From Candidatus Manganitrophus noduliformans (GTDB lineage Bacteria > Nitrospirota > Nitrospiria > SBBL01 > Manganitrophaceae), in contig NZ_VTOW01000003.1 in assembly GCF_012184425.1 (NCBI RefSeq), forward strand, positions 186,001-250,000: DNA of 64,000 bases, written 5' to 3'. A program made the translations under genes and the position numbers. The notes under the pieces are model-generated. The model did not search any database, was not told the DNA's origin, and saw only the letters and a program-made list of their open reading frames with translations. This document shows, piece by piece, positions 1 to 64,000 of the stretch. Position 1 is the stretch's first letter. Every line of letters starts with the position of its first letter.

Positions 1-489
1 CTCAATTATCTTTTCGCTTCACGTAAGGTCGGATTTTTTTCGCTTCAGCACATGTCTGAGCAAGCGCCTAATCCGAGTAGCCGGGTGACCCTTTCCGAGG
101 AGCTGGACTGTTTTGGACAGAGGCAGGTCAAACTCGATTGGCGACTCAGCGCAATCGATATACGGACCCTTCTGCGCGGTCAGCAAATTCTGGATGAAGA
201 GTTACAACGCGCCGGCCTGGGGCGCTTGGAAATTGAAATGGAAGGGGAAGGGGAGGTTTCTCCTCCCGACCTTCACGGCGGTTGGCACCACATGGGGACA
301 ACCAGAATGCATCATAGCCCGAAGCAGGGTGTCGTCAACGAGCATTGTCTTGTCCATGGAATAAACAATTTGTTCATCGCGGGTCCGTCTACATTCCCGA
401 CCGGTGGCTATGCGAATCCAACCCTGACGATTGTTGCCCTGGCCATTCGACTGGCGGACCATATTAAACAGCGTATGGCGTCGTATTAA
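1..489 (+). CDS. GMC-family FAD oxidoreductase, C-terminal part (5' end outside window)
   Basis: The reading frame is open from base 1 through the ATG at 52, so the gene begins upstream and only the last ~162 residues are here. The visible part is a GMC C-terminal domain: an EQAPNPSSRVTLS stretch, HGGWHHMGTTRM with the conserved active-site histidine, and the terminal PTGGYANPTLTIVALA segment with the conserved Asn. Family members oxidise sugars, alcohols or sterols using FAD. The gene opens an exopolysaccharide locus, so oxidation of a sugar or a lipid-linked intermediate is a reasonable inference, but the substrate is not visible. The ATG at 52 is internal and should not be taken as a start. 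Confidence 0.88.
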   Translation, partial: LNYLFASRKVGFFSLQHMSEQAPNPSSRVTLSEELDCFGQRQVKLDWRLSAIDIRTLLRGQQILDEELQRAGLGRLEIEMEGEGEVSPPDLHGGWHHMGTTRMHHSPKQGVVNEHCLVHGINNLFIAGPSTFPTGGYANPTLTIVALAIRLADHIKQRMASY

Positions 490-513
490 AAGTTTAGCTT
501 TTGTACGGAAATT

Positions 514-1323
514 TTGGTGAACGACTTGCATCCACAAACAAACTCGAATGCCCACGAGAGCTATCGCACCTTAGCTTCAAAAGTAAGCCATGCATATGGG
601 GTTTGGAAGCGCCTGAAATTTCGTTTGCTGCCGAAATTATGGATACGATTGTGGATTCGATTCTGGATGCGATGGGCCGGTTTATCTTGGACTGGCCGGA
701 TCGCCACGCGCCTTGCGACCTGGTTCGCCCCCCGGTATAAAGCCGCGCGCCAACTAGCCGGCTTTTCCCCCGCGGGATATATCGCCCCCAGCGCAACCAT
801 CCGTCATCAGGGGTTTCGCCTCGGACGGCATGTGTTCATCGACGACCGCGCGCTCATCTTCCAGGATCATGAGGGGGGGCCGGTCGAGTTGGGAGATTGG
901 GTCTCGATTTACCGCGATGCCATTCTCCAAACCGGTTACGGGGGAAGCATCAGCATCGGCGCCCATTCAAGCGTGCAGCCCCGCTGTATCCTCTCTTCTT
1001 ATGTGGCTCCCATTCAAATTGGCCAGCACGTCATGATCGCCGCCTATTCCGTATTTTATTCCTACAATCACGGCATTGCCCCGGGAGTGTTCATCAAGGA
1101 GCAACCTCTCCAATCCAGGGGCGGCATTGTGGTGGAGGATGACGTCTGGATCGGCGCGCGCGCTATTGTCTTAGACGGTGTGCGGATCGGAAAAGGCGCG
1201 GTGGTGGGCGCAGGGTCGGTCGTGACAAAGGACGTTCCGGCCGGGGCCGTCGTGGGGGGATCTCCCTTGCGCATCCTCAAGTGGCGTGACGGGACGGAAT
1301 TGAATTCCTCGGAGGAGAACTAG
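514..1323 (+). CDS. Left-handed beta-helix (hexapeptide) acyltransferase
   Basis: 269 residues starting at TTG 514 (GTG at 517 is an alternative). An N-terminal ~80-residue basic, amphipathic extension precedes a hexapeptide-repeat helix (residues ~85-255). Motifs such as IGAHSSVQPRC, VEDDVWIGARAIVLDGV and the closing GAGSVVTKDVPAGAVVGGSP are typical of the WcaF/maltose O-acetyltransferase group. Such enzymes transfer acetyl or other acyl groups from CoA to sugars. It lies between the GMC oxidoreductase and a glycosyltransferase that starts one base after its stop, so acylation of the locus polysaccharide or its precursor is inferred. Confidence 0.85.
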   Translation: MVNDLHPQTNSNAHESYRTLASKVSHAYGVWKRLKFRLLPKLWIRLWIRFWMRWAGLSWTGRIATRLATWFAPRYKAARQLAGFSPAGYIAPSATIRHQGFRLGRHVFIDDRALIFQDHEGGPVELGDWVSIYRDAILQTGYGGSISIGAHSSVQPRCILSSYVAPIQIGQHVMIAAYSVFYSYNHGIAPGVFIKEQPLQSRGGIVVEDDVWIGARAIVLDGVRIGKGAVVGAGSVVTKDVPAGAVVGGSPLRILKWRDGTELNSSEEN

Positions 1324-1324
1324 C

Positions 1325-2299
1325 TTGGAGAAAGCGTCAGAGCCTTTCGTCAGCGTGGTAACACCGGTCTATAATGGTGAGACCTTTTTGGCGGAATGTA
1401 TCGAAAGTATTCTCGGCCAGACCTACAAAAACTGGGAATATGTGATCGTCAACAACTACAGCACCGACCGCACCCCGGCGATCGCGCAACGTTACGCCGA
1501 AAAAGACGCGCGTATTCGAATTCATCACAACAGCACCTTCTTACCGTTGATGCAGAACTTGAACAATGCAATGCGCCAGATCTCTCCCGAGAGCAAGTAT
1601 TGCAAGGTCGTTCATGCCGATGACTTCCTACTCCCAGATTGCATTACTCAGATGGTCCGGTTGGCCGAGGCGCATCCGTCGGTCGGTGTCGTCGGGTCAT
1701 ATCGGATCAATGGGGATCAAATGGCGGGCGGTGTCCGCCACCCGATTGCGGTCATTTCAGGCCGAGAGATCGGCCGATCAACCCTGTTGGGAGGGCCGGA
1801 TGTGTTTGGCCCGCCGACCGCCATTTTACTCCGTTCGGAGTTGGTTCGAAGCCGCCCAAGCTTTTACAATGAGATTAATTATTCAACGGCCGACAAAGAG
1901 GCGGTCTACGATATCCTTCGGACCCACGATTTTGGCTTTGTTCATCAAGTCCTCACCTGTTTCAGGGTCCATAAAGAGCAGGCGAGCACTTTTCTGGCGA
2001 CGAGCGGCGCTTACCAGTTGGGGAAAATTATAATTTTGGAAAAATATGGTCAATCCTATCTGGGCCGGGATGAGCATGAGAGATTGTTAAACGAAACCTG
2101 GCAGAGCTATTATCAATTGCTGGCAAATGGGGTTTTTGAATTAAGGGAAAAGAAGTTTTGGTCGTTCACAATGAATATGCGGAAGGCTGCAGGGCATCCG
2201 TTGAGCATTCCGAAGCTGATCGTGGCGATTCTCTCGAAACTGTTTGATGCTCTGCTGAATCCGAAAAACAGCCTAGAGCGGATCCTCCGACGGCTTTAA
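1325..2299 (+). CDS. Glycosyltransferase family 2
   Basis: 324 residues with a TTG start one base after the previous stop. A GGAGGAG ribosome site lies inside the end of the upstream gene, implying translational coupling. The N-terminal GT-A fold is clear: VSVVTPVYNGETFLAECI at residues ~9-26, VNNYSTDRTP as the nucleotide-binding loop, and HADDFLLPD as the DxD-like metal site at ~100. No transmembrane segment is evident, so it is probably a cytoplasmic or membrane-peripheral sugar transferase. Donor and acceptor cannot be read from sequence. Confidence 0.87.
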   Translation: MEKASEPFVSVVTPVYNGETFLAECIESILGQTYKNWEYVIVNNYSTDRTPAIAQRYAEKDARIRIHHNSTFLPLMQNLNNAMRQISPESKYCKVVHADDFLLPDCITQMVRLAEAHPSVGVVGSYRINGDQMAGGVRHPIAVISGREIGRSTLLGGPDVFGPPTAILLRSELVRSRPSFYNEINYSTADKEAVYDILRTHDFGFVHQVLTCFRVHKEQASTFLATSGAYQLGKIIILEKYGQSYLGRDEHERLLNETWQSYYQLLANGVFELREKKFWSFTMNMRKAAGHPLSIPKLIVAILSKLFDALLNPKNSLERILRRL

Positions 2300-2383
2300 G
2301 CGATTGGTCCATGATCGGAAAAGAGAGCCACCATAGAATGACTTTGAACCCCTTCAATGCTGAAGCAGAATGCAGGTGCGGCA

Positions 2384-3532
2384 ATGAGCGCGCTTGAAGC
2401 GGCTTTCATTGGGGTGTTGATCACCCTGACTTACATTTATTTCGGATATCCTTTTTCCGTTCTGATTTTTTCAAAATGGATCAGAAAGGAGATCCGGCGG
2501 GGGGAGTACGCGCCGCAAGTGACAATTGTGATCTCCGCTTTCAACGAAGAGGGGTCGATCGGGGAGACGATTCGAAACAAGCTGTCCCTCAACTATCCGG
2601 AGAAAAAGCTGGAGATCATCGTCGTGTCGGACGGCTCCACTGATCGAACCGACGAGATCGTCAAAAGTTTTATCTCTTCGAATGTTCGATTCTTTCGCCA
2701 GGAGCCGAGGGGGGGAAAGACATCGGCGCTGAATCTGGCGGTGAGGGAGGCCAAGGGAGAGATCATCGTCTTCTCCGACGCCAATTCGATCTACGATCGA
2801 GAGGCGCTTCGGCATCTAATGAGTAATTTCAACGATCCCACCATCGGCTATGTGACGGGAAAGATGATCTATGCGAACCCTGACGGATCGATGATTGGAG
2901 ACGGCTGCTCGGCTTACATGAAATACGAAAACTTTCTGAGGTCCAAAGAGACCTTGATCGGATCGATCGTCGGGGTGGACGGCGGAATCGATGCGGTGAA
3001 AAAGGAACTCTACCGGCCGATGATGCCGCATCAGCTGCCCGACTTTGTGCTCCCTTTGAGTGTGGTGCAGCAGGGATACCGCGTGGTCTATGAGCCGAAT
3101 GCGCTCCTGAAGGAGCAGGCGCTTTCTGCGGCGAGGGATGAGTACAAGATGCGCGTTCGCGTTTCGCTTCGATCTCTCTGGACCTTGATGGAGATGAAAA
3201 GCCTCTTCAACCTTTTTCGTTATGGGTGGTTCTCCTGGCAATTGTTTTCTCATAAATTGCTCCGATATGCCGCCTTCGGCCTGATGCTGGCGCTCTATGT
3301 TCTGAACGGATTTTTATTGGGAGATCACCGGATTTATCAATTGTTCTTTTTCCTCCAGACGCTCTTCCACACCGGGTCATACATCGGGTATCTGCTGCAG
3401 ACGAAAAAGTGGGACTTGCGGCTCTTTTATATCCCCTTCTATTTCTCGCTGATCAACATTGCGGCAGGACATGCCTTTCTAAAGTTTCTCAAAGGGGAGA
3501 AGCAGGCGCTGTGGGTTCCCCGGAAAGGGTAA
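2384..3532 (+). CDS. Membrane glycosyltransferase family 2 (cellulose-synthase-like)
   Basis: Start chosen at ATG 2384, preceded by AGGTG; an in-frame ATG at 2357 lacks a ribosome site. One N-terminal membrane helix (~5-25) is followed by a GT2 catalytic domain with TIVISAFNEEGSIGETI, VVSDGSTDRTDEI, FSDANSIYD (metal site) and a QQGYRVVYEP segment related to the QxxRW signature of processive synthases. Two or three C-terminal membrane helices follow (residues ~285-365). The architecture is that of a polymerising or priming glycosyltransferase at the inner membrane. In this operon it is a candidate for building the polysaccharide backbone. Confidence 0.85.
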   Translation: MSALEAAFIGVLITLTYIYFGYPFSVLIFSKWIRKEIRRGEYAPQVTIVISAFNEEGSIGETIRNKLSLNYPEKKLEIIVVSDGSTDRTDEIVKSFISSNVRFFRQEPRGGKTSALNLAVREAKGEIIVFSDANSIYDREALRHLMSNFNDPTIGYVTGKMIYANPDGSMIGDGCSAYMKYENFLRSKETLIGSIVGVDGGIDAVKKELYRPMMPHQLPDFVLPLSVVQQGYRVVYEPNALLKEQALSAARDEYKMRVRVSLRSLWTLMEMKSLFNLFRYGWFSWQLFSHKLLRYAAFGLMLALYVLNGFLLGDHRIYQLFFFLQTLFHTGSYIGYLLQTKKWDLRLFYIPFYFSLINIAAGHAFLKFLKGEKQALWVPRKG

Positions 3533-3565
3533 CGCTCCCTTGGCGTACTGATCGCTCAAATACAG

Positions 3566-4723
3566 ATGCACAAGATAAAAATCGCCTACCTGATCGACAC
3601 CATTATCTGTGATACGGCGGGAACGGAGAAGCAACTCCTCCAGATTATTCAGCGACTCGATCGGAACATTTTCGAGCCGTCCCTGGTCTGTTTGTGGAAA
3701 TCTTCCTGGATGGAGATGAATCCCCTCCCTTGCGAGGTGATCACCCTCGGATATCGCGGCTTCATCAAGCCCAATATTATTAACGTGTTGGGAAGATGGG
3801 TTGATCTCCTAAGGGAGAGGAAATTCGATATCGTCCATACCTTTTTCGAAGACGCCATTTTTGTCGGCTACCTCGGCGCCTTGCTCAGCCGGTCTGTGCC
3901 GGTTTTGTTGTCGAGCCGCCGGGACATGGGGTTGGGGGAGCAGCCTTGGTATCACTCGGCCTACCGACAGGTCCTCCCTTTTGTCAATCGGCGGTTCGAT
4001 GGAATCGTCGCGAACAGCCATAACCTCAAAAGGTATGTCATTGAACGGGAGCGGCTCTCCGAGGAGAAGGTAACGGTCATCCACAACGGGGTCAGCATCC
4101 CCCTCGTTGTAGCGCCGAAGCCGCCGATTTTCTGCGAGAATCGTGCCGACCTCTGGATCGGCATCGCGGCGAACTTGAAGCCGGTAAAGCGAATCGATCT
4201 CTTTCTTCAAGCCGTGGCGAAAGTAAAAGCCGCTTTCCCCGAAGGGTTCCGCGTTCGGGCGGTCGTTTTGGGGGCCGGACCGAAGCGAGACGCACTTTAT
4301 ACCCTTTCGGGATTTCTGGGACTCTCGGGGGATGTCCATTTCTTGGGGGCGGTTCCCGACGTCACCCCCTATTTGCAACATCTCGATATCGGCGTGTTAT
4401 GCTCGGACAGGGAAGGTTTTTCAAATGCGCTGCTGGAGTATATGTCGTGTGCCCTCCCGGTGGTGGCGACGAATGTGGGAGGTAACGCCGAACTGGTCGA
4501 TTCTTCGAATGGGTTTTGTGTCCCTCCGGGCGATCCGGAGGCTCTTGCGGAGGCGTTGATCAAACTGGCCCTCGACCCCGTCTTGCGAAAGGAGATGGGA
4601 AGACGCTCCCTCGAAAAAGTGGAAAGGACCTATTTTTGGGAGAAGACGATGCGGGAGCTGGAAGATTACTACTGCGGCCTTCTGAAAAGGTTTCCAGCGC
4701 AAATGTATGAACATGTCTTTTAA
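3566..4723 (+). CDS. Glycosyltransferase family 4 (GT-B)
   Basis: 385 residues. A GT-B fold is indicated by N-terminal IAYLIDTIICDTAGTEKQL (glycine-poor version of the usual loop), the VANSHNLKRYVIERE linker, VIHNGVSI, and the C-terminal donor site EGFSNALLEYMSCALPVVAT (E-x7-E motif, residues ~290-310). It overlaps the following deacetylase gene by 17 bases. Known role of the family: retaining transfer of nucleotide-activated sugars. Acceptor unknown; cluster position suggests repeat-unit assembly. Confidence 0.87.
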   Translation: MHKIKIAYLIDTIICDTAGTEKQLLQIIQRLDRNIFEPSLVCLWKSSWMEMNPLPCEVITLGYRGFIKPNIINVLGRWVDLLRERKFDIVHTFFEDAIFVGYLGALLSRSVPVLLSSRRDMGLGEQPWYHSAYRQVLPFVNRRFDGIVANSHNLKRYVIERERLSEEKVTVIHNGVSIPLVVAPKPPIFCENRADLWIGIAANLKPVKRIDLFLQAVAKVKAAFPEGFRVRAVVLGAGPKRDALYTLSGFLGLSGDVHFLGAVPDVTPYLQHLDIGVLCSDREGFSNALLEYMSCALPVVATNVGGNAELVDSSNGFCVPPGDPEALAEALIKLALDPVLRKEMGRRSLEKVERTYFWEKTMRELEDYYCGLLKRFPAQMYEHVF

Positions 4724-5741
4724 GAGAGCGTTCAAGTGTTTTTTGGTTCGACTTCCCTTTGTCAAAGGCTTGGCGCTTTCCCTCACGCGACATGTGCCGC
4801 GCATCTTGATGTACCACCGGTTCGAAGCGGTGCGGGGGGGGGACGGTACGATTGTTTCCAGGGAGACATTCGAATGGCAAATCGGAGTGATCAAAGCCGA
4901 TTTTCGCGCCAAGACTCTCTCCGAATGTATCGAACAGTCCCAAAACGGCGGAACGCGAAACGGGATCGTGGCCCTTACAATCGACGACGGCTACGATGAT
5001 TTTTACGCGATCGCCTACCCGATCCTGCTCGGAAACGGGATACCGGCGACCCTCTTCGTTGTGACAAGTTATGTCGGGGGTGAATCGTGGTTTTGGTGGG
5101 ATCGTTTAAGGTACATTTTAAAGCAGGCGCCGGAGGCAAGGAAAGAGTGGCGTTATCAAAGAGACCTGTTTATTGTGGATAAAACAACGCCGGCGAAAGA
5201 GAGCAAGACCTGGCATCGCTTGGCCGATTATTGCATGACCCTTTCCGAATCGGAGCGATTGAGGTTTATCGGTGCGGTTGCCGACATGCTGGGGATCGTG
5301 GTGCCGGATACCCCCGTCGGCCCGTATAAACAGATCGGCTGGGATCGAATTGTGGATTTGTCGAATCATGGAGTCGAAATCGGATCGCATACCGTCAGTC
5401 ACCGGATTTTGACCGATTTGGACGACGGGTCGTTGAGACAGGAGCTTGAGCTCTCAAAAAAGGAGATCGAGGCGCGGATCGGAAGAACTGTGAAGACATT
5501 TTGCTATCCGAATGGACAGACTTCCGATTATAATGAGCAGGTCGTCGCGGCCGTTGAAAAGGCCGGCTATCAGGGAGCCGTGGTGGCGCATGAGGGGCCT
5601 TACCGGCCCGCGGAGAGATACAAGATAACGCGCGTTTCTGTCTCGGAGGACCGGATCGATTTCCTCTGGAAGATATATGGGATGGACTTTCTTATCATGA
5701 GAATCAAGAAGTTATTCAAGCGGTCGGTTCCCGGTTCATAA
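4707..5741 (+). CDS. Polysaccharide deacetylase (carbohydrate esterase 4 / NodB fold)
   Basis: 344 residues; start ATG 4707 overlaps the previous gene (ATG 4713 is an alternative). NodB motif 1 is LTIDDGYDDFY (catalytic and metal Asp, residues ~91-101). Motif 2 is IGSHTVSHRIL, providing the two metal histidines (~225). A later FCYPNGQ matches motif 3. These metal-dependent enzymes remove N-acetyl groups from hexosamine polymers. Such deacetylases recur in exosortase-associated exopolysaccharide loci, so partial deacetylation of the exported polymer is inferred. No clear signal peptide is visible. Confidence 0.88.
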   Translation: MNMSFKRAFKCFLVRLPFVKGLALSLTRHVPRILMYHRFEAVRGGDGTIVSRETFEWQIGVIKADFRAKTLSECIEQSQNGGTRNGIVALTIDDGYDDFYAIAYPILLGNGIPATLFVVTSYVGGESWFWWDRLRYILKQAPEARKEWRYQRDLFIVDKTTPAKESKTWHRLADYCMTLSESERLRFIGAVADMLGIVVPDTPVGPYKQIGWDRIVDLSNHGVEIGSHTVSHRILTDLDDGSLRQELELSKKEIEARIGRTVKTFCYPNGQTSDYNEQVVAAVEKAGYQGAVVAHEGPYRPAERYKITRVSVSEDRIDFLWKIYGMDFLIMRIKKLFKRSVPGS

Positions 5742-5866
5742 AGAGGACCAATCCATGAAATGGTGCTGTTAATGAGCAAAGGGAATGGTGATTTCGATCT
5801 ATGGATGAGTTCGTTGCGAACGGGGCGCCTGAAGTGTTCACCTGCCTATTTGAGTCGGCGGCGGTT

Positions 5867-7066
5867 ATGACTAAGAAATCTTACCCTCTTCGGGAGGGCG
5901 GCTTTTTACGGGCGGCTGTCGCCTACCTTTTTTTTGTCGTGCTTCTCCTCTTATGGCCGTTTGATTTTTGGCGCGCTTTTGAGAGGAGCGAAAACGGCGC
6001 CCGGTGGCTGGAGCGTTCGAACGGTGTCGATATCGGCGAGCCGGGGCAGATCCTCTCCCCGGGGGGGATCCCCTTGCGCGATCTCCTTGCATCAGGAGGC
6101 GGTTTCACGCTGGAGGCGTGGGTGGCGACCGCCGATCCGCAGCAATCCGGACCGGCGAGGATTGTCTCGCATTCCCGAAATCCCTCCCGGCGGAATTTCA
6201 CGCTCGGTCAGGAGGGGAAGAATCTGATCATGCGGCTGCGAACCACCGGGACCGACCTCAACGGCACGATCCCACACCTCGTTGTGAAAGATGTGTTTCA
6301 GTCAACTGAACCGCGCCACATCGTGGCGACGTATGACTTTAAGGAAGAAGTCATTTACGTCGACGGCGAGGAGCAGATTCGGTCTCAAGGGGTGAAAGGG
6401 ACTTTCTCGAATTGGGATCGATCGTATCCGTTGGTCTTGGCGAACGAAGCGACCGGAGATCGGCCTTGGCTGGGGAGAATTTTCCTGGTGGCCCTCTATC
6501 AACGCGCATTGGATACGATGGAGATTCATCGGAATTATCAGGCGGGGTGGATGGCCGCGCCAAACGGCGAGGGGAGTCTGCGGCGCGTTTCGGACGGCTT
6601 GGCGGCTCTCTATCTCTTTGACGAGAGGGAAGGGGGGATCATCGCAGATCGCTCCGGCCACCCCTTGTCTTCGAACCTCTACATTCCGAAGCGAATCCAG
6701 CAGAAGAGTCCGGCCCATTTTTTGGAGTACCCCGTCCGTTTGTCCGATCTGACCGTAACGATGTTGATCGACGGCGTTTTGAATATCATCCTCTTTATCC
6801 CGGTTGGGTTCTTGCTCCACGCTGCGCTCGGAGAGCACCTGGGGTCGAGAAAAGCAAAAGTCGTCTGGGTGATGTTGATCGGAGGATTATTCAGCCTGAC
6901 GGCTGAGTCGCTGCAGTATTTTTTGCCGGGCCGGTTTTCCTCCGCCAGCGATCTGTTGACCAATCTGGCCGGTATCTTCGTCGGAATCATAATCGACCGA
7001 TCTCGGTCGACTGTTGAAAAAAAGGTCGGAGAGGAATCGTGTTTGGAGGCGCAATGTCGATCTTAA
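5867..7066 (+). CDS. LamG-like domain inserted in a VanZ-family membrane protein
   Basis: Start set at ATG 5867 (MTKKSYP...), directly before the first hydrophobic helix; an in-frame ATG 66 bases upstream adds a non-membrane-like extension. Order: a membrane helix (~20-38), a ~200-residue concanavalin/LamG-type region (FTLEAWVATADPQ, VATYDFKEEVIYVDG, GRIFLVALYQRALD), then three or four C-terminal helices with the VanZ hallmarks (NIILFIPVGFLLHA, AESLQYFLPGRFSSASDLLTN). The LamG part should face the periplasm. VanZ-like proteins are common in exopolysaccharide clusters. A polymer-sensing or -binding role is only an inference. Confidence 0.82.
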   Translation: MTKKSYPLREGGFLRAAVAYLFFVVLLLLWPFDFWRAFERSENGARWLERSNGVDIGEPGQILSPGGIPLRDLLASGGGFTLEAWVATADPQQSGPARIVSHSRNPSRRNFTLGQEGKNLIMRLRTTGTDLNGTIPHLVVKDVFQSTEPRHIVATYDFKEEVIYVDGEEQIRSQGVKGTFSNWDRSYPLVLANEATGDRPWLGRIFLVALYQRALDTMEIHRNYQAGWMAAPNGEGSLRRVSDGLAALYLFDEREGGIIADRSGHPLSSNLYIPKRIQQKSPAHFLEYPVRLSDLTVTMLIDGVLNIILFIPVGFLLHAALGEHLGSRKAKVVWVMLIGGLFSLTAESLQYFLPGRFSSASDLLTNLAGIFVGIIIDRSRSTVEKKVGEESCLEAQCRS

Positions 7067-7097
7067 AAACACCGAAGCCGTGCGCTCGGAAAATAAA

Positions 7098-8030
7098 ATG
7101 AAGGGCCTCCAATCGTCTGAGACAAGCCAAACCGTCAGCGTTGTGATCACTTGCTATAACTATGCAAAGTTCATCAGCCAAGCGGTCGACTCAGTTTTAG
7201 CTCAAACATATTCCGATTTTGAAGTCATTATCGTGAACGACGGTTCCACCGATCATACGGACGACGTCCTGAAACCTTACCTCAGCGAGAAAAAGATAAA
7301 ATACATCAAACAGGAAAACAGGGGCCAGGCGAACGCGAAGAATAATGGAATTAGAAATTCAATGGGCCGTCTGATCGCTTTTTTAGATGCGGATGACTGG
7401 TGGGACAAAATGAAACTCGAAAAGCTGGCGGCGCGATTTTCGGAGGAAAATACCGGCGTCGTCTATTCCAAGTCTCAAATTATGGATTCCAACGGCATTC
7501 CCTTGGACTGGATTTATCCGGAGAAGACCTATTCAGGACGCATTACCGAGGAGCTATTTATTGACAATTTCATCCCTTTTTCTTCCGCGATGATTCGCCG
7601 TGAATGTTTTGAACGGGCCGGTCTGTTCGACGAATCACTGGGGATGGGAATAGACTGGGATTTGTGGCTGAGGATATCTCGCCAGTATGAATTTGATGTT
7701 GTGGACGAACCGCTTCTCTATTACCGGATGGGGCATGTCAATCAGATGTCGAAAAACATGGAAGTGCGAATGAGATGCTCCGACAGAATCATGGAAAAGT
7801 TTTTGTCGGAAAGTCCTGAAATGTTGTCCGGGGCCGCTTTGAATCGTGCATGGTTTAAGACATACTGCAACCGAGGGGAATATTACAGAAGTAAGGACCT
7901 TCGAAAATCGTCTAGATACTTTTTAAAAGCAATTCCGAGAGCTCCTTTAGACCAAGGAGCGTACAGAGGCCTGGCAAAGAACTTATTGGCATTGCTGGGG
8001 ATAAAACGAGCCGGCAGTCGGCAGGCGTAA
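7098..8030 (+). CDS. Glycosyltransferase family 2
   Basis: Start placed at ATG 7098; the frame is open from an earlier ATG (7014), but that would overlap the upstream gene by 53 bases and adds an Arg-rich leader. GT-A motifs are complete: VSVVITCYNYAKFISQAVDS, VIIVNDGSTDHTDDV, IAFLDADDWWDKMKL (DxD) and GMGIDWDLWLRIS with the catalytic-loop ED/WD pattern. No membrane helix. Probably a sugar transferase for a side chain or repeat unit of the locus polymer. Confidence 0.86.
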   Translation: MKGLQSSETSQTVSVVITCYNYAKFISQAVDSVLAQTYSDFEVIIVNDGSTDHTDDVLKPYLSEKKIKYIKQENRGQANAKNNGIRNSMGRLIAFLDADDWWDKMKLEKLAARFSEENTGVVYSKSQIMDSNGIPLDWIYPEKTYSGRITEELFIDNFIPFSSAMIRRECFERAGLFDESLGMGIDWDLWLRISRQYEFDVVDEPLLYYRMGHVNQMSKNMEVRMRCSDRIMEKFLSESPEMLSGAALNRAWFKTYCNRGEYYRSKDLRKSSRYFLKAIPRAPLDQGAYRGLAKNLLALLGIKRAGSRQA

Positions 8031-8039
8031 GGAGAGATC

Positions 8040-8618
8040 TTGTCGTTTTCGGATTTAAAAGAAGACTTGGGAAGGTATCATGTTCTTTTGTCTAAGGAGC
8101 CGTCGCTTTACAAGCTCTGGGGCATTGTTTCGACCGAAGGGATCTGGGTCCTAATCAGCTACCGTCTTGGTCGATGGGTCAGATATGAGCTATACATTCC
8201 AATTGTCAAACAGATACTCATGGCGTTCACCCTGGTTCTCCATGCCGTCCTCCGGATCATCACAAAGATTGATATTCCATTTGATGTGGAGATCGGAAGA
8301 GGATTTTACATCGGACACTGCGGATATATTGTGGTCAATCCCCACGCCAAATTGGGCTCGTACTGTAACATTTCTCCCGGCGTCATTATCGGAGAAGGGG
8401 GAAGGGGAGAGTGTAGGGGTGTTCCTAAAATCGGGGATCGGGTCTATATTGGTCCGGGCGCGAAGATTTTCGGACCGATTCTAATCGGCGATAATGTCGC
8501 CGTCGGCGCAAATGCAGTCGTCTGCGACGATGTTCCCGATGATGCTGTCGTCGGGGGGGTGCCGGCAAAGATATTAAGTTACAATGGCTCTAAGGATTTC
8601 GTCGTCACGCGTGAATAG
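8040..8618 (+). CDS. Serine-acetyltransferase-like hexapeptide acyltransferase
   Basis: 192 residues from TTG 8040 with AAGGAGAG just upstream. A helical N-terminus (residues 1-75, partly hydrophobic) precedes a left-handed beta-helix with the CysE-type pattern: IGRGFYIGHCGYIVVNPHAKLG, then VPKIGDRVYIGPGAKIFGP and AVGANAVVCDDVPDDAVVGGVPAK. True CysE is longer and sits with cysteine genes. Here the neighbours are glycosyltransferases, so acetylation of a sugar or lipid-linked intermediate is more likely than cysteine synthesis. Confidence 0.82.
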   Translation: MSFSDLKEDLGRYHVLLSKEPSLYKLWGIVSTEGIWVLISYRLGRWVRYELYIPIVKQILMAFTLVLHAVLRIITKIDIPFDVEIGRGFYIGHCGYIVVNPHAKLGSYCNISPGVIIGEGGRGECRGVPKIGDRVYIGPGAKIFGPILIGDNVAVGANAVVCDDVPDDAVVGGVPAKILSYNGSKDFVVTRE

Positions 8619-8651
8619 GAGCACTTAACCATTCATCACTGAAAAACGGAA

Positions 8652-10004
8652 ATGAAAGTTCATCCCCTGATAAGAAGAAGTATAATCGAGCCGCTCTGGG
8701 CAATAAAGAGCGGAACGCCTTTGTTGCGCCATTGGAGAGAACTGGAAGAGTCACAGTTCCTCTCGGAGAAACAGCTTCGGGAACGTCAATGGGCCAGGCT
8801 TAAGATGATGGTTGAATTCGCTTTCCTGAATAATGCCTACTATCGAAGAAGATTCGAGGAATACGGTATACGCCTGGAGGAGATAAAAACACCAGAGGAT
8901 CTTCGCAAGGTGCCGATACTTACTAAAAAAGAGATTCGGGGACATGGAGAGGAACTGATATCAAACGGATTCAGCCGCTCTCATCTCATGGAGGCGAAGA
9001 CCGGAGGATCAACGGGAACGTCTTTAAAGCTCTATCTGACAGAAGTGTGTAGCGAGTTAAAAAATGCGTGTGCCCGAAGGCATAATCGATGGTCTGGCTG
9101 GGAAGTGGGGGAGCCGGTCGCCGCGGTTTGGGGAAACCCGGTTTATCCGGTTGGGCTTAAGGAAAAACTTCGTGATGCGCTTCTCTCCCCGACAATATAT
9201 CTTGATACGATGGCTTTGACCGAAGAGGCTGTAAAGAAATTCGCGGCCGACTGGAAGCGGGTTCGGCCGACGCTTCTCTTCGGTCATGCGCACTCCATCT
9301 ATCTTTTGGCAAAAATGGTTCTTGAGACGGGGATTCACGGCATTGCGCCGAAGGGGGTTATCTCCTCGTCTATGATGCTGCTACCCCACGAAAGGGCGGT
9401 GATAGAGCGGGTGTTCTCCGTGAAGGTCTTTAACCGTTATGGTTGTGAGGAGGTCGGACTCATTTCCAGCGAATGCGACCGGCATGAAGGGATGCACATC
9501 AACATCGATCATCTCTTCGTAGAATTCATCAAAGAGGACGGAACGCCGGCGCAGCCGGGCGAGCTTGGAGCGATTGTCATTACCGATCTGATCAACAAGG
9601 CGATGCCCTTTATCCGATACCGAATCGAGGATATGGGGGTTCCGCTCGATCGGAAATGCTCCTGCGGGAGGGGACTTCCCCTGATGGAGAAGATCGCCGG
9701 AAGGGTCGCCGATTTTCTGGTGCGCAAGGATGGAACACTGATCGCCGGCATCTCTCTCATCGAAAATACGCTCACCCGCATTCCGGGAATCGAACAGATG
9801 CAGATCGTTCAGAATGATCGGGAAAGTATCAGGGTAAATATTGTCCCAGATCAGGCATTCTCCTCGGAAAACAGGAATGAGCTGATTCGATATTTCTCAA
9901 AGACATTCGGTTTGAATATGCAGATTGAGCTAAGCGAGGTCGGGGAGATACAGGCGGAGCGAAATGGAAAGTATCGATTTTCAATCTGCAATGTCGATCA
10001 ATAG
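8652..10004 (+). CDS. CapK/PaaK-like adenylate-forming ligase
   Basis: 450 residues resembling phenylacetate-CoA ligase and capsular CapK proteins. The phosphate-binding loop is TGGSTGTSLKLY (~residue 118), the adenine-site segment is FNRYGCEEVGLISSEC (~258), and IVITDLINKAMPFIRYRIED carries the core Asp/Arg. A C-terminal AMP-binding lid follows the CSCGRGLPLM motif. Family members activate aryl or acyl acids as adenylates, often passing them to CoA or an acceptor. In exopolysaccharide loci its substrate is unknown; priming an acyl group for polymer modification fits the adjacent acyltransferase. Confidence 0.85.
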   Translation: MKVHPLIRRSIIEPLWAIKSGTPLLRHWRELEESQFLSEKQLRERQWARLKMMVEFAFLNNAYYRRRFEEYGIRLEEIKTPEDLRKVPILTKKEIRGHGEELISNGFSRSHLMEAKTGGSTGTSLKLYLTEVCSELKNACARRHNRWSGWEVGEPVAAVWGNPVYPVGLKEKLRDALLSPTIYLDTMALTEEAVKKFAADWKRVRPTLLFGHAHSIYLLAKMVLETGIHGIAPKGVISSSMMLLPHERAVIERVFSVKVFNRYGCEEVGLISSECDRHEGMHINIDHLFVEFIKEDGTPAQPGELGAIVITDLINKAMPFIRYRIEDMGVPLDRKCSCGRGLPLMEKIAGRVADFLVRKDGTLIAGISLIENTLTRIPGIEQMQIVQNDRESIRVNIVPDQAFSSENRNELIRYFSKTFGLNMQIELSEVGEIQAERNGKYRFSICNVDQ

Positions 10005-10239
10005 AACGGGGGATTGAGAAGAGAAGCAATGATCCTTTGCTGCGCTCAGAATGACAGACAACGGACTCAGGATGACAAAAAGAGGTATTTGAAAATGTCC
10101 AGTTATATCATCTCTTCATGATCGATTTCGGTGCCAGTTCAAATTGTTTGTCACATGGCAGAGGCCATATCGCTCTCTATAAAAGAGAAATCATCGCTCT
10201 GCTGCGTTGGAGTGAAGAGACTGGGAAAGGGGGTATTGG

Positions 10240-10350
10240 ATGGTCTCGCAGAACTGGAGGAATATCTGTGAGTTCTGGAGTCGATTGATCTGGGTGGATG
10301 CGGGCGTATACCTGATCCTCCACTTCTTATTTGCCCCTTGTGAGATATGA
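10240..10350 (+). CDS. Possible 36-residue membrane mini-protein upstream of the O-antigen-ligase-like gene
   Basis: Within the 349-base gap after the ligase gene there is an ATG frame of 36 codons preceded by AAAGGGGG at good spacing, ending in TGA three bases before the start at 10354. It would encode a Trp-rich N-terminus and a hydrophobic stretch (VDAGVYLILHFLFAP). The tight spacing suggests translational coupling. No family recognised, and a chance frame cannot be excluded. The rest of the gap (10005-10239) shows a TGCGCTCAGAATGACA-type intergenic sequence and no other gene. Confidence 0.35.
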   Translation: MVSQNWRNICEFWSRLIWVDAGVYLILHFLFAPCEI

Positions 10351-10353
10351 GAG

Positions 10354-11643
10354 ATGCTCTTCCGGTTGGTTCTCCTGTATATTGTTATATTTTACTCTCA
10401 GATCGGAGGACGTGTTCCGATCCTCGGGAAGATTCGAATCGAATTTTTGGTCGGTTCCCTCGCTCTTTGCTTAATTTTGATGAGGAAACTTGACCGATCT
10501 CGGAAGGCCGAGTCGGGAAATCAGTTCAACTATGCCATTATTTTCTTTTTTATATCGATGCTCATAACGATTCCAATTTCATACTGGCCGGGAAAATCGA
10601 TCGAGACGCTCATCCGTGTACTGAAATATTTCTCGATCTATATCATGATCGTCTCGACGGTCGATACCGAGGAGAAATTAAAACAATTTGTCTGGACTTA
10701 TTTGATGATGGTTTTTCTCATCGTGGGGGAGCCGTTTCTGGGCGTGATCACAGGAAACGCCACTTTCGGTTCACACAGGGGGTACGACAGGCTCATGGGT
10801 GCGACCGGGCTCTGGGCTCATCCGAACTCATTGGGTGGTTTCGCGTCGGCGAACCTACCGTTCTTATACTTCCTTTACAAGGCGGAAAATTCCAAACTCA
10901 AGCGCTGGCTGATCCTCGCGATTGCGGTCTCTTCAATTGGCAGCATCATCTTTACTGGTTCACGGACCGCCTACGTCGGGGTGCTCGGTGTGGTAGGTGC
11001 GATTTGGATAGTGAACCCTCATAAGATTCGGAATATCGTGCTGGCGCTTTTTTTTCTGGTCGTTATTTGGTTCGTGATGCCGGACGACTACCGGAACCAG
11101 TTTCTTTCGCTGAAGTCGATGGATGAGGTGATCTTATCAAAAGACGAAGCGGTCGATGGGTCGATGATGGAGCGATGGGAAATTGTTCGAGATGCCTGGA
11201 TGATCTTTCTCGACCATCCGTTTCTCGGCGTCGGTGTTGACGCGTTCCCAACTGTCCGAGGGGCCCGTTTCAATCGCTGGCAGGATACGCATAATCTTTA
11301 TCTTCAGGTCTTAACCAACTTGGGAATCATCGGTGGAATCGCTTTTTTCAATTTGATGGTATCAATATTCAAAAATTTGACCCGCACGAAACGGCACCTG
11401 GAGACCCTTGGAGGACGTGAAAACATTTGGCTGTCACAGCTGGCTCAAGCCGTGACAATCTTTGTTCTAGGGAGACTAATTGTCGGGATGTTCGGTATGG
11501 ATCTTTATGAAAATTACTGGTGGTTTGCCGGTGGGCTTTCCGTCGTAATGCGGAGGGTGGCCAGTGCTCGGGCTCTTTCGGAGTCGCAGCACGATGTGCA
11601 TTCTAGGCCGCTCGCGATTGCCTCACCGAAAGAAACTTTGTAG
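10354..11643 (+). CDS. O-antigen ligase / Wzy-type polymerase family membrane protein
   Basis: 429 residues with about ten to twelve hydrophobic helices. The family signature region includes HPNSLGGFASANLPFLYF, FTGSRTAYVGVLGV, and a large periplasmic loop ending in WQDTHNLYLQVLTNLG, whose His is conserved in WaaL/Wzy proteins. It should sit in the inner membrane and join lipid-linked oligosaccharide units on the periplasmic side. In a cluster lacking another polymerase it is the best candidate for polymerising or ligating the exopolysaccharide. Confidence 0.85.
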   Translation: MLFRLVLLYIVIFYSQIGGRVPILGKIRIEFLVGSLALCLILMRKLDRSRKAESGNQFNYAIIFFFISMLITIPISYWPGKSIETLIRVLKYFSIYIMIVSTVDTEEKLKQFVWTYLMMVFLIVGEPFLGVITGNATFGSHRGYDRLMGATGLWAHPNSLGGFASANLPFLYFLYKAENSKLKRWLILAIAVSSIGSIIFTGSRTAYVGVLGVVGAIWIVNPHKIRNIVLALFFLVVIWFVMPDDYRNQFLSLKSMDEVILSKDEAVDGSMMERWEIVRDAWMIFLDHPFLGVGVDAFPTVRGARFNRWQDTHNLYLQVLTNLGIIGGIAFFNLMVSIFKNLTRTKRHLETLGGRENIWLSQLAQAVTIFVLGRLIVGMFGMDLYENYWWFAGGLSVVMRRVASARALSESQHDVHSRPLAIASPKETL

Positions 11644-11654
11644 TTTGTAGGCGC

Positions 11655-12929
11655 ATGTCATGTACGGGGGAAAGTCGCGCGGTTTTGATGGACGGGGTCG
11701 CGTTGCATAAGCGAGTCTGCTATATTTTTCAGGATCAATATCCGTGGGATGTGCGGGTCGAAAAGATTTCGGATTCGCTCGCACAACAGGGTGTCGAAGT
11801 GCATATTGTCTCGCGCAATCGGGATGGTTTGGCCAGAACCGAACCCTATCGTGACCAGATCACCATTCATCGGTTGTCTAAGGGATTTCATCCGGTCGTG
11901 AGAGATCTCCTCAATTTCCCCGCCTTTTTCTCTCCATTCTGGCTGAAGGCGATCGTCTCGAGCGTTTGGAAGACGGCCTCCGAACTGATCATCGTCCGGG
12001 ATTTGCCTCTTGCGATTACAGCCTGGATTGCTGGAAAGATGACCCGGCGACCGGTTCTCTTAGACATGGCGGAGAATTATCCTGCGATGATTCAGGACAC
12101 CTGGACCTATCGAGGACCCCAGGGGTTCGATTACCTCATTCGAAACCCCGCGTTGCTCCGGAGCATGGAGCGGTTCATCCTGCCCAAAATGGACGGCGTT
12201 CTGGTTGTCTCCGAGGCGAGTGCGGCGCGAGTTGGGAATTTGGGCGTCCCAAAAGAGACAATCTCAGTCGTCGGAAATACCCCCTCCCTCCAAAGAGGAG
12301 TGAGTCATTCCTTTGCAAATGAAATCAGAGAGAGGTCCGATTTTATCTTGATCTATGTGGGGGGACTGGAGGAAACGAGAGGGTTGGATACCCTGATCCG
12401 AGCCATCCCAAGGGTCGCTGAAGTGGAGCCGAATGTCCTGGTCGTCCTCGTTGGAAAGGGAACCTCTGAGCCGATGCTCAGACAATTGACTCGAGCGTTG
12501 GGGCTTGAAAAGCACCTTCTCTGGATGGGGTGGCAGGATCCGAAATCGGTTCCCTCGCTGATTCAGGCGGCCGATGTTTGTCTGGTTCCCCATTACGTCA
12601 CGGAGCATACCGATACGACGATTCCGAATAAGATTTTCGATTATATGCTGCAGAAGAAACCGGTGATCGTCACCCACGCGAAAACCCTCTCTGAAATCGT
12701 CGATTTTGCGCAGTGCGGTCTGGTGTACAAGGATCACCGTGTGGATGAATTGTCGGAAGCGATTATTCAGCTTCGGAGTAGGGAGTTGCGGAGGAAGATG
12801 GGAGAGGCGGGGTATCAGGCCGTTTTGAGCAGATACAATTGGGACCACGATTCGCGCCGATTGATCGAAGCCGTCCTTGCGCTAACGCATCCTCCTCAGC
12901 TATTATGCAATGGAAATGCGAGAACTTAA
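11655..12929 (+). CDS. Glycosyltransferase family 4 (GT-B)
   Basis: 424 residues; start ATG 11655, 11 bases after the previous stop (ATG 11688 is also possible). N-terminal domain with FQDQYPWDVRVEKI and the sugar-transferase-like LLDMAENYPAMIQDTW; C-terminal domain with LIYVGGLEETRGLDTLIRAI, ADVCLVPHYVTEHTDTTIPN and KIFDYMLQKKPVIVT, which occupies the nucleotide-sugar site. The FQDxYPWDVRVEK opening is typical of GT4 enzymes of cell-surface polysaccharide loci. It overlaps the next glycosyltransferase by 20 bases. Confidence 0.86.
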   Translation: MSCTGESRAVLMDGVALHKRVCYIFQDQYPWDVRVEKISDSLAQQGVEVHIVSRNRDGLARTEPYRDQITIHRLSKGFHPVVRDLLNFPAFFSPFWLKAIVSSVWKTASELIIVRDLPLAITAWIAGKMTRRPVLLDMAENYPAMIQDTWTYRGPQGFDYLIRNPALLRSMERFILPKMDGVLVVSEASAARVGNLGVPKETISVVGNTPSLQRGVSHSFANEIRERSDFILIYVGGLEETRGLDTLIRAIPRVAEVEPNVLVVLVGKGTSEPMLRQLTRALGLEKHLLWMGWQDPKSVPSLIQAADVCLVPHYVTEHTDTTIPNKIFDYMLQKKPVIVTHAKTLSEIVDFAQCGLVYKDHRVDELSEAIIQLRSRELRRKMGEAGYQAVLSRYNWDHDSRRLIEAVLALTHPPQLLCNGNART

Positions 12930-14037
12930 AATCCTGAATCTGATCGACTCGAATTCTCTGGGAGGCCCGGAAAAGTATATCCTCGGATATGCGAAGGGGC
13001 TGGATGATTCAATCAAAATAGCAGTCTCAACCTTCGGAAGCGACGGTTCGGATAGCCCTTTTTTATCTCAATCGCACGCGTTGAAGAAGATCAATTCGTT
13101 CGTCATCCCGTGCGCTCACTCCTATGATCCGAAGCAGATCACGAATTTGATCGCCCTTGCAAGGCGCGGGGAATACGATATCATCAATTCGCACGGCTAT
13201 CGCGCCGATCTGATTGGCCTCATCGCATCGAGGGTCTTAAGCGTTCCGATCGTCGCTACGTTTCACGGTTGGACCGGCTCTAATTCGAAAGTTAGATTCT
13301 TTGATCGAATCGATAGAGCGGTTTTGAAGCGGATGGACCACATTATCACCGTTTCGGAGGCGAACAAAAGACGATTGCAGCAATCCGGGATCGAAGAGAC
13401 TAAAATGACGGTGGTGCCGAACGCAATCGACCCTGAAGAATTCCTTGGCCTTTCCCGATTGGGTCGGCCTGAAATGTTGAGGGAAGAACTCGGCTTGAGT
13501 GGAGATGAGAAGATTTGCATCTGCGTCGGAAGGCTCAGTTTCGAAAAGGGTCAGAAAGTCGCGCTCCAAGCTTTTGCGAGCACAATCAAGGAAATCCCTG
13601 AATGTCGTCTCGTTTTTTTGGGCGAAGGACCGGAAGAAGGGAGATTGCGGAAGCTGGGCCACGAGTTGGGCGTTTCGAATGAAGTCTACTTCGTCGGTTT
13701 CCGGCCGAATGTCATCGATTATCTGAAGTTCTCCGATAGGATCCTCCTCCCTTCGCTTACGGAGGGACTTCCAACTGTGGTGTTGGAAGCCTTTCTCTGT
13801 TCAAAGCTTGTCATTGCAACGTCGGTCGGCGGGACCCCGGAGGTCGTTCGAGATCGAGAAACGGGAATTTTAGTTCCACCCAACGATCCTCAGAGCCTGT
13901 CTAAGGCGATAATCGAATCTTTTAAAGACCAGAAGGAGATGGAACGGATTGCACAGAATGCCTGCCAAGTCGTGATGGCCCATCACACCTTTGAAAAACA
14001 TGTCGTAAAAATGGAGCGCGTGTTCCGGACATTATGA
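12910..14037 (+). CDS. Glycosyltransferase family 4 (GT-B)
   Basis: 375 residues, start ATG 12910 inside the end of the previous gene (ATG 12916 also possible). Seen: LKILNLIDSNSLGGPEKYIL (glycine-rich acceptor-side loop), FHGWTGSNSKV, VVPNAIDPEEF, CVGRLSFEKGQK, and the E-x7-E site SLTEGLPTVVLEAFLCSK followed by VGGTPEVVRD. It overlaps the epimerase gene by ATGA, so the two are probably translationally coupled. That fits use of a sugar nucleotide made by the epimerase. Confidence 0.87.
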   Translation: MEMRELKILNLIDSNSLGGPEKYILGYAKGLDDSIKIAVSTFGSDGSDSPFLSQSHALKKINSFVIPCAHSYDPKQITNLIALARRGEYDIINSHGYRADLIGLIASRVLSVPIVATFHGWTGSNSKVRFFDRIDRAVLKRMDHIITVSEANKRRLQQSGIEETKMTVVPNAIDPEEFLGLSRLGRPEMLREELGLSGDEKICICVGRLSFEKGQKVALQAFASTIKEIPECRLVFLGEGPEEGRLRKLGHELGVSNEVYFVGFRPNVIDYLKFSDRILLPSLTEGLPTVVLEAFLCSKLVIATSVGGTPEVVRDRETGILVPPNDPQSLSKAIIESFKDQKEMERIAQNACQVVMAHHTFEKHVVKMERVFRTL

Positions 14038-15152
14038 AGAAGAAAATCATTGTACTCGCCGGAACGCGTCCCGAGGCGATTAAGCTGGCTCCTATTATCC
14101 TGGAGTTGAAGAAAAACGCTGATCTCTTCGAGGCGGTCATCTGTGCGTCCGGCCAACATAACGAAATGCTCTGCCAGGCCTTATCCGATTTTGAGATCGT
14201 CCCCGATATGAATCTGAGCGTCATGCGTTCGGGACAATCGCTTGCCGGTGTGACGGCCCGCCTTTTTGAAGCAATTGATCATCTTCTTGAATCCGAACGG
14301 CCCGATTGGATCTTGGTTCAGGGGGATACGACGACAGCGATGGTCGGCGCCCTTTGCAGTTTTTACCGAAGGGTGAAGATCGGCCATGTGGAGGCTGGGC
14401 TTCGGAGTCACAACCGATGGGCCCCCTTTCCGGAAGAGGTGAACCGTCGGGTTGCGGGGATGGTTGCGGACAGGCATTTTGCCCCGACGGATAGGGCGAA
14501 GCGAAACCTTCTGAGCGAGGGGGTGGCGGAAAGCGATATTTTGGTAACCGGCAACACCGTAGTCGACGCCCTTCTCTGGATGATCGAGCGGGTTCGAAGA
14601 GAACAACCTTCCCTGTCGGCAGAGGTCCTGAAGGCGCTCTCCAATGGAAAGCGAATGGTGCTCGTAACCGGGCACCGGCGCGAGAGCTTCGGTCCAGGTT
14701 TCGAGCAGATCTGTCTCGCCATCCGAACGTTGGCGGAGATGTACCGGGACGTTGTTTTCATCTACCCTGTCCATTTGAATCCAAATGTGCAGGAGCCGGT
14801 GATGCGTCTTTTGGGAAAGGTTGAGCGGGTTCTCTTAACTGCCCCATTGACCTATAAGCCCTTTGTTTGGCTGATGGATAGGAGTGCGCTGATCTTAACG
14901 GACTCGGGAGGAATACAAGAAGAGGCGCCGAGTCTCGGTAAACCGGTTTTGGTGATGCGTAAAGTGACGGAGCGTCCAGAGGGGGTTGAGGCCGGGACAA
15001 GCCGACTGGTCGGCACCGATCGAGATCAGATCGTCGAAGGGGTCACTTCGGCTTTGAAGAGTTTAGGTGAGAGCCGATCGGTCCCATTGCCCTACAATCC
15101 ATACGGGGATGGATTGGCCGCTCAGCGCATTGTCCAGGCCCTTCGCTCTTGA
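14034..15152 (+). CDS. wecB: UDP-N-acetylglucosamine 2-epimerase (non-hydrolysing)
   Basis: 372 residues, the usual WecB length. Signatures: LAGTRPEAIKLAPI at the N-terminus, VQGDTTTAM with the catalytic-region Asp, GHVEAGLRSHNRWAPFPEE with the essential Glu residues, TGHRRESFG, YPVHLNPNV, and LTDSGGIQEEAPSLGKP binding UDP. Reaction: UDP-GlcNAc to UDP-ManNAc. This supplies ManNAc, or after oxidation ManNAcA, to the locus polymer. No UDP-ManNAc dehydrogenase is in this window. Confidence 0.93.
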   Translation: MKKKIIVLAGTRPEAIKLAPIILELKKNADLFEAVICASGQHNEMLCQALSDFEIVPDMNLSVMRSGQSLAGVTARLFEAIDHLLESERPDWILVQGDTTTAMVGALCSFYRRVKIGHVEAGLRSHNRWAPFPEEVNRRVAGMVADRHFAPTDRAKRNLLSEGVAESDILVTGNTVVDALLWMIERVRREQPSLSAEVLKALSNGKRMVLVTGHRRESFGPGFEQICLAIRTLAEMYRDVVFIYPVHLNPNVQEPVMRLLGKVERVLLTAPLTYKPFVWLMDRSALILTDSGGIQEEAPSLGKPVLVMRKVTERPEGVEAGTSRLVGTDRDQIVEGVTSALKSLGESRSVPLPYNPYGDGLAAQRIVQALRS

Positions 15153-15172
15153 GGTCGTAAGGATTAAGAGTT

Positions 15173-17062
15173 ATGTGTGGAATCGCTGGGGTATTTCATA
15201 AAGATCAGCAGGCGGCGGTTGGCTCCGGTCTCTTGACAAAAATGTGTCGAAGCCTGATTCATCGCGGCCCAGACGACGAAGGCCAGTACTGCTACCGGAA
15301 CATGGGAATCGGGATGAGGAGGCTGAGCATCATCGGTCTGGCGACCGGTCACCAGCCGATCCCGAATGAAGATAAGTCAATTTGGGTGGTTCTCAATGGT
15401 GAGATCTATAATTATTTGGAGATCAAAGAGGATCTCACCCGGAAGGGACACACGTTTGCGACAACCTCGGATACCGAATGCATCGTTCATCTCTATGAAG
15501 AGTACGGTGAGCGTTGCGTCCAATATCTGCGAGGGATGTTTGCCTTTGCGGTTATCGATCAGAAGAATCGGTCGTTGTTCGTCGCCCGGGATCGGCTTGG
15601 GATTAAGCCGTTATTCTATTCGATGCAAGGAGGGGGGATTCTATTCGCCTCCGAAATGAAGGCCCTTTTGCAGGATGAAGCGATCTCCAGAGAGATCGAC
15701 TTTGCCGCTTTGGATGCCTTTTTTACCTATGGCTATATCCCTTCGCCGCTCACCATCTTTAAATCAGTCCGAAAACTTGATCCGGGACACTTCATTAAAT
15801 GTGATGCGAAAGGAATCCGGATCGAACAATACTGGGACTTGCAGTTCAAACCTGATCACCGAAAGAACGAGGAAGAATTCGCAGAAGAGTTTTTGAAGCG
15901 CTTCGATGAATCGGTTCGGATTCACCTCATGAGCGAGGTTCCTCTCGGTGCCTTTCTAAGTGGTGGAATCGACTCCGGATTGATGGTCGCGATGATGGCC
16001 CGACATATGACTTCTCCGGTCCAGACCTTTACAATGGGATTCGGCGGAGGGGTCGGAGGGTATTTGGATGAAAGAGGATATGCAAAAAAGATCGCGGAGC
16101 GATACGATGCCGATTACCATGAATTCGAGGTGCGTCCCAAGCTAGAGGAAATCATCGATTTTATTATCCAATCGTTTGATGAGCCGTTTGCCGACGATTC
16201 AGTTATTCCGACCTACTACATTTGTAAGTTGGCGAAAGAGCATGTTACCGTCGCGCTGACCGGCCTGGGGGGGGATGAGTTATTCGGAGGGTATGAGCGT
16301 TACCTCGGGTTGACCCTGAGCCAGTTTTACCAAAAGATCCCCCCCCTGATTACAAAGGCGATTATTCAACCTTTGGTTGGAAGAATTCCGGAACAGCAGA
16401 GCGGCCATTATTTGATCAATCACTTAAAGCGCTTTGTTCGGTCTGTGGACGGCGATCCGGCGAGCCGTTACCAGAGATACATGTCGGCGCTGGATGATTC
16501 AGCTAGGGGGAAGCTTTATTCAGAAGGACTTCAGAAAGAGATCAATGTCGCCCAAACAGAGCGACTGGGAACGCGATACTTTAATGCGCTGAGGAACGAC
16601 CAGATACTCGATCGGGCCTTCTACCAGGATTTCAAAATGTACCTTCCCGATGACATTCTGGCCCTCTCTGATCGATTGAGTATGCACCATTCTCTGGAAC
16701 TGAGGGTTCCGTTTGTTGATCATGAATTGGTCGAATTCTGCGCGACGATTCCTTCTTCTATGAAGATCCGATTTTTTAAGAAGAAGTATCTGCTGAAGAA
16801 GATTGCCAGGTCGTTTTTGCCTTCTGAAGTGATCAATCACAGGAAGCAGGGTTTTGCCTCTCCGATGGCTTCCTGGCTTAGAAATGATTTAAGGGGCTAT
16901 TCGAGGGATCTCCTCTCCGAAGACAATCTCAACAGAAATGGTTTCTTTCGGAGTGGCTATATCAACAAACTACTCGACGACCACGTGATGAGAAGGGAGT
17001 CGCATGACAAGCTAATCTTTTCATTAATCGTGTTTCAAAAATGGTATGAAACCTACTGTTAA
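15173..17062 (+). CDS. asnB: Asparagine-synthase-type amidotransferase of the exosortase (PEP-CTERM) locus
   Basis: 629 residues. The protein starts MCGIAGVF, exposing Cys2 as the glutaminase nucleophile of a class II amidotransferase domain (1-~215). An asparagine-synthase ATP-pyrophosphatase domain follows, with the P-loop SGGIDSG (~262) and GLGGDELFGGY. The family is regularly found in exosortase-A exopolysaccharide loci, where it is thought to amidate a sugar carboxylate rather than make free asparagine. Its place after the epimerase supports modification of a uronic acid; that is inference. The gene symbol reflects family membership only. Confidence 0.88.
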   Translation: MCGIAGVFHKDQQAAVGSGLLTKMCRSLIHRGPDDEGQYCYRNMGIGMRRLSIIGLATGHQPIPNEDKSIWVVLNGEIYNYLEIKEDLTRKGHTFATTSDTECIVHLYEEYGERCVQYLRGMFAFAVIDQKNRSLFVARDRLGIKPLFYSMQGGGILFASEMKALLQDEAISREIDFAALDAFFTYGYIPSPLTIFKSVRKLDPGHFIKCDAKGIRIEQYWDLQFKPDHRKNEEEFAEEFLKRFDESVRIHLMSEVPLGAFLSGGIDSGLMVAMMARHMTSPVQTFTMGFGGGVGGYLDERGYAKKIAERYDADYHEFEVRPKLEEIIDFIIQSFDEPFADDSVIPTYYICKLAKEHVTVALTGLGGDELFGGYERYLGLTLSQFYQKIPPLITKAIIQPLVGRIPEQQSGHYLINHLKRFVRSVDGDPASRYQRYMSALDDSARGKLYSEGLQKEINVAQTERLGTRYFNALRNDQILDRAFYQDFKMYLPDDILALSDRLSMHHSLELRVPFVDHELVEFCATIPSSMKIRFFKKKYLLKKIARSFLPSEVINHRKQGFASPMASWLRNDLRGYSRDLLSEDNLNRNGFFRSGYINKLLDDHVMRRESHDKLIFSLIVFQKWYETYC

Positions 17063-17081
17063 ATCCAGGAGAGCAAAAGAG

Positions 17082-17849
17082 ATGGATGCTGAGGATCGAT
17101 ATAAGCATGAAAGAGAATATTGGGATCGACGGGCTGAAGTCATCTTGAGGGATCCTGCTTACAGTTATCGACATCCCCACCTGCCCACTTTAGAAGATCT
17201 CGGTCGGTCGATCCCTTATCTTGTCCCGGTCATCGATTTCTGGGGGCCGGTGAGAGGCAAGCGGGTCTTAGATTTGGCGTGTGGGGATGGGTGGATATCT
17301 CTCAGTCTAGCTAAGAGTGGGGCGATGGCATACGGCTGCGATATATCGCCGAATCTGATCGAAATAGCCATGCGGTATGCCAGTGAAAATAACCTGTCCG
17401 ACTTAACCGATTTTCGTACCATGGCCTCTGAAGAGATTACTTATCAAGATGAATTCTTCGATTTTGTTATTATGCATGCGGCGCTGCATCATTGCGACCT
17501 CGACAAAACGACCAATCAGGTGCGTCGCGTCTTGAAACCGAGAGGGAAAGCGGTTTTCATTGAAGATTATGCCTATCATCCCCTTATGCGCCTGTATCGG
17601 CGGATGACGCCGGGTCAGCATACGGAGACAGAGGAGGCGTTAGACGATGAGAATTTGGCGCAGATCGTCTCCAGGTTCTCAAGTCATCACTTCGAGCATT
17701 ATGGGATATTCAACTTGTTCGAAACCTCCGCCAGCCGGTTTGCGACGAAGTTCAGGCCGGTTCTTAGGAAGATCGATTCTGTTTTGATGAAGGGCTTTCC
17801 TCGCATCCGGCGATATGCCAAACTCGTTCAGATCTTTGTAGTCAAGTAA
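17082..17849 (+). CDS. Class I SAM-dependent methyltransferase
   Basis: Start placed at ATG 17082, with CCAGGAGAG ten bases upstream; an ATG at 17046 would overlap the amidotransferase gene by 17 bases. SAM-binding motif I is VLDLACGDGWISLSLA, motif II is AYGCDISPNLIEIA, motif IV is FDFVIMHAALHHCD, then VLKPRGKAVFIEDY. This is the UbiE/Mettl-like fold acting on a small molecule or sugar lipid. As the last gene of the 17.8-kb cluster it may O-methylate the polymer. A possible bidirectional terminator follows. Confidence 0.86.
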   Translation: MDAEDRYKHEREYWDRRAEVILRDPAYSYRHPHLPTLEDLGRSIPYLVPVIDFWGPVRGKRVLDLACGDGWISLSLAKSGAMAYGCDISPNLIEIAMRYASENNLSDLTDFRTMASEEITYQDEFFDFVIMHAALHHCDLDKTTNQVRRVLKPRGKAVFIEDYAYHPLMRLYRRMTPGQHTETEEALDDENLAQIVSRFSSHHFEHYGIFNLFETSASRFATKFRPVLRKIDSVLMKGFPRIRRYAKLVQIFVVK

Positions 17850-17859
17850 GCGCCGCGAA

Positions 17860-17886
17860 GTACAGTATCATGGACCTCCACTGTAC
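17860..17886. terminator. Inverted repeat between convergent genes
   Basis: GTACAGT and ACTGTAC form a 7-bp stem with a 13-base loop between the convergent methyltransferase (+) and secreted-protein (-) genes. There is no strong T-tract, so it is only a weak candidate for a shared transcription stop. Confidence 0.35.
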
Positions 17887-17889
17887 GAG

Positions 17890-18990
17890 TTATTGGACCT
17901 GCAGGTTTTTCGGCGGCTGGGGGCAGTCTTGGCAGAGGGGAAAACCGACCGGATTAGCTGTTCCGTCTGCGTTGACAATGTAGAGATATGTGTCATTCAA
18001 GCTGCCGAAAGATCCTTTGTTTAAGGTGACCTGGACCGACGTATCGGCCCAAGATGTCGGAACTTGAATCTCTCGATGGGTGACGGCGGTCCAGATCGGC
18101 GCGTTTCCGATCTCAACCCTGGCTTGCGTTGTGTCGAAATAAAGGTCGTCAATATAAACGAGAGCTCGGGCGTCAGTGGGATTGTCCTTGGCGAAGTAGG
18201 ACCCAAAATGCCACTGACGCCAAGTTTTAGTTGTTGTTCGGGTGATATATGCATCGCCATTTAAGTCGAGCAGAATAGAAGGGACAGGGGAAGAGGGCCG
18301 GTGTACCCACATTTTATACTTTCCATCCGGCACGTTCGGCGTGCTTTGAACAAGATAGACTTCAAATCGTACCCATTCGTTTTCAATGTCCTCGATGCGT
18401 GTGCTTCCCCAAAGGGTCGGTATATTGATCGTCGGATTATCCTGGACACTGCTTCGTAATTTACTATCGGCAGTGCCGCCCATTCCAAGACCGGCATAGG
18501 TCATTGGGAGCAAACCATCACTACCATATTCGAGCCAGGGCTTTATATTTCTCGACCAACTTGTGCTTTGTTTTTGCATTTTCCACCAGAAGGTGAAATA
18601 AACCGAGCTATGTTGGCCGGAATACTCAAGCGAGATATTGCTTCCTCCATTTAGGAAGTCGTGGAAACTTGACACCGTCGAGTTCGGTCGGACTCCCACA
18701 TTGGAGTATTTAGGTCCGATGGTGCCGTTGAAATAGTCGTCCCATGCCGGCCCTATAACAGGGAGGTTCCCCTTGATAGCACCGCCTTGGATTCCCTTTT
18801 CAAAATCGTCCCAAATTATTGGGGGACCCGCCGTTTTGCTGCCGAAACCGAGACCACTGATAGTAACAGCGGTGCCGTGGCTGAGGGAGCCAGAAACACC
18901 CGTAATGACCGGTTGTGCCAAGGCGGAGAGGTGAAATGGCACTGTAGAGGCGATGAAAAAAAGAATGCTGACGATTTTCTTTAATGACAT
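17890..18990 (-). CDS. Secreted protein with N-terminal IPT/TIG-like segment, unknown function
   Basis: 366 residues. Start chosen at 18990 because GGAGGATAACC precedes it directly. A signal peptide (MSLKKIVSILFFIAS...LSALA) leads into QPVITGVSGSLSHGTAVTISG, an IPT/TIG-like opening. A ~250-residue beta-rich, Trp-rich region follows (YFTFWWKMQKQSTSW, WRQWHFGSYF, VYIDDLYFDTT), reminiscent of carbohydrate-binding or polysaccharide-lyase-like jelly rolls. The C-terminus ends QPPKNLQVQ, which looks like the entrance to a fibronectin-III module, so the protein may be truncated. An upstream c-di-GMP riboswitch points to a biofilm or adhesion role; that is inference. Confidence 0.75.
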   Translation of the reverse strand: MSLKKIVSILFFIASTVPFHLSALAQPVITGVSGSLSHGTAVTISGLGFGSKTAGPPIIWDDFEKGIQGGAIKGNLPVIGPAWDDYFNGTIGPKYSNVGVRPNSTVSSFHDFLNGGSNISLEYSGQHSSVYFTFWWKMQKQSTSWSRNIKPWLEYGSDGLLPMTYAGLGMGGTADSKLRSSVQDNPTINIPTLWGSTRIEDIENEWVRFEVYLVQSTPNVPDGKYKMWVHRPSSPVPSILLDLNGDAYITRTTTKTWRQWHFGSYFAKDNPTDARALVYIDDLYFDTTQARVEIGNAPIWTAVTHREIQVPTSWADTSVQVTLNKGSFGSLNDTYLYIVNADGTANPVGFPLCQDCPQPPKNLQVQ

Positions 18991-19186
18991 GGTTATCCTC
19001 CCTGTCACTCTTTGATTGATAATTGGATATTTGATTTAAGCATATCTTCTTTCAGGTCTTTATTGTGTCGATTGTCTATCATCAAATATCCGGAGATCAA
19101 GTTAATGCCGGGCCATCTGCAATAAATGCGTTGTATTTGAAGGGACGATTTTTGCGTCAATTATTTTATTTCTCCGTCAATACAAT

Positions 19187-19219
19187 AAAAAAAGCCGCCA
19201 AGGGAATCCTTTGGCGGCT
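19187..19219 (-). terminator. Intrinsic terminator / expression platform of riboswitch 2
   Basis: On the - strand, AGCCGCCAAAGG and CCTTGGCGGCT form a strong GC-rich hairpin followed by a run of seven T. Its 5' arm (GCCGCC) overlaps the last bases of the preceding aptamer, so folding of aptamer and terminator should be mutually exclusive or coupled. It sits ~200 bases ahead of the 18990 start. Confidence 0.8.
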
Positions 19220-19290
19220 CGGCGGGCATGGCCTTTCAGCTTTAGCCCCGTTACTCTGCGTCCCCACCTTTCGATGGGTTTGCTCTGAGC
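19213..19290 (-). ncRNA. Cyclic-di-GMP-I (GEMM) riboswitch, copy 2
   Basis: The - strand shows the GEMM-I layout: GAGCAAACC, a hairpin closed by a GAAA tetraloop (CCATCGAAAGGTGG), then GGACGCAGAG where the consensus is GGACGCAAAG, then a second arm with CGGGGCTAAAG...GGCCATGCCCG. The base before CAAAC is G (G20 in Vc2 numbering), as in c-di-GMP rather than cGAMP binders. The intercalating A47 position reads G here. Followed by an intrinsic terminator and the 18990 secreted-protein gene. Recognised by consensus, not by a covariance search. Confidence 0.78.
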
Positions 19291-19596
19291 AAAGGTCGAA
19301 ATGTAACTTGAGTTACGCCATCGGCGTGAGATTCTTCAGCGCAACCCACTCTGACGCTTCGACTTATGTGGTGTTAATAACGATATAAAATACTATATTC
19401 CTTTTTTCCCGTCAACTATAATCACCCTCCATTTAATCTATACCGTTTCGACTTAATCAATATCTTCCTGTCGTTCAACATTCTCGATCGATCCTCGGCA
19501 AGATATAAGAAAAGCGGATCGAGATCAATCGGAAGGTCAACGTAGCGGTCCTTCGTAAGTGATCCATACTTAATGAGTCGATCGCCGGCGCCGCGT

Positions 19597-21837
19597 TCAT
19601 TTCTTGATTCCCTTCCGAAGCGCCGCAAGCGAGAGGACCAGAATCAGCCCGATCATGTCGGCCGAATGGCCCGGTCCCGACGCGGTTCCAGAGCTCGGCG
19701 AAATCATCGCGCAGCCGCCCCCGCCCCCCGAGCCGCCGTCGTTTGCATTCGAGCCGCCGGTCGAAAAACCGAAGGGGGTTGCAGAAGCATGCGCGGTCTG
19801 TTGATAGTTCCCGTTGTTATCGTATGATGAGGCCGAATAGTAGTAGGTCACGTTATCCTGTAGCCCTGCATGGATGACGGTGATGCTTTCATTGATTCGC
19901 CCGGAAAAGTTTCCGAGGATCTCACCGTCTTCAATGCCGTTCGGGAATCGATCGGTCCGGTAGACGATGCGGACCCCGACGAAGTCGGAATCGGACGGAT
20001 TGACCCAGCTTAATGTGACCGTTTGAGTCCCCGGAACGGCGGTGAAGTGTTCGACGTCCGCCGGAGGGACCGTATCGCCGAGGGGGTTCGTGGTGAAGCT
20101 GTGGTCGGCCGACACGGAGAGATTGCCCAAGGCGTCGGCGCTTTTGACCCGATAATGGTAGACCGTGTTCGGTTGGAGCCCGGAGAGGGTCCGGCTGTGG
20201 CTGTTCGACAGGGTGGCGTTGACCCCGCTGCTGTTCCCGTATCCGACGGTAAGACCATACTCCACCTCACTCGTCGCCGGCTCATCCGTTCCCCAGGTGA
20301 TCGTCACACCCTCCGTGGTCATGTCCCGCGCATCGATCGCCGACAGAACCGGTCCGGTCGTATCGGAAGAAGATTGGGCGGCTGTTGTAAACGAATTGTT
20401 CCCGGAGGTGGCGGTATTCCCGGCGGCGTCCCGGCTGATGACCCGGTAGTTGTAGGTGGTGGCCGGCTGAAGATTCGTCAATGAAGCGCTGTGGGCGGCC
20501 AGAAGGGTCGTATTCAATGTGCTGAGAGAGCCGTACGCCGTGGTCGGCCCGTATTCCACTTGGGCGGTGGCCGCTTCATTGGTGCTCCAGGAAATGACAA
20601 CCGAGGTGGAAGCAACGTTCCCCGCGGCGATACCGGAGAGAACCGGCGCCGTTGTATCGGGGGTGGCGGAGGTGGTGAAGGTTCTATTTCCGGAGACCGA
20701 GATGTTTCCGGCCCCATCTTGGCTGATGACCCGGTAGTTGTAGGTGGTGGCGGGGCTCAGGCCGGAGAGGGTCCGGCTGTGACTGGTGACCGGCGTGGCG
20801 CCCAATGCGGAGGAAGAGCCGTACGATGTCGTCGTTCCGTATTCGACTTGGGAGGTCGCCGTTTCATTGGTGCTCCAGGTGATTACTGCGGAGGTCGATG
20901 CGATGTTGCTGGCGGCAATATTGGAAAGGGTCGGCGCGGTGGTGTCGGGGGGCGCGGCGGTGGTGAACGTTCGATCTCCCGAGGTGGCCAGATTTCCGGC
21001 GCCGTCCCGGCTGCGGACGCGATAATGATAAAGCGTGGCGGGGAGAAGCCCGGTCACCTGTTGGCTATGATTTGTAGTGAGCGTGGTATTGAGCGTCGTG
21101 GAGCTTCCGTACGAAGTGGTTGTCCCATATTGAATCTGGGTGTCGGAACTCTCATTGGTCGTCCAGCTGATCGTGGCCGCGGTGGTGGTGATATTCGAGG
21201 CGCCGATTCCGGAAATCGCCGGCGCGGTGGTGTCGGGCGCGGCGGAGGTGGTGAAGGTGCGGTCCCCGGAGGTGCCGGTGTTCCCGGCGGCGTCTCTGCT
21301 GATGACCCGATAATGGTAAGTCGTTGAAGGGTTCAAGCCGCTTAACACGCGGCTATGGCCGGTGACGAGGGTCGAATTGAGCGCGGAGGAGGAACCGTAT
21401 GAGGTCGTGACGCCGTACTCCACCTGGGAGGTGGCCGCTTCGTTGGTGCTCCAGCTGATGGTTGCTCCGGCGCTGGTGATGCTGCCGGCCGCAATGGCGG
21501 AGAGGGTCGGCGCGGTGGTGTCGCCGAAGCTCTTGCTGACTTCATTGGAGTAGCCGCTTTCCGCCCCCGAGGTGTTGTATGCGCTGACGGCAAAATAATA
21601 GGTCTGACTGCTGCTTAAACCGTTTACAGTGAAAGACGTTTGATTGCCGACGTCCACGGGGGCGCCGTAGCTGCCGGAGGAGGTTCCATAGTAAACTTTA
21701 TATCCCCCGAGATCGTTTTCCGTGTTGGCGTCCCAGGAGAGGAAGGCGTCCGCAGCCATCGCGGGGGTTTTCCAATTCAGGAGAAGGATCATACCGATGA
21801 TCATCAGAGCGCTTCGCTTGATCAATGAGGTCTGCAT
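19597..21837 (-). CDS. Secreted multi-fibronectin-III protein with Gly-rich/Cys C-terminal anchor
   Basis: 746 residues; GGAGGAACAGC precedes ATG 21837. Signal peptide (MQTSLIKRSALMIIGMILLL...AMA), one Fn3 module (~30-105), five near-identical ~93-residue Fn3 modules beginning DTTAP or DTTGP (~107-575) and a divergent seventh module. Each repeat carries ISW(S/T)TNE, QVEYG.TT.YGS and YHYRV-S-D-GN. The C-terminus is a Gly-Ser run, GGGGGCAM, a hydrophobic helix (DMIGLILVLSLAAL) and RKGIKK. This is a tripartite sorting signal resembling Cys-containing JDVT/GlyGly-type CTERM tails, with no PEP motif. Likely a surface adhesin or matrix protein under c-di-GMP control. Confidence 0.87.
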   Translation of the reverse strand: MQTSLIKRSALMIIGMILLLNWKTPAMAADAFLSWDANTENDLGGYKVYYGTSSGSYGAPVDVGNQTSFTVNGLSSSQTYYFAVSAYNTSGAESGYSNEVSKSFGDTTAPTLSAIAAGSITSAGATISWSTNEAATSQVEYGVTTSYGSSSALNSTLVTGHSRVLSGLNPSTTYHYRVISRDAAGNTGTSGDRTFTTSAAPDTTAPAISGIGASNITTTAATISWTTNESSDTQIQYGTTTSYGSSTTLNTTLTTNHSQQVTGLLPATLYHYRVRSRDGAGNLATSGDRTFTTAAPPDTTAPTLSNIAASNIASTSAVITWSTNETATSQVEYGTTTSYGSSSALGATPVTSHSRTLSGLSPATTYNYRVISQDGAGNISVSGNRTFTTSATPDTTAPVLSGIAAGNVASTSVVISWSTNEAATAQVEYGPTTAYGSLSTLNTTLLAAHSASLTNLQPATTYNYRVISRDAAGNTATSGNNSFTTAAQSSSDTTGPVLSAIDARDMTTEGVTITWGTDEPATSEVEYGLTVGYGNSSGVNATLSNSHSRTLSGLQPNTVYHYRVKSADALGNLSVSADHSFTTNPLGDTVPPADVEHFTAVPGTQTVTLSWVNPSDSDFVGVRIVYRTDRFPNGIEDGEILGNFSGRINESITVIHAGLQDNVTYYYSASSYDNNGNYQQTAHASATPFGFSTGGSNANDGGSGGGGGCAMISPSSGTASGPGHSADMIGLILVLSLAALRKGIKK

Positions 21838-21879
21838 GCTGTTCCTCCATGCATCAATAAAAAGTGTTTGGTCTGTGTA

Positions 21880-21910
21880 ATAAAAAAGCCCATTCCTCGG
21901 AATGGGCTTG
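21880..21910 (-). terminator. Intrinsic terminator after riboswitch 1
   Basis: On the - strand AAGCCCATTCC-GA-GGAATGGGCTT forms an 11-bp perfect hairpin followed by TTTTT, located between the c-di-GMP aptamer and the Fn3-protein start. It is the likely expression platform. Confidence 0.85.
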
Positions 21911-21937
21911 TGCCTAAAGATGCGCCGGCATCGTCAT

Positions 21938-22025
21938 GGCAACCAGACGAACCGTGGGAAGTGGATCCCCTACTCATCGGTCTCTTGGCTTTGCGTCCTA
22001 CCCTCTCGGATAGTTTGCCCTTTTT
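21938..22025 (-). ncRNA. Cyclic-di-GMP-I (GEMM) riboswitch, copy 1
   Basis: The - strand reads GGGCAAAC, a hairpin with a GAGA (GNRA) loop (CTATCCGAGAGGGTAG), the invariant GGACGCAAAGCC, a second longer arm, and the closing GGTTGCC that pairs with the 5' GGCAAAC region. G precedes CAAAC (c-di-GMP type) and A47 is intact. It is followed by an intrinsic terminator and the multi-Fn3 gene at 21837. Placement implies transcription control of a surface protein by c-di-GMP. Whether the ligand turns the gene on or off cannot be decided without folding. Confidence 0.88.
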
Positions 22026-22101
22026 CACGAGTTGCTGTCGTATGTTGCGTATCGGTATACGCAAGCGACATGCCTGTGAAACACGAATGGAGAAAAGAAT
22101 G

Positions 22102-22196
22102 GATTCTATCCAACGATTATGGAAGGAGTTTTCAAAGGCCGTCTCTTGAGGCTAGATTCTATCCAATGATTATGGAAGGAGTTCTCAAGGGGCGTA
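22102..22196 (+). repeat. Two-copy tandem direct repeat (53-bp unit) upstream of prsK
   Basis: GATTCTATCCAACGATTATG GAAGGAGTT... at 22102 recurs as GATTCTATCCAATGATTATG GAAGGAGTT... at 22155. It lies in the 520-base divergent region between the Fn3 gene and prsK. Could be a duplicated operator or a mere tandem duplication. The rest of 21838-22356 holds riboswitch 1, its terminator and a C10 run near 22280; no gene seen. Confidence 0.7.
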
Positions 22197-22356
22197 TGAT
22201 CGTGTTCGATCGGGAAAACGGCATTTTACGGCTGAAAACCTCTTTTTGTCTCTCCGATGTGAAGCCGATTACCCAGGGCCCCCCCCCCGATCGAGGGGAT
22301 TGTGCCGCGCCAGAGTTTCTACTAAAATACTCTGATTTCCATAAAAACAGGTCAAT

Positions 22357-24483
22357 ATGACATTTCCTTCCTTTATCCCATTCTTGAATGCCCTTCTTTG
22401 CGCAGGATTGGCGCTGTTCATCTTCCTTGAAGACAAGCGGTCCTTTGTCCACCGGGTATTTTCTTTCGGGATGATCGCCCTGGCCCTTAAAGAGCTTTTC
22501 GTCGGAATGGCGATGGGAACCCCCCTTCCCTCGGAAAGGGTCGATTGGGGGGCCTGGGGGCTGACAGCGGCCAGTATGCTTCCCGGAAGCTGGTTTTTGT
22601 TCAGCCTCAGTTTCGGTCGTTCGAATTACAAGGAGCTGGTGGCGAAATGGAAGTGGTTTATCCTCCTGTCGCTGACCCTCCCTTTTTCGATGACACTCTT
22701 CTTTAGGGAGTCTCTCTTGGTGTCCGCTTTTCCGGAAGAAGGGGGATCTCCCGTTCTCCGTCTTGGATGGTCCGGTTATACCTTTTACCTTTTCTATCTT
22801 TTGGCTTCCGTGGTGATACTGATGAATCTGGAGGGAACCCTCCGGGCTTCCACGGGGAATAAGCGGTGGCAAGTCAAATTTATGCTCCTCGGGATCGGGG
22901 GGCTGTTTGCCGTTCAAATTTATACCGCCAGTCATACCCTTCTCTTTTCATTGATTAATTCGGGGATGGAATCGATCAATTCTTTTGCGATTCTGGTGGC
23001 GAATATCCTGATTGTCCTCTCCCTCCTGCGTAATCGCTTCCTCAATGTCGATATTTATTTCTCACGCACATTGCTTTACAACTCGATTACGATCGTGGTC
23101 GTCGGGGCCTATCTTCTGACGGTCGGTATCCTTGCGAAGGCGATCGCTTATTTTGGGGGCAACCAGGCCATTCCCCTCGGCACTTTTTTCGTTTTTGTTT
23201 CGCTCCTGGGCCTTACGGCGATCCTTCTTTCCGATCAGTTGCGCCAGGAGCTAAAGCGTTTTATCAGCCGGAACTTTTATCAGCCGCGTTACGACTATCG
23301 CAAGGAGTGGACGGCATTTACCCAACAGACCACTTCATTGATGAACGTCAACGATCTCTGCTCCGCAGTATCAAAAATGGTTTCAGAGACGTTTGGAGCC
23401 CCTTCTGTAACGATTTGGCTGGTTGATGAGAGTCCCAATGCCATTTATTTCGGCGGATCGACCGTATTTTCCGATATTCAAATCCTGGATGTGAAGAACA
23501 AGAGTAAAATATGGGATGAGCTCCTTTCATTTATGAATCGTCATCCGGCGCCGCTCGATGTGGACTCGCCCAAAAACGAAAAGATAAGAGAAATGAAGGA
23601 AGCTCACGCCGATTATTTTGAAAAGACCAGAATAAGTTTTTGCGTCCCGCTCATTTCCAGCCGGAGCCTGCTGGGGGTGATGACGTTGAGCCGCCGTCTA
23701 ACCAAGGAGCCGTTCTCGTTGGAGGACGCCGATTTGTTGAAAACCATCGCGGATCAAGCGGCGGGGAGTCTCCTCAACGTGAAGCTGACGGAGCGTCTTT
23801 TGAAGGCGAAAGAGATGGAGGCGTTCCAGAGCCTCTCCGCCTTTTTCATCCATGACTTGAAAAATTTGGCATCGATGCTTTCTCTCACGATGCGGAATCT
23901 GCCGGCCCATTTTGATAATCCCGAATTTAGGAGTGATGCGCTGCGGGTGATCTCCCAGAGCGTCTCCAAAATGAACGACATGTGCAGCCGCCTCTCCCTT
24001 TTGACGAAAAAAATGGAGCTGCAGTGTGTTGAAGTCGATCTGAATGAATTGGTCGCCTCCACCCTGGGAGGAATGAATGGATCGGTCAAATCGACGGTGG
24101 AGAAAAACCTTCAGACGTTGCCGAAGTGCATGATCGATCCCGACCAGGTCCAGAAGGTCATCGTGAATCTTATCCTCAATGCAAACGAAGCGGTCGACCA
24201 AAGGGGGGTCATCCGGATCGAGACCGACCGGACGGAAGAGTGCGTCGTTTTCTCCGTCAGCGACAACGGTTGCGGCATCTCGAAACAATTTATCGAGCGC
24301 TCTCTTTTCCAGCCGTTTCAAACCACAAAGAGTCAGGGGCTTGGGATCGGTCTGTTTCATACGAAGAAAATTGTGGAAGCGCATCACGGTAAAATCGAAG
24401 TCGAAAGCGAGGAGGGGGTCGGGACCACTTTTCGGGTGATCCTGCCGATCCATAGCGTCAATGGCACAGAACACAAAGTATAA
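22357..24483 (+). CDS. prsK: PEP-CTERM system histidine kinase PrsK
   Basis: 708 residues. About eight or nine membrane helices fill residues 1-295, followed by a GAF-like sensor (~310-465). A histidine-kinase core follows: phospho-acceptor H499 in FFIHDLKNLASML, N-box NLILNANEAVDQ (~605), G1 SDNGCGIS (~636) and G2 GLGIGLFHTKK (~661). The HDLKN H-box and multi-helix N-terminus match PrsK of exosortase systems. It overlaps prsR by 23 bases, the expected gene pair. Likely senses an envelope or matrix cue and phosphorylates PrsR to activate sigma-54 promoters of PEP-CTERM genes. Confidence 0.92.
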   Translation: MTFPSFIPFLNALLCAGLALFIFLEDKRSFVHRVFSFGMIALALKELFVGMAMGTPLPSERVDWGAWGLTAASMLPGSWFLFSLSFGRSNYKELVAKWKWFILLSLTLPFSMTLFFRESLLVSAFPEEGGSPVLRLGWSGYTFYLFYLLASVVILMNLEGTLRASTGNKRWQVKFMLLGIGGLFAVQIYTASHTLLFSLINSGMESINSFAILVANILIVLSLLRNRFLNVDIYFSRTLLYNSITIVVVGAYLLTVGILAKAIAYFGGNQAIPLGTFFVFVSLLGLTAILLSDQLRQELKRFISRNFYQPRYDYRKEWTAFTQQTTSLMNVNDLCSAVSKMVSETFGAPSVTIWLVDESPNAIYFGGSTVFSDIQILDVKNKSKIWDELLSFMNRHPAPLDVDSPKNEKIREMKEAHADYFEKTRISFCVPLISSRSLLGVMTLSRRLTKEPFSLEDADLLKTIADQAAGSLLNVKLTERLLKAKEMEAFQSLSAFFIHDLKNLASMLSLTMRNLPAHFDNPEFRSDALRVISQSVSKMNDMCSRLSLLTKKMELQCVEVDLNELVASTLGGMNGSVKSTVEKNLQTLPKCMIDPDQVQKVIVNLILNANEAVDQRGVIRIETDRTEECVVFSVSDNGCGISKQFIERSLFQPFQTTKSQGLGIGLFHTKKIVEAHHGKIEVESEEGVGTTFRVILPIHSVNGTEHKV

Positions 24484-25825
24484 AATTCTCATCGTCGATG
24501 ATGATGAGACGATCCGCCAACAGATGAAATGGGCCCTGGCCGACGAGTACGAGATCTTCTTGGCCGAAAACCGAAGGGGCGCGATCGATCTTTTCCGGCG
24601 GGAGCTCCCTCCGGTGGCGACCCTCGACCTCGGCCTGGCGCCTCATCCCCGGGAAGCGACGGAGGGGCTGCTGGCCCTCTCCGAAATGCTGGAGATCGAC
24701 CCGCGGGTCAAAATTATCATTGTCAGCGGCAACTCCGACCGGGCGAATGCCCTCAAGGCGATCGAGCAAGGGGCCTATGATTTCTTCACCAAGCCGATCG
24801 ATCTCGACGAGATCCGGGTGACCCTCCGGCGGGCGATTCACCTCTTTCAGTTGGAGGAGGAGAATCGTCAATTAAAGAAACGCCCGACACAAGAGGGAGG
24901 GATGATCGGCGCCAGCCGGGTGATGGAAGGGCTCTACGCGACGATCCGCAAAGTTTCAACGACCGATATCCCTGTTCTGATTACCGGCGAGAGCGGCACC
25001 GGGAAAGAGCTGGTCGCCCAATCGATCCATCAGCATAGCGCCCGGAAGGCCGGTCCTTTTATCGCGATCAATTGCGGCGCCATTCCGGAGAACCTCTTGG
25101 AAAGCGAGCTCTTCGGTCATGAGAAGGGGGCGTTCACGGGGGCGCACGCGCAGCGGAAAGGCCGGATCGAATATGCGGCGGGGGGGACCCTTTTTCTGGA
25201 CGAAATCGGAGAGCTTGGATTGGGCCTTCAGGTGAAGCTGCTCCGTTTTCTTCAAGAGAAGACGATTGAGCGGGTTGGCGGAAGGGAGAGTCTTCATATC
25301 GACGCGAGGGTGATTGCCGCCACGAATCGCGATCTGAAGGAGAGGATGGCGAGCGGGGTTTTCCGAGAAGACCTTTTTTATCGGTTGGGGGTTGTTTCTA
25401 TTTCAGTTCCCCCGTTACGTGAGCGAAACGGGGATCTTCTCGTTTTAACCCGCGTCTTCATCGCCCGTTTTTCGGAAGAAACGGGGAAGAAGGTCAAGGG
25501 GTTAACCCCTGCGGCCGTTGAGGCGCTCACGGCCCATTCCTGGCCCGGCAATGTCCGTGAGTTGGAAAACAAGGTCAGAAGGGGGGTCGTGATGACCGAC
25601 GGGGTTCATTTGACCCCGGAAGACCTGGAATTGGCCGTACCGGGCGAGCCGGTTCCCCTGCCAAGATTAAAAGCTGCGAGAGAGAAGCTGGAACGTGAGC
25701 TGGTGGAGCTGGCGCTGGCGCGGTTCGGCGGAAACGTCACCCAGGCGGCATCCGCCCTCGGTATCTCACGGCAGGCGCTGCACGATATCCTGACGAAGCG
25801 CCAGATCGAGCGTTCCTCGAATTAG
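24461..25825 (+). CDS. prsR: PEP-CTERM-box sigma-54 response regulator PrsR
   Basis: 454 residues: receiver (7-120) with acidic pocket VDDDE, phospho-acceptor D56 and K111; AAA+ sigma-54 activator domain with Walker A GESGTGKE (~175), GAFTGA loop (~223, contacts sigma-54), and GGGTLFLDEIGEL Walker B; C-terminal Fis-type helix-turn-helix (ASALGISRQALHDIL, ~428-445). Overlaps prsK. A repeated GACRGAAAASTTGACA motif and GG-N10-GC promoters before the downstream PEP-CTERM genes are its probable targets. The 3' end has a decayed duplicate at 27127-27546. Confidence 0.93.
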   Translation: MAQNTKYKILIVDDDETIRQQMKWALADEYEIFLAENRRGAIDLFRRELPPVATLDLGLAPHPREATEGLLALSEMLEIDPRVKIIIVSGNSDRANALKAIEQGAYDFFTKPIDLDEIRVTLRRAIHLFQLEEENRQLKKRPTQEGGMIGASRVMEGLYATIRKVSTTDIPVLITGESGTGKELVAQSIHQHSARKAGPFIAINCGAIPENLLESELFGHEKGAFTGAHAQRKGRIEYAAGGTLFLDEIGELGLGLQVKLLRFLQEKTIERVGGRESLHIDARVIAATNRDLKERMASGVFREDLFYRLGVVSISVPPLRERNGDLLVLTRVFIARFSEETGKKVKGLTPAAVEALTAHSWPGNVRELENKVRRGVVMTDGVHLTPEDLELAVPGEPVPLPRLKAAREKLERELVELALARFGGNVTQAASALGISRQALHDILTKRQIERSSN

Positions 25826-25948
25826 AAGCGGGATTTTCCTTTTTCAGTGAACGCCAAAACGCGGGAAAAGATGCCGAGAATAATTTTTTACGGTATTTTT
25901 CCATTCGGAAGTCGATTGATTCGGATCTCTTATCTTGTTTCGTGACGC

Positions 25949-25967
25949 CCGACGGAAAACTTGACAG
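25949..25967 (+). promoter_or_regulatory. Putative PrsR upstream activating site 1
   Basis: CCGACGGAAAACTTGACAG, ~130 bases before a sigma-54-type promoter. It shares the GAC(G/A)GAAAA(C/G)TTGACA core with sites at 27554 and 27653, all ahead of PEP-CTERM genes. The PrsR assignment is inferred from position and recurrence. Confidence 0.65.
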
Positions 25968-26093
25968 CTGCCGATTTTTATTTTTGTATTTCCCTCTTTA
26001 ACAGGAGAAAAGGATCGAAAATACATATTATTTTTATATATAAATCAAATGCTTAGTTCTATTTTCTCTAAGGCCTCTTGAATTTTTGAAGTA

Positions 26094-26109
26094 TGGTATG
26101 TCCTTTGCT
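26094..26109 (+). promoter_or_regulatory. Sigma-54-type promoter for the first PEP-CTERM gene
   Basis: TGGTATGTCCTTTGCT keeps GG and GC exactly ten bases apart, as in -24/-12 promoters, and differs from the second site (27776) only at one base. It lies ~90 bases before ATG 26199, leaving a plausible leader. Confidence 0.75.
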
Positions 26110-26198
26110 TATAGTTTATACTGGTTAGTAGTTTAGCTGCAAGTGCTTCTATTTTCGAATAGGCAGGTAGGATAACGATAACAATTCAGGGGTGCAAT

Positions 26199-26978
26199 AT
26201 GAATTTCTCCGATCGGTTTCAACCGGCTAAAAAAAGATTTCCATTAGTTTCTCTTTACCTCTTTGTTTGCGCTATTCTCCTGATCTGGGACAAACCCGCA
26301 TTGGCGCTCCCAACCCTTCAACTGGATATCGGGGGGGGCACTTATGATCTCACGACGGAGACAATCGTCTCTTCCGGAGATTCTTTTACGCTTTATGCGT
26401 TGCTAAAGCCTAATTTGAAGAATACATTGAGCGATACCTACTACATTTCGGCTGCCCTGAGCCCAATGGTCAGCGACGGTACCGATCTGGGATCGTTTCA
26501 ATTCAACGGCAGTACGATCGATGTCACCGGTGATATGGTCTATGGCGTCCCGCCGTTGGAACAAATACTTGAGCTGCAGGGGTGGGACTCGGGAGATTTG
26601 CCGAAGCATGGGATCTATCCGACCTATTTTGCCGAGTTTGAATTTCAATTCTCCAGCGCCAACCGGGCGACGGGGTATAATACTCAAGACGATGCAGGAC
26701 AGGGCCCCATCGACGATCCGTCCGGGGCGCTCTATTACGCCGCGTTTGTCGTCGACCTATCGGATCTCTCTCCCGGTTATTCCATTCACTTCGACCTTTA
26801 CAATACGAAATTGAAGAATGGTGGCGATATTGACGTTACGCAATTTGCCCCTTTCTCTCATGATGCGGAAGCAAGGCGAACCGAACAGGTTCCGGGGCCT
26901 TCCACCCTCCTCCTTCTCGGTTCCGGTCTGATCGGACTGGGGCTTTGGAAGAGGAATATGCGGGGAACCGGAAAATAG
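26199..26978 (+). CDS. PEP-CTERM surface protein
   Basis: 259 residues. Long N-terminal signal region (basic start, hydrophobic SLYLFVCAILLIW, ending PALA), a beta-rich body with IGGGTYDLTTETIVSSGDSF and GALYYAAFVVDLSDLSPGY, and the C-terminal sorting signal VPGPSTLLLLGSGLIGLGL followed by WKRN. The PEP motif is degenerate (PGP). The body resembles the choice-of-anchor N type of PEP-CTERM proteins, a tentative match. Expected fate: export by Sec, then cleavage and anchoring by an exosortase (none in this window). Controlled by the upstream sigma-54 site. Confidence 0.88.
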   Translation: MNFSDRFQPAKKRFPLVSLYLFVCAILLIWDKPALALPTLQLDIGGGTYDLTTETIVSSGDSFTLYALLKPNLKNTLSDTYYISAALSPMVSDGTDLGSFQFNGSTIDVTGDMVYGVPPLEQILELQGWDSGDLPKHGIYPTYFAEFEFQFSSANRATGYNTQDDAGQGPIDDPSGALYYAAFVVDLSDLSPGYSIHFDLYNTKLKNGGDIDVTQFAPFSHDAEARRTEQVPGPSTLLLLGSGLIGLGLWKRNMRGTGK

Positions 26979-27012
26979 CCGCTCTTCCCGGCGGCGAACT
27001 CCGATTGTTTCC

Positions 27013-27052
27013 ATCGGCAGGAATCGGAAGATCGATTTCTGCCGATTTTTTT
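27013..27052 (+). terminator. Rho-independent terminator after the first PEP-CTERM gene
   Basis: ATCGGCAG...CTGCCGAT stem with an inner AATC/GATT extension, followed directly by seven T. Lies 35 bases after the stop at 26978, so this gene is transcribed separately from the two PEP-CTERM genes downstream. Confidence 0.85.
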
Positions 27053-27126
27053 ATTTCCCCCACTTCTGTTCCTTCATCCTCTCCCCTTTTTACCTACCGT
27101 TCGTCGTGTGAAATCCGTTCAATCGA

Positions 27127-27546
27127 CAAGAGGGCCGCTGCTCGGAGGCGGGGCGACCTTCTTCTATCCTGGCTATCGTCGGGAATCGGTTCCCCCGTTA
27201 CATGAGCGAAACGGGGATAAGGTCAAGGGGTTAACCCCTGCGGCCGTTGAGGCGCTCACGGCCCCATTCCTGGCCCGGAACGTCCGTGAGTTGGAAAACA
27301 AGGTCAGAAGGGGGGTCGTGATGACCGACGGGGTTCATTTGACCCCGGAAGACCTGGAATTGGCCGTACCGGGCGAGCCGGTTCCCCTGCCAAGATTAAA
27401 AGCTGCGAGAGAGAAGCTGGAACGTGAGCTGGTGGAGCTGGCGCTGGCGCGGTTCGCGGAAACGTCACCCAGGCGGCATCCGCCCTCGATATCTTACGGC
27501 AAGCCCTCCACGATATCCTTTCCAAACACAAAATCGATCGAACGTA
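27127..27546 (+). pseudogene. Decayed duplicate of the 3' third of prsR
   Basis: From ~27190 the DNA is almost identical to prsR 25410-25800 (KVKGLTPAAVEALTA, NVRELENKVRRGVVMTDG and so on). Differences: a 54-base in-frame deletion between two GAAACGGGGA repeats (present at 25425 and 25478 in prsR, once here at 27208), a +1/-1 pair around ARNVREL, and loss of one G near 27456 that breaks the helix-turn-helix frame. The last ~30 bases diverge and, in the restored frame, encode a different ending (LSKHKIDRT). Upstream of 27190 a weaker prsR-like stretch is recognisable. Not a functional regulator as it stands. Confidence 0.85.
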
Positions 27547-27553
27547 ACGCCGG

Positions 27554-27573
27554 CCGACAGAAAAGTTGACACC
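27554..27573 (+). promoter_or_regulatory. Putative PrsR upstream activating site 2
   Basis: CCGACAGAAAAGTTGACACC, directly after the prsR relic and ~200 bases before the sigma-54 site at 27776. Same core as sites 1 and 3. Confidence 0.65.
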
Positions 27574-27652
27574 CCTCTTTCCAGGTATTCATTCAATTCA
27601 TTTGATTTATAAAGAAAATTTTAAATTAGGCCATTTGAATCCTCCGTCGGGA

Positions 27653-27670
27653 GACGGAAAAGTTGACACC
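27653..27670 (+). promoter_or_regulatory. Putative PrsR upstream activating site 3
   Basis: GACGGAAAAGTTGACACC, 99 bases after site 2 and ~105 bases before the sigma-54 site. Paired sites at enhancer distance suit cooperative binding of an AAA+ activator. Confidence 0.65.
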
Positions 27671-27775
27671 TTTGCTTTCAGGATTAAATTACCTAGGAGA
27701 TATTCGAGGGGAGAGTATTAAACAAACCTATGAAAATCAACCTCTTATATATTGAATTTCTTTCATGTGGTTGTT

Positions 27776-27791
27776 TGGCATGTCCTTTGCT
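27776..27791 (+). promoter_or_regulatory. Sigma-54 promoter for the paired PEP-CTERM genes
   Basis: TGGCATGTCCTTTGCT matches the -24/-12 consensus with GG-N10-GC. It lies inside the 5' part of the longest open frame (from 27765), which argues that translation starts later, at 27846. Confidence 0.82.
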
Positions 27792-27845
27792 CTATGTGTG
27801 TCCGAGTTTAGATCAACAAACAATCAAATTAAGCAAGGACTCGAA

Positions 27846-28562
27846 ATGATGAATCTGCGGCGAAAACTTCGAACGGCAATCTTGAGTGTGTTCTTGTTCT
27901 CTTCGCTCACATTGCTTTTCAACTCCCCTGCGTTGGCGGTTCCGATTGTCTTTAACTTAGGATACGGCGGAACGGTCTCTTATGCGGGTGGGAACAGTGC
28001 ATTTATGACAACGAACGGGGCGGTGACCTCGGTCGGAAACGGCTCGACGACCCTCTCTATTGTGGGCGGGGATCTTGACTTTGCCACGGGAAACTTCATC
28101 GGCGGCGGAGCGACGGCGACCGGCTTTGAAAACGTCTATGCAGCGGGCGGATCGGTGACGATCTACGGAGATGTCGGGTCGGGCTCGGTTCTCCTCATGC
28201 AGGCGGACTTTGCCGATACCGCGACCTTCGCCTGCTGTTCGGGGAGTTCTCCTGTCCTCGTTTCCTCCTTCAGCGGTCTTCTCGATATCGCTTATGTCGA
28301 TCCGACGCTGGCTGCGGCGCTGAACTTCAACAATCCCCCGGTCGGCGGATCGATTGCCCAGGTCGAAATCTTCTTCGGCGCTTCGCCGACGACCTCCGGC
28401 ACCGCCTTCTCAGGAATTCAGGGCGGCGGCGCCGTGGCGGTGACAGATACGGCGGCGGTTCCCGAACCGACGACCCTTTTGCTCCTCGGCTCGGGTATGA
28501 TCGCAATCGGGATCTGGAGCCGCAGGCTCAAGGGAAATCCGGTCCAGACGAAGACAAAGTAA
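27846..28562 (+). CDS. PEP-CTERM surface protein (paralogue A)
   Basis: 238 residues from ATG 27846, preceded by AAGGA; the frame extends upstream to 27765 but through the sigma-54 promoter. Signal peptide ends PALA; the mature protein begins VPIVFNLGYGGTVSYAGG. Gly/Ser/Thr-rich beta body with a conserved CCSGSSPV pair of cysteines. C-terminal signal VPEPTTLLLLGSGMIAIGIW then SRRLKG: complete PEP motif, hydrophobic helix, basic tail. About 70% identical by eye to the next gene. Exported and presumably processed by an exosortase encoded elsewhere. Function of the body unknown. Confidence 0.9.
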   Translation: MMNLRRKLRTAILSVFLFSSLTLLFNSPALAVPIVFNLGYGGTVSYAGGNSAFMTTNGAVTSVGNGSTTLSIVGGDLDFATGNFIGGGATATGFENVYAAGGSVTIYGDVGSGSVLLMQADFADTATFACCSGSSPVLVSSFSGLLDIAYVDPTLAAALNFNNPPVGGSIAQVEIFFGASPTTSGTAFSGIQGGGAVAVTDTAAVPEPTTLLLLGSGMIAIGIWSRRLKGNPVQTKTK

Positions 28563-28618
28563 GTCCGGAACAGGTAAAGAAACGACAACATTCAGAAACA
28601 AACAGAGGAATCTTAAAT

Positions 28619-29308
28619 ATGAAGGATTTCAGAACAATGAAGAAAGCGGCCGTGATCGCGGCTTTGTTCACCCTCTTCGTCGGGTTTTCCAGCATCCCCG
28701 CGATGGCCGTTCCAATCGTCTTCAACTTAGGCTTTGGCGGGACGGTCTCTTACGGGGGGGGAGATAGCGCGTTTACGACGACAAATGGAGCGGTAACCCA
28801 GGTCGGGAATGGATCGACCAACCTCTCCATCGCGGGCGGGGACCTCGACTTTGCCACCGGCAATTACATCGGCGGCGGAGCGACGACGAGCGGGTTTGAA
28901 AATAACTATGCGGCAGGAGGGTCTGTGACCATCCATGGAGATATCGGTTCCGGCTCGGTTCTCCTGATGCAAGGGAATTTCGCCGATACCTCGACATTTA
29001 CCTGTTGCTCCGGTACTTCACCGGTGTATGCCTCCTCGTTCGACGGCCTCCTCGACATCTCTTATGTTGACGCCGATCTGGCCGCGGCGCTCGGTTTCAA
29101 TCCCCCCGCCTCCGGCGGGTCGATTGCTCAGGTAGAGATCTTCTTCGGGACCTCTCCCACGGCCACCGGGGTTGCTTTCTCCGGAACACAGGGGGGAGGA
29201 GCGCTCAGCGTTTCGGAAGTGCCGGAACCGGGCAGTCTCTTGCTTCTCGGATCCGGTTTGGCCGGTTTCGCAATCTGGGGCCGTAAGAAGCTGGCGATCA
29301 AGCGATAA
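28619..29308 (+). CDS. PEP-CTERM surface protein (paralogue B)
   Basis: 229 residues, 56 bases after paralogue A, with an AGAGGA ribosome site. Signal peptide ends PAMA, mature start VPIVFNLGFGGTVSYGGG. The body follows paralogue A nearly residue for residue, including FATGN-IGGGAT, the CCSG pair and GGSIAQVEIFFG. Sorting signal VPEPGSLLLLGSGLAGFAIW then GRKK. A tandem duplicate probably co-transcribed with paralogue A from the sigma-54 promoter. A hairpin follows the stop. Confidence 0.9.
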   Translation: MKDFRTMKKAAVIAALFTLFVGFSSIPAMAVPIVFNLGFGGTVSYGGGDSAFTTTNGAVTQVGNGSTNLSIAGGDLDFATGNYIGGGATTSGFENNYAAGGSVTIHGDIGSGSVLLMQGNFADTSTFTCCSGTSPVYASSFDGLLDISYVDADLAAALGFNPPASGGSIAQVEIFFGTSPTATGVAFSGTQGGGALSVSEVPEPGSLLLLGSGLAGFAIWGRKKLAIKR

Positions 29309-29337
29309 TATTTTTTAGTAAAGATTTTCGTAAATGA

Positions 29338-29380
29338 AAGAGGGCCGGGTAACCGTCGGGTTATCCGGCCCTCTCCGTTT
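29338..29380 (+). terminator. Hairpin terminator candidate after PEP-CTERM pair
   Basis: AGAGGGCCGG-GTAACC/GGGTTAT-CCGGCCCTCT is a long, nearly perfect stem 30 bases after the stop. The trailing sequence is CCGTTT, a poor T-tract, so termination strength is uncertain. Confidence 0.6.
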
Positions 29381-29483
29381 AGAAAGTTAATGAACCGGGA
29401 TGCGATCGGAAGCGGTTCGCCCTCCCTGATTTCAAATAACGGTTCTTGCATCTTCCCCCCTTTATCTTGTAGGCTAGCGTTCC

Positions 29484-30662
29484 ATGGAATCATTTCGCTT
29501 AAATAAAACAATCGCCACCCGCGTCGTACAGGGGCATCCCTGGATCTATCGGAACGAATTGCCGAAGCTCCCGCTCGATTTCCCGCCTGGAGAGCTGGTG
29601 GAACTCGCCGATCCAAAGGGGAGATTTATCGCGATCGGGTATTGTAATCCGAAATCGGTGATTTCGGTCCGTATCCTCTCCCGGGAACGGGAGAAAATCG
29701 ACGGCGACTTTTTCCTAAGAAAGATCGCGGGCGCCGACGCTTACCGAAAACGGTTTTATGCCGGGGAAGAGAGTTATCGGGTCGTTTACAGCGAGGCGGA
29801 CCTCCTCCCCGGGCTGATTGTCGACCGATATGGATCGTATATCGTCATTCAGGTCTTGACCGCCGGGATGGAGCGGCATACCGAATCGATCCTTGCTGCG
29901 ATCGAGTCGCTTTTCTCGCCTCAGGCGATCGTCGCCCGCAACGATATTCCATCTCGCGCCCTGGAGGGGTTTCCTGTCGAGCGGAAGGTCCTTTCCGGGA
30001 AACTGGAGCCGCCCGTTGTTATCTTGAAGAACGGCCTTGCCTTTGAGATCGATCTATTGGAAGGTCAAAAGACCGGATTCTTTTTGGATCAATCCGAAAA
30101 TTACCTTCAGTTGGAGGGGCTCGTTGCCGGGGGAGAAGTGCTCGATACCTTCTGTTACACCGGGGGGTGGTCGGTGCATGCGGCCCGATTCGGCGCCAAA
30201 GCGGTGATCGGGATCGATGCTTCGGAGGGGGCTCTCGATCTCGCGCGCCGGAACGCGGCGCGCAACGGCTTCGAGTCGCGATGCCGATTCGAGGCGGGGA
30301 ATGTCTTTGATCTTTTAAAGGCGCAGGAGGGGGAGGGGAGAGAGTATGATTGCATCATCCTCGATCCCCCTTCTTTCGTGAAGCGCCGGAAAGAGATTGA
30401 GAACGCGGTCCGCGGTTACAAGGAAATCAATCTTCGTGCGATGAAACTTCTCCGTCCGGGCGGGTTTCTGTTGACCTGTTCCTGCTCGTATCACCTTTCG
30501 GAGGGGCGGTTTCGGGAGATCCTCCTCGATGCGGCGCGAGACGTCGGAAGAACCCTCCGATTGGTGACGCTCCGTTCCCAGGCAAAGGATCATCCGGTGT
30601 TGTTGTCCCTTCCCGAAACCGAATATCTCAAGTGCATCGTCCTGCAGGTGCTTTCCCCGTAG
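29484..30662 (+). CDS. rlmI: RlmI-type 23S rRNA (cytosine-5) methyltransferase
   Basis: 392 residues. N-terminal PUA-like RNA-binding domain (GHPWIYRNELPKL, VISVRILSRE; 1-~80), central EEHEK-like region with DLLPGLIVDRYG, and a C-terminal class I methyltransferase with FLDQSENY, VLDTFCYTGGWSVHAARFGA (SAM motif I), GIDASEGAL, ILDPPSFVKR (catalytic motif IV) and LLTCSCSYHL with the cysteine motif. Family role: SAM-dependent m5C modification of 23S rRNA (position 1962 in E. coli). Free-standing gene between the PEP-CTERM pair and citrate synthase. Confidence 0.88.
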   Translation: MESFRLNKTIATRVVQGHPWIYRNELPKLPLDFPPGELVELADPKGRFIAIGYCNPKSVISVRILSREREKIDGDFFLRKIAGADAYRKRFYAGEESYRVVYSEADLLPGLIVDRYGSYIVIQVLTAGMERHTESILAAIESLFSPQAIVARNDIPSRALEGFPVERKVLSGKLEPPVVILKNGLAFEIDLLEGQKTGFFLDQSENYLQLEGLVAGGEVLDTFCYTGGWSVHAARFGAKAVIGIDASEGALDLARRNAARNGFESRCRFEAGNVFDLLKAQEGEGREYDCIILDPPSFVKRRKEIENAVRGYKEINLRAMKLLRPGGFLLTCSCSYHLSEGRFREILLDAARDVGRTLRLVTLRSQAKDHPVLLSLPETEYLKCIVLQVLSP

Positions 30663-30737
30663 GGGCGATCCTTGCGATCGCCCTCGCAATCCACATCAGG
30701 GCGAATACAAGAGGGCGAATACAAGATTCGCCCCTAC
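30661..30737. repeat. Two short palindromes (REP-like) between rlmI and gltA
   Basis: AGGGGCGATC-CTTGC-GATCGCCCT and AGGGCGAATACAAGATTCGCCCCT are adjacent imperfect palindromes of the kind dispersed between genes in many bacteria. They could terminate rlmI transcripts. No gene in 30663-30803. Confidence 0.6.
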
Positions 30738-30803
30738 TTTACCGAATCTCCTAAATCCGCTAGAATAAAATACACTCACTGAAATTCTACGCGGAGGAGA
30801 CTG

Positions 30804-31940
30804 ATGAGCGACTATTCACCGGGATTGGCGGGGGTTCCTGCGACACGGTCCAAGGTTAGTTATCTGGATGGGACCAAAGGGGTTCTCGAGTACCGAGGGA
30901 TTCGATTGGAGACCCTGGCCGATCGGAGCAACTTCATCGAAACGGCCTACCTTCTCCTCTTCGGAAACCTGCCGACCCCCACCCAGCTTGAGAAGTTCGA
31001 CAAAGACCTCCGCGTGCACCGGCGGATCAAATACCGCATTACCGATCTGATCAAATGCCTTCCCGACAACGGTCACCCGATGGATGCGCTTCAGGCGGCG
31101 GTCGCGGCGCTCGGGATGTTCTATCCCGATAAAAATGTCCAGGATGAGCAGACCCAATATCTTTCAGCCGTTCGTCTGATCGCCAAAATTCCGACCATCG
31201 TCGCCGCTTATGCCCGTCTTCGGCGCGGAGACGATCAGATCCAGCCGCGCGACGACCTCAACTACACCGAAAATTTCCTCTACATGCTGACCGAAAAGGT
31301 CCCGGATAAGGTGATGTCGGAGATTCTCGACACCTGTCTCATTCTCCACGCCGAGCATACGATGAACGCCTCGACGTTCAGCGGATTGGTGACCGCTTCG
31401 ACCTTGGCCGACCCCTATACCGTTGTTTCCTCTGCCGTCGGGACCCTGAAAGGGCCGCTTCATGGAGGGGCGAACGAAAAGGTCCTTACGATGCTGAAAG
31501 AGATCGGCTCGATCGATCGGGTGCGGCCGTACATCGAAGCAAAGGTCAAAGCCAAGCAGCGGATCATGGGGTTGGGGCATCGCGAGTACAAGGTCAAGGA
31601 CCCCCGCGCGATTATCTTACAGCGCCTGGCCAAACGCCTGTTCGAGCATTATGGCAAATCACCCCTTTACGAGGTGGCGGTCGAGGTCGAGAAGGTCGGA
31701 GAAGAGTACCTTGCCTCTAAAAAGGTCTATGCCAATGTCGATTTTTACTCGGGGATTCTTTACCAGAAAATGGGGATCGAGACCGACTTCTTCACCCCGA
31801 TCTTCGCGATGGCACGGGTGGTCGGCTGGCTGGCCCATTGGATTGAACAGGTGAAAGACAACCACATCTTCCGTCCCACCGAGATCTATGAGGGAGAGCA
31901 CGACCGGGCCTATGTTCCCCTCTCGGAGCGGAAAGGATAG
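30804..31940 (+). CDS. gltA: Citrate synthase
   Basis: 378 residues, the short type found in many bacteria and archaea. GGAGGAG precedes ATG 30804. Seen: YRGIRLETLADRSNFIETAYLL, LHAEHTMNASTFSGL (first catalytic His region), LKGPLHGGANEKVL, IMGLGHREYKVKDPRA (second His), NVDFYSGILYQKMG (catalytic Asp). Condenses acetyl-CoA and oxaloacetate to citrate. Close relatives include 2-methylcitrate synthases, but the neighbourhood holds no prp genes. Confidence 0.93.
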   Translation: MSDYSPGLAGVPATRSKVSYLDGTKGVLEYRGIRLETLADRSNFIETAYLLLFGNLPTPTQLEKFDKDLRVHRRIKYRITDLIKCLPDNGHPMDALQAAVAALGMFYPDKNVQDEQTQYLSAVRLIAKIPTIVAAYARLRRGDDQIQPRDDLNYTENFLYMLTEKVPDKVMSEILDTCLILHAEHTMNASTFSGLVTASTLADPYTVVSSAVGTLKGPLHGGANEKVLTMLKEIGSIDRVRPYIEAKVKAKQRIMGLGHREYKVKDPRAIILQRLAKRLFEHYGKSPLYEVAVEVEKVGEEYLASKKVYANVDFYSGILYQKMGIETDFFTPIFAMARVVGWLAHWIEQVKDNHIFRPTEIYEGEHDRAYVPLSERKG

Positions 31941-32080
31941 TCGCGCCTTAACAAGAACGGTGGGAGGACTTTAAACAAAACTACTTGACTCCTTTTTGGG
32001 AATATTGTAATTCTTGAAGCGGGATCTGATCACGCTTGTAATCGGTTACCTGTCTAAATACACGGGAGGGGGTCAAATCG

Positions 32081-32734
32081 ATGAAGAGGGGAGTGAAAAA
32101 GAAAAAAGCGGCAACGAGGACCGCCAAGAAAGCGACCAAAAAGACGGCGAGTAAAACGACACGGAAGAAAACGGCTGCAAAACCGAAAAAGAAAACCGCG
32201 GCGAAGTCAAGAACGACGGCGAAGCGGAAAACGGTCGCGGCCAAGAAGAGCACGGCGAAGAAAAGCACCGCCAAAAAAACAACGGCGAAAAAGACGACGG
32301 CCAAAAAAACGGCGGCGAAGAAGACCACCGCCAAGAGAAGCGCCGCCGCCCCTCGAAAAGCCCCCGCCGCTCCGAAAGAGGAAAAACGACAGGCCCCGGT
32401 CATCCCGATGAGAGAAACGGCCGCTCCCTCCCCCTCCGCGACAACGACCTCACCCGCGCCGCCGCCGGCGGCCCCCCCGATGCCGGCCGAGCAACCGATC
32501 GGCGTCGTGACCCATTATTACTCCCACCTTTCCGTCGCGGTCGTTCAACTGAACGAAGGGCCGTTGCGGGTTGGGGAACCCATCCATATCAAAGGGCATA
32601 CCACCGATCTGCGGCAATCGGTTGAATCGATGGAGGTCGATCACCAATCGGTTCAAGAAGCTTCAGCCGGTCAGATATTCGGGTTGAAAGTGCGCGATCA
32701 CGTAAGAGAACACGACCAGATCTTTCGGGGTTAG
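32081..32734 (+). CDS. Histone-H1-like Lys/Ala-rich tail fused to an EF-Tu domain-2-like module
   Basis: 217 residues. 1-103 is a repetitive basic tail of KKTTAKKTAA-type units, as in bacterial H1-like proteins (Hc1, AlgP type); 104-138 is a Pro/Ala linker; 139-217 (IGVVTHYYSHLSVAVVQL, LRVGEPIHIKGHTTDLRQ, GQIFGLKVRDHVREHDQIF) resembles the beta-barrel domain 2 of translation factors, which also occurs alone as short elongation-factor-like proteins. GGGAGGGGGT lies before the start. The tail should bind nucleic acid; the barrel could bind RNA or protein. The combination is unusual. Confidence 0.8.
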   Translation: MKRGVKKKKAATRTAKKATKKTASKTTRKKTAAKPKKKTAAKSRTTAKRKTVAAKKSTAKKSTAKKTTAKKTTAKKTAAKKTTAKRSAAAPRKAPAAPKEEKRQAPVIPMRETAAPSPSATTTSPAPPPAAPPMPAEQPIGVVTHYYSHLSVAVVQLNEGPLRVGEPIHIKGHTTDLRQSVESMEVDHQSVQEASAGQIFGLKVRDHVREHDQIFRG

Positions 32735-32798
32735 CGCCCCCTCGATTTCGTCCGGTATCGACTGGTCGGACGAGGAGTCTGCGCGCAGGTACGATGCC

Positions 32799-33257
32799 GT
32801 GTCAATACGAGATCCGGATGCCGAGAAACATTTTAATCATGGTCTCGAATTATCCAAGAAGGATAAGGAAGGAGCGCTCGCCTCTTTCCGAAAAGCGATC
32901 GCGCTTTCGCCCGATTACGCCGAAGCCTATTACAATGCCGGCGTCGTTCTCGGCAACCTGGGCCGTCCGGAAGAAGCGGCGGAGGCGTTCCGAAACGTGA
33001 TCCGGATCAAGCCGGAGCGCGCGGAAGGCTATTTTAATCTCGGCACCCTTTACGGGGTGATGGGCCGCAAGCAGGAGGCCGTCGAGATGTTAAAGCGGGC
33101 CGTCGCTCTGCGCCCCGCTTATCCCGAAGCCCACTTCAACCTCGGAATTACCTATGTCAGCCTGAAGAATCAGGCGGCGGCGCTGGAAGAATATAAAATC
33201 CTCTCCGGTATCGATCGCGACCGGGCGGAGCGGCTCTTCGGTCTCATCTATACGTAG
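32799..33257 (+). CDS. Tetratricopeptide-repeat protein
   Basis: 152 residues from GTG 32799 (AGGT eight bases upstream). Nearly the whole protein is TPR: EKHFNHGLELSKKDKEGALA, AEAYYNAGVVLGNLGRPEEA, AEGYFNLGTLYGVMGRKQEA, PEAHFNLGITYVSLKNQAAA, each a 34-residue helix pair. No signal peptide or membrane segment, so a cytoplasmic protein-protein adaptor. Partner unknown; it follows the H1/EF-Tu-like gene on the same strand. Confidence 0.82.
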   Translation: MSIRDPDAEKHFNHGLELSKKDKEGALASFRKAIALSPDYAEAYYNAGVVLGNLGRPEEAAEAFRNVIRIKPERAEGYFNLGTLYGVMGRKQEAVEMLKRAVALRPAYPEAHFNLGITYVSLKNQAAALEEYKILSGIDRDRAERLFGLIYT

Positions 33258-33371
33258 TCCCTCCTGACCTCTTTCCCCTTTTTTTTTGCTCTTACTTGCA
33301 TTTTCATTTTCAATCGATTTACACTTTGAGAGGTTTATATCCGAACGTGATCCTTCAACGAGGAGGGCGCC

Positions 33372-33668
33372 ATGGCGACGTATATTATGCTCAGCACGCT
33401 GACCGACGATGGGAGCGAAACGCTCAAAGAAAATCCAAGCCGGCTCAAAGAGGTCAATAAAGAGATCGAAGGGATGGGGGTGAAGATCATGAGCCAGTAC
33501 GCGACCCTCGGGCCGTATGACTTCGTCAACATTATCGAAGCGCCCGACAACGAGACGGTCGCGCGGCTCTCCGTGGAGTTGGGAGGGCGGGGATCGGTCA
33601 AGCTTTTGACGATGCCGGCCATTCCGATCGACCGGTTTATTGCAAGCTTGCAGCCGCAGAAAAAATAA
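33372..33668 (+). CDS. GYD-domain protein
   Basis: 98 residues with a strong GAGGAGGGCGCC before ATG 33372. MATYIMLSTLTDDG opening and YATLGPYDFVNIIEAPDNET match the GYD family of small ferredoxin-fold proteins, named for the GxYD motif (here GPYD). Biochemical function unknown. Converges with the UDG gene 10 bases away. Confidence 0.85.
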   Translation: MATYIMLSTLTDDGSETLKENPSRLKEVNKEIEGMGVKIMSQYATLGPYDFVNIIEAPDNETVARLSVELGGRGSVKLLTMPAIPIDRFIASLQPQKK

Positions 33669-33678
33669 ATTCGGTTGT

Positions 33679-34413
33679 TTAGCTTTGATCGAGATAGACC
33701 CGGATCTTTCGGAAGACGGCGTCGAACATCGGCGCCGTCAAACGGCCGGTCTGCGTGTTCTGGCGGCTGGGATGATACGAGATGAAGAGACGGAGCGGGG
33801 GATGGCCGATCTCGTAAGCGGCCCCATGCTGAAAAGGGGTCGATGCCGCCGGAAGATCGATCCCGTGCGCCTCGGGAAGGGCGGCGCGAAATCCGTCCAA
33901 GGCGATTTTTCCAAAAACCAAGACCGCCTTCACCTTCGTTAGCGCCGTCAGCTCCGCCACAAGGTAACTCCGGCAGGTTTCAATCTCGGCCGGCAGCGGT
34001 TTGTTGTCGGGCGGGGCGCAGTGAACGACGGCGGTCAGGTAGGCGTCTTTCAATCGGAGGCCGTCCTCCCTGTGGAGTGATGTCGCCTGATTGGCGAAGC
34101 CGGCCTTGTGAAGGGCGCGAAAGAGAAAATCGCCGGAAGCATCTCCCGTAAAAACGCGGCCGGTCCGATTGCCGCCGTGCGCGGCGGGGGCCAGGCCGAT
34201 CATCAGCAGCCGCGCATCGGGATCGCCCCACCCCGGCACCGGCTTTCCCCAATACGCCTCATCCCGGTAAGCCCTTCGTTTCGTCCGCGCGATCTCGGTG
34301 CAATACTGCACCAGCCTGGGGCAGCGGGTGCAGCGGATGACCTCTTCCTGGAGGGATGCGACGGTTCTCGCTTTCATCCGCCGGATCGTATCAAAATAGG
34401 AACGACGTGACAA
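33679..34413 (-). CDS. Type-5 uracil-DNA glycosylase (UdgB)
   Basis: 244 residues. N-terminal CTRCPRLVQYC supplies iron-sulfur cysteines; motif A is LAPAAHGGNRTGRVFTGD, motif B is SYHPSRQNTQTG, and CAPPDNKP carries further conserved residues. Type-5 (UdgB) enzymes have a 4Fe-4S cluster and remove uracil and other deaminated bases from DNA, lacking the polar activating residue in motif A of type 4. Excises deamination damage in the cytoplasm. Stand-alone gene, 12 bases after treZ ends on the opposite end, possibly co-transcribed. Confidence 0.87.
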   Translation of the reverse strand: MSRRSYFDTIRRMKARTVASLQEEVIRCTRCPRLVQYCTEIARTKRRAYRDEAYWGKPVPGWGDPDARLLMIGLAPAAHGGNRTGRVFTGDASGDFLFRALHKAGFANQATSLHREDGLRLKDAYLTAVVHCAPPDNKPLPAEIETCRSYLVAELTALTKVKAVLVFGKIALDGFRAALPEAHGIDLPAASTPFQHGAAYEIGHPPLRLFISYHPSRQNTQTGRLTAPMFDAVFRKIRVYLDQS

Positions 34414-34425
34414 GTCCGCTTCTTT

Positions 34426-36279
34426 TTACTCGATCCGTCGAAAAAGCGCGGCCTGATAGGGGGAGAGTCGAAGTTCGGCGGTGCGGTTTGCTTCCAGGCG
34501 CGCGGGGAGGAGTCGCTCTTCCGATCCGCCGAATTGTTTCTCCTGGCTGTCGAGGAGCCGTTCCCAAGTCCCTCCGGGAAAGGAGATCGGGAGGGAGACG
34601 ATTTTGGGATGAAAGCTGAGAACGATTAAAATTTTATCCCCCCGTTGGAGCGTGAGACAGGCCTCCTGATCGTGACGCTTGATCTGAGCCGTTCCTCCTG
34701 TGGGATGAAGATCGGGCGCCGACTTCCGAAGCGCGATGAGCCGCTGATAAAACGCGAAGAGCCGGCTGTTCGGTTCCTGGAAGCGTTGCGAGAGATCGAG
34801 CTTGGAGCGCTGAAACGTCTCCTCCGACTGCGGATCGGGGACCTCGCCCTTCCATCCGAATCCGATCGCTTCTTCCCAACGTCCCTTCCGAACCGCCTCT
34901 CCGAGAATCGGATCCTGATAGTGCGTGAAATATTGAAAGGGGGCGGTCTCGCCGTACTCTTCCCCCATGAAGAGAAGCGGGAGATTCGGGGCGAGGAGGA
35001 CCGCGGCCGCGGCGAGCTTTTGCGCTTCGAACGAAATGAGGGTCGAGAGCCGATCTCCCAATACCCGGTTGCCGGTCTGATCGTGGTTTTGAGAGAAGAC
35101 GACGAATTTGGAAGGGGGTTGGCCGTCGGAGGGGCTCCCATGAATCCGATCGCGGTAGGGGGAATAGACGCCCGCCATGACGTATCCCTCCCGGATCGCC
35201 CGCTCCATCTGATCGAGCCGCCCGAAATCCTGGTAGTAGCCTTCTCGTTCGCCTGTGAGGAGAGCATGGAGGCAATGATGAAAGTCGTCGCTCCATTGGG
35301 CGTCGAGGCCGTAGCCTCCCTGCGCCGGCGCGCGGATGATTTTGGGGTCGTTCAGATCGCTTTCGGCGATCAAATAAACCGGCCTTCCGAGCCCCCGGGC
35401 GGTCTCATCCGCCGCCTCCTTCATCTCCTGCAGAATGTGTTTGGCGGAAAAATCATAGATGGCGTGGACGGCGTCGAGGCGGAGGGCGTCGATGTGATAC
35501 TCCCGGATCCAGTAGAGGGCGTTGTCGATCACGTAGCGGCGGACGAAGTCCGACCCGGCATCGTCGAAATTCACCGCATCTCCCCAGGGGGTTTTGTACT
35601 TCGAGGTGAAGTAGGGGCCGAACTCTCGGAGGTAATTTCCTTCATGTCCGAGGTGATTGTAGACCACATCCAGCACCACCGCCAGGCCGGCGGCGTGACA
35701 GGCGTCGACCAGCCGCCTCAGCCCGTCGGGCCCGCCGTAGCTGTTTTGCGGGGCAAAGAGATGGACGCCGTCATAACCCCAGTTTCGGCGTCCGGGGAAC
35801 TGCGCGACCGGCATGATCTCCACGGCGGTGATCCCGAGATCCCGCTTGAGATAATTTAAATGGGCGATGATCGCATCAAAGGTCCCTTCCGGGGTAAAGG
35901 TCCCGGGGTGGAGTTCGTAAAGGATATAATCTTCGAGCGGGATGCCGCGCCACCCTTGATCGGACCAGGCGAAGGCGTTCGGATCGACCACTTCGGAGGG
36001 GCCGTGCACCCCTTCGGGCTGAAAGCGGGAGTAGGGATCGGGGCGGTCCCGATCTCCGTTGAGATGGTAGAAATAACGGGTGCCGGCCGGAATGTTCGGG
36101 ACGATCGCTTCGAAGCAGTGACGTTCTCCCGTTGCGCTCATTGTCGCCTGAAGGGGCAAGTCCCGGCCGATCAGTTTGATCTGTATCTCTCTCGCAAAGG
36201 GGGCCCAGACGCGAAACGCGACGGAACCGTTTTCCAATGTTGTTGCGCCGAATGGGCGGGGCGGGATCGTCTTCAGCAA
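34426..36279 (-). CDS. treZ: Malto-oligosyltrehalose trehalohydrolase
   Basis: 617 residues from TTG 36279, with AAGGAGGG just upstream. N-terminal CBM48-like domain (FRVWAPFAREIQIKL, YFYHLNGDRDRPDP), GH13 barrel with MPVAQFPGRRNWGYDGVH, VVYNHLG, DALRLDAVHAI (nucleophile Asp), LIAESDLND (acid/base Glu) and FSQNHDQTGNR (third acidic residue). Releases trehalose from malto-oligosyltrehalose. The usual partner treY is not in the window, so the pathway must be completed elsewhere. Trehalose serves in osmotic or desiccation protection. Confidence 0.92.
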   Translation of the reverse strand: MLKTIPPRPFGATTLENGSVAFRVWAPFAREIQIKLIGRDLPLQATMSATGERHCFEAIVPNIPAGTRYFYHLNGDRDRPDPYSRFQPEGVHGPSEVVDPNAFAWSDQGWRGIPLEDYILYELHPGTFTPEGTFDAIIAHLNYLKRDLGITAVEIMPVAQFPGRRNWGYDGVHLFAPQNSYGGPDGLRRLVDACHAAGLAVVLDVVYNHLGHEGNYLREFGPYFTSKYKTPWGDAVNFDDAGSDFVRRYVIDNALYWIREYHIDALRLDAVHAIYDFSAKHILQEMKEAADETARGLGRPVYLIAESDLNDPKIIRAPAQGGYGLDAQWSDDFHHCLHALLTGEREGYYQDFGRLDQMERAIREGYVMAGVYSPYRDRIHGSPSDGQPPSKFVVFSQNHDQTGNRVLGDRLSTLISFEAQKLAAAAVLLAPNLPLLFMGEEYGETAPFQYFTHYQDPILGEAVRKGRWEEAIGFGWKGEVPDPQSEETFQRSKLDLSQRFQEPNSRLFAFYQRLIALRKSAPDLHPTGGTAQIKRHDQEACLTLQRGDKILIVLSFHPKIVSLPISFPGGTWERLLDSQEKQFGGSEERLLPARLEANRTAELRLSPYQAALFRRIE

Positions 36280-36366
36280 TGGACCCTCCTTGATGACCGG
36301 TTTCGTTTAGATACATATTGTAGCGGACTAAAAGCAGAGGATGCAAGAGAGCGGTGAAGATTGCCC

Positions 36367-37194
36367 CTACGCGATTGCGGCGGCGAGGAGGGCCTGATTT
36401 TGCATGATGATTTTCCCCTCTTTGAAGAAAGGGACAACCTGTTTGGAGGTCTCTTTTTTGATCGCTTCCTGCTCTTCGGCGCTGAACCGGTCGAGCGGTT
36501 CCCGGAGGGTTCCCGATTCGGTATTGATGGCCCAATAGGTTTCAAAATCGTCGAAGGTATACGATAAAAGAAACGGCCTGATCTCGAACTGTTCGAACCC
36601 GGCGGTCTTTAAAAGCGCTTCCAGTTTTCCCGGGGGGCCGAGGTCGGCCATTTTGGGGAGGGGCGGGCGCCCTTCCGGGGGAAGGCGCTTCATGATCGAT
36701 TCCCAGATCAGATGGAGCGATTCGATCCGGTGGAATTCGCTCCAGACCGCGATCGCCATCTTCCCCCCCGGCTTCATCACCCGCCGCATCTCCTTGAGTC
36801 CCTGAAGGGGATCGTCGAAGAGCATCACGCCGAACCGGCTGATGACCCGGTCGAACCGGTTCGAAGGAAAAGCGAGCGCCTCGGCCTTCATCGGCTGGAA
36901 GGTGATCCCCGAAAGCCCTTCTCTCCGGCGCTTCTCTTCGGCCACGGCGACCATCGCCTCGGCGCCGTCGACGGCGGTGATCCGGACGGCCGATCCGAAG
37001 CGCCGGGCGATCGTCAGCGAAGGCTCTCCCGTCCCGGCGGCGACGTCCAAGATCTCGTCCCCTTCCGAGAGATCGGCCAGAGAGATCAGCGCCTCGGCGA
37101 CCGGCTGAATATAAGGAAGCCACCGGTCGAAGCTCTTCGACATCTCATTCCAATCGATGGTATTGCTTTGAGAAGAATTCGGCGGGATCGACAT
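36367..37194 (-). CDS. Class I SAM-dependent methyltransferase (UbiE-like)
   Basis: 275 residues. SAM motif I is ILDVAAGTGEPSLTIA, then TAVDGAEAMVAVAEEK, FDRVISRFGVMLFDDP and VMKPGGKMAIAVWSE. Substrate not evident; UbiE/COQ5 relatives methylate quinone precursors, but this group is broad. Isolated gene with an upstream gap and its own start region. Confidence 0.84.
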   Translation of the reverse strand: MSIPPNSSQSNTIDWNEMSKSFDRWLPYIQPVAEALISLADLSEGDEILDVAAGTGEPSLTIARRFGSAVRITAVDGAEAMVAVAEEKRRREGLSGITFQPMKAEALAFPSNRFDRVISRFGVMLFDDPLQGLKEMRRVMKPGGKMAIAVWSEFHRIESLHLIWESIMKRLPPEGRPPLPKMADLGPPGKLEALLKTAGFEQFEIRPFLLSYTFDDFETYWAINTESGTLREPLDRFSAEEQEAIKKETSKQVVPFFKEGKIIMQNQALLAAAIA

Positions 37195-37248
37195 GGGTCG
37201 ATTTTTATCGAAGCGGAAAGAAAAGTCAAGCGGGATCGATGTGAAAGG

Positions 37249-37767
37249 TCAGGAAGGTTTCTTTGAGGCGGGTGGAATGAATTGGAGGAATTCGTCCGGG
37301 ATCGTGGCTGTCTCCAGTTCGTCGATGAGGATCATCCCTTCTTCCGTTTCGTCCGATGTTTCCACCGGGACCGGGGGCCTCCCGGGGTGCGCTTTCTCGA
37401 ATTCTTCACCCCATCTTTCGATCGCCTTTTTTAAAGTATCATTGTCCCAAGGTTTGACGATCAGATGAGAAATCAGGCCTCGATCGACGGCCGGCATCAC
37501 TTCGTCAATTTCCTCTTGCCCGGCCAAAAGAATCCGGATCGACTCCGGATGCCGCCTTTTCACCTCGGTCAGAAAATCGGTTCCGGATCGGCCCGGCATC
37601 CGGTAATCGGAAATGACCGCCGAGAACGATTTCTTTTCAAGGATGGCGAGCCCGTCTTCCGCGCTCTCCGCCAAGAGGGTATCATATCCTTCTCTCTGAA
37701 GGAGCCGGGCCAGGCCGCTTCGAATGCTCGGTTCATCATCGACAATGAGGATAAAGTGCCTTTCCAT
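37249..37767 (-). CDS. Single-domain response regulator with acidic/proline tail
   Basis: 172 residues, AGGAGGCC before ATG 37767. CheY-like receiver (4-~122): acidic pocket VDDE, phospho-acceptor D54 in ISDYRMPGRSG, and K near 107 in LIVKPWDNDTLKKAI. The KPWDN pattern is typical of receivers linked to HD-GYP/RpfG systems. No output domain: the last 50 residues are Pro/Glu/Thr-rich and end KKPS. Likely passes its signal by protein contact. Neighbours are an FHA protein and a Ser/Thr kinase on the same strand. Confidence 0.85.
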   Translation of the reverse strand: MERHFILIVDDEPSIRSGLARLLQREGYDTLLAESAEDGLAILEKKSFSAVISDYRMPGRSGTDFLTEVKRRHPESIRILLAGQEEIDEVMPAVDRGLISHLIVKPWDNDTLKKAIERWGEEFEKAHPGRPPVPVETSDETEEGMILIDELETATIPDEFLQFIPPASKKPS

Positions 37768-37988
37768 AAGGCCTCCTGGGTGGGGGACCTTCCTTTGGGA
37801 GGAGATCCTTCCAAGGGATATCTGCCGAGAGTAAATGCAATCTCTATTCCGTATTGGATGAGATCTCTCATCGGAAAGAAATCAATGTGTTATGAGGGGA
37901 TCTCTGGAAGGGGGGGTGATCACTGTCACAGGGAGGGGGTCGAAATTTGGCTTCAATGGGAAACCGATTCCCTTCGATAATTTTCTTT

Positions 37989-38546
37989 TTACTTCTTTTT
38001 TTGGAGGGAAATTTGGAAGAGGGTATTCCCCGCGCGGATTTGATCGTTATTCTTCAGGATCTCTTCCTGCACCACGAAGCCGTTGACCAGGGTGCCGTTT
38101 GCGCTCTTCAGGTCGCGAAGGATCGCCGTCTCGCCGTAAATTTGAATCACGCACTGTTGCCGGGAGACCTCCGGGTCCCTCAATACCAACTCCACCTCTT
38201 TCCGTCCAATCCGGATCACCGGCTTGGAGAGAAGAAAACGTTTTCCTTTGTCCTCCCCTTCCAGGATGGTAAGGATCCATGATTTTTCCGCTGGGAGGGA
38301 GGGGGCTTTTCCCGCGATCGTTTTGTGGACGGCGGAGCCTTCGCTCTTTCGTTCCCCTTCAATATAGTTCAGCATCGTCTTGCTGGGGTCGATCCCCATC
38401 TCTCCGCCGGCGCCCCCTCCGAACTGAACGGAGGCGACCTTCTTCTTCGGCTTGTTGATATGCTCGCAATAGGGACAGCCGGCGAGGCCGCTCTTTTCGG
38501 GGGGGAGTTCATAAACGGTAAAACAATTTTCACAAGTGATCTGCAT
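37989..38546 (-). CDS. FHA-domain protein with N-terminal zinc-ribbon
   Basis: 185 residues, 11 bases after the kinase stop, so one operon. Residues 1-30 hold CENCFTVYELPPEKSGLAGCPYC, a zinc-ribbon of the MJ0042 type. A low-complexity linker leads to a forkhead-associated domain (~95-180): IRIGRKEVELVLRDPEVSRQQ and LRDLKSANGTLVNG contain the phosphothreonine-binding Arg, Ser and Asn. It should bind phosphorylated targets of the adjacent Ser/Thr kinase. GAGGGATCGCC precedes the start. Confidence 0.87.
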   Translation of the reverse strand: MQITCENCFTVYELPPEKSGLAGCPYCEHINKPKKKVASVQFGGGAGGEMGIDPSKTMLNYIEGERKSEGSAVHKTIAGKAPSLPAEKSWILTILEGEDKGKRFLLSKPVIRIGRKEVELVLRDPEVSRQQCVIQIYGETAILRDLKSANGTLVNGFVVQEEILKNNDQIRAGNTLFQISLQKKK

Positions 38547-38557
38547 GGCGATCCCTC

Positions 38558-40912
38558 TTAATATTTCTCAACCACATTGGCTTTGGCGATTTTCCAGCCG
38601 TCACTGACCTTCTCCAATTTCCAAAAAACAAGCGCCTTCTCGACCTGACGGGAGGCGGCTTTATCCGATTGAAGGACAATCGTTTCGAGGGCCGAGACCG
38701 ACGCTTCATTCCCCTCGATTTTGAGCTCATAGACCTCATAATTGACCGAAACCCGGTCAAAGCGCTGAAACCACTCCCCCACTTTCTGCCGGAAGGCCGG
38801 CAGAGGGTGGAGGTGGCCTTGAAGGACCCCCTCGATGTTTTTTCCCTCAAACCCTCTTTTCTGGTTAGAGATGAGCAGCCGGATCTGTTCCTGATCGTCG
38901 ACCATAGAGGGGGCGGCGGGGGAAAGAGCCGCCGATTGGAGCGGCGGCGCCGTCGGTTTTTCTGCCGTTTCCTCCCGCGTCTCCGGCTTTGGGGTGAGGG
39001 CGGGGAGCGCGGCGGCCGGTCGGGGGGGCTCCGTCTTTTTTTTCGGGAGAGAAGCGGCGGGCTGCGGCCGTTGCCCCAGTTTTTGTAAGATCTCCCGGGC
39101 GCGCTCCGCCTCCGGGCTCCGGGGGGAGAGCTTCATCGCTAAATTCAGCTCTTGTGCGGCGAGGGAGTCGACCCCCTTCTTGAAATAGAGGAACCCCAAA
39201 TCATAATGAAGGATCGCTTCTTTTGGAAAGAGCGCCGCCGCGTCGGCAAAGATCCGAAGCGCTCTGTCGGGCTCTTTCTTCTCCTGGTAGACCGTTCCCA
39301 GGAGATGATACGCTTGCACCTCGTTCGGGTCGATTTCGATAATTTGCCGCAGTTTCCGCTCCATTTCATCCAGCCGGCCGGCATGGTAATCCTCTTTGGC
39401 TTCCCGATAGAGGCTCGGAATATCTGGCGCCGGAGGGGGGAGAGAAGCCGGTTGGACGCCTGTTTCCGAGTCGATCGTGTCGGGAGTCGCCGGCGGCGAA
39501 GCCGGCGCGGATTCGCGAGCGAGCGTCACGCCAACCGGCTTCTCGCCCGAGGAGGCGTGGGACGGAGGGCCGGGGTTTCCCGTTTCGACGAGTCGAAAGA
39601 GGCCGTTCTGGAAGCCATCCAGAAAAGAGAGCAGGCCGGTCCTCTCCAGCGACGCCGAGATCTTGGCCTTCGATTCCTCCAGGACCGGAAATTTCGATCG
39701 TAGCCGGGCGACAAAGTGAATATCCGAAAGAAAGAGAAGCAGCAAGAATATCGACCAGGAACTGAGCAAAAGGCTGACTGAGACCCACTGGGAGAACCGG
39801 CGTCCTTTCGGCGGAGGAAAAATCAGCTTGCTCTGGCTGATGCTTTTTCGCACGGCGGCCGCAGGGTCGGCGGGGACGGGGGGCGGGGCCGCGTGCGCGG
39901 GACGAACGATCGTGCTGCGATCTTCCACCGGCGCGACCGGATGCGCCTGGCTGGTGACCTGTTGGAGCCGCCGGGTATCTTTTAAAATCTCATCCGCGAA
40001 GAGGGCCTGCATATAATGAGAGAGGGAGAGGCTGCTGAAGGCGTATCCCTTTTTTGTGATCAGATCTTCCAGCGCCATCTCCATTTCCGAAGCGGTCTGA
40101 TACCGATCCTCCGGCTCTTTGGCCATCGCCTTCTTGAGAATGACCTCGAGCTCGGGGGGAACGGCGGGGTTCAGTTGCGTCGGCGGGGGGACCTCCGCCT
40201 TTCTGACCTTCTCCAGAATAGAGATTTCATCGTTGCCGGTGAAGAGCCGCTCCCCCGTGACCGCCTCGTAGAGAACGATCCCGAGCGCGAAGAGATCGGT
40301 CCGGCCGTCGACCGGTTTCCCCCACGCCTGTTCGGGAGACATATAGGCGAGCTTCCCTTTCAAGACGCCGGTCTTCGTCTCCTGTCCCCCCGTCGCCGCC
40401 TTGGCGATTCCGAAATCGACCAGCTTGACCTCCCCTTCGTAGGAGACGAGGATATTCTGCGGGGAGATATCGCGGTGGACCAGGTGCAGGTCGTTTCCGT
40501 TGAGATCTTTCTTCCGATGGGCGTAATCGAGGGCGGAGCAGATTTTGCTGACGATCAGAAGCGCATCGCCGATCGAGGGGGGCATGCTCTTCGATTTTCC
40601 ATGGTTGATCACGGTTCGAAGGTCTTTCCCCATGATATATTCCATCGCGATGTAATGGCACTGATCGACGTTTCCGAGATCGTAAATCTGAACGATGTTC
40701 TGGTGGCTCAGAAGGGCCGCGAGTTTCGCCTCATTGATGAACATCGCGATGAACTCGGCGCCTTGGGTGAGGTGCGGCAAGATCCGTTTGATGGCGACGG
40801 TCTTCTCGAAACCGGAGAGGCCGGTCTGCTTCGCAAGGAAGAGCTCGGCCATGCCGCCGGTGCCGATCTTGTCGAGGAGGAGATATTTTCCGAACCGGAT
40901 CGGCTGACTCAT
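38558..40912 (-). CDS. Membrane Ser/Thr protein kinase with TPRs and NTF2-like C-terminus
   Basis: 784 residues. PknB-type kinase (8-~275): IGTGGMAELFLAK P-loop, VAIKR lysine, LVHRDISPQNIL catalytic loop (D~147, with ISPQN as in bacterial kinases), VDFGIAKA and MSPEQAWG. A membrane helix at ~374-396 (SVSLLLSSWSIFLLLLFL) separates it from a periplasmic part: three TPR units (~500-620) and a C-terminal NTF2/SnoaL-like domain (~675-784). Pro/Ala-rich spacers join them. The outside TPR/NTF2 region is a candidate sensor; the FHA protein downstream is the likely partner. Confidence 0.88.
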   Translation of the reverse strand: MSQPIRFGKYLLLDKIGTGGMAELFLAKQTGLSGFEKTVAIKRILPHLTQGAEFIAMFINEAKLAALLSHQNIVQIYDLGNVDQCHYIAMEYIMGKDLRTVINHGKSKSMPPSIGDALLIVSKICSALDYAHRKKDLNGNDLHLVHRDISPQNILVSYEGEVKLVDFGIAKAATGGQETKTGVLKGKLAYMSPEQAWGKPVDGRTDLFALGIVLYEAVTGERLFTGNDEISILEKVRKAEVPPPTQLNPAVPPELEVILKKAMAKEPEDRYQTASEMEMALEDLITKKGYAFSSLSLSHYMQALFADEILKDTRRLQQVTSQAHPVAPVEDRSTIVRPAHAAPPPVPADPAAAVRKSISQSKLIFPPPKGRRFSQWVSVSLLLSSWSIFLLLLFLSDIHFVARLRSKFPVLEESKAKISASLERTGLLSFLDGFQNGLFRLVETGNPGPPSHASSGEKPVGVTLARESAPASPPATPDTIDSETGVQPASLPPPAPDIPSLYREAKEDYHAGRLDEMERKLRQIIEIDPNEVQAYHLLGTVYQEKKEPDRALRIFADAAALFPKEAILHYDLGFLYFKKGVDSLAAQELNLAMKLSPRSPEAERAREILQKLGQRPQPAASLPKKKTEPPRPAAALPALTPKPETREETAEKPTAPPLQSAALSPAAPSMVDDQEQIRLLISNQKRGFEGKNIEGVLQGHLHPLPAFRQKVGEWFQRFDRVSVNYEVYELKIEGNEASVSALETIVLQSDKAASRQVEKALVFWKLEKVSDGWKIAKANVVEKY

Positions 40913-41081
40913 TTTAAAATTCTCACTGGATTGGATCCTTTAGCGGTTTTCCTGTTCGGCGTGCTCAAACAGGAATGACATGGCCTGCAATAACGTGGCG
41001 ATTCGGGCAGAACAAAATCTACCACCCGATCAAAAAGCTGTCAAATTACGAGGGGTTCAGAAGAGAGGCGATAAAGTCGGC

Positions 41082-41861
41082 TTAGGAAAGCGTGAAGAGT
41101 CGCTCGGCGTTGGCGGAGGTGGTTTCTGCGATTTTCTCGAACGGAGTGTTTCTGATCTGCGCGATCTTTTCGGCCACCGCGCGGACGAAGGCCGGTTCAT
41201 TCCTTTTTCCCCGATACCCTTGCGGCGCCAGGTAGGGGGCGTCGGTTTCGATGAGAAGCCGCGAGAGATCGACGACGGCGGCGGCCTCTTGAAGCGGGAT
41301 CGCCTTCGGAAAGGTCATGATGCCGGAGAAAGAGAGATAGAAGCCGAATTGAACCGCCTTCTCCGCGACCGCGCCGTCCCCGGTGAAGCAGTGAAAGACC
41401 CCGCCGACCTCGGCGGCATGGGATCGCCCTCCTTCTTCTTCCAAGATCTGAAAGGTTTCGTCCCAGGCTTCTCTTGTATGAATCACCAAGGGGAGCCGCT
41501 TTCGCTTCGCCAGACCGATCTGTTCGATAAACGCGCGGCGCTGTTCCTCCGGGCTGGAATAATTGTAGTGAAAGTCGAGGCCGGTCTCCCCCAGGCCGAC
41601 CACTTTGGGGTGTTCCGCCAATTTCTCAAGCGCCTGAAGGAGGTCCCGGTCGAGCGACTTCGCCTCGTGCGGATGCAGGCCGACCGTCGCCCAAAAAAAG
41701 GGGTATTGCGCCGCGAGGGTCACCGCCCTTTGGCTGGAGGCGAGGTCGGTTCCGATCAGGACCATCTTTCGAACCCCCGCCGCGAGGGCGCGTTCGATCA
41801 CGGCCGCCCGGTCTGCATCGAATTCGGGGTCGGCAATATGGGTATGCGTATCGATCAACAT
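41082..41861 (-). CDS. tatD: TatD-family metal-dependent hydrolase (DNase)
   Basis: 259 residues. MLIDTHTHIADPEF gives the HxH metal pair; GLHPHEAKS, GLGETGLDFHYN (Glu ligand), VIHTREAWDE, FHCFTGDG and IETDAPYLAPQGYRGKRNEP complete the TatD signature. Family members are Mg-dependent 3'-5' exonucleases or related hydrolases acting in DNA repair and turnover. TatD often sits beside metG; here they are ~20 kb apart. No operon partner. Confidence 0.92.
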   Translation of the reverse strand: MLIDTHTHIADPEFDADRAAVIERALAAGVRKMVLIGTDLASSQRAVTLAAQYPFFWATVGLHPHEAKSLDRDLLQALEKLAEHPKVVGLGETGLDFHYNYSSPEEQRRAFIEQIGLAKRKRLPLVIHTREAWDETFQILEEEGGRSHAAEVGGVFHCFTGDGAVAEKAVQFGFYLSFSGIMTFPKAIPLQEAAAVVDLSRLLIETDAPYLAPQGYRGKRNEPAFVRAVAEKIAQIRNTPFEKIAETTSANAERLFTLS

Positions 41862-42128
41862 TTCAGAGCCCTCTTCATGAAGGGATCATGTTACTTCCGA
41901 TGAATAAAAAATTCAACCTTGTGCATGTTTTTCACAAATTCGATCATCCTGAATCGAAAGTGGTCCCAAATGGATCACTCTAAATGAAACTTGGCTTACG
42001 ATCAGGCATCGGGCAACGATTTTAGCGGCCTGGTTTTTGCTTTATCTTTGTTTAGGTTTTTAGTTCCATCCTCAGAAGACCCTTGTTCAAGACATAAGAA
42101 AATGTAAGCGATGAGAGGAGACTGTCTA

Positions 42129-42644
42129 ATGAAGAGAACGGTGTGGGTTGTCTTGATCGTTGCGCTTTTTTTGAATGGTTGTGGCGCGAAAAATCGCCGC
42201 GCGGAGGCCCCTCCGCGGAACGAGGCGATTGAATCGAAGATTCAGAGCAGATTGAAAGGGGATCCCCTCACGGCGGCTTGGCAGATCCGACCGAAGCTGG
42301 AGGGGGATACCGTCGTCCTGACCGGTCTGGTCGACCGCGAGGAAGAGCGGGAGCGGGCGGAGGAGTTGACGCGGTCTGTTGTGGGCGAGCTTCGAAGAAT
42401 CGACAACCGATTGATGCTCACCAGCGAGGTGATCCTGGACAATTCCATTGTCGCCAAACTGAAGACCGACCTCATCACCGATCCGGTGACTCGTCAGGCC
42501 GATATCGATGTGACCAGCCGCAAAGGGATCGTGGTCCTGGAAGGAGAGGTTGAATCAAGGGAGCAGCGGCGTCAGGCCGAAGCGTTGGCGAAGGACGTCT
42601 CCGGCGTCAAACAGGTAGAGAATAAACTAAAAGTGCAGGGGTAA
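42129..42644 (+). CDS. BON-domain lipoprotein
   Basis: 171 residues from ATG 42129, with GAGGAG nine bases upstream; an ATG 18 bases earlier is too close to that site. Signal peptide with lipobox-like LFLNGC. Two BON domains follow (~33-100 and ~105-171: AIESKIQSRL..., SIVAKLKTDLITD..., VVLEGEVESREQRRQAEALA). BON proteins bind phospholipid at the outer membrane and give stress resistance (OsmY, DolP type). Four bases before the next gene, so probably co-transcribed. Confidence 0.87.
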   Translation: MKRTVWVVLIVALFLNGCGAKNRRAEAPPRNEAIESKIQSRLKGDPLTAAWQIRPKLEGDTVVLTGLVDREEERERAEELTRSVVGELRRIDNRLMLTSEVILDNSIVAKLKTDLITDPVTRQADIDVTSRKGIVVLEGEVESREQRRQAEALAKDVSGVKQVENKLKVQG

Positions 42645-42648
42645 TCCC

Positions 42649-43920
42649 ATGACCGATTATGATGTCATTGTGGTCGGCCTCGGTCCGGCCGGGGCCATCG
42701 CTGCGTATGAGCTGAGCCGTCGGGGACACCGGGTTTTAGCGCTGGAGCGATCGTCTCTCCCTCGGGGGAAGATCTGCGGGGGGGCCCTGACGGTTCGGGC
42801 CGCCGCGTTGATCCCTTTCGATATCAGCGGTGAGATCGAGCAGACGATCCAGGGGATTCGTTTTGATTTTTGCGGGAAGGATCCTTTCATGATCGAAACG
42901 CCCGAGCCGGTCGCCTCGACGGTGTCGCGCGACCGATTCGACTACCTTTTGGCCTCGAAGGCGGAAGCGGCGGGAGCGGTCCTTTGCGACGAGACCGAGG
43001 TGGTCGAGTGGACGGAGGAGGACGGCGAGATCGCGGTCCGGACCCGGCACGACGGCTGGCGTTGCCGCTACTTGATCGGCGCGGACGGCCTCAACGGCCT
43101 GATCCGGCGCGGCGGAGGGCTGCCGGGCGAAGGGGCGGTCGGCGTGGAGAGCGAGATTCCGTATCAGGGGGAAGCGCATGAGGATCACAGCCTCATTCGG
43201 ATCGATCTCGGATCGGCCCCGCACGGCTTCGGCTGGCGTCTCCCGAAGCGGGATCATCACGCGACAGGCGTTTCCGGCGCGGACCGAAAGGTCAAAAGCG
43301 CCGGAGAGCTCTACGGCCAGTTCATCGAAAATCAGGGAATCCTCAAAGAGGCGTCGGGACAACCGGTGAGCGTTTTCCAACGGGCTTCCATCAGCGAGGG
43401 GACGCCGCTTCACGAGGGAGGGGTCCTCTGGGTCGGGGACGCCGCCGGCCTGATCGATCCCCTTTCCGGGGACGGACTTTACTATGCCCTCCTGACCGGC
43501 CTGATCGCGGCGGAGGTGATCTCGAATAACCTGAAGGGGACCGGAGAGGGCTTGTCGGCTTATACCGCGCGGGTCCGGGCCGAGACGGCGGAAGAGTTCA
43601 AGGCCGCCCGCCGATTTGCGCGCCTCTTCCACAAATGGCCGGAGACGAGCTACCGATTCCTTCAGAGCCACAAGTGGATCGCCGAGCTTTACTTCGAGGT
43701 CCTCCGGGGGCGGGAGCGGTACGGTCACATCTGGCCGGTGGTCCGAAGGGAGTGGCTTCGGTTTGCCTGGAAATACTGGCTGACGCCGAGACGGTCTCAG
43801 ACCCAACCCCTCCGGCAGACGGCGCTCGGGACCTTTTGGAGAAAAGGGAGCGAGCTTCTTTTCCACCGCGGGGCCGACCGCACGCTTCATCCGGAGCGGC
43901 GGGCTCACCGGCGGGCGTGA
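42649..43920 (+). CDS. Geranylgeranyl-reductase-type FAD-dependent oxidoreductase
   Basis: 423 residues. Rossmann FAD motif VVGLGPAGAIAAYELSRRG, then CGGALTVRA, TVSRDRFDYLLASKA, ADGLNGLIRRGGG, and the second FAD motif WVGDAAGLIDPLSGDGLYYAL. These are the marks of the geranylgeranyl reductase family, which saturates prenyl chains of chlorophyll, quinones or lipids, and of related halogenase/monooxygenases. C-terminus Arg-rich. Substrate not deducible; a bacteriochlorophyll role is not suggested by neighbours. Confidence 0.85.
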   Translation: MTDYDVIVVGLGPAGAIAAYELSRRGHRVLALERSSLPRGKICGGALTVRAAALIPFDISGEIEQTIQGIRFDFCGKDPFMIETPEPVASTVSRDRFDYLLASKAEAAGAVLCDETEVVEWTEEDGEIAVRTRHDGWRCRYLIGADGLNGLIRRGGGLPGEGAVGVESEIPYQGEAHEDHSLIRIDLGSAPHGFGWRLPKRDHHATGVSGADRKVKSAGELYGQFIENQGILKEASGQPVSVFQRASISEGTPLHEGGVLWVGDAAGLIDPLSGDGLYYALLTGLIAAEVISNNLKGTGEGLSAYTARVRAETAEEFKAARRFARLFHKWPETSYRFLQSHKWIAELYFEVLRGRERYGHIWPVVRREWLRFAWKYWLTPRRSQTQPLRQTALGTFWRKGSELLFHRGADRTLHPERRAHRRA

Positions 43921-43922
43921 GG

Positions 43923-44210
43923 TTAGGTTTCTCGGCCGTGCCAGCCCGCCATATGCTCGGCGTGCGTCTGCAAATAGGCGCCAGGCTCGAAATAGTGGTC
44001 GTAGAATTCTAAATCGAGATGATGGGCTTGCAGATACATCAGGGAAAAGATGCTCGGCACCGTGCCGGGGAACTTTCTGAACCGGTCATAGAGGTACTGC
44101 GCCTGAAGCGCCACGCACTCTTTGAATTCGTCGCTGTGCACCTGAGCGCTTGAGACGAGAGGGAAGCTCAGCGCCGTGTGGACCCCTGAGGGGAAGGTCT
44201 CTCTGCTCAT
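43923..44210 (-). CDS. Uncharacterised 95-residue protein
   Basis: Start placed at ATG 44210 with AGGA ten bases upstream; the frame is open further upstream into the cupin gene, which cannot all be coding. The protein is rich in His and Tyr (LQAQYLYDRFRKFPGTVPSI, LQAHHLDLEFYDHYFEPGAYLQTHAEHMAGWH). I do not recognise a family. The evenly spaced His residues near the C-terminus could bind metal. It converges with the flavoprotein gene three bases away. Confidence 0.6.
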   Translation of the reverse strand: MSRETFPSGVHTALSFPLVSSAQVHSDEFKECVALQAQYLYDRFRKFPGTVPSIFSLMYLQAHHLDLEFYDHYFEPGAYLQTHAEHMAGWHGRET

Positions 44211-44308
44211 GCTCGAAGTTTCCTTTCGCCCGAAGATGAGCCGCCGGAATCGAGGATCCATCCATGGCGGCGGTTTCATACAGACATCGACCGTTTGCGC
44301 GCGCGGCG

Positions 44309-44791
44309 TCAGAGCTGAGGGAACGTCAGGGCGAAGCGCTCGCAGAGCTTCGGAATGCTGTCGAAGTCCATGTCGAGGTCGTACTTCCTGTTGATCTCCT
44401 CGAATTTCGCGAGGTTGCCCCAGGTCGCGGCCACCTCCCTGAAGTAGTTCTCGAAGCCGGCCGGCGAGATGATTTCGATGATCTCGCAAGGGGTCTCCTC
44501 CGCGTTCCAGAATGCGTGCCACTGTCCGCGGGGTTTGAAAACCCACGTCCCCTGTCGGGCGGTGACGATGTCGTCCCCCAGCTTCGCGCCGAGCGTCCCC
44601 TTCAAGACGTAGCAGAGCTCATCCTCCTGGTGATGGTAGTGAAGCGGCGCGGCCAGCGCGCGGGGGGCGATCGGATGGTGAATGATGGAGAAGCGCTGGC
44701 CGGTTTCCTGTCCGTCCACCTTCCAGAGCACCCCGAGGCCGCCGAAGTCGAAGCTTTCATTATCCGTAGGCAGAACAATCTTAGCGCTCAT
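44309..44791 (-). CDS. Cupin-domain protein
   Basis: 160 residues, GAGGAGGCAACGCA before ATG 44791. Single cupin barrel: LHYHHQEDELCYVLKGTLGAK (motif 1 with His/His/Glu) and FKPRGQWHAFWNAEETPCE (motif 2 with His). Metal-binding small-molecule enzyme or binding protein. A C-terminal helix pair follows the barrel. First of several small-molecule-type genes on this strand. Confidence 0.83.
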   Translation of the reverse strand: MSAKIVLPTDNESFDFGGLGVLWKVDGQETGQRFSIIHHPIAPRALAAPLHYHHQEDELCYVLKGTLGAKLGDDIVTARQGTWVFKPRGQWHAFWNAEETPCEIIEIISPAGFENYFREVAATWGNLAKFEEINRKYDLDMDFDSIPKLCERFALTFPQL

Positions 44792-45148
44792 TGCGTTGCC
44801 TCCTCAGTTAATTGTTTGCATCGGCCATTCCATGATGTTCGGAATTCTGCGGAACAAGGGTTTGCTGACGAGGGTGGCCATTTGTGGGAGGGCCGGGGAA
44901 GCGCTTGAAGGCCGTCGATAGGAGTCTCGCCATAAGTCGAAAGTAAACCGATTCCTTCGGGAGAGTCAAGAAGAACCGGATCTGGAACCGTTGCGCGAAG
45001 AGAGCGTCGAGGGAAGATCGCGAAGAATGTTCGCCGAAATGCGACGGCTTTCTGCGGCCGGCTCCAAGGCGCTTGCTTTCTGAACCCTGTAATTCAGTCG
45101 GCCGCCGTCCGCTGCGCTCCCGCAAACTACGGCTTTACGTCCAGTAGG
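44792..45148. other. Gap between cupin and pirin genes
   Basis: 357 bases with no convincing gene. A - strand frame of ~100 codons exists (45125-44808) but has no ribosome site and a composition unlike the neighbours. No hairpin terminator or repeat recognised. Confidence 0.5.
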
Positions 45149-45979
45149 TCAAGCGCGGGTGCGGGTCCGATAGCGGGGGGCGGCGCGGACGAATCCGTGG
45201 CCGGGACCGTAGACGACGCGGATCACGCGGCTCGGCGCGTCGGCTCGAAGCCGCAGCGTGCCGGGCGCGTCGGCGGGGGGAACGATCACCGTTTCGCCGA
45301 CCGGCAGCACTTCGCCGCCGAGGCGGACCCGCCCTTCCCGCACGCTGATGAGACCCCCTTCGCCGGCCGCCAGCGGCAGGCTTAACTCGGCGCCGGGTTC
45401 GAGGCGCGAGTCGGTGAAGCGGCGGAGGTCGCCGTGTACGCGAAGCGGCGATTTTCCGCCGACCAGCTCTTTCGTCTCGACACCGCGTCCCTCGCCATAG
45501 CGAGGCGCTTCGTCGTCTTTCAGGACATGAAAAGCGGTTTCCTCCGGGACCGGATCGGTACTGTAGACGAGGATATAGGCGCGCGTGGGAAGGTCGCCGT
45601 TGTTCCACTCGGAGTGGAGCATCCCGCGCCTCCCCTCGGTAAACTGACCGACGTCGGCGGGGCCGATATGACCATGGATGTTGTTCCATGCGTCGTCATG
45701 GTCGAGCTCCCCCTGCTCGATGTAGAAGAGCCGCTCGTTGAACCGGTGCGGGTGATGTCCGATGCCGAGGTGCGGCGCTACGGTGGCGTCGTGCACGGTG
45801 ATGAGCGGGCCGGAGGCTTGGATTTCGGTAAAGGGGCCGATCGACTCGACGGCGCGAAGGCCGGGCGTCCCGAACTCGCTCTCGCCGAGAACGGCATGCT
45901 CTTCGGGGCGGAGGATGAGGTAGGGGCGGTTGTTTTCGCTCGGAATCTCTTTCGGAGCGGTTGCATCTTTTTTAGACAT
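45149..45979 (-). CDS. Pirin-family bicupin
   Basis: 276 residues. N-terminal cupin with HHPHRFNERLFYIEQGELDHDDAWNN, IGPADVGQFTEGRRGMLHSEW: the pirin signature, with His/His/His/Glu metal ligands. The second barrel (residues ~160-265: SPLRVHGDLRRFTDSRLEPGA, LISVREGRVRLGGEVLPVGE) is degenerate. Pirins are Fe-binding proteins, some with quercetinase activity. No fixed substrate here. Separate transcription unit judged by spacing. Confidence 0.84.
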   Translation of the reverse strand: MSKKDATAPKEIPSENNRPYLILRPEEHAVLGESEFGTPGLRAVESIGPFTEIQASGPLITVHDATVAPHLGIGHHPHRFNERLFYIEQGELDHDDAWNNIHGHIGPADVGQFTEGRRGMLHSEWNNGDLPTRAYILVYSTDPVPEETAFHVLKDDEAPRYGEGRGVETKELVGGKSPLRVHGDLRRFTDSRLEPGAELSLPLAAGEGGLISVREGRVRLGGEVLPVGETVIVPPADAPGTLRLRADAPSRVIRVVYGPGHGFVRAAPRYRTRTRA

Positions 45980-46078
45980 GGCCTCTCTCCTTCTGCGAGG
46001 GTTCGATCCATATCAGATGCAATCTCTTTACCACCCCGTTCTTTAAAGTTCAACTGCCCGGTCCCGGATCCAGCTTTG

Positions 46079-46579
46079 CTATCTTGTGCCCTTTTCTTCG
46101 TAGGCCTGCTTGAGTTTCGTGATGTCGATCTTCTCCATTTGAAGCATCGCTTTCATTGCGCGCTGCGATTTTTCGGAGTTGGGATCGCCGACCCATTCGT
46201 CTATCCCCTTCGGAAAGACCTGCCAGGAGAGGCCGTATTTGTCTTTGAGCCAGCCGCACTGTGATTTTTCTCCCCCTTCGGAAAGTTTGTCCCAATAGTA
46301 GTCGATCTCTTCCTGCGTCTCGCATGGCACTTGAAGCGAAATCGCCTCGTTGAATTTGAAGACCGGGCCGCCGTTGAGCGCGGTGAACGGCTGGCCGTTG
46401 ATCTCAAACTCCACGGTCATCACCGATCCCTCCGGCCTTCCGTGGATCTCGAAACCCTCTTTTCCGAAGCGGGTGATTTTTCCGATCTTTCCCTTTTTGA
46501 AGACGGAGGTGTAAAACTTCGCCGCCGCTTCGGCCTGGTTATCGAACCACAAACAGGGGGTAATTTTCGGAATAGACAT
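46079..46579 (-). CDS. VOC-superfamily protein, PhnB / 3-demethylubiquinone-methyltransferase-like
   Basis: 166 residues. PKITPCLWFDNQAEAAAKFY opening, EGSVMTVEFEINGQPFTALNGG and EEIDYYWDKLSEGGEKSQCGWLKDKYGLSWQ match the PhnB-like glyoxalase fold group. Usually small homodimeric proteins of unknown reaction, often near AHSA1/SRPBCC genes, as here (next gene upstream is SRPBCC, 11 bases apart). Confidence 0.86.
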   Translation of the reverse strand: MSIPKITPCLWFDNQAEAAAKFYTSVFKKGKIGKITRFGKEGFEIHGRPEGSVMTVEFEINGQPFTALNGGPVFKFNEAISLQVPCETQEEIDYYWDKLSEGGEKSQCGWLKDKYGLSWQVFPKGIDEWVGDPNSEKSQRAMKAMLQMEKIDITKLKQAYEEKGTR

Positions 46580-46590
46580 TTTGATCCTCC

Positions 46591-47037
46591 TTACTCTGTA
46601 ATCTCCGCCTCGACCAGTTTTGCAAGTAACGTGAGCGATTCTTGCCAGCCGAGATAGCAGGCCTCCAGCGGAATGACGTCGGGGATCCCTTCTTGGATGA
46701 TGTTCATCTCCGTTCCGACGGAAACCGGCTTCAATGAGATCGTCACCTTCATTTCTCCCGGTAAATTCGGATCGTCGAATTTGTCGGTGTGGACAATCCG
46801 TTCATTTGGCACCAATTCAAGATACTCCCCGCCGAACGAGTGGCCGTGGCCGGTGGTGAAGTTCTTGAACGACATCTTGTAGGTGCCGCCTACCTTGGCC
46901 TCCAGATGATGAACCTTGCCGGTGAATCCGTTCGGCGGCAGCCATTTGGCCATTGCATCGGGGTCGAGGAACGCCCGATAGATTCTTTCCGGGGTGGAAC
47001 GGAGGACCCGGTGAAGTCGGACAGTATTTTTAGACAT
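46591..47037 (-). CDS. SRPBCC / AHSA1-family protein
   Basis: 148 residues. VRLHRVLRSTPERIYRAFLD, MAKWLPPNGFTGKVHHLE and GWQESLTLLAKLVE are typical of the AHSA1 subgroup of the START-like (Bet v1) fold, which binds hydrophobic ligands. AGGAGAACAAATC precedes the start. Co-directional with the PhnB-like gene, a pairing seen in many soil bacteria. Ligand unknown. Confidence 0.86.
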   Translation of the reverse strand: MSKNTVRLHRVLRSTPERIYRAFLDPDAMAKWLPPNGFTGKVHHLEAKVGGTYKMSFKNFTTGHGHSFGGEYLELVPNERIVHTDKFDDPNLPGEMKVTISLKPVSVGTEMNIIQEGIPDVIPLEACYLGWQESLTLLAKLVEAEITE

Positions 47038-47105
47038 GATTTGTTCTCCTATTTAAAATGTGGATTCGTTCATCAGTGGCTCATTGTCGATCCCGGTGTT
47101 CAGAT

Positions 47106-47402
47106 TCACCCTCCTGCGATGGCGCCGATGATGAGAAACGGCTCTTCTCCGGCCGCCACCTTGTCGGGGAGCGGGGCGTCGGGAGATTCCAGCGAGAGAT
47201 CTTCTCCGCAGGCAAAGAACCGGAGAAACGGCCGGCGCTTTTGCGTGACATGGTCGCGAATCGTCCCGGCCAGCATCGGGTAGCGTGCTTCGAGCGCATT
47301 CAGCACGGTCCGTTGGGTGACCGGGCCGTCGACCTGGAGTTGGACCTCCGCATCGACCCGCGCCAGGTTTCGCAGATGATAGGGGAGCCCGACGCGGATC
47401 AT
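47106..47402 (-). CDS. MoaD/ThiS-like ubiquitin-fold protein ending in Gly-Gly
   Basis: 98 residues from ATG 47402, overlapping the upstream BNR-repeat gene by [20 protein letters not shown] opening and the C-terminus [13 protein letters not shown] place it with MoaD/ThiS sulfur carriers, whose terminal Gly-Gly is adenylated and thiocarboxylated. No ThiF/MoeB partner nearby. Tight coupling to a sialidase-like protein is a conserved-looking but unexplained arrangement. Confidence 0.82.
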
Positions 47403-48586
47403 CTTAATGTCTGCACTTCGACCGAATAGACGGCCGGAAGATCGTGCACGATGGCGCTCCAGTTCTCCCCGCCGTCGGGCGACACATAGACCTGTCCGCC
47501 GGTGGTGCCGAAATAAATCCCGCAGGAGTCGAGCGAATCGACCGCCATCGCATCGCGCAAGACGTTGACGTAGCAGTTGCTTTGGGGGAGTCCCTTTGTC
47601 AGCGCTTCCCATTCATTTCCGCCGTTGCGGCTGCGGTAGACGCGGAGCTTGCCCTCGAGCGGAAAATGCTCCGAATCGCTCTTGATCGGGACGACATAAA
47701 TGGTGTTCGGCTCGTGCGCATGGACATCGACCACAAACCCGAAGTCGGTCGGCAAATTCCCGCTCACCTCCTGCCATAACTCGCCGGCGTTGTCGCTCCG
47801 CAGGACGTCCCAATGCTTCTGCATATAGAGCACGTCGGGGCGCGACGGGTGCATGGCAATGCGGTGAACGCAATGACCGATTTCGGCCTTGGGATCGGGA
47901 ATGTATTGAGAGGTCAGCCCCTTGTTGATCGGTTTCCACGTCTTCCCGGCATCGTCGGTTCGGAAGACCCCCGCGGCGGAGATCGCGATATAGATGCGAT
48001 TCGGATTTTTTTGATCGAGCAGGATCGTATGCAATCCCATCCCTCCCGCGCCGGGCGACCATTGGGGTCCGGTGCCGTGGCCCCGCAATCCCGCGAGCTC
48101 GTGCCAACTTTGTCCGCCGTCGGTCGTGCGAAAAAGCGCCGCGTCTTCGACGCCGGCATAGACCGTGTTTGGATCGTTCAAAGACGGCTCCAGGTGCCAG
48201 ACCCGCTTGAACTCCCACGGATGCTGCGTGCCGTCGTACCACTGGTGGGTCGTGAGCGGCTTGCCCGTTTCGGGGGAGGTGTCGTAAACAAACTTGTTGC
48301 TCTCGGCCATCGGCATCCCCTCGGGGGTCGTGGTCGGCTCCCCCGGCTTTAGGCCGGGCTGGTGCCAGGTTTTGCCGCCGTCGTCCGATCGCTGAATGAT
48401 CTGTCCGAACCAGCTGCTGGTCTGGGAGACATAGATCCGATTCGGATCGGCGGGAGAGCCTTTCATATGATAGATTTCCCATCCGGCAAAGAACGGTCCG
48501 CTGACCTCCCACTTGGCCCGCTTCCCATCCGAGTTTAGAATGAACGCCCCTTTGCGTGTGCCGACCAAAACGCGTACGCGACTCAT
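47399..48586 (-). CDS. BNR/sialidase-like beta-propeller protein
   Basis: 395 residues, no signal peptide. Repeated Asp-box (S/T-x-D-x-G-x-T-W) motifs: [61 protein letters not shown], giving a five- to six-bladed propeller. Family annotations vary between exo-sialidase and WD40-like; catalytic residues are not obvious, so an enzymatic role is uncertain. Coupled to a MoaD/ThiS-like gene by a four-base overlap. Confidence 0.83.
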
Positions 48587-49053
48587 ACTGGATTCTCCTT
48601 GTTTTTGTTCAGATGAAGCCTATTTTAATCCGGATCAGTGTAATTCATCATCTTTTTTTTGACAATTACCGCCCTACACTTAATAGTCGTCGGGGAACCC
48701 TGAAATCGACATCGGGCATAACGAATTTTTATCATTCATTCAAGTTTTGCTTCGGTCCGGGTTTCGACGGTAAAGAAGACGGTCCCGAAGCCTGATGAAA
48801 AGTGGTTGCTGCCGGTGGTTGCCGCGTTGAGTGATGGGTGGGTGGGGGAAAGCGGGTGGGGCCTGCGTGTTTTTCCGGCTATGGCGGGAGGGTACACTTC
48901 TCCCTACGGAGAGTCAATCATGAAGTAGCTTCTCCCTGGAATTCGAAATTGAATCTCCCCGCCGCGAGCAGCGGGGAATGTGCCGTTATAAATCGGGTAT
49001 GAAGTACCTCCATTCACATCGCGAAGCGATCTTCGACCCGAGAAGTTAGGTGG
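48587..49053. other. 467-base gap, no gene seen
   Basis: Contains a GC-rich palindrome CCCCGCCGCGAGCAGCGGGG near 48957 and G-rich tracts (48830-48890), but no frame with a ribosome site. May be the decayed boundary of the accessory block. Confidence 0.5.
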
Positions 49054-49194
49054 TCAATTTTTTGGAGATGGATCAGGGTTCGCCTTGGAGGCGATTTCTT
49101 TTTTCTTCAGCTTGTTCTGTCTTTTTTCTTCCTGTTTCTTTTTCTTCGCGATATCTCGCTGACGCTTTTCATGTTGATAATTCGGTTTTGCCAA
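49054..49194 (-). CDS. Small Lys-rich conserved-type protein, 46 residues
   Basis: TTG start at 49194 with AAGGA eight bases upstream (- strand). The product reads MAKPNYQHEKRQRDIAKKKK then QEEKRQNKLKKKEIAS and ends NPDPSPKN. The MAKPNYQ-EKRQ-ELAKKKK pattern is a recurrent tiny protein in many Gram-negative genomes, predicted as one charged helix. Function unknown; nucleic acid or ribosome binding is plausible. It is missed if only ATG starts or longer frames are considered. Confidence 0.72.
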   Translation of the reverse strand: MAKPNYQHEKRQRDIAKKKKQEEKRQNKLKKKEIASKANPDPSPKN

Positions 49195-49364
49195 ATGGTT
49201 GTCCTTTTTGTTGAGGGAAAGGAACGAAGCTTCGGAGCGTTGTGCCTTTCGCGTTTAGGGGAAATCGGCGCGGCAGACTCAATTCGCCTTTGTTCGTTTA
49301 CGCCGAAACAGATCAATTATCTTGTATTTCGCAAAAAGTGTCCATCCCTATTTTTTTAATCCAT

Positions 49365-49877
49365 CTATGGAGCAAGAGGGGGGGCAAGTCCGTCTTCCTT
49401 CTTCGGGGGGAACGGCTCCGACGTTGACCCGCCGCGCCGCGATGTGACGGTCGCGCCGCTCCACCTCAGGATATCGTCGATCTGCTGATTCATGGTTGGC
49501 TTGAGGGCGCCACCTGCGAAGCCGGGCTCGGCGTCGAGGGAGAAGGGAACAACCCATAACGTGATGGGTTGATAGGATTTGAAATAATACTGAATGTTGA
49601 GTTCCGAAACGGATGGATCGTAGAACAAATGGGCATACGAGGCACTGTAACCTAGAGCAAAAATGCTGTGGATGGGCCAGGAGTCGCGAAGGTGCAACGT
49701 GTTCTCGTCCACCCGCTCAACGGACCACTCCGGCTCGGCCTGTTGTGCAACTCTCTGAAGGGGGTTGTCGGGGACGCTTGCCTTGATATAACTCGCCCCT
49801 GAACAACCAAAGGCGGCAAGCGTGAAGAACAGAAGAAAGAACCAGAATGGCGCTGAGACTTGACGACGCAGAGACAT
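49365..49877 (-). CDS. Uncharacterised lipoprotein
   Basis: 170 residues from ATG 49877, nine bases after AAGGAGGG; the frame extends upstream into the NTF2-like gene. Signal peptide with lipobox LAAFGC (residues ~18-23). The mature part includes VERVDENTLHLRDSWP and LNIQYYFKSYQPITLWVVPF. The C-terminus is Pro/Lys-rich. No known domain recognised. Lies 22 bases downstream of the NTF2-like gene, probably one transcript. Confidence 0.72.
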   Translation of the reverse strand: MSLRRQVSAPFWFFLLFFTLAAFGCSGASYIKASVPDNPLQRVAQQAEPEWSVERVDENTLHLRDSWPIHSIFALGYSASYAHLFYDPSVSELNIQYYFKSYQPITLWVVPFSLDAEPGFAGGALKPTMNQQIDDILRWSGATVTSRRGGSTSEPFPPKKEDGLAPPLAP

Positions 49878-49899
49878 GGGCATATCCCTCCTTGACTGT

Positions 49900-50289
49900 C
49901 TATGTGGGTTTCTCGACGATCTTCCAGTACGAGTCCTTCCTGATGACCTTCCCGTCCCGGAACTCCCAGTGGTCGCAACCGCGTACTCGAACCGGAACTC
50001 CGTCGGGTGTCGTGCCGGTGAGTAGCCACTCCGACACGCCCATATTGCCGCTGACCCAATGCCGGTCATCACTGTAGTGGACGTCCGGGAGACCCTTAAA
50101 GCGTGTCGCTAACCCCTCCCGCACGGCCGCTTTACCGGTAAAGCGCCGCCCCCAGGGGTCCGGTCCCCGAGGGAGGTCTAACGAGCAATCGTCGGCAAAG
50201 AACGCCATGATGGCGTCCAGATCGTGGGCGTTAAACGCATCGGTAATCGTCTTCAATGTTGCGACGGAGACTGATTGCTGTTTAGCCAT
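49900..50289 (-). CDS. NTF2/SnoaL-like protein
   Basis: 129 residues. ITDAFNAHDLDAIMAFFADDCSLDLP and GKAAVREGLATRFKGLPDVHY fit the SnoaL-like polyketide-cyclase/ketosteroid-isomerase fold. WLLTGTTPDGVPVRVRGCD and WEFRDGKVIRKDSYWKI complete the cone. Substrate unknown. AGAGGAACCGCG precedes the start. Confidence 0.85.
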   Translation of the reverse strand: MAKQQSVSVATLKTITDAFNAHDLDAIMAFFADDCSLDLPRGPDPWGRRFTGKAAVREGLATRFKGLPDVHYSDDRHWVSGNMGVSEWLLTGTTPDGVPVRVRGCDHWEFRDGKVIRKDSYWKIVEKPT

Positions 50290-50316
50290 CGCGGTTCCTC
50301 TGATTGTTGGGCAACA

Positions 50317-50861
50317 TTAGTCGGATATCCAAACGTGCTGCCACTTTTGGTCGTTATAGCAGTAAGCAACGCCTGAAGACTCCGTGGCGCCGAAAACGGC
50401 GACCGAGTGGGGACACGTCAGAGGGTTTACTTCACCCGGCTCCAATGGGCCATCCGAGGCCTTTGTCCGTCGGTAGACTCCGGGCGTATTCGCTTTAACG
50501 TAGAGGCTGATTCGACCTTCAGGCCACTCGTCAAGGGACTCGAGCTTCCAATCCTTGCCGCGCGCGAGTGCAACCACGATGAGGGCTCCCGATCCTTTGA
50601 GCGCTGTGAGACCCAACAGGATGTCTTTGGTTCCATCGCCATCAAAGTCTGCGACGGCCACACCGAGACACCCCTTCCCCCCCTCCTTCAAATGAACTCA
50701 ATGTCCTCTTCCAAGTTGTCGGAGGCGAGCGGCGGACGGAACTTGGGAAAGGCCTTGGCTAAGGCGACTTTCAAGGAGGAGGGAATCTGTGCCTCGCAGG
50801 AATCGGCGGCGAAAGCAGGACCGGCAAATAAGATCAGAATGGCAGCAATGATTACTCTCAT
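50317..50861 (-). pseudogene. Frameshifted secreted FG-GAP/VCBS-like protein
   Basis: ATG 50861 has AGGAGGGCAAC upstream and encodes a signal peptide (MRVIIAAILILFAGPAFAAD) plus ~37 residues before a stop (EDIEFI) at ~50692. One extra base there, next to a G7 run at 50678-50684, continues in frame into LKEGGKGCLGVAVADFDGDG TKDILLGL, an FG-GAP/VCBS calcium-loop motif, and on to the stop at 50317. Whole product would be ~181 residues, secreted. Either a real single-base frameshift or a homopolymer sequencing error. Confidence 0.75.
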
Positions 50862-50883
50862 GTTGCCCTCCTAAAACGAATCT

Positions 50884-50907
50884 GGAAAAGGAGACAGATT
50901 TATTTCC
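50884..50907 (+). repeat. Dispersed short repeat, copy 1 (GGGGACAGATTTATTT family)
   Basis: GGAAAAGGAGACAGATTTAT TTCC; one mismatch to the other copies at 55364, 58511 and 59363, all in the same orientation. Short repeats of this kind often accompany REP-associated (Y1) transposase activity; no such transposase is in this window. Confidence 0.75.
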
Positions 50908-51009
50908 TTATCCAGAAAGTGAAAAGATTATAAAGTTAACGCCAGAAAACGTTTCGACATTGAAGTTTTCTCCTCTTTGTTGAATTTGGTTGATTGGACG
51001 CTATTGTGG

Positions 51010-51438
51010 TCACAATGCTTTTCGGATCTCAGATTCATATGTATTTCTATCAAATACCAAGTTACTGGGTCGTGTGGGCCATGTGAGTTCTCGGGCGGGT
51101 TCATATCCATTCTCGTAAGCCCAGTCCGTCCATTTAATAAGGTCGTCTTCCCGAACCACGCGAACCGCGAAGGCACCGCATCCGACGTCGCCGCACTCTT
51201 CACAGACTAAAACTGGAACACGCCCAGATTCCAACTTCGATGGTATTTCGGCCAGAAACAGTGCGACGATTTCCGCTCGATGGGCTGCGGTGGCTGACCT
51301 CCAACCGAGAGGAGACAGTTGCGACGGATGAGTGCCGAGACGACCTGCAAAGTGATGAGCCAAGCGCTTTCCGTCAACTTCAATCTCTACATACCCCACT
51401 TCGTTCCTAGTTGCCCGAACCGTCCTAATCGCGTTCAC
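51010..51438 (-). CDS. Uncharacterised 142-residue protein with Cys cluster
   Basis: Reads MNAIRTVRATRNEVGYVEIE, later LVCEECGDVGCGAFAVRV and DLIKWTDWAYENGYEPARE. The CEECGDVGC segment could bind zinc or iron-sulfur. Resembles a family of conserved bacterial hypothetical proteins. No operon partner; repeats flank it on both sides. Confidence 0.7.
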   Translation of the reverse strand: MNAIRTVRATRNEVGYVEIEVDGKRLAHHFAGRLGTHPSQLSPLGWRSATAAHRAEIVALFLAEIPSKLESGRVPVLVCEECGDVGCGAFAVRVVREDDLIKWTDWAYENGYEPARELTWPTRPSNLVFDRNTYESEIRKAL

Positions 51439-51464
51439 GATAGAGTTCCTTGTCGTTTTTCACA

Positions 51465-51490
51465 AATTCCGGGGACACCATACATTAATT
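51465..51490 (+). repeat. Dispersed short repeat, AATTCCGGGGACACCATAC family, copy 1
   Basis: AATTCCGGGGACACCATACA TTAATT; related copies at 53941-53989 (opposite strand, two tandem), 56096 (opposite strand), 57607 and partly near 55892. Probably a REP-like element. Confidence 0.7.
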
Positions 51491-51508
51491 CATTCTTCCA
51501 TGTTCGGC

Positions 51509-52153
51509 TCATGCTCTCTTGAGCACAACATGGGTCGCGTTCTCTGTTGCGACATGTTCGACGCATTGGTACCCCAGCTCCACCAGGTTCAATCCGGAAA
51601 AGAGCGGCTCGCCCGATCCGAGAAGGATGGGAGAGATGGCGACGTGCATTTCATCGATCCATCTTTCCTTCAAATATTGCCGGATCGTCGAAACGCCCCC
51701 TCCGACCCGAACGTCCAAGCCGTTGGCCGCCTTCTTGGCCGCGGCCAATGCGGCATCAATCCCGTCGGTCACGAAGTGAAAGGTGGTGCCCCCTTCCATT
51801 GAAATGGAGGGTCTGGGGTGGTGGGTCAGAACGAACACCGGCACGTGATAGGGCGGGTTCTCTCCCCACCATCCTTTCCATTTTTCATCCGGCCAGGGCC
51901 CGCGCACCGGGCCGAACATGTTTCGGCCGAGAATCCATGCGCCGATATTTTTGAAGCCGCGCGCCGCATAGTCATTGTCCGTTCCGGTGGTGCCGGCTTC
52001 GTTTCCGAACATCTTCTGAAAGGTGGCCGTCGGTAAGACCCATTCATGCAGCGCCTCTCCGCCGACCCCCAACGGATTCTCAAGGCTCTGATGGGGCCCC
52101 GCCCCGAAGCCGTCGATCGAGATGGAGAAACTTTCCACCCGCAGTTTGCTCAT
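51509..52153 (-). CDS. Dihydrofolate-reductase-fold (RibD C-terminal-like) protein
   Basis: 214 residues. VESFSISIDGFGAG opening, GAWILGRNMFGPVRGPW, VPVFVLTHHPR, VGGGVSTIRQYLKERWIDEM and ISPILLGSGEPLF are the hallmarks of the DHFR/RibD-C family, NADPH-dependent reductases of unknown substrate. Eighteen bases downstream of a methyltransferase gene on the same strand. Confidence 0.88.
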   Translation of the reverse strand: MSKLRVESFSISIDGFGAGPHQSLENPLGVGGEALHEWVLPTATFQKMFGNEAGTTGTDNDYAARGFKNIGAWILGRNMFGPVRGPWPDEKWKGWWGENPPYHVPVFVLTHHPRPSISMEGGTTFHFVTDGIDAALAAAKKAANGLDVRVGGGVSTIRQYLKERWIDEMHVAISPILLGSGEPLFSGLNLVELGYQCVEHVATENATHVVLKRA

Positions 52154-52170
52154 GACTCCCTCCTTGGCCG

Positions 52171-52971
52171 TTAAGCCACTCCCTCTTTCCAGCCGATGAC
52201 GCCGATGGTCGCATAATAAATTGCCGCTGAATCGGGGTCGGCGGTGAAGGCTTCGTAGTCGTCGATATCGGCCGGGGTGGCTTTCTCCGTGGCGATATAT
52301 TTTTCCTTCAATGGGATCGAGGACATCCTCATCATCTCGGCGATGTCCGATCCGCCTCGGGAAATCGGGGCGTCATTCTCAACCACGACCTCTTTCGCTC
52401 CCAACTCCTGAAAAAGGATCGGAAGCTTCATTCCCAAAGCGGGATCGATCCCTTTGGAAGAATACATCTGGTTGATGGCTTGGTGGATGTTTTTGAAGGC
52501 CCGTTTTCCCGCGTCGCTCCCTTCGATCGCGCGAAAGGCAGAAAAGTCCGGCTCCTCGATGACGATGCTTCCCCCCGGCTTCAGCGATCTCCAGAGGATT
52601 TGCAGGACGGTTTGATATTCCGGGATATGGACCAGAACGTAGCGGGCGTGAATCAGATTGAATGAATCGGGCTTCAAAGGGACCGTCTGAATGTCGCCGG
52701 ATAAGAGCTGTACATTCGGCGGCGGATTGCCGATGAAGCGCGTGTTGATATCGACGGCGGTCACCCGGCCGGAGGGGCCGATCTCGGAGGCGATCCAGGC
52801 CATGATCGAGCCGGCGCCGGCCCCGACTTCCAGGCAGCGCATTCCTCTTTTCAAGCCGGCGGAAAGGAGTCGGCGGCGCGTTGCGGGGTCAAAGATCGCC
52901 TCGATCGATCTCAGACGATTCAATTCGGCTTGAAACGACGTGTTTTGAAAAACATACTCGGTCTGGCTCAT
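52171..52971 (-). CDS. Class I SAM-dependent methyltransferase
   Basis: 266 residues. CLEVGAGAGSIMAWIA (motif I), VTAVDINTRFI, FNLIHARYVLVHIPEYQ, SLKPGGSIVIEEPDF. The ARYVLVHIP pattern is frequent in small-molecule methyltransferases. Its start overlaps the stop of the DUF1801-like gene by four bases (ATGA), so they are coupled. Confidence 0.85.
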   Translation of the reverse strand: MSQTEYVFQNTSFQAELNRLRSIEAIFDPATRRRLLSAGLKRGMRCLEVGAGAGSIMAWIASEIGPSGRVTAVDINTRFIGNPPPNVQLLSGDIQTVPLKPDSFNLIHARYVLVHIPEYQTVLQILWRSLKPGGSIVIEEPDFSAFRAIEGSDAGKRAFKNIHQAINQMYSSKGIDPALGMKLPILFQELGAKEVVVENDAPISRGGSDIAEMMRMSSIPLKEKYIATEKATPADIDDYEAFTADPDSAAIYYATIGVIGWKEGVA

Positions 52972-53404
52972 TGGAACTCCGCTCCGGCCTCATCTGCGCT
53001 CAGCCGCTCTTTTATGTCCGCGTACGCGGCGAGGATCAGGGCTTCCAAAGCCGCACTGTCGATGGGGATTCCCGGTTTCAGTTTTACATGGCGCATGTAT
53101 TTTCCGGTTCCCTCCAACAGGCGGGCGGGGTCGCGCAGCGATGCGCCGTGGAAGAAGCCGACGTTGACGTGCGCCCTGAAGACCCCGACGTAGCCGAAAG
53201 GGGCATCTTCTACACACGCCGTTGGATACCCGTCATGCATCAGCTCTCGAACATCGGCGCCGCACTGGCGCATTTTCGAAAACCAGGTCCGGGCAATGAA
53301 ACCCAGCTCGGCGGGCCGTTCGGCCAGCCAGGCGTCGATCGACGGATCTCTTCGGACGGCTCCCGAAAATCGAAGTAAGGCGTACAGGGCCCAGACCTCC
53401 CCAT
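52968..53404 (-). CDS. DUF1801-like protein with a start-region frameshift
   Basis: First in-frame ATG is 53273, but the family-like sequence continues upstream in the same frame (VWALYALLRFSGAVRRD, DAWLAERPAELGFIARTWF) to ~53396, with no in-frame start before a TGA at ~53413. An ATG at 53402-53404 enters the right frame if one G is added to the G4 run (MGEVWALY...). So the gene is probably ~145 residues with a one-base deletion or assembly error. Remaining motifs: LMHDGYPTACVEDAPFGYV and HVKLKPGIPIDSAAL. DUF1801 proteins are small and uncharacterised. Confidence 0.68.
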
Positions 53405-53422
53405 TCTTTCACTGATAAATTG

Positions 53423-53835
53423 TTAGGCGTCGCCCCGTTCGGGTTGCCCGCGCGCGGCGCGCCGAAACAGCCAGGCCGATCCGGAAAACAACGCGATGAA
53501 GAACCCATTGAGCAGAATGATCTCCGCCGGCGGGCTCCACGGCAGACCCAACCCTGCGATCAGCGCGATCGCGGTAACCAACCCCTGCGCGAGCGCCGTC
53601 CCGAACAACGCGCGCGCCATCCCCTGGGGTTGGAAGCGCGCGATAATGGCCCCGATGATTCCGACGGCGAGCACCCCGAAATACATCCGGTTGGCGGGAT
53701 CGCCGTCCGCCCCGATGATGCCGACGCCCAGACTCAGCCAGACGAGGAGGACTGCTGCCGCGAGCGCAACGCCGATGGCGGATCGGTACGCGGTATTGTT
53801 TACACGTGTTCGAATTAACGTGTCTCCAATGTCAT
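53423..53835 (-). CDS. Small integral-membrane protein with a start-region frameshift
   Basis: The frame reads upstream of ATG 53686 through another helix (AIGVALAAAVLLVWLSLGVG) to ~53830, where only an ATG one base out of frame is found (53833-53835). Adding one G after that ATG gives MDIGDTLIRTRVNNTAYR... and a ~137-residue protein with four membrane helices. The C-terminus is FRRAARGQPERGDA. Unknown function. The stop is embedded in GCCTAACAATT, and GTTAGGC lies ~70 bases upstream of the start. Confidence 0.65.
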
Positions 53836-53940
53836 GCTAGGCTCCCGCTTGCAACAGAAAGGTAAAGCCGTCACGGATTCTTTGTGAAGCGAAGAAGACG
53901 TCGGTGCCTAACGTATTGAATTCAGCTTAAGGGGTGTCAA

Positions 53941-53989
53941 AAATTAAGTATGGTGATCTTGCCCGGAATTAATGGTGTCCCCATGTCCC
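53941..53989 (-). repeat. Two adjacent copies of the AATTCCGGGGACACC repeat
   Basis: Read on the - strand: GGGACATGGGGACACCATTA ATT overlapping AATTCCGGGCAAGATCACCA TACTTAATTT. Part of the 187-base gap before the YD-repeat gene; nothing else is seen there. Confidence 0.65.
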
Positions 53990-54022
53990 AAAATATTTAC
54001 ACTATTTCTTAAAAATGACATT

Positions 54023-54883
54023 TTATTCTGCCCTAGAATAGTAAGTGATGGTTCGATCAGTTACTCTTAACCATTCTACTTTGCCCTTGTGAAACTCTCT
54101 CTGCTTAATCCAATTTCCAACTGAATCATATTCATAACTGTAGGTGTTCTTCCCATCGATAGAACCATCCGGTTTATAAAAGAGTATTTCACTTATGTTT
54201 CCTTTAGTGTCGTATGTAAATACTTCCTTATCGGTAGCAGAACCCTTTCCGCCATAATGAACCACAGTCTTGTTCCCTTTAGCATCATAGGCCACTTCCT
54301 TTTTACGCAGCAACTTGCTTCGAGAGTCATAGACGGCTTCTTCAGCAACGTACCCCTCCGGAGCATATTTGTACACCCTCTTGCTAACAAACGAATCATC
54401 GTGAGCATAGTGAAGCTCTTCAGAGATGTTGCCGTTCTCATCATAAACATAGGCATTCCTGCTGCCCATTGAACCATCATTGATGTAATTCGTTTCTTCA
54501 CTGATATTACCCTTTGAATCATACTTATAGATTTTCTTTCCACCAAAAGACCCCAAATTATCCGCCGAATTGATCTCCGTTATTCTTCCATGTTTATCAT
54601 AGGTAATATTACTTCTTTCTTCTGATCGAAAAGTACCATCCGGATTGTAATTAATTCTTCCAACCCGGTTTCCTTTTTGGTCATAACTCATCGTTTGTTT
54701 AAACTTTACTTTCTCAATCCACTGACCAGACTTATTTGAAAACTCTACACTCTCGGTGTGTACCGTGCGAACCAAGCCAAGTAAACCCGCTTCCTCTTTA
54801 GCCGTTTTCTTTCCTGCAAAAGCCGGAACAAAGAGAATTGCGCTTAACAGTATCCCAATCAAAAACGGTTTCATATTCCTCAC
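54023..54883 (-). CDS. Secreted YD/RHS-like repeat protein
   Basis: 286 residues; GTG 54883 or the in-frame ATG nine bases later. Signal peptide (KPFLIGILLSAILFVPAFA). Then about nine ~22-residue repeats of the type YDxKGNISEExxYxxDGS (YKYDSKGNISEETNYINDGS, YVYDENGNISEELHYAHDDS, FTYDTKGNISEILFYKPDGS), like YD repeats of RHS proteins but without the RHS core or a toxin tail. Likely a secreted beta-repeat protein; ligand unknown. Confidence 0.82.
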   Translation of the reverse strand: MRNMKPFLIGILLSAILFVPAFAGKKTAKEEAGLLGLVRTVHTESVEFSNKSGQWIEKVKFKQTMSYDQKGNRVGRINYNPDGTFRSEERSNITYDKHGRITEINSADNLGSFGGKKIYKYDSKGNISEETNYINDGSMGSRNAYVYDENGNISEELHYAHDDSFVSKRVYKYAPEGYVAEEAVYDSRSKLLRKKEVAYDAKGNKTVVHYGGKGSATDKEVFTYDTKGNISEILFYKPDGSIDGKNTYSYEYDSVGNWIKQREFHKGKVEWLRVTDRTITYYSRAE

Positions 54884-55012
54884 AGATCCCAGTAAAAGCT
54901 ATATGAGTAAATCTTAAGTTTAGTAAGTTTAGGGTCGGGTCTTGCAATCATGTACTTCCCTTTTCTGCTCGCTTTAAGCGCCGACTGAGTAAAAATGAGT
55001 GAGTAAAAATGA

Positions 55013-55068
55013 GGGTCAGAGTACTATTCTGGAAGAGAAGGTGTTCATTTAAAGTACTCTGACCCCGA
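55013..55068. repeat. Inverted repeat GGGTCAGAGTAC ... GTACTCTGACCC
   Basis: A 12-base inverted repeat around a ~32-base loop. It forms the 3' end of the adjacent small lipoprotein frame (its last codons GSEYFK lie in the repeat), so it looks inserted. Typical of REP-type palindromes. Confidence 0.7.
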
Positions 55069-55314
55069 TTCCTTGAGCGCCGTGGGATCTACCTCATCGA
55101 TATGATCTTTCTCGACATGCCGCAGGACTTGGACAAAGGTTTTTGGTAGCGCGGAGGATTCCTCTGCGCTGATAATCTTTCTTTCGGCCTGGCTCAGCCC
55201 TATAGATGGGTTCATATCAATCGGTACACGATACCAAGAGACACGCGAGCAGTTGGCAGTTGCCAGACTGAGGGCGACGAGCAGAAATCCGCATATGAAC
55301 CGAGAGCATTGCAT
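55045..55314 (-). CDS. Small lipoprotein, 3' end replaced by a repeat
   Basis: 89 residues from ATG 55314 (MQCSRFICGFLLVALSLATANC: signal peptide with lipobox TANC). The upstream open frame runs through the GGGGACAGATTTATTT repeat and is not coding. The body (IGLSQAERKIISAEESSALP, LRHVEKDHIDEVDPT) is unfamiliar. The last residues come from the palindromic repeat, so the native C-terminus is probably lost. Confidence 0.6.
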   Translation of the reverse strand: MQCSRFICGFLLVALSLATANCSRVSWYRVPIDMNPSIGLSQAERKIISAEESSALPKTFVQVLRHVEKDHIDEVDPTALKESGSEYFK

Positions 55315-55363
55315 TTGTGACCCACTATCTTGCCGTGTGGCTAGATCATCCTCATTTTTAGGT

Positions 55364-55387
55364 GGAAAAGGGGACAGATTTATTTCC
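55364..55387 (+). repeat. Dispersed short repeat, copy 2 (GGGGACAGATTTATTT family)
   Basis: GGAAAAGGGGACAGATTTAT TTCC, perfect form of the family. Separates the small lipoprotein gene from the next uncharacterised gene. Confidence 0.78.
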
Positions 55388-55414
55388 TTTGTGCGGGACA
55401 ACTCCAGCAATGTA

Positions 55415-55876
55415 TCAGATAGCATGCCCCCGATCATTTTCAAGCAATCGCCGAGCGTCCTCAATAAGGTCCCGATCCACGTCGGCCCGGTTCAGTACCT
55501 CAGGGAGGGCATATGAGTCATCAGCGGTGTAGAACGGCATCAATATATCGGGATAGTTAAACGTGGCTGCCAGAAGCGCGCCCTCAGCTGCTATACGTCT
55601 TAAGTCGGCGCGGTCGGCAAGCACGAGTGAAGCAAGGTACTTCGCGACTGTCTTCGCTGCCTCGCTGACCGTTGGGGGACGGCGCCTCAGTTCTTGAAGG
55701 ATACGCCGAAACAGATCGTGGGCCTCTGACAACTCCGAAGGGGTCAGGCCGGCAAGCCGTCTGATGGTCGGCGTGTCGGTTCCGGTTTCCAACAGAGCGA
55801 CCGCGATCGCCGGGATCTCTTCACGGCGAAGTTGTGCATGAAAAAGCAGTGCTTCGGCTACATCGACTGTCATCAT
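55415..55876 (-). CDS. Uncharacterised all-helical 153-residue protein
   Basis: Predicted mostly alpha-helical: VDVAEALLFHAQLRREEIPA, LTPSELSEAHDLFRRILQEL, EAAKTVAKYLASLVLADRA. No signal peptide or known motif. Starts with two Met codons at 55876. A weak GTTAGAAGGC lies just upstream. Function not recognisable. Confidence 0.62.
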   Translation of the reverse strand: MMTVDVAEALLFHAQLRREEIPAIAVALLETGTDTPTIRRLAGLTPSELSEAHDLFRRILQELRRRPPTVSEAAKTVAKYLASLVLADRADLRRIAAEGALLAATFNYPDILMPFYTADDSYALPEVLNRADVDRDLIEDARRLLENDRGHAI

Positions 55877-56095
55877 CCACTACGCCTTCTAACGTTTGTA
55901 ATTCCGGGGATTTCCTTCGCGCTCTCTTGGCTGCGAACGTTAACTGGTCTGGACCAGGTCTACAAATTGTGTACTAGAGTTTCTATAGTCAAGTTTGTAG
56001 ACTTGGCCCTATTTTCCCTTCTACTGTTCAGTGGTAAGAAAATATATTTTTGCTTCGATGTTCCTCGATTTTTCCAAAGCACATAATGATGAAGC

Positions 56096-56124
56096 TAAAT
56101 TAAGTTTGGCGTCCTCGGAATTTA
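56096..56124 (-). repeat. AATTCCGGGGACACC-family repeat after the HEPN-like gene
   Basis: On the - strand TAAATTCCGAGGACGCCAAA CTTAATTTA, starting seven bases after the stop of the 56142 gene. Divergent copy. Confidence 0.6.
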
Positions 56125-56141
56125 GTTAGATGACTTTCCGA

Positions 56142-56870
56142 TCATTTCCGAATTCCGCAAGCCGCTAAGAGATCCTGAATCATACGACGGTACCTAGCGA
56201 GCACATCATCAATATCTTGTTTGCTCGTAATATAAACTCGATCATGAGCTGCGGTATCCCCAAGCTGCTTGACCTCGGTCATTGTTTTTGAGGTATTCCG
56301 CCCGAGCATGAGCTTATCGTCCGTCCGAATATGTGCAATAAGTTTCTCGAGACCGAGAAATACTCCACTGTTCTGGATCTCGTGATGCCTACTGTTGTGA
56401 ATATAAATCTCGATAATTAGAGACTCCATAAGACGCCTACATAGGACTGCGCAAGCGTCATAAAATCCATACTCGTAGCTACCATTAATTTGATGAACTA
56501 ATGTTTCAAGGTAGACCCGGGTACCTTTAACCCACTCCCCTGGAACCACAGAGTCCTGAACATCTACCTTTTTCGTTTTGAGGATCTGACCGTACTTCTC
56601 TTCAAGATTGGAAACATGCCGCACGTCAATCTGGAATGACCCTGCCCTTCGACCCTTTATGGTAAGACGGCTTCGTCCAAGATCCCGATTTAATCGGGTC
56701 ACATTCGGCTGGGGAAAACCCTCGTCGTGAAGATCATTGGCAAGTTCAGAAGCCGTCCGCTCTTCAAATTCTTGAGTTTGGCGGTAATACCAGAGGAACG
56801 CAACCGCTCTCTCCGCATGGGACAGATCCAGCGAAGCTATGCCTTTGGCAAAGCGTGAGCGATCAGCCAT
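56142..56870 (-). CDS. Uncharacterised protein with C-terminal DUF4145/HEPN-like region
   Basis: 242 residues; overlaps the stop of the upstream gene by eight bases, so translation is coupled. The N-terminal ~80 residues (AERAVAFLWYYRQTQEFEER, PNVTRLNRDLGRSRLTIKG) look like a winged helix. The C-terminal half (YGFYDACAVLCRRLMESLII, LGDTAAHDRVYITSKQDIDD) has the conserved R and AAH pattern of DUF4145, a HEPN relative found in RNases and defence proteins. With its partner it forms a compact two-gene unit. Confidence 0.72.
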   Translation of the reverse strand: MADRSRFAKGIASLDLSHAERAVAFLWYYRQTQEFEERTASELANDLHDEGFPQPNVTRLNRDLGRSRLTIKGRRAGSFQIDVRHVSNLEEKYGQILKTKKVDVQDSVVPGEWVKGTRVYLETLVHQINGSYEYGFYDACAVLCRRLMESLIIEIYIHNSRHHEIQNSGVFLGLEKLIAHIRTDDKLMLGRNTSKTMTEVKQLGDTAAHDRVYITSKQDIDDVLARYRRMIQDLLAACGIRK

Positions 56871-57408
56871 TAGCGTTCCCTGCTAGGACCTCCTTCATAT
56901 ACTGGACGCCGCGTCTTGATAGTTTGTAACGAACCGGCTGGCCCTTAACCTTGACCTTATCGCCAATTACATATTTCGAAGCAGTTCCAGACAGTGTTCG
57001 TGAAGCATTTGGCTGAGAGATCGGGATTCCTAGGTCGGTCGTGATCTTCCTTATTTCTCCTGAGGTGAGACCAAATGCATTATCAAGGTATTCATGCACG
57101 ACATATAGCGGAAGCAGCGTGCGATCCACTTGAGCAGTACGGTCCAAAATCTGCGTCTCAATGGTCTCCGCCTCATCGCATTCCTTGGTAAGCGTAACGA
57201 TGTGGTTGAGATTGGGTTTACCATCGTTGCTGTCCGAATCTGATTTCGCTTTACCTACGGCAGCTCCCGATTTGCGTTTTTTACGGTATGGGGTTTCTGG
57301 TGCGGGCTGATTGCCGTCATAAAGTTCGAGGAGCTGCCTGACTTCTTCAGGCGTGCCTTCAAGTGTTACGACCGCTCCATTCGGAAGCTTCAGGGACGCT
57401 TTTGTCAT
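56863..57408 (-). CDS. Uncharacterised protein, partner of the HEPN-like gene
   Basis: 181 residues. Opens MTKASLKLPNGAVVTLEGTP EEVRQLLELY, a small beta-hairpin/helix module also seen at the N-terminus of other accessory proteins. A basic Ser-rich linker follows (KKRKSGAAVGKAKSDSDS). The C-terminal ~100 residues (LYVVHEYLDNAFGLTSGEIR, ISQPNASRTLSGTASKYVIG, YKLSRRGVQYMKEVL) look like a winged-helix domain. GTTAGGC lies ~25 bases upstream of the start. Possibly a DNA- or effector-binding regulator of the unit. Confidence 0.7.
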   Translation of the reverse strand: MTKASLKLPNGAVVTLEGTPEEVRQLLELYDGNQPAPETPYRKKRKSGAAVGKAKSDSDSNDGKPNLNHIVTLTKECDEAETIETQILDRTAQVDRTLLPLYVVHEYLDNAFGLTSGEIRKITTDLGIPISQPNASRTLSGTASKYVIGDKVKVKGQPVRYKLSRRGVQYMKEVLAGNANG

Positions 57409-57485
57409 AACTTATTCTCCTTAGTTATTTGAGCTGCCTAACATATATCCCCAATAGATGTTTTTGGGTATGGCTTTCCAAGAAT

Positions 57486-57571
57486 GGGGTCAAGTTTTGA
57501 TTGTTGATATTTTGGTTCTTTTATTACAGCGCAGCCTGCATTATCAATATTCAAGATTTGACCCTAATTTC
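57486..57571. repeat. Long imperfect palindrome GGGTCAA ... TTGACCC
   Basis: GGGGTCAAGTTTTGATTGTT GATATT pairs with AATATTCAAGATTTGACCCT over an ~86-base span. A REP/MITE-like hairpin in the 235-base gap between two accessory genes. Confidence 0.65.
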
Positions 57572-57606
57572 TTCAATGATTTTTTAAGTTTCGAAACAAA
57601 CCCTTG

Positions 57607-57632
57607 AATTCCAGGGATACCATACTTAATTC
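57607..57632 (+). repeat. AATTCCGGGGACACC-family repeat, another copy
   Basis: AATTCCAGGGATACCATACT TAATTC, twelve bases beyond the stop of the 57644 gene. Confidence 0.68.
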
Positions 57633-57643
57633 AGTGGATTCTG

Positions 57644-58099
57644 CTACTTGTCCCTTTCGAAGACTTTCAACTGTTCATTTGACTCAACGGCTTTTTTCCG
57701 GGCAGATACCAAGCGATCATCAATTTTTTCACCGAGAAGCTTGTCGCGTGCGATATAAAGCATGTCCACGGTGTCGATAAAGGTATTCGCAGGGTCCTTG
57801 TATAGATCGGTTATCACGGAGATGATTGTGTTCGGATCGACCATAATGAATACCTTTTTCCTGACTATGCCGACCTTTTCCGGCTCTGGTTTTTTAATTA
57901 TTTCGCCGGGTGGCAACCATTCTGAAGCTGCTTGGAAGTACGCATGGGATCCGCCGTCAACAATTCCTTCAACATAGGCAGAACGGGCTATTGGTGGAAG
58001 TTGAGACCAATACCTACCATAATTGAACATGTCTCCTGCCCGACCCTTATCAGGTATCGCGCACAGCACCAAAAGTATCCCTAGAACAATTATCTTCAT
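57644..58099 (-). CDS. Uncharacterised secreted 151-residue protein
   Basis: Signal peptide (MKIIVLGILLVLCAIPDKGR AG), then FNYGRYWSQLPPIARSAYVE GIVDGG and a helical C-terminal half (ITDLYKDPANTFIDTVDMLY). GAAGGAATACAAC precedes ATG 58099. The SAYVEGIVDG pattern is shared by small periplasmic proteins of unknown function. The following stretch 58100-58446 holds no convincing gene. Confidence 0.7.
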   Translation of the reverse strand: MKIIVLGILLVLCAIPDKGRAGDMFNYGRYWSQLPPIARSAYVEGIVDGGSHAYFQAASEWLPPGEIIKKPEPEKVGIVRKKVFIMVDPNTIISVITDLYKDPANTFIDTVDMLYIARDKLLGEKIDDRLVSARKKAVESNEQLKVFERDK

Positions 58100-58446
58100 G
58101 TTGTATTCCTTCTTGGCCGAATGTTAAGGTAACCAGCAGCCGCGAGTGACGGGGCGCATCTGCATGGTGTGGCTGATCTTGACAACCGAAAAAGAAGGCA
58201 TGCTCGCGGACATCCGCGTTCACCGAAATGTTACACGGCTTACCCGGCGCGGAGTGCGCGAAACTAAAACGCCCCAATGTTTCCACCAGACTGAAGCAAG
58301 CAGAATCACCGTTAGAACGAGAACAAACCTCATGGCCCGCAGATAGTTCTTAGACCTCGCTGCGCGGTTCTGCGCTTCAGCCGTTTCGCAAGAGGCTTAG
58401 GGCCAGGTCTACAAACTGCGTATTAACGTTAGTCGGATCACCCCGC

Positions 58447-58506
58447 TTTTGATCCTCCAGCCGCTGTTGAAGAAAGCCTTCAGCTCCAACCAAATCTTTA
58501 ATTTTT
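58447..58506 (-). pseudogene. Relic of the small ORF found at 61136
   Basis: ~88% identical to 61140-61199; on the - strand it still spells EKLKIWLELKAFFNSGWRIK, matching EKLKIWLELKTLFNSVWRIK. No start remains. Confidence 0.75.
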
Positions 58507-58510
58507 CCTG

Positions 58511-58532
58511 GGAAAGGGGACAGATTTAATTC
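58511..58532 (+). repeat. Dispersed short repeat, copy 3, at left edge of a metG relic
   Basis: GGAAAGGGGACAGATTTAAT TC, directly followed by a metG-like fragment. Forms a direct repeat with copy 4 at 59363, bracketing one gene. Confidence 0.78.
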
Positions 58533-58540
58533 TTGACCAC

Positions 58541-58633
58541 TGCTAGACACATCCCTTGCAGCTTTATCCCAATAATCTTTCACAAGCTGAAGATTCGCAA
58601 CAAACACAATTTATTTTCTAATCAGCGCGCTCC
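58541..58633 (-). pseudogene. metG 3'-end relic A
   Basis: Degenerate copy of metG 61727-61817. The GCTGAAGATTCGC block is identical. On the - strand it still reads VFVANLQLVKDYWDKAARDV where MetG has VLVANLQPAKIMGVESQGML. Lies against the dispersed repeat and overlaps the 3' end of the next gene. Confidence 0.8.
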
Positions 58634-59293
58634 CAAGACCCTGATGTATAACCGCCCAAGCTCGGAGAGTACTACTCCAATGTCTGTTTCACCGAATGTA
58701 GTCGGGGTGGATCTTGCCGTCTCAGCCAGACCAGCTCTAGTCAATCGGTGCAACAAATCGTAACTGGCATGTTCTTTTACTGAGGTGAGGGTTCCCAAAT
58801 CATCAATGAACGCGATATCGATTGCGGAAGATAGGCGACGGAAGTCTTCGTAGGAGATGTCGCCCCGAATGTAGGCTTTAAAAGCATCTGCTAGAAATTG
58901 CGGTTTCTCTAGATCATCCAATCGGTCCAGCAATAAAATAAGGTTATCGCCAACCTTCCGCTTTAGTTTCGGATCTGTATCCAGCTTTCCTGCGAACTTT
59001 TCCTTTTCCTGTTCTGGGATATTGGATAATGGGATAAGAAACGTGCAGAGTTTCCGGATGAACAACTTATCCCGGATTGAAAAGCCGCTTCTCACAATAT
59101 TGACGATGCTTCCTATAAGTGGAACTTCGCGGAGCACCCCTTCATCTAAGAAGGTGTCCAGCCCAATCTCTGCGATATCTACCGATACTTCGTTCAGCTT
59201 TGAGTGGACCACGGCTGTAATAATTGATTCTGAGAGATCGTTAGGTTTGATTGTCTTCTCCCCACTCGCAGAGGGGCTGCAGTGCCTTGGCAA
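58622..59293 (-). CDS. Uncharacterised accessory protein between two dispersed repeats
   Basis: 223 residues from TTG 59293 (no clear better start). Features: VPLIGSIVNIVRSGFSIRDK LF, a hydrophobic membrane-active-looking segment; EQEKEKFAGKLDTDPKLKRK; and a C-terminal winged-helix-like SYDLLHRLTRAGLAETA ... LSELGRLYIRVLG. Similar proteins occur as strain-specific genes in variable regions; function unknown. Both flanks carry metG fragments and the same 22-24-base repeat, suggesting it arrived as a unit. Confidence 0.7.
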   Translation of the reverse strand: MPRHCSPSASGEKTIKPNDLSESIITAVVHSKLNEVSVDIAEIGLDTFLDEGVLREVPLIGSIVNIVRSGFSIRDKLFIRKLCTFLIPLSNIPEQEKEKFAGKLDTDPKLKRKVGDNLILLLDRLDDLEKPQFLADAFKAYIRGDISYEDFRRLSSAIDIAFIDDLGTLTSVKEHASYDLLHRLTRAGLAETARSTPTTFGETDIGVVLSELGRLYIRVLGAR

Positions 59294-59319
59294 CCTATAC
59301 GCACATCATGACAGCACAA

Positions 59320-59362
59320 CTCATTTAATCCGCGTCCCCGGCGGAATCTCTTCCAGAAAAGT
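59320..59362 (-). pseudogene. metG 3'-end relic B
   Basis: Copy of the last ~14 codons of metG (equivalent to 61655-61695). On the - strand it reads TFLEEIPPGTRIK and stop, identical to the MetG C-terminus. It abuts dispersed repeat copy 4. Confidence 0.85.
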
Positions 59363-59385
59363 GGAAAAGGGGACAGATTTATTTC
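59363..59385 (+). repeat. Dispersed short repeat, copy 4, at right edge of a metG relic
   Basis: GGAAAAGGGGACAGATTTAT TTC, followed by a partial re-iteration GATTTATTTCCTC. Confidence 0.8.
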
Positions 59386-59411
59386 GATTTATTTCCTCAT
59401 TGTTATGCCTT

Positions 59412-60053
59412 CTATTTTACACACTTCAACCTATCCATCATGGGCGTCACATACGCTTCGTATGAGGAAAATCCTTCTGGTAACGTAAATGTAACACCGG
59501 GATTTTCTTTTATGTGAAGCTGGTTGCTGACAAGGCTTTTCTTGTACTCATCACAGGCTTTTTCAGGTTGATTGGCGAACTCATATGTGAATCCCATATT
59601 GAGATGAACATTCGTCAGCGCATCGTTTTTGTGATGCTTCTCAAAAATTGCGGCCGATTTCTCAAAGTACTCAATCGATTTTTCATGCCGATTCGCGTAT
59701 GTAGCGCCTTCTTCCATAAAGCCGTCTGATTCGTAGTGTTTGTGCCACTTCTCTAAAGCGCCGGATCGAAAAAAGAACCCATATGCGCGATATGCCTCCG
59801 CTAGCCCGAGGTCATTATTCTTCTCTTGATAAATTTCAATGGCCTCCCGTATTAGCCGTTCGGCTGGTAGCGGTCTTTGCTGTCGATCAAATAGCATGTA
59901 TGCATATCCGATCTTTTTATCAGGATCGCTTGTGGCTGGTACTCCCATCGCCGCACAGCCAAGGAAGATAACGCCAAGGATCAGAGCCGAAAACAACACT
60001 TTTATATTGGACACAGGTAGTCTCTCCAAAGGAACATGATACATAATAGACAT
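59412..60053 (-). CDS. TPR-like lipoprotein
   Basis: 213 residues. Signal segment FSALILGVIFLGC with a lipobox cysteine at ~33 (start may be the fourth codon). Helical repeats follow: KKIGYAYMLFDRQQRPLPAE RLIREAIEIY, LGLAEAYRAYGFFFRSG, EKSIEYFEKSAAIFEKHHKN, VHLNMGFTYEFANQPEKACD EYKKSL. Divergent TPRs, C-terminus with a lone Cys. Probable outer-membrane or periplasmic scaffold of unknown partner. Confidence 0.75.
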   Translation of the reverse strand: MSIMYHVPLERLPVSNIKVLFSALILGVIFLGCAAMGVPATSDPDKKIGYAYMLFDRQQRPLPAERLIREAIEIYQEKNNDLGLAEAYRAYGFFFRSGALEKWHKHYESDGFMEEGATYANRHEKSIEYFEKSAAIFEKHHKNDALTNVHLNMGFTYEFANQPEKACDEYKKSLVSNQLHIKENPGVTFTLPEGFSSYEAYVTPMMDRLKCVK

Positions 60054-60277
60054 CCCTAAAACATCTTCTGTCTCGCCTGGCTTTTCTGTATAAGCCAGTT
60101 CACCCTTAATGTCAACGACTTATTTTCAAGAGGGATTTAAATGACACCACTATGATCGAAATGTTGGGAGAGAGTGGATGGCAAACGTCGGAAAGGAGTC
60201 CAGCGCCTTTGCACCACAAGAAGATGAATTTATTCTGATGCGGTTGATGGTACCAACAAAGAAATGGCGGACGGCTT

Positions 60278-60460
60278 ACTTAATCCGCGTCCCCGGCGGG
60301 ATCTCTTCGAGAAAGGTGGCGAGCTCCAAAACCTCCTCCGCCCCCGCCGCCAGCAGCATCCCCTGGGACTCCACCCCCATGATCTTCGCGGGCTGAAGAT
60401 TCGCCACCAGCACGATCCGCTTCCCGATCAGCGCCTCCGGCGCATACTTCGTCCCGATGC
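60278..60460 (-). pseudogene. metG 3'-end relic C (terminal part)
   Basis: 183 bases, about 95% identical to metG 61656-61837, including the last ~60 codons and a stop (TAA instead of TAG). The best preserved relic. It ends exactly where the DUF2442/DUF4160 insert begins. Confidence 0.9.
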
Positions 60461-60491
60461 GGTCGGCTCCAGCGCCGGGCTGGGCGCTGGG

Positions 60492-60788
60492 CTATGCCAA
60501 TGCACGTTCCCACTTCTTCGCTCGTTCCGTCAACGCCTCGATGTGCCGAGACCAGTCGTGTAATGTCGCCGGGTCGAAATCCGCTCCGTTCGGCCAAACA
60601 AGCGTATGAACTTCAGGATCGATACGAACCTGGTTAAACAGAGTCAGATCACGCAGCGGTTTGTACAGCTCTCCTGCCAGGATCGGCTGAAAGTTGATCG
60701 TTTGTTCGGTGTTGTCGTCAAATTCTACACGCAAGGTATAAGGCGAAAGAATTTCAAAAGAGCGGACACGATAAATTGGATGAATCAT
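60492..60788 (-). CDS. DUF2442 protein
   Basis: 98 residues. YRVRSFEILSPYTLRVEFDD, FQPILAGELYKPLRDLTLFN QVRID, and HTLVWPNGADFDPATLHDW are the DUF2442 signature. Follows the DUF4160 gene by nine bases with GGGAGATGA as ribosome site. DUF4160-DUF2442 pairs are widespread and suspected toxin-antitoxin modules, with DUF2442 the likely antitoxin or partner; unproven. Confidence 0.9.
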   Translation of the reverse strand: MIHPIYRVRSFEILSPYTLRVEFDDNTEQTINFQPILAGELYKPLRDLTLFNQVRIDPEVHTLVWPNGADFDPATLHDWSRHIEALTERAKKWERALA

Positions 60789-60797
60789 TTCATCTCC

Positions 60798-61067
60798 CTA
60801 TTTCAACGGCTCAATGGGAGTAGGCCTCCGGCCGGACTGCAACAAATTCCAGTCGGCCGTTAACTCTCCCTGATGTAGCTCTGCCCAGGCTTCCACCAGA
60901 CGTTGTTGACGCTTCGGCAGAGATCCCGAAATCATTTCAATCGGATCAATACCGTAGACCGCGACCTGATCTTGGTAGTAAGCATGAAAATGGGGTGTAT
61001 GATGCGGCGCATCGACCTCTGCAAACATACGAATGATGATTCCGAAAAACCTACTGAGTTCCGGCAT
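60798..61067 (-). CDS. DUF4160 protein
   Basis: 89 residues from ATG 61067 with GGAG eight bases upstream; the frame is open further upstream through metG-derived sequence that does not belong. MPELSRFFGIIIRMFAEVDA then HHTPHFHAYYQDQVAVYGID match DUF4160, with the conserved HTPHFH. The C-terminus (VEAWAELHQGELTADWNLLQ) is also typical. Start lies two bases from the metG relic, so the insert ends at the gene. Confidence 0.88.
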   Translation of the reverse strand: MPELSRFFGIIIRMFAEVDAPHHTPHFHAYYQDQVAVYGIDPIEMISGSLPKRQQRLVEAWAELHQGELTADWNLLQSGRRPTPIEPLK

Positions 61068-61068
61068 G

Positions 61069-61133
61069 CCTGCCGCTCCTCCGAGCAGAGGGTGACGCGC
61101 AGCTTGAGCAGCTTCTTGGCGCCGCGGACCTTC
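61069..61133 (-). pseudogene. metG 3'-end relic C (upstream part)
   Basis: About 85-90% identical to metG 61848-61912 (CCTGCCGCTCCTCCGAG ... CGCGCAGCTTGAGCAGCTTC). Together with 60278-60460 it makes one contiguous metG 3' copy split by ~608 bases holding the DUF4160-DUF2442 pair. Confidence 0.85.
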
Positions 61134-61135
61134 CG

Positions 61136-61339
61136 CTATTTGATTCTCCAGACGCTGTTGAAGAGGGTCTTCAGCTCCAACCAAATCTTTAACTTCTCCG
61201 AATACGGCAGGGCGGCCAGCTCTTTCCTCCGCGCTTTCTTGGCGGCGAAGACCTGCTTCAAATATTGAAGATTCCCCTCAGCTTGGGGTCGGGGAATCTT
61301 CGACCCGAATGGAGAAGGTATCAATTTGCATTCGCGCAT
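61136..61339 (-). CDS. Small uncharacterised protein, possibly truncated
   Basis: 67 residues from ATG 61339, though the family-like part starts at LQYLKQVFAAKKARRKELAA LPYSEKLKIW. Similar short YLK..FAAKKARREELA-LP-EK-KI sequences occur beside toxin-antitoxin-type genes. Ends VWRIK. A relic of its tail is at 58447. Function unknown. Confidence 0.45.
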   Translation of the reverse strand: MRECKLIPSPFGSKIPRPQAEGNLQYLKQVFAAKKARRKELAALPYSEKLKIWLELKTLFNSVWRIK

Positions 61340-61404
61340 CTAGCCCGTTCTCAAGGGCTCGGAGTGCAATGCGCGTACGTGTTCACCTTTTGGGGTAGAG
61401 CCCA

Positions 61405-61647
61405 TCACATCACCTTAAACGATTGTCCCAGCGGCTCAAAGTCCGCCGTTTCCTGGCGTTCCAGTTTGGCTCTGATTTCCTCAAACCGCCTGACCGTCTC
61501 TTGAGAATAAAGGCGCTCACCGCAATGAAGACAAACCTCGGCATGCACTTTCAAGACCGCCGTGTGGACCCCGCCACGTAAGATCTTTTCGACCTCTTTC
61601 TCAACCAGGTCGCCGCCACAAATTAGACATTTCTCAAAGGGCTTCAT
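61405..61647 (-). CDS. YgiT/MqsA-type zinc-finger protein
   Basis: 80 residues. CLICGGDLVEKEVEKILRGG and VCLHCGERLYSQETVRRFEE provide two CxxC zinc sites, as in the N-terminal half of MqsA/YgiT antitoxins; no DNA-binding helix-turn-helix follows. Such short forms normally sit next to a DUF4258/MqsR-type toxin, absent here. Six bases after the metG stop, so probably transcribed from metG. Orphan antitoxin-like gene. Confidence 0.85.
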   Translation of the reverse strand: MKPFEKCLICGGDLVEKEVEKILRGGVHTAVLKVHAEVCLHCGERLYSQETVRRFEEIRAKLERQETADFEPLGQSFKVM

Positions 61648-61653
61648 GGGCTC

Positions 61654-63630
61654 CTACTTAATCCGCGTCCCCGGCGGGATCTCTTCGAGAAAGGTCGCCA
61701 GTTCCAAAACCTCCTCCGCCCCCGCCGCTAGCAGCATCCCCTGCGACTCCACCCCCATAATCTTCGCCGGCTGAAGATTCGCCACCAGCACAATCCGCTT
61801 TCCGATCAGCGCCTCCGGCGCATACTTCGTCCCGATGCCGGCGACGACCTGCCGCTCCTCCGAGCCGAGCGTCACGCGCAGCTTGAGCAGCTTCTTCGAT
61901 CCGGAGACCTTCTCGGCGGCGAGAATCACCGCCACGCGCAGATCGATCTTGGCGAAGTCATCGTAGGGAATGGCGGGCTTAAAACCGGCCGGGGAGGCCG
62001 GGGCACTCTTTTTCTCGGCAGGGGCTTTTTCAGTGGGGGTGGGAGCGGCGGCGGTCGGTTCTTTCTCCAATGTCTTCTCCGTCTTTTTTTCGATGCGTGG
62101 AAAGAGCGACTTTCCCTTGGCGATCGGCTGCTCGGCCGGCAGCCGGCCCCATTGCGCCGCCTCCTTCAGAGAGATCCCCTCGAAGAGAGAGGGAAGCCCC
62201 ATCTGCCGCGCCATCTCCAAGGCTGTCGCCGGCATGAATGGAGAGACGAAGAGGGTGACGATGCGAAGCGCCTCGGCCGTATGGTAGAGGACCGTCTGCA
62301 ACCGCTCCGCCTTGGCGGGATCTTTCGCCAGGACCCACGGCGCAGCCCCCTCGATATACCGGTTCGCCTGATTGACCGCGTCCCAGATCTCGATCAACAC
62401 CTTCTGAAATTCCAGCCGCGCCAGCAGCACATCGACCCGCGCCGGCAGCGCCTCCATCTTTCGGCGCAGATCGAGATCTTCCGCCTGCTTCCCCTCGTGC
62501 GCGGGGGGGGTGCGGCCGCCGGTGTAGCGCTCCAGCATCGTCAGCGTTCGCGAGAGGAGATTGCCGAGGTCGTTCGCGAGATCGCTGTTGATCCGGTTGA
62601 TCAGCGCCGTCTCGGAGAAGTCGCCGTCTTGGCCGAAGGGAACTTCCCGGAAGAGAAAATAGCGGAACGGATCGACGCCGTACTTTTCGATGACGTCGCC
62701 GGGATGAACGACGTTGCCGAGGCTCTTCGACATCTTCTGCGCATTGAGCGTCCACCAGCCGTGCGCGAAGAGGGTCTTCGGCAGCGGGAGGCCGAGCGCC
62801 ATCAAGATTGTCGACCAGTAGACGGCGTGGGTCGTCAGGATATCTTTTCCGACGAGATGCAAATCGGCCGGCCACCATTTTTGAAAACGGGCCGGATCGG
62901 TGGCGTAGCCGGGGATCGAGATGTAGTTGACGAGCGCGTCGATCCAGACGTAGGTGACATAGTTCGGATCGAACGGAAATTCGATTCCCCACGGGAGGCG
63001 GCTCTTGGGGCGCGAGATGGAGAGATCGGTGAGCGGTTTTTCCAAAAATCCCAAGACCTCGTTGCGGCGGCTCTCCGGACGGATGAAGTCGGGATGATCG
63101 CGAATGTATTGCCGGAGTCTGTCTTGGTATTGTCCCATCTTGAAGAAGTAGTTCTGCTCCGAAAGATGCTCCACCGGCCGGCCGCAGTCGGGGCACTTCC
63201 CGTCGACCAGATCTTTCTCGGTCCAGAACCGCTCGTCGGGGAGACAGTACCATCCCTCATAGCTGCCGGTGTAGAGTTCCTTCTTGTCTTGAAGTTCTTG
63301 GAGAACGGCCTGGACGACCCGCTTGTGCCGGTCTTCGGTTGTACGGACGAAATCGTCGTTGGAGATGCCGAGCTTCTTCCAGAGCGCTTGAAAGCGAACG
63401 ACCGTCTCGTCGGCATGCTGCTGCGGGGGGACGTTCCGCTTCGCCGCGGCCTGCGCCACCTTCTGCCCATGCTCGTCGGTGCCGGTGAGAAAGAAGACAT
63501 CATGTCCAAGCAGCCGGTGGTAGCGGGCGAGGACGTCGGCGGCGATCGTGGTGTAGGCATGGCCGATGTGGGGCTCGTCGTTCACATAATAGATCGGAGT
63601 GGTCAGGTAGAACTTTTCTTTCGAGGTCAT
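61654..63630 (-). CDS. metG: Methionyl-tRNA synthetase
   Basis: 658 residues from ATG 63630, overlapping the holB stop by ATGA; the frame is open further upstream inside holB. Class I signature HIGH in NDEPHIGHAYTTIAAD, zinc-type CPDCGRPVE, KMSKS in LNAQKMSKSLGNVVH, and anticodon-domain helices. A Pro/Ala/Lys linker (~540-570) leads to a C-terminal EMAP/Arc1p-like tRNA-binding domain (IDLRVAVILAAEKVSGSKKL, LVANLQPAKIMGVESQGML). Charges tRNA-Met. The tRNA-binding domain end is the part found as relics nearby. Confidence 0.95.
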   Translation of the reverse strand: MTSKEKFYLTTPIYYVNDEPHIGHAYTTIAADVLARYHRLLGHDVFFLTGTDEHGQKVAQAAAKRNVPPQQHADETVVRFQALWKKLGISNDDFVRTTEDRHKRVVQAVLQELQDKKELYTGSYEGWYCLPDERFWTEKDLVDGKCPDCGRPVEHLSEQNYFFKMGQYQDRLRQYIRDHPDFIRPESRRNEVLGFLEKPLTDLSISRPKSRLPWGIEFPFDPNYVTYVWIDALVNYISIPGYATDPARFQKWWPADLHLVGKDILTTHAVYWSTILMALGLPLPKTLFAHGWWTLNAQKMSKSLGNVVHPGDVIEKYGVDPFRYFLFREVPFGQDGDFSETALINRINSDLANDLGNLLSRTLTMLERYTGGRTPPAHEGKQAEDLDLRRKMEALPARVDVLLARLEFQKVLIEIWDAVNQANRYIEGAAPWVLAKDPAKAERLQTVLYHTAEALRIVTLFVSPFMPATALEMARQMGLPSLFEGISLKEAAQWGRLPAEQPIAKGKSLFPRIEKKTEKTLEKEPTAAAPTPTEKAPAEKKSAPASPAGFKPAIPYDDFAKIDLRVAVILAAEKVSGSKKLLKLRVTLGSEERQVVAGIGTKYAPEALIGKRIVLVANLQPAKIMGVESQGMLLAAGAEEVLELATFLEEIPPGTRIK

Positions 63631-64000
63631 CCGGAGGCCTTCTGTTTTTGGCTCAGCACTTTGTCTCTTAATTGCATCAGGAGGGTTTCGAGGGCGAGCT
63701 GGCGGTTGACGTTGCGGACCTGCGCCTGGTAAATCTCTTGAATGTCGGCCAGGAACGATCCGACTTCGTGTGAATTCATCCGCGTCGCCCATCGCCGGAT
63801 CTCCTCATGGCGCCAGCTGTAGACGAGCCAGGAGGGATCGAGGATTTCCGGGTTCGGGACCGATTGCAGCACCAGGACGTCGCGGAACCAGGCGGAGAGA
63901 TAGTGGAGCGATTGGGCCATGACCGCTTCATCCCGGGAATGGGCGGTGGCGGCATCGAAGAGCGCGTCATAATCGTTGAGGGTCGTCTCGGAGACGAGGG
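63627..64000 (-). CDS. holB: DNA polymerase III delta' subunit, C-terminal part (5' end outside window)
   Basis: The frame is open to the window edge; 124 residues are visible. Sequence TLNDYDALFDAATAHSRDEA V, then MAQSLHYLSAWFRDVLVLQ and VNRQLALETLLMQLRDKVL resembles the helical collar domain of delta'/tau clamp-loader subunits. The holB-metG order, coupled by ATGA, is common in bacteria and supports this. The ATP-binding-type domain lies outside, so the call rests on C-terminal pattern and context. Confidence 0.7.
   Translation of the reverse strand, partial: LVSETTLNDYDALFDAATAHSRDEAVMAQSLHYLSAWFRDVLVLQSVPNPEILDPSWLVYSWRHEEIRRWATRMNSHEVGSFLADIQEIYQAQVRNVNRQLALETLLMQLRDKVLSQKQKASG

Follow-up and report, generated by a model that had tools for sequence, protein, structure and literature searches.

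We analysed a 64-kb stretch of the genome of Candidatus Manganitrophus noduliformans (hereafter, the window). Two genes for secreted proteins lie on its minus strand, one with multiple fibronectin type III (Fn3) stretches and one with a TIG/IPT domain, and each is preceded by a riboswitch aptamer; the prsK and prsR genes lie beside them on the plus strand, prsK being divergent from the Fn3 gene. An adhesive or matrix role of the two secreted proteins may be inferred. Coordinates of the features are collected in the table.

The window was searched against Rfam using cmscan. Two full-length matches (model positions 1–87 of 87) to RF01051 (c-di-GMP-I, or GEMM-I; gathering score 35) were found on the minus strand, at 19294–19210 with 62.1 bits (E = 9.6e-10) and at 22029–21935 with 57.1 bits (E = 1.6e-8), and these are the only gathering-level Rfam matches within the 64 kb. 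The presence of two aptamers is thus real and far above chance. The preliminary description had claimed two GEMM-I aptamers with a GNRA hairpin, the CAAAC and core motifs and a following intrinsic terminator, placed before a multi-Fn3 and an IPT-like secreted gene. All of this is borne out: both RNAs have GNRA loops, CAAAC and GRCGCARAG cores, and each is followed by a hairpin with a U run and by the expected gene. The claim that the pair is not a recent duplication is supported as well. In the entire genome (5.17 Mb, 22 contigs) RF01051 has ten matches, including two tandem pairs.

Table. Features of the two-aptamer locus (positions in the window)
Feature	Position	Strand	Basis or remark
Secreted TIG/IPT-domain protein gene (ORF also open from GTG 19008)	17890–18981	−	PF01833, 23.8 bits
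Terminator of the TIG/IPT leader; 5' arm GAGCCGCCAAAGG holds C92/C93 and the P1 3' strand (predicted ON-switch expression platform)	19187–19220	−	Sequence overlap; three-strand covariation in relatives
TIG/IPT-gene GEMM-I aptamer, A20 (at 19284), G48; predicted cGAMP type (GEMM-Ib-like)	19210–19294	−	RF01051, 62.1 bits
Multi-Fn3 secreted protein gene, 746 aa, seven fn3 stretches, C-terminal GGGGGC, TM and basic tail	19597–21837	−	
Intrinsic terminator of the Fn3 leader	21882–21909	−	Arms 21909–21899/21896–21886 and U run
Conserved hairpin UGCC..GAUGC/GCAUC..GGCA, anti-P1; would sequester the ligand-pairing CC	21911–21941	−	MFE folds; alignment of six genus-level G20 leaders
Fn3-gene GEMM-I aptamer, G20 (at 22019), A48; predicted c-di-GMP type	21935–22029	−	RF01051, 57.1 bits; numbering from PMC3764141
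Sigma54-type −24/−12 element AGGCATGTCGCTTGC upstream of the Fn3 leader	22061–22075	−	Kept in GAC4 and G209
Two copies of TCCATAATCNTTGGATAGAATC (22123–22102, 22176–22155), possible activator (PrsR) sites	22102–22176	−	Role inferred
prsK, sensor kinase, divergent from the Fn3 gene	22357–24483	+	TIGR02916, 452 bits
prsR, sigma54-dependent response regulator	24461–25825	+	TIGR02915, 602 bits
Sigma54-type element TGGTATGTCCTTTGCT preceding a PEP-CTERM gene	26094–26109	+	
Sigma54-type element TGGCATGTCCTTTGCT preceding the second PEP-CTERM gene	27776–27791	+	

PrsK and PrsR, also named in the preliminary description, were called by equivalog models. Of the exopolysaccharide locus said to lie nearby, only WecB was confirmed, together with an XrtA-type amidotransferase match below the cut-off. 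Upstream of the Fn3 leader, AGGCATGTCGCTTGC carries the −24 GG and −12 GC of a sigma54 promoter. With at most one mismatch allowed, the motif occurs elsewhere in the window only upstream of two PEP-CTERM genes (26094 and 27776). Three genomes contain 13 matches, against 0 for reversed-pattern controls, and all 13 are located 21–277 nt upstream of an ORF start. The functions of these ORFs vary; hence we consider the motif to be the sigma54 promoter of the lineage. A PrsR-specific role of GGYATGTCNYTTGC was rejected, since it also precedes unrelated genes and therefore marks sigma54 promoters generally. Farther upstream of the Fn3 promoter, TCCATAATCNTTGGATAGAATC forms 22-bp direct repeats (0 expected in shuffles); both copies are present in Candidatus Manganitrophus sp. 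GAC4, and one, degenerate, in the related genome G209. The PrsR enhancer ending in TTTACA (Haft motif 1) was not recognised by eye upstream of the sigma54 elements. PrsR would be the obvious local activator of the Fn3 promoter, with the direct repeats as candidate sites. The same regulators and −24/−12 elements before PEP-CTERM genes are known from PrsK/PrsR-sigma54 systems (PMC1569441, PMC9850573), but here the element also heads the riboswitch leader of an Fn3 gene that is not a PEP-CTERM gene. Given this promoter and the aptamer in the leader, expression of the Fn3 gene would need PrsK-PrsR and then pass a c-di-GMP checkpoint.

The bases of the two aptamers were compared in the structural numbering of Vc2, where G20 belongs to J1/2, C22 pairs with G45, A47–A49 form part of J2/3, G14–C93 tops P1, and C92 pairs with a guanine of the ligand (PMC3764141). 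Position 20, two bases 5' of CAAAC, recognises the ligand's second purine, and at this base the aptamers differ. The Fn3 aptamer has G20 and retains A47 and C92. With A48, the GNRA P2 loop, the three-way junction and the downstream terminator it resembles the c-di-GMP-I riboswitches Vc2 and Cd1 (GEMM-Ia); unlike them, it stands behind a sigma54-type promoter beside prsKR and is separated from its terminator by a conserved anti-P1 hairpin. The TIG/IPT aptamer has A in place of G20 and retains A47 and C92 (19214). It thus departs from the c-di-GMP-I contact set G20/A47/C92 at base 20 and agrees with that of the 3',3'-cGAMP riboswitches (GEMM-Ib; Geobacter pilM, Gs1761; PDB 4YAZ), where the reported contacts A14/A41/A42/C75 correspond to Vc2 positions 20/47/48/92. 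In contrast to GEMM-Ib, it has G48 instead of A48 (A42 in 4YAZ), as does its whole subclass, and a G21–C46 pair as in c-di-GMP switches. G48 is not known as a defining feature, so we filed the aptamer as GEMM-Ib-like. Base 48 is a ligand-contacting position.

The change G20A confers cGAMP binding on Vc2 (PMC7288161). In a Desulfobacca aptamer whose ligand-reading base is naturally changed, in-line probing demonstrated a raised affinity for c-AMP-GMP, with c-di-GMP still bound (PMC9481103), and A20 is regarded as a selectivity factor rather than an absolute filter (PMC9262584). Both switches might accordingly sense c-di-GMP, if A20 is tolerated and G48 with a rebuilt J1/2 restores recognition. 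We consider this rather unlikely: each aptamer does match RF01051, and A20-type RNAs can retain c-di-GMP binding (PMC9262584, PMC9481103), but base 20 has an established part in selectivity, and the distribution of the variant, presented below, also argues against a single ligand.

In the TIG/IPT leader the terminator (arms 19220–19208 and 19203–19192, then a U run) overlaps the aptamer. P1 is formed by CCTTTG 19295–19290 and CAAAGG 19213–19208, and its 3' strand lies within the terminator 5' arm GAGCCGCCAAAGG. We examined 104 aptamers with A20 and G48, of which 97 have a P1 of at least 4 bp. Among 97 aptamers aligned in register, the pair 12–95 is T-A in 47, C-G in 38 and A-T in 2, and the pair 11–96 is T-A in 64, G-C in 22 and C-G in 6. 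The changes (T-A, C-G, G-C, A-T) are mirrored in the terminator 3' arm. P1 and the terminator are thus mutually exclusive folds using a common strand, and from this overlap and the three-strand covariation the leader should be an ON switch. The same architecture, with the P1 3' strand in the terminator, is found in pilM (PMC9262584). The minimum free energy is −47.7 kcal/mol with the terminator and −29.9 kcal/mol with P1 forced. With the ligand ignored, the terminated fold is thus ahead by about 18 kcal/mol, and the choice between the folds has to be made during transcription, as in pilM (PMC9262584). J1/2 (CUC) of the A20/G48 aptamer could pair with G48-A49-G50, and does so in the fold predicted without ligand.

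The Fn3 leader is built differently. Its terminator does not overlap P1, unlike in the shared-strand ON design, and the conserved hairpin would sequester C92–C93 and so compete with P1. No convincing antiterminator was found in MFE folds and in six genus-level G20 leaders; pairing of the aptamer 5' GGGC with the terminator GCCC was considered and dropped, as it is not kept in the relative G183. From what is predicted for related switches (PMC9481103), ON would be the likelier direction here.

We then considered the A20/G48 combination outside the locus. Genome contigs contain at least 118 stretches with this pattern, some of them chance matches with wrong spacing. Genuine aptamers come from Nitrospirota, Gemmatimonadota (Gemmatimonadetes), Acidobacteriota (Acidobacteria), Desulfobacterota/Deltaproteobacteria, single records of Zixibacteria and Eisenbacteria, and others. 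In 296 Nitrospirota genomes there are 60 A20/G48 matches, with a GNRA-capped P2 stem in all 24 tested; aptamers with such a stem include 96 G20/A48, 25 A20/A48 and no G20/G48. In these genomes G48 is therefore tied to A20 alone (60 vs 0).

A cGAMP switch would need a source of its ligand. The host genome has 48 GGDEF loci, and two of them, L030 and L058, carry the Hypr signature, in which the base-reading residue is Ser-348 rather than Asp and the GGDEF motif is intact (GHLMGSQVL...ARYGGDEF in L030, a GAF-GGDEF protein, and GHLTGSHIL...ARYGGDEF in L058). The same Ser with GGDEF occurs in the Hypr enzymes GacA and GSU1937. With respect to these, an N-terminal GAF domain was shown for L030, and both L030 and L058 are predicted cGAMP synthases. 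Two Hypr proteins are likewise known in G. sulfurreducens (PMC8835794).

For comparison of genomes we used a strict Hypr DNA pattern with a 23-residue spacing, which catches one of the two Hypr genes of the host. Of 51 genomes with an A20/G48 aptamer, many of them MAGs, 31 contain the pattern. Among the 296 Nitrospirota genomes, 22 of the 30 A20/G48 carriers have it, compared with 88 of the remaining 266 (Fisher p = 3e-5, not corrected for relatedness), whereas G20-only genomes are near the background (26/55, p = 0.09). The eight carriers without the pattern all belong to one family (f17), and outside it 22 of 22 carriers have the pattern. In the f17 member examined, proteins of the GGDEF family with Ser-348 have only GGEEF and a longer spacing; the combination of Ser-348 and GGEEF was reported to be inactive. 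A strict rule that A20 implies a Hypr gene was rejected because of this family. A20/A48 aptamers are also found in families without the strict pattern. Counted by family, little contrast remains (13 of 14 with A20/G48 vs 17 of 27 others), since Hypr genes are common in Nitrospirota. Overall, the association of A20/G48 with Hypr genes supports cGAMP, short of proof.

The same data bear on the alternatives. Family f17, with A20/G48 aptamers and no canonical Hypr gene, and the dozens of canonical GGDEF genes in the host genome speak for c-di-GMP as the ligand of both switches; the strict linkage of G48 to A20 and the Hypr pattern in every carrier outside f17 speak against it. It is also conceivable, if quite improbable, that A20/G48 aptamers accept several cyclic dinucleotides or respond to a different one, and so report the total pool rather than cGAMP. 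G48 replaces a ligand contact (A42 in 4YAZ), an A20/G48 RNA was not found in the literature examined, and c-di-AMP and c-di-GMP are further products of Hypr enzymes (PMC7288161). Conservation of C92, the guanine partner, at 19214 speaks, however, for a ligand with one G or more, and A47 is kept as well.

Given A20 vs G20 and the predicted cGAMP synthases in the genome, the TIG/IPT switch is more probably of the cGAMP (GEMM-Ib) type. The preliminary description tied the output of both genes to c-di-GMP; this is supported for the Fn3 aptamer but, as stated, not for the TIG/IPT aptamer. The explanation that we favour, and hold to be probable, is that the locus contains two separate GEMM-I riboswitches, both acting on transcription and each tuned to a different one of two related second messengers, the ligand preferences being read from the bases. 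The Fn3 leader would be made from the sigma54 promoter, probably activated by PrsK-PrsR, and its G20 aptamer would read c-di-GMP and feed the downstream intrinsic terminator. The A20/G48 aptamer would read 3',3'-cGAMP produced by the Hypr GGDEF enzymes of the host. The bound ligand would hold P1 and bar its 3' strand from the terminator, so that transcription of the TIG/IPT gene continues (ON), and without the ligand the terminator would win.

The locus was compared with those of relatives. In GAC4 (Nitrospirota, Nitrospiria, Troglogloeales) the Fn3 and A20 aptamers are kept beside prsK at the same spacing of 2.7 kb. The gene following the A20 aptamer encodes the TIG protein in the host, a secreted protein of 344 aa in GAC4, and a secreted protein of 478 aa in G209; hence the switch is kept and the payload changes. 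That the aptamers are decayed or non-regulatory leftovers of duplication is hardly credible: ten copies in one genome could suggest it, but the cores and terminators are complete, the locus is conserved in GAC4 and G209, and the stems covary.

The Fn3 leader of G209 itself holds a G20 and then an A20 aptamer, about 160 nt apart. This order is also seen in G209 (C16), Manganitrophaceae GW715 (C517), GAC4 (3347788/3347666) and G183 (C48), and each such tandem precedes a gene for an Fn3 secreted protein. The distance between the G20 and A20 aptamers in the relatives (Candidatus Manganitrophaceae and one other member of Nitrospiria) is about 120–260 nt. Co-existing types, serially arranged on one gene, are hard to explain by a single c-di-GMP ligand. 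In the survey of tandem riboswitches (PMC9481103), none of the 15 hetero arrangements combines c-di-GMP and c-AMP-GMP, and 347 c-di-GMP-I doublets are treated as having one ligand. Like the logic gates described there, the leaders of the relatives contain two full switches with a terminator apiece, but the G20/A20 (c-di-GMP/cGAMP) pair is missing from the tabulated hetero-tandems (PMC9481103) and would be counted as a c-di-GMP-I doublet. If both switches of a tandem are ON, the tandems are AND gates. Tentatively, at somewhat less than even chances, we propose that in Candidatus Manganitrophaceae and another member of Nitrospiria serial c-di-GMP (G20) and then cGAMP (A20/G48) riboswitches gate Fn3 surface proteins, and that in the window these inputs are split between neighbouring genes. 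A heterotypic tandem would thus be hidden among the c-di-GMP-I doublets, and A20/G48 would be a cross-phylum cGAMP subclass.

The kind of switch is already known. New relative to the literature examined are the A20/G48 variant, its distribution and its ON architecture, as well as the probable two-ligand split at the Fn3–TIG/IPT locus and, in relatives, the placing of switches for the two messengers in series. Differing from GEMM-Ib, aptamers of the TIG/IPT type occur outside Desulfuromonadales and control TIG and Fn3 secreted proteins. If our interpretation is true, RNAs annotated by Rfam as c-di-GMP-I are a mixture as to ligand, with two kinds, and the aptamers provide a short synthesizable set of RNAs for studying the coupling of bases 20 and 48 and two-messenger logic. 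Signalling via cGAMP riboswitches would then extend beyond Geobacter and its relatives to manganese-oxidising Nitrospirota and soil Gemmatimonadota, and cells would integrate two sister messengers at surface-layer genes, either neighbouring ones or a single one.

In the A20/G48 subclass of c-di-GMP-I riboswitches (A20 being the predicted cGAMP type), G48-A49-G50 is complementary to the CUC of J1/2, and the two segments are paired with each other in the predicted ligand-free fold. Riboswitches of this subclass are also present in G055, a genome of Nitrospirota family f17, where the GGDEF-family domains at two loci (L244 and L248) combine Ser-348 with GGEEF and longer spacing, a combination that is reported to be absent from natural proteins (PMC6456294).

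Elsewhere in the source genome, locus L013 carries two tandem riboswitch pairs, both A20/A20. The secreted Fn3 proteins encoded behind them are very large, at 1156 and 1279 aa, and Ca. Manganitrophus GAC4 has the same arrangement. The divergent RF01051 match at L014 (45.3 bits), with the core AGCUACCC, precedes a very large secreted repeat protein. The weak, A20-like RF01051 match at L015 (36.7 bits) has AGCACCCC in place of GCAAAC, and a PilZ-domain gene (PF07238) lies immediately 3' of it; a putative cyclic-dinucleotide receptor may thus itself be controlled by a GEMM-like RNA.

Coordinates of the features discussed (window positions unless a contig of the source genome, G000, is named)
Feature	Position	Strand
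J1/2 CUC	19289-19287	-
G48-A49-G50	19256-19254	-
TIG/IPT gene	17890-18981	-
Fn3 protein C-terminus	19597-19730	-
prsR-like remnant	27220-27550	+
L013	C2:484000-502000	
L014	C2:810798-810886	+
L015	C1:1857009-1856913	-

Between the two PEP-CTERM genes of the window lies an apparent broken second copy of the prsR 3' end, with the same residues as the C-terminal helix-turn-helix region of PrsR and a disrupted frame.

The Fn3 protein of the window ends in a tripartite tail (GGGGGC...TM...RKGIKK), as does the Fn3 protein controlled by locus L002 (GGGGC...). This tail, for which the libraries searched gave no match, is possibly a sorting signal. Comparison of the TIG/IPT gene with the corresponding slots in loci L289 and L290 revealed that the A20 switch is followed by a different secreted protein in each of the three, yet all three proteins share the C-terminal tail PPxNLxVQ, as if the payload had been swapped while switch and tail were kept.
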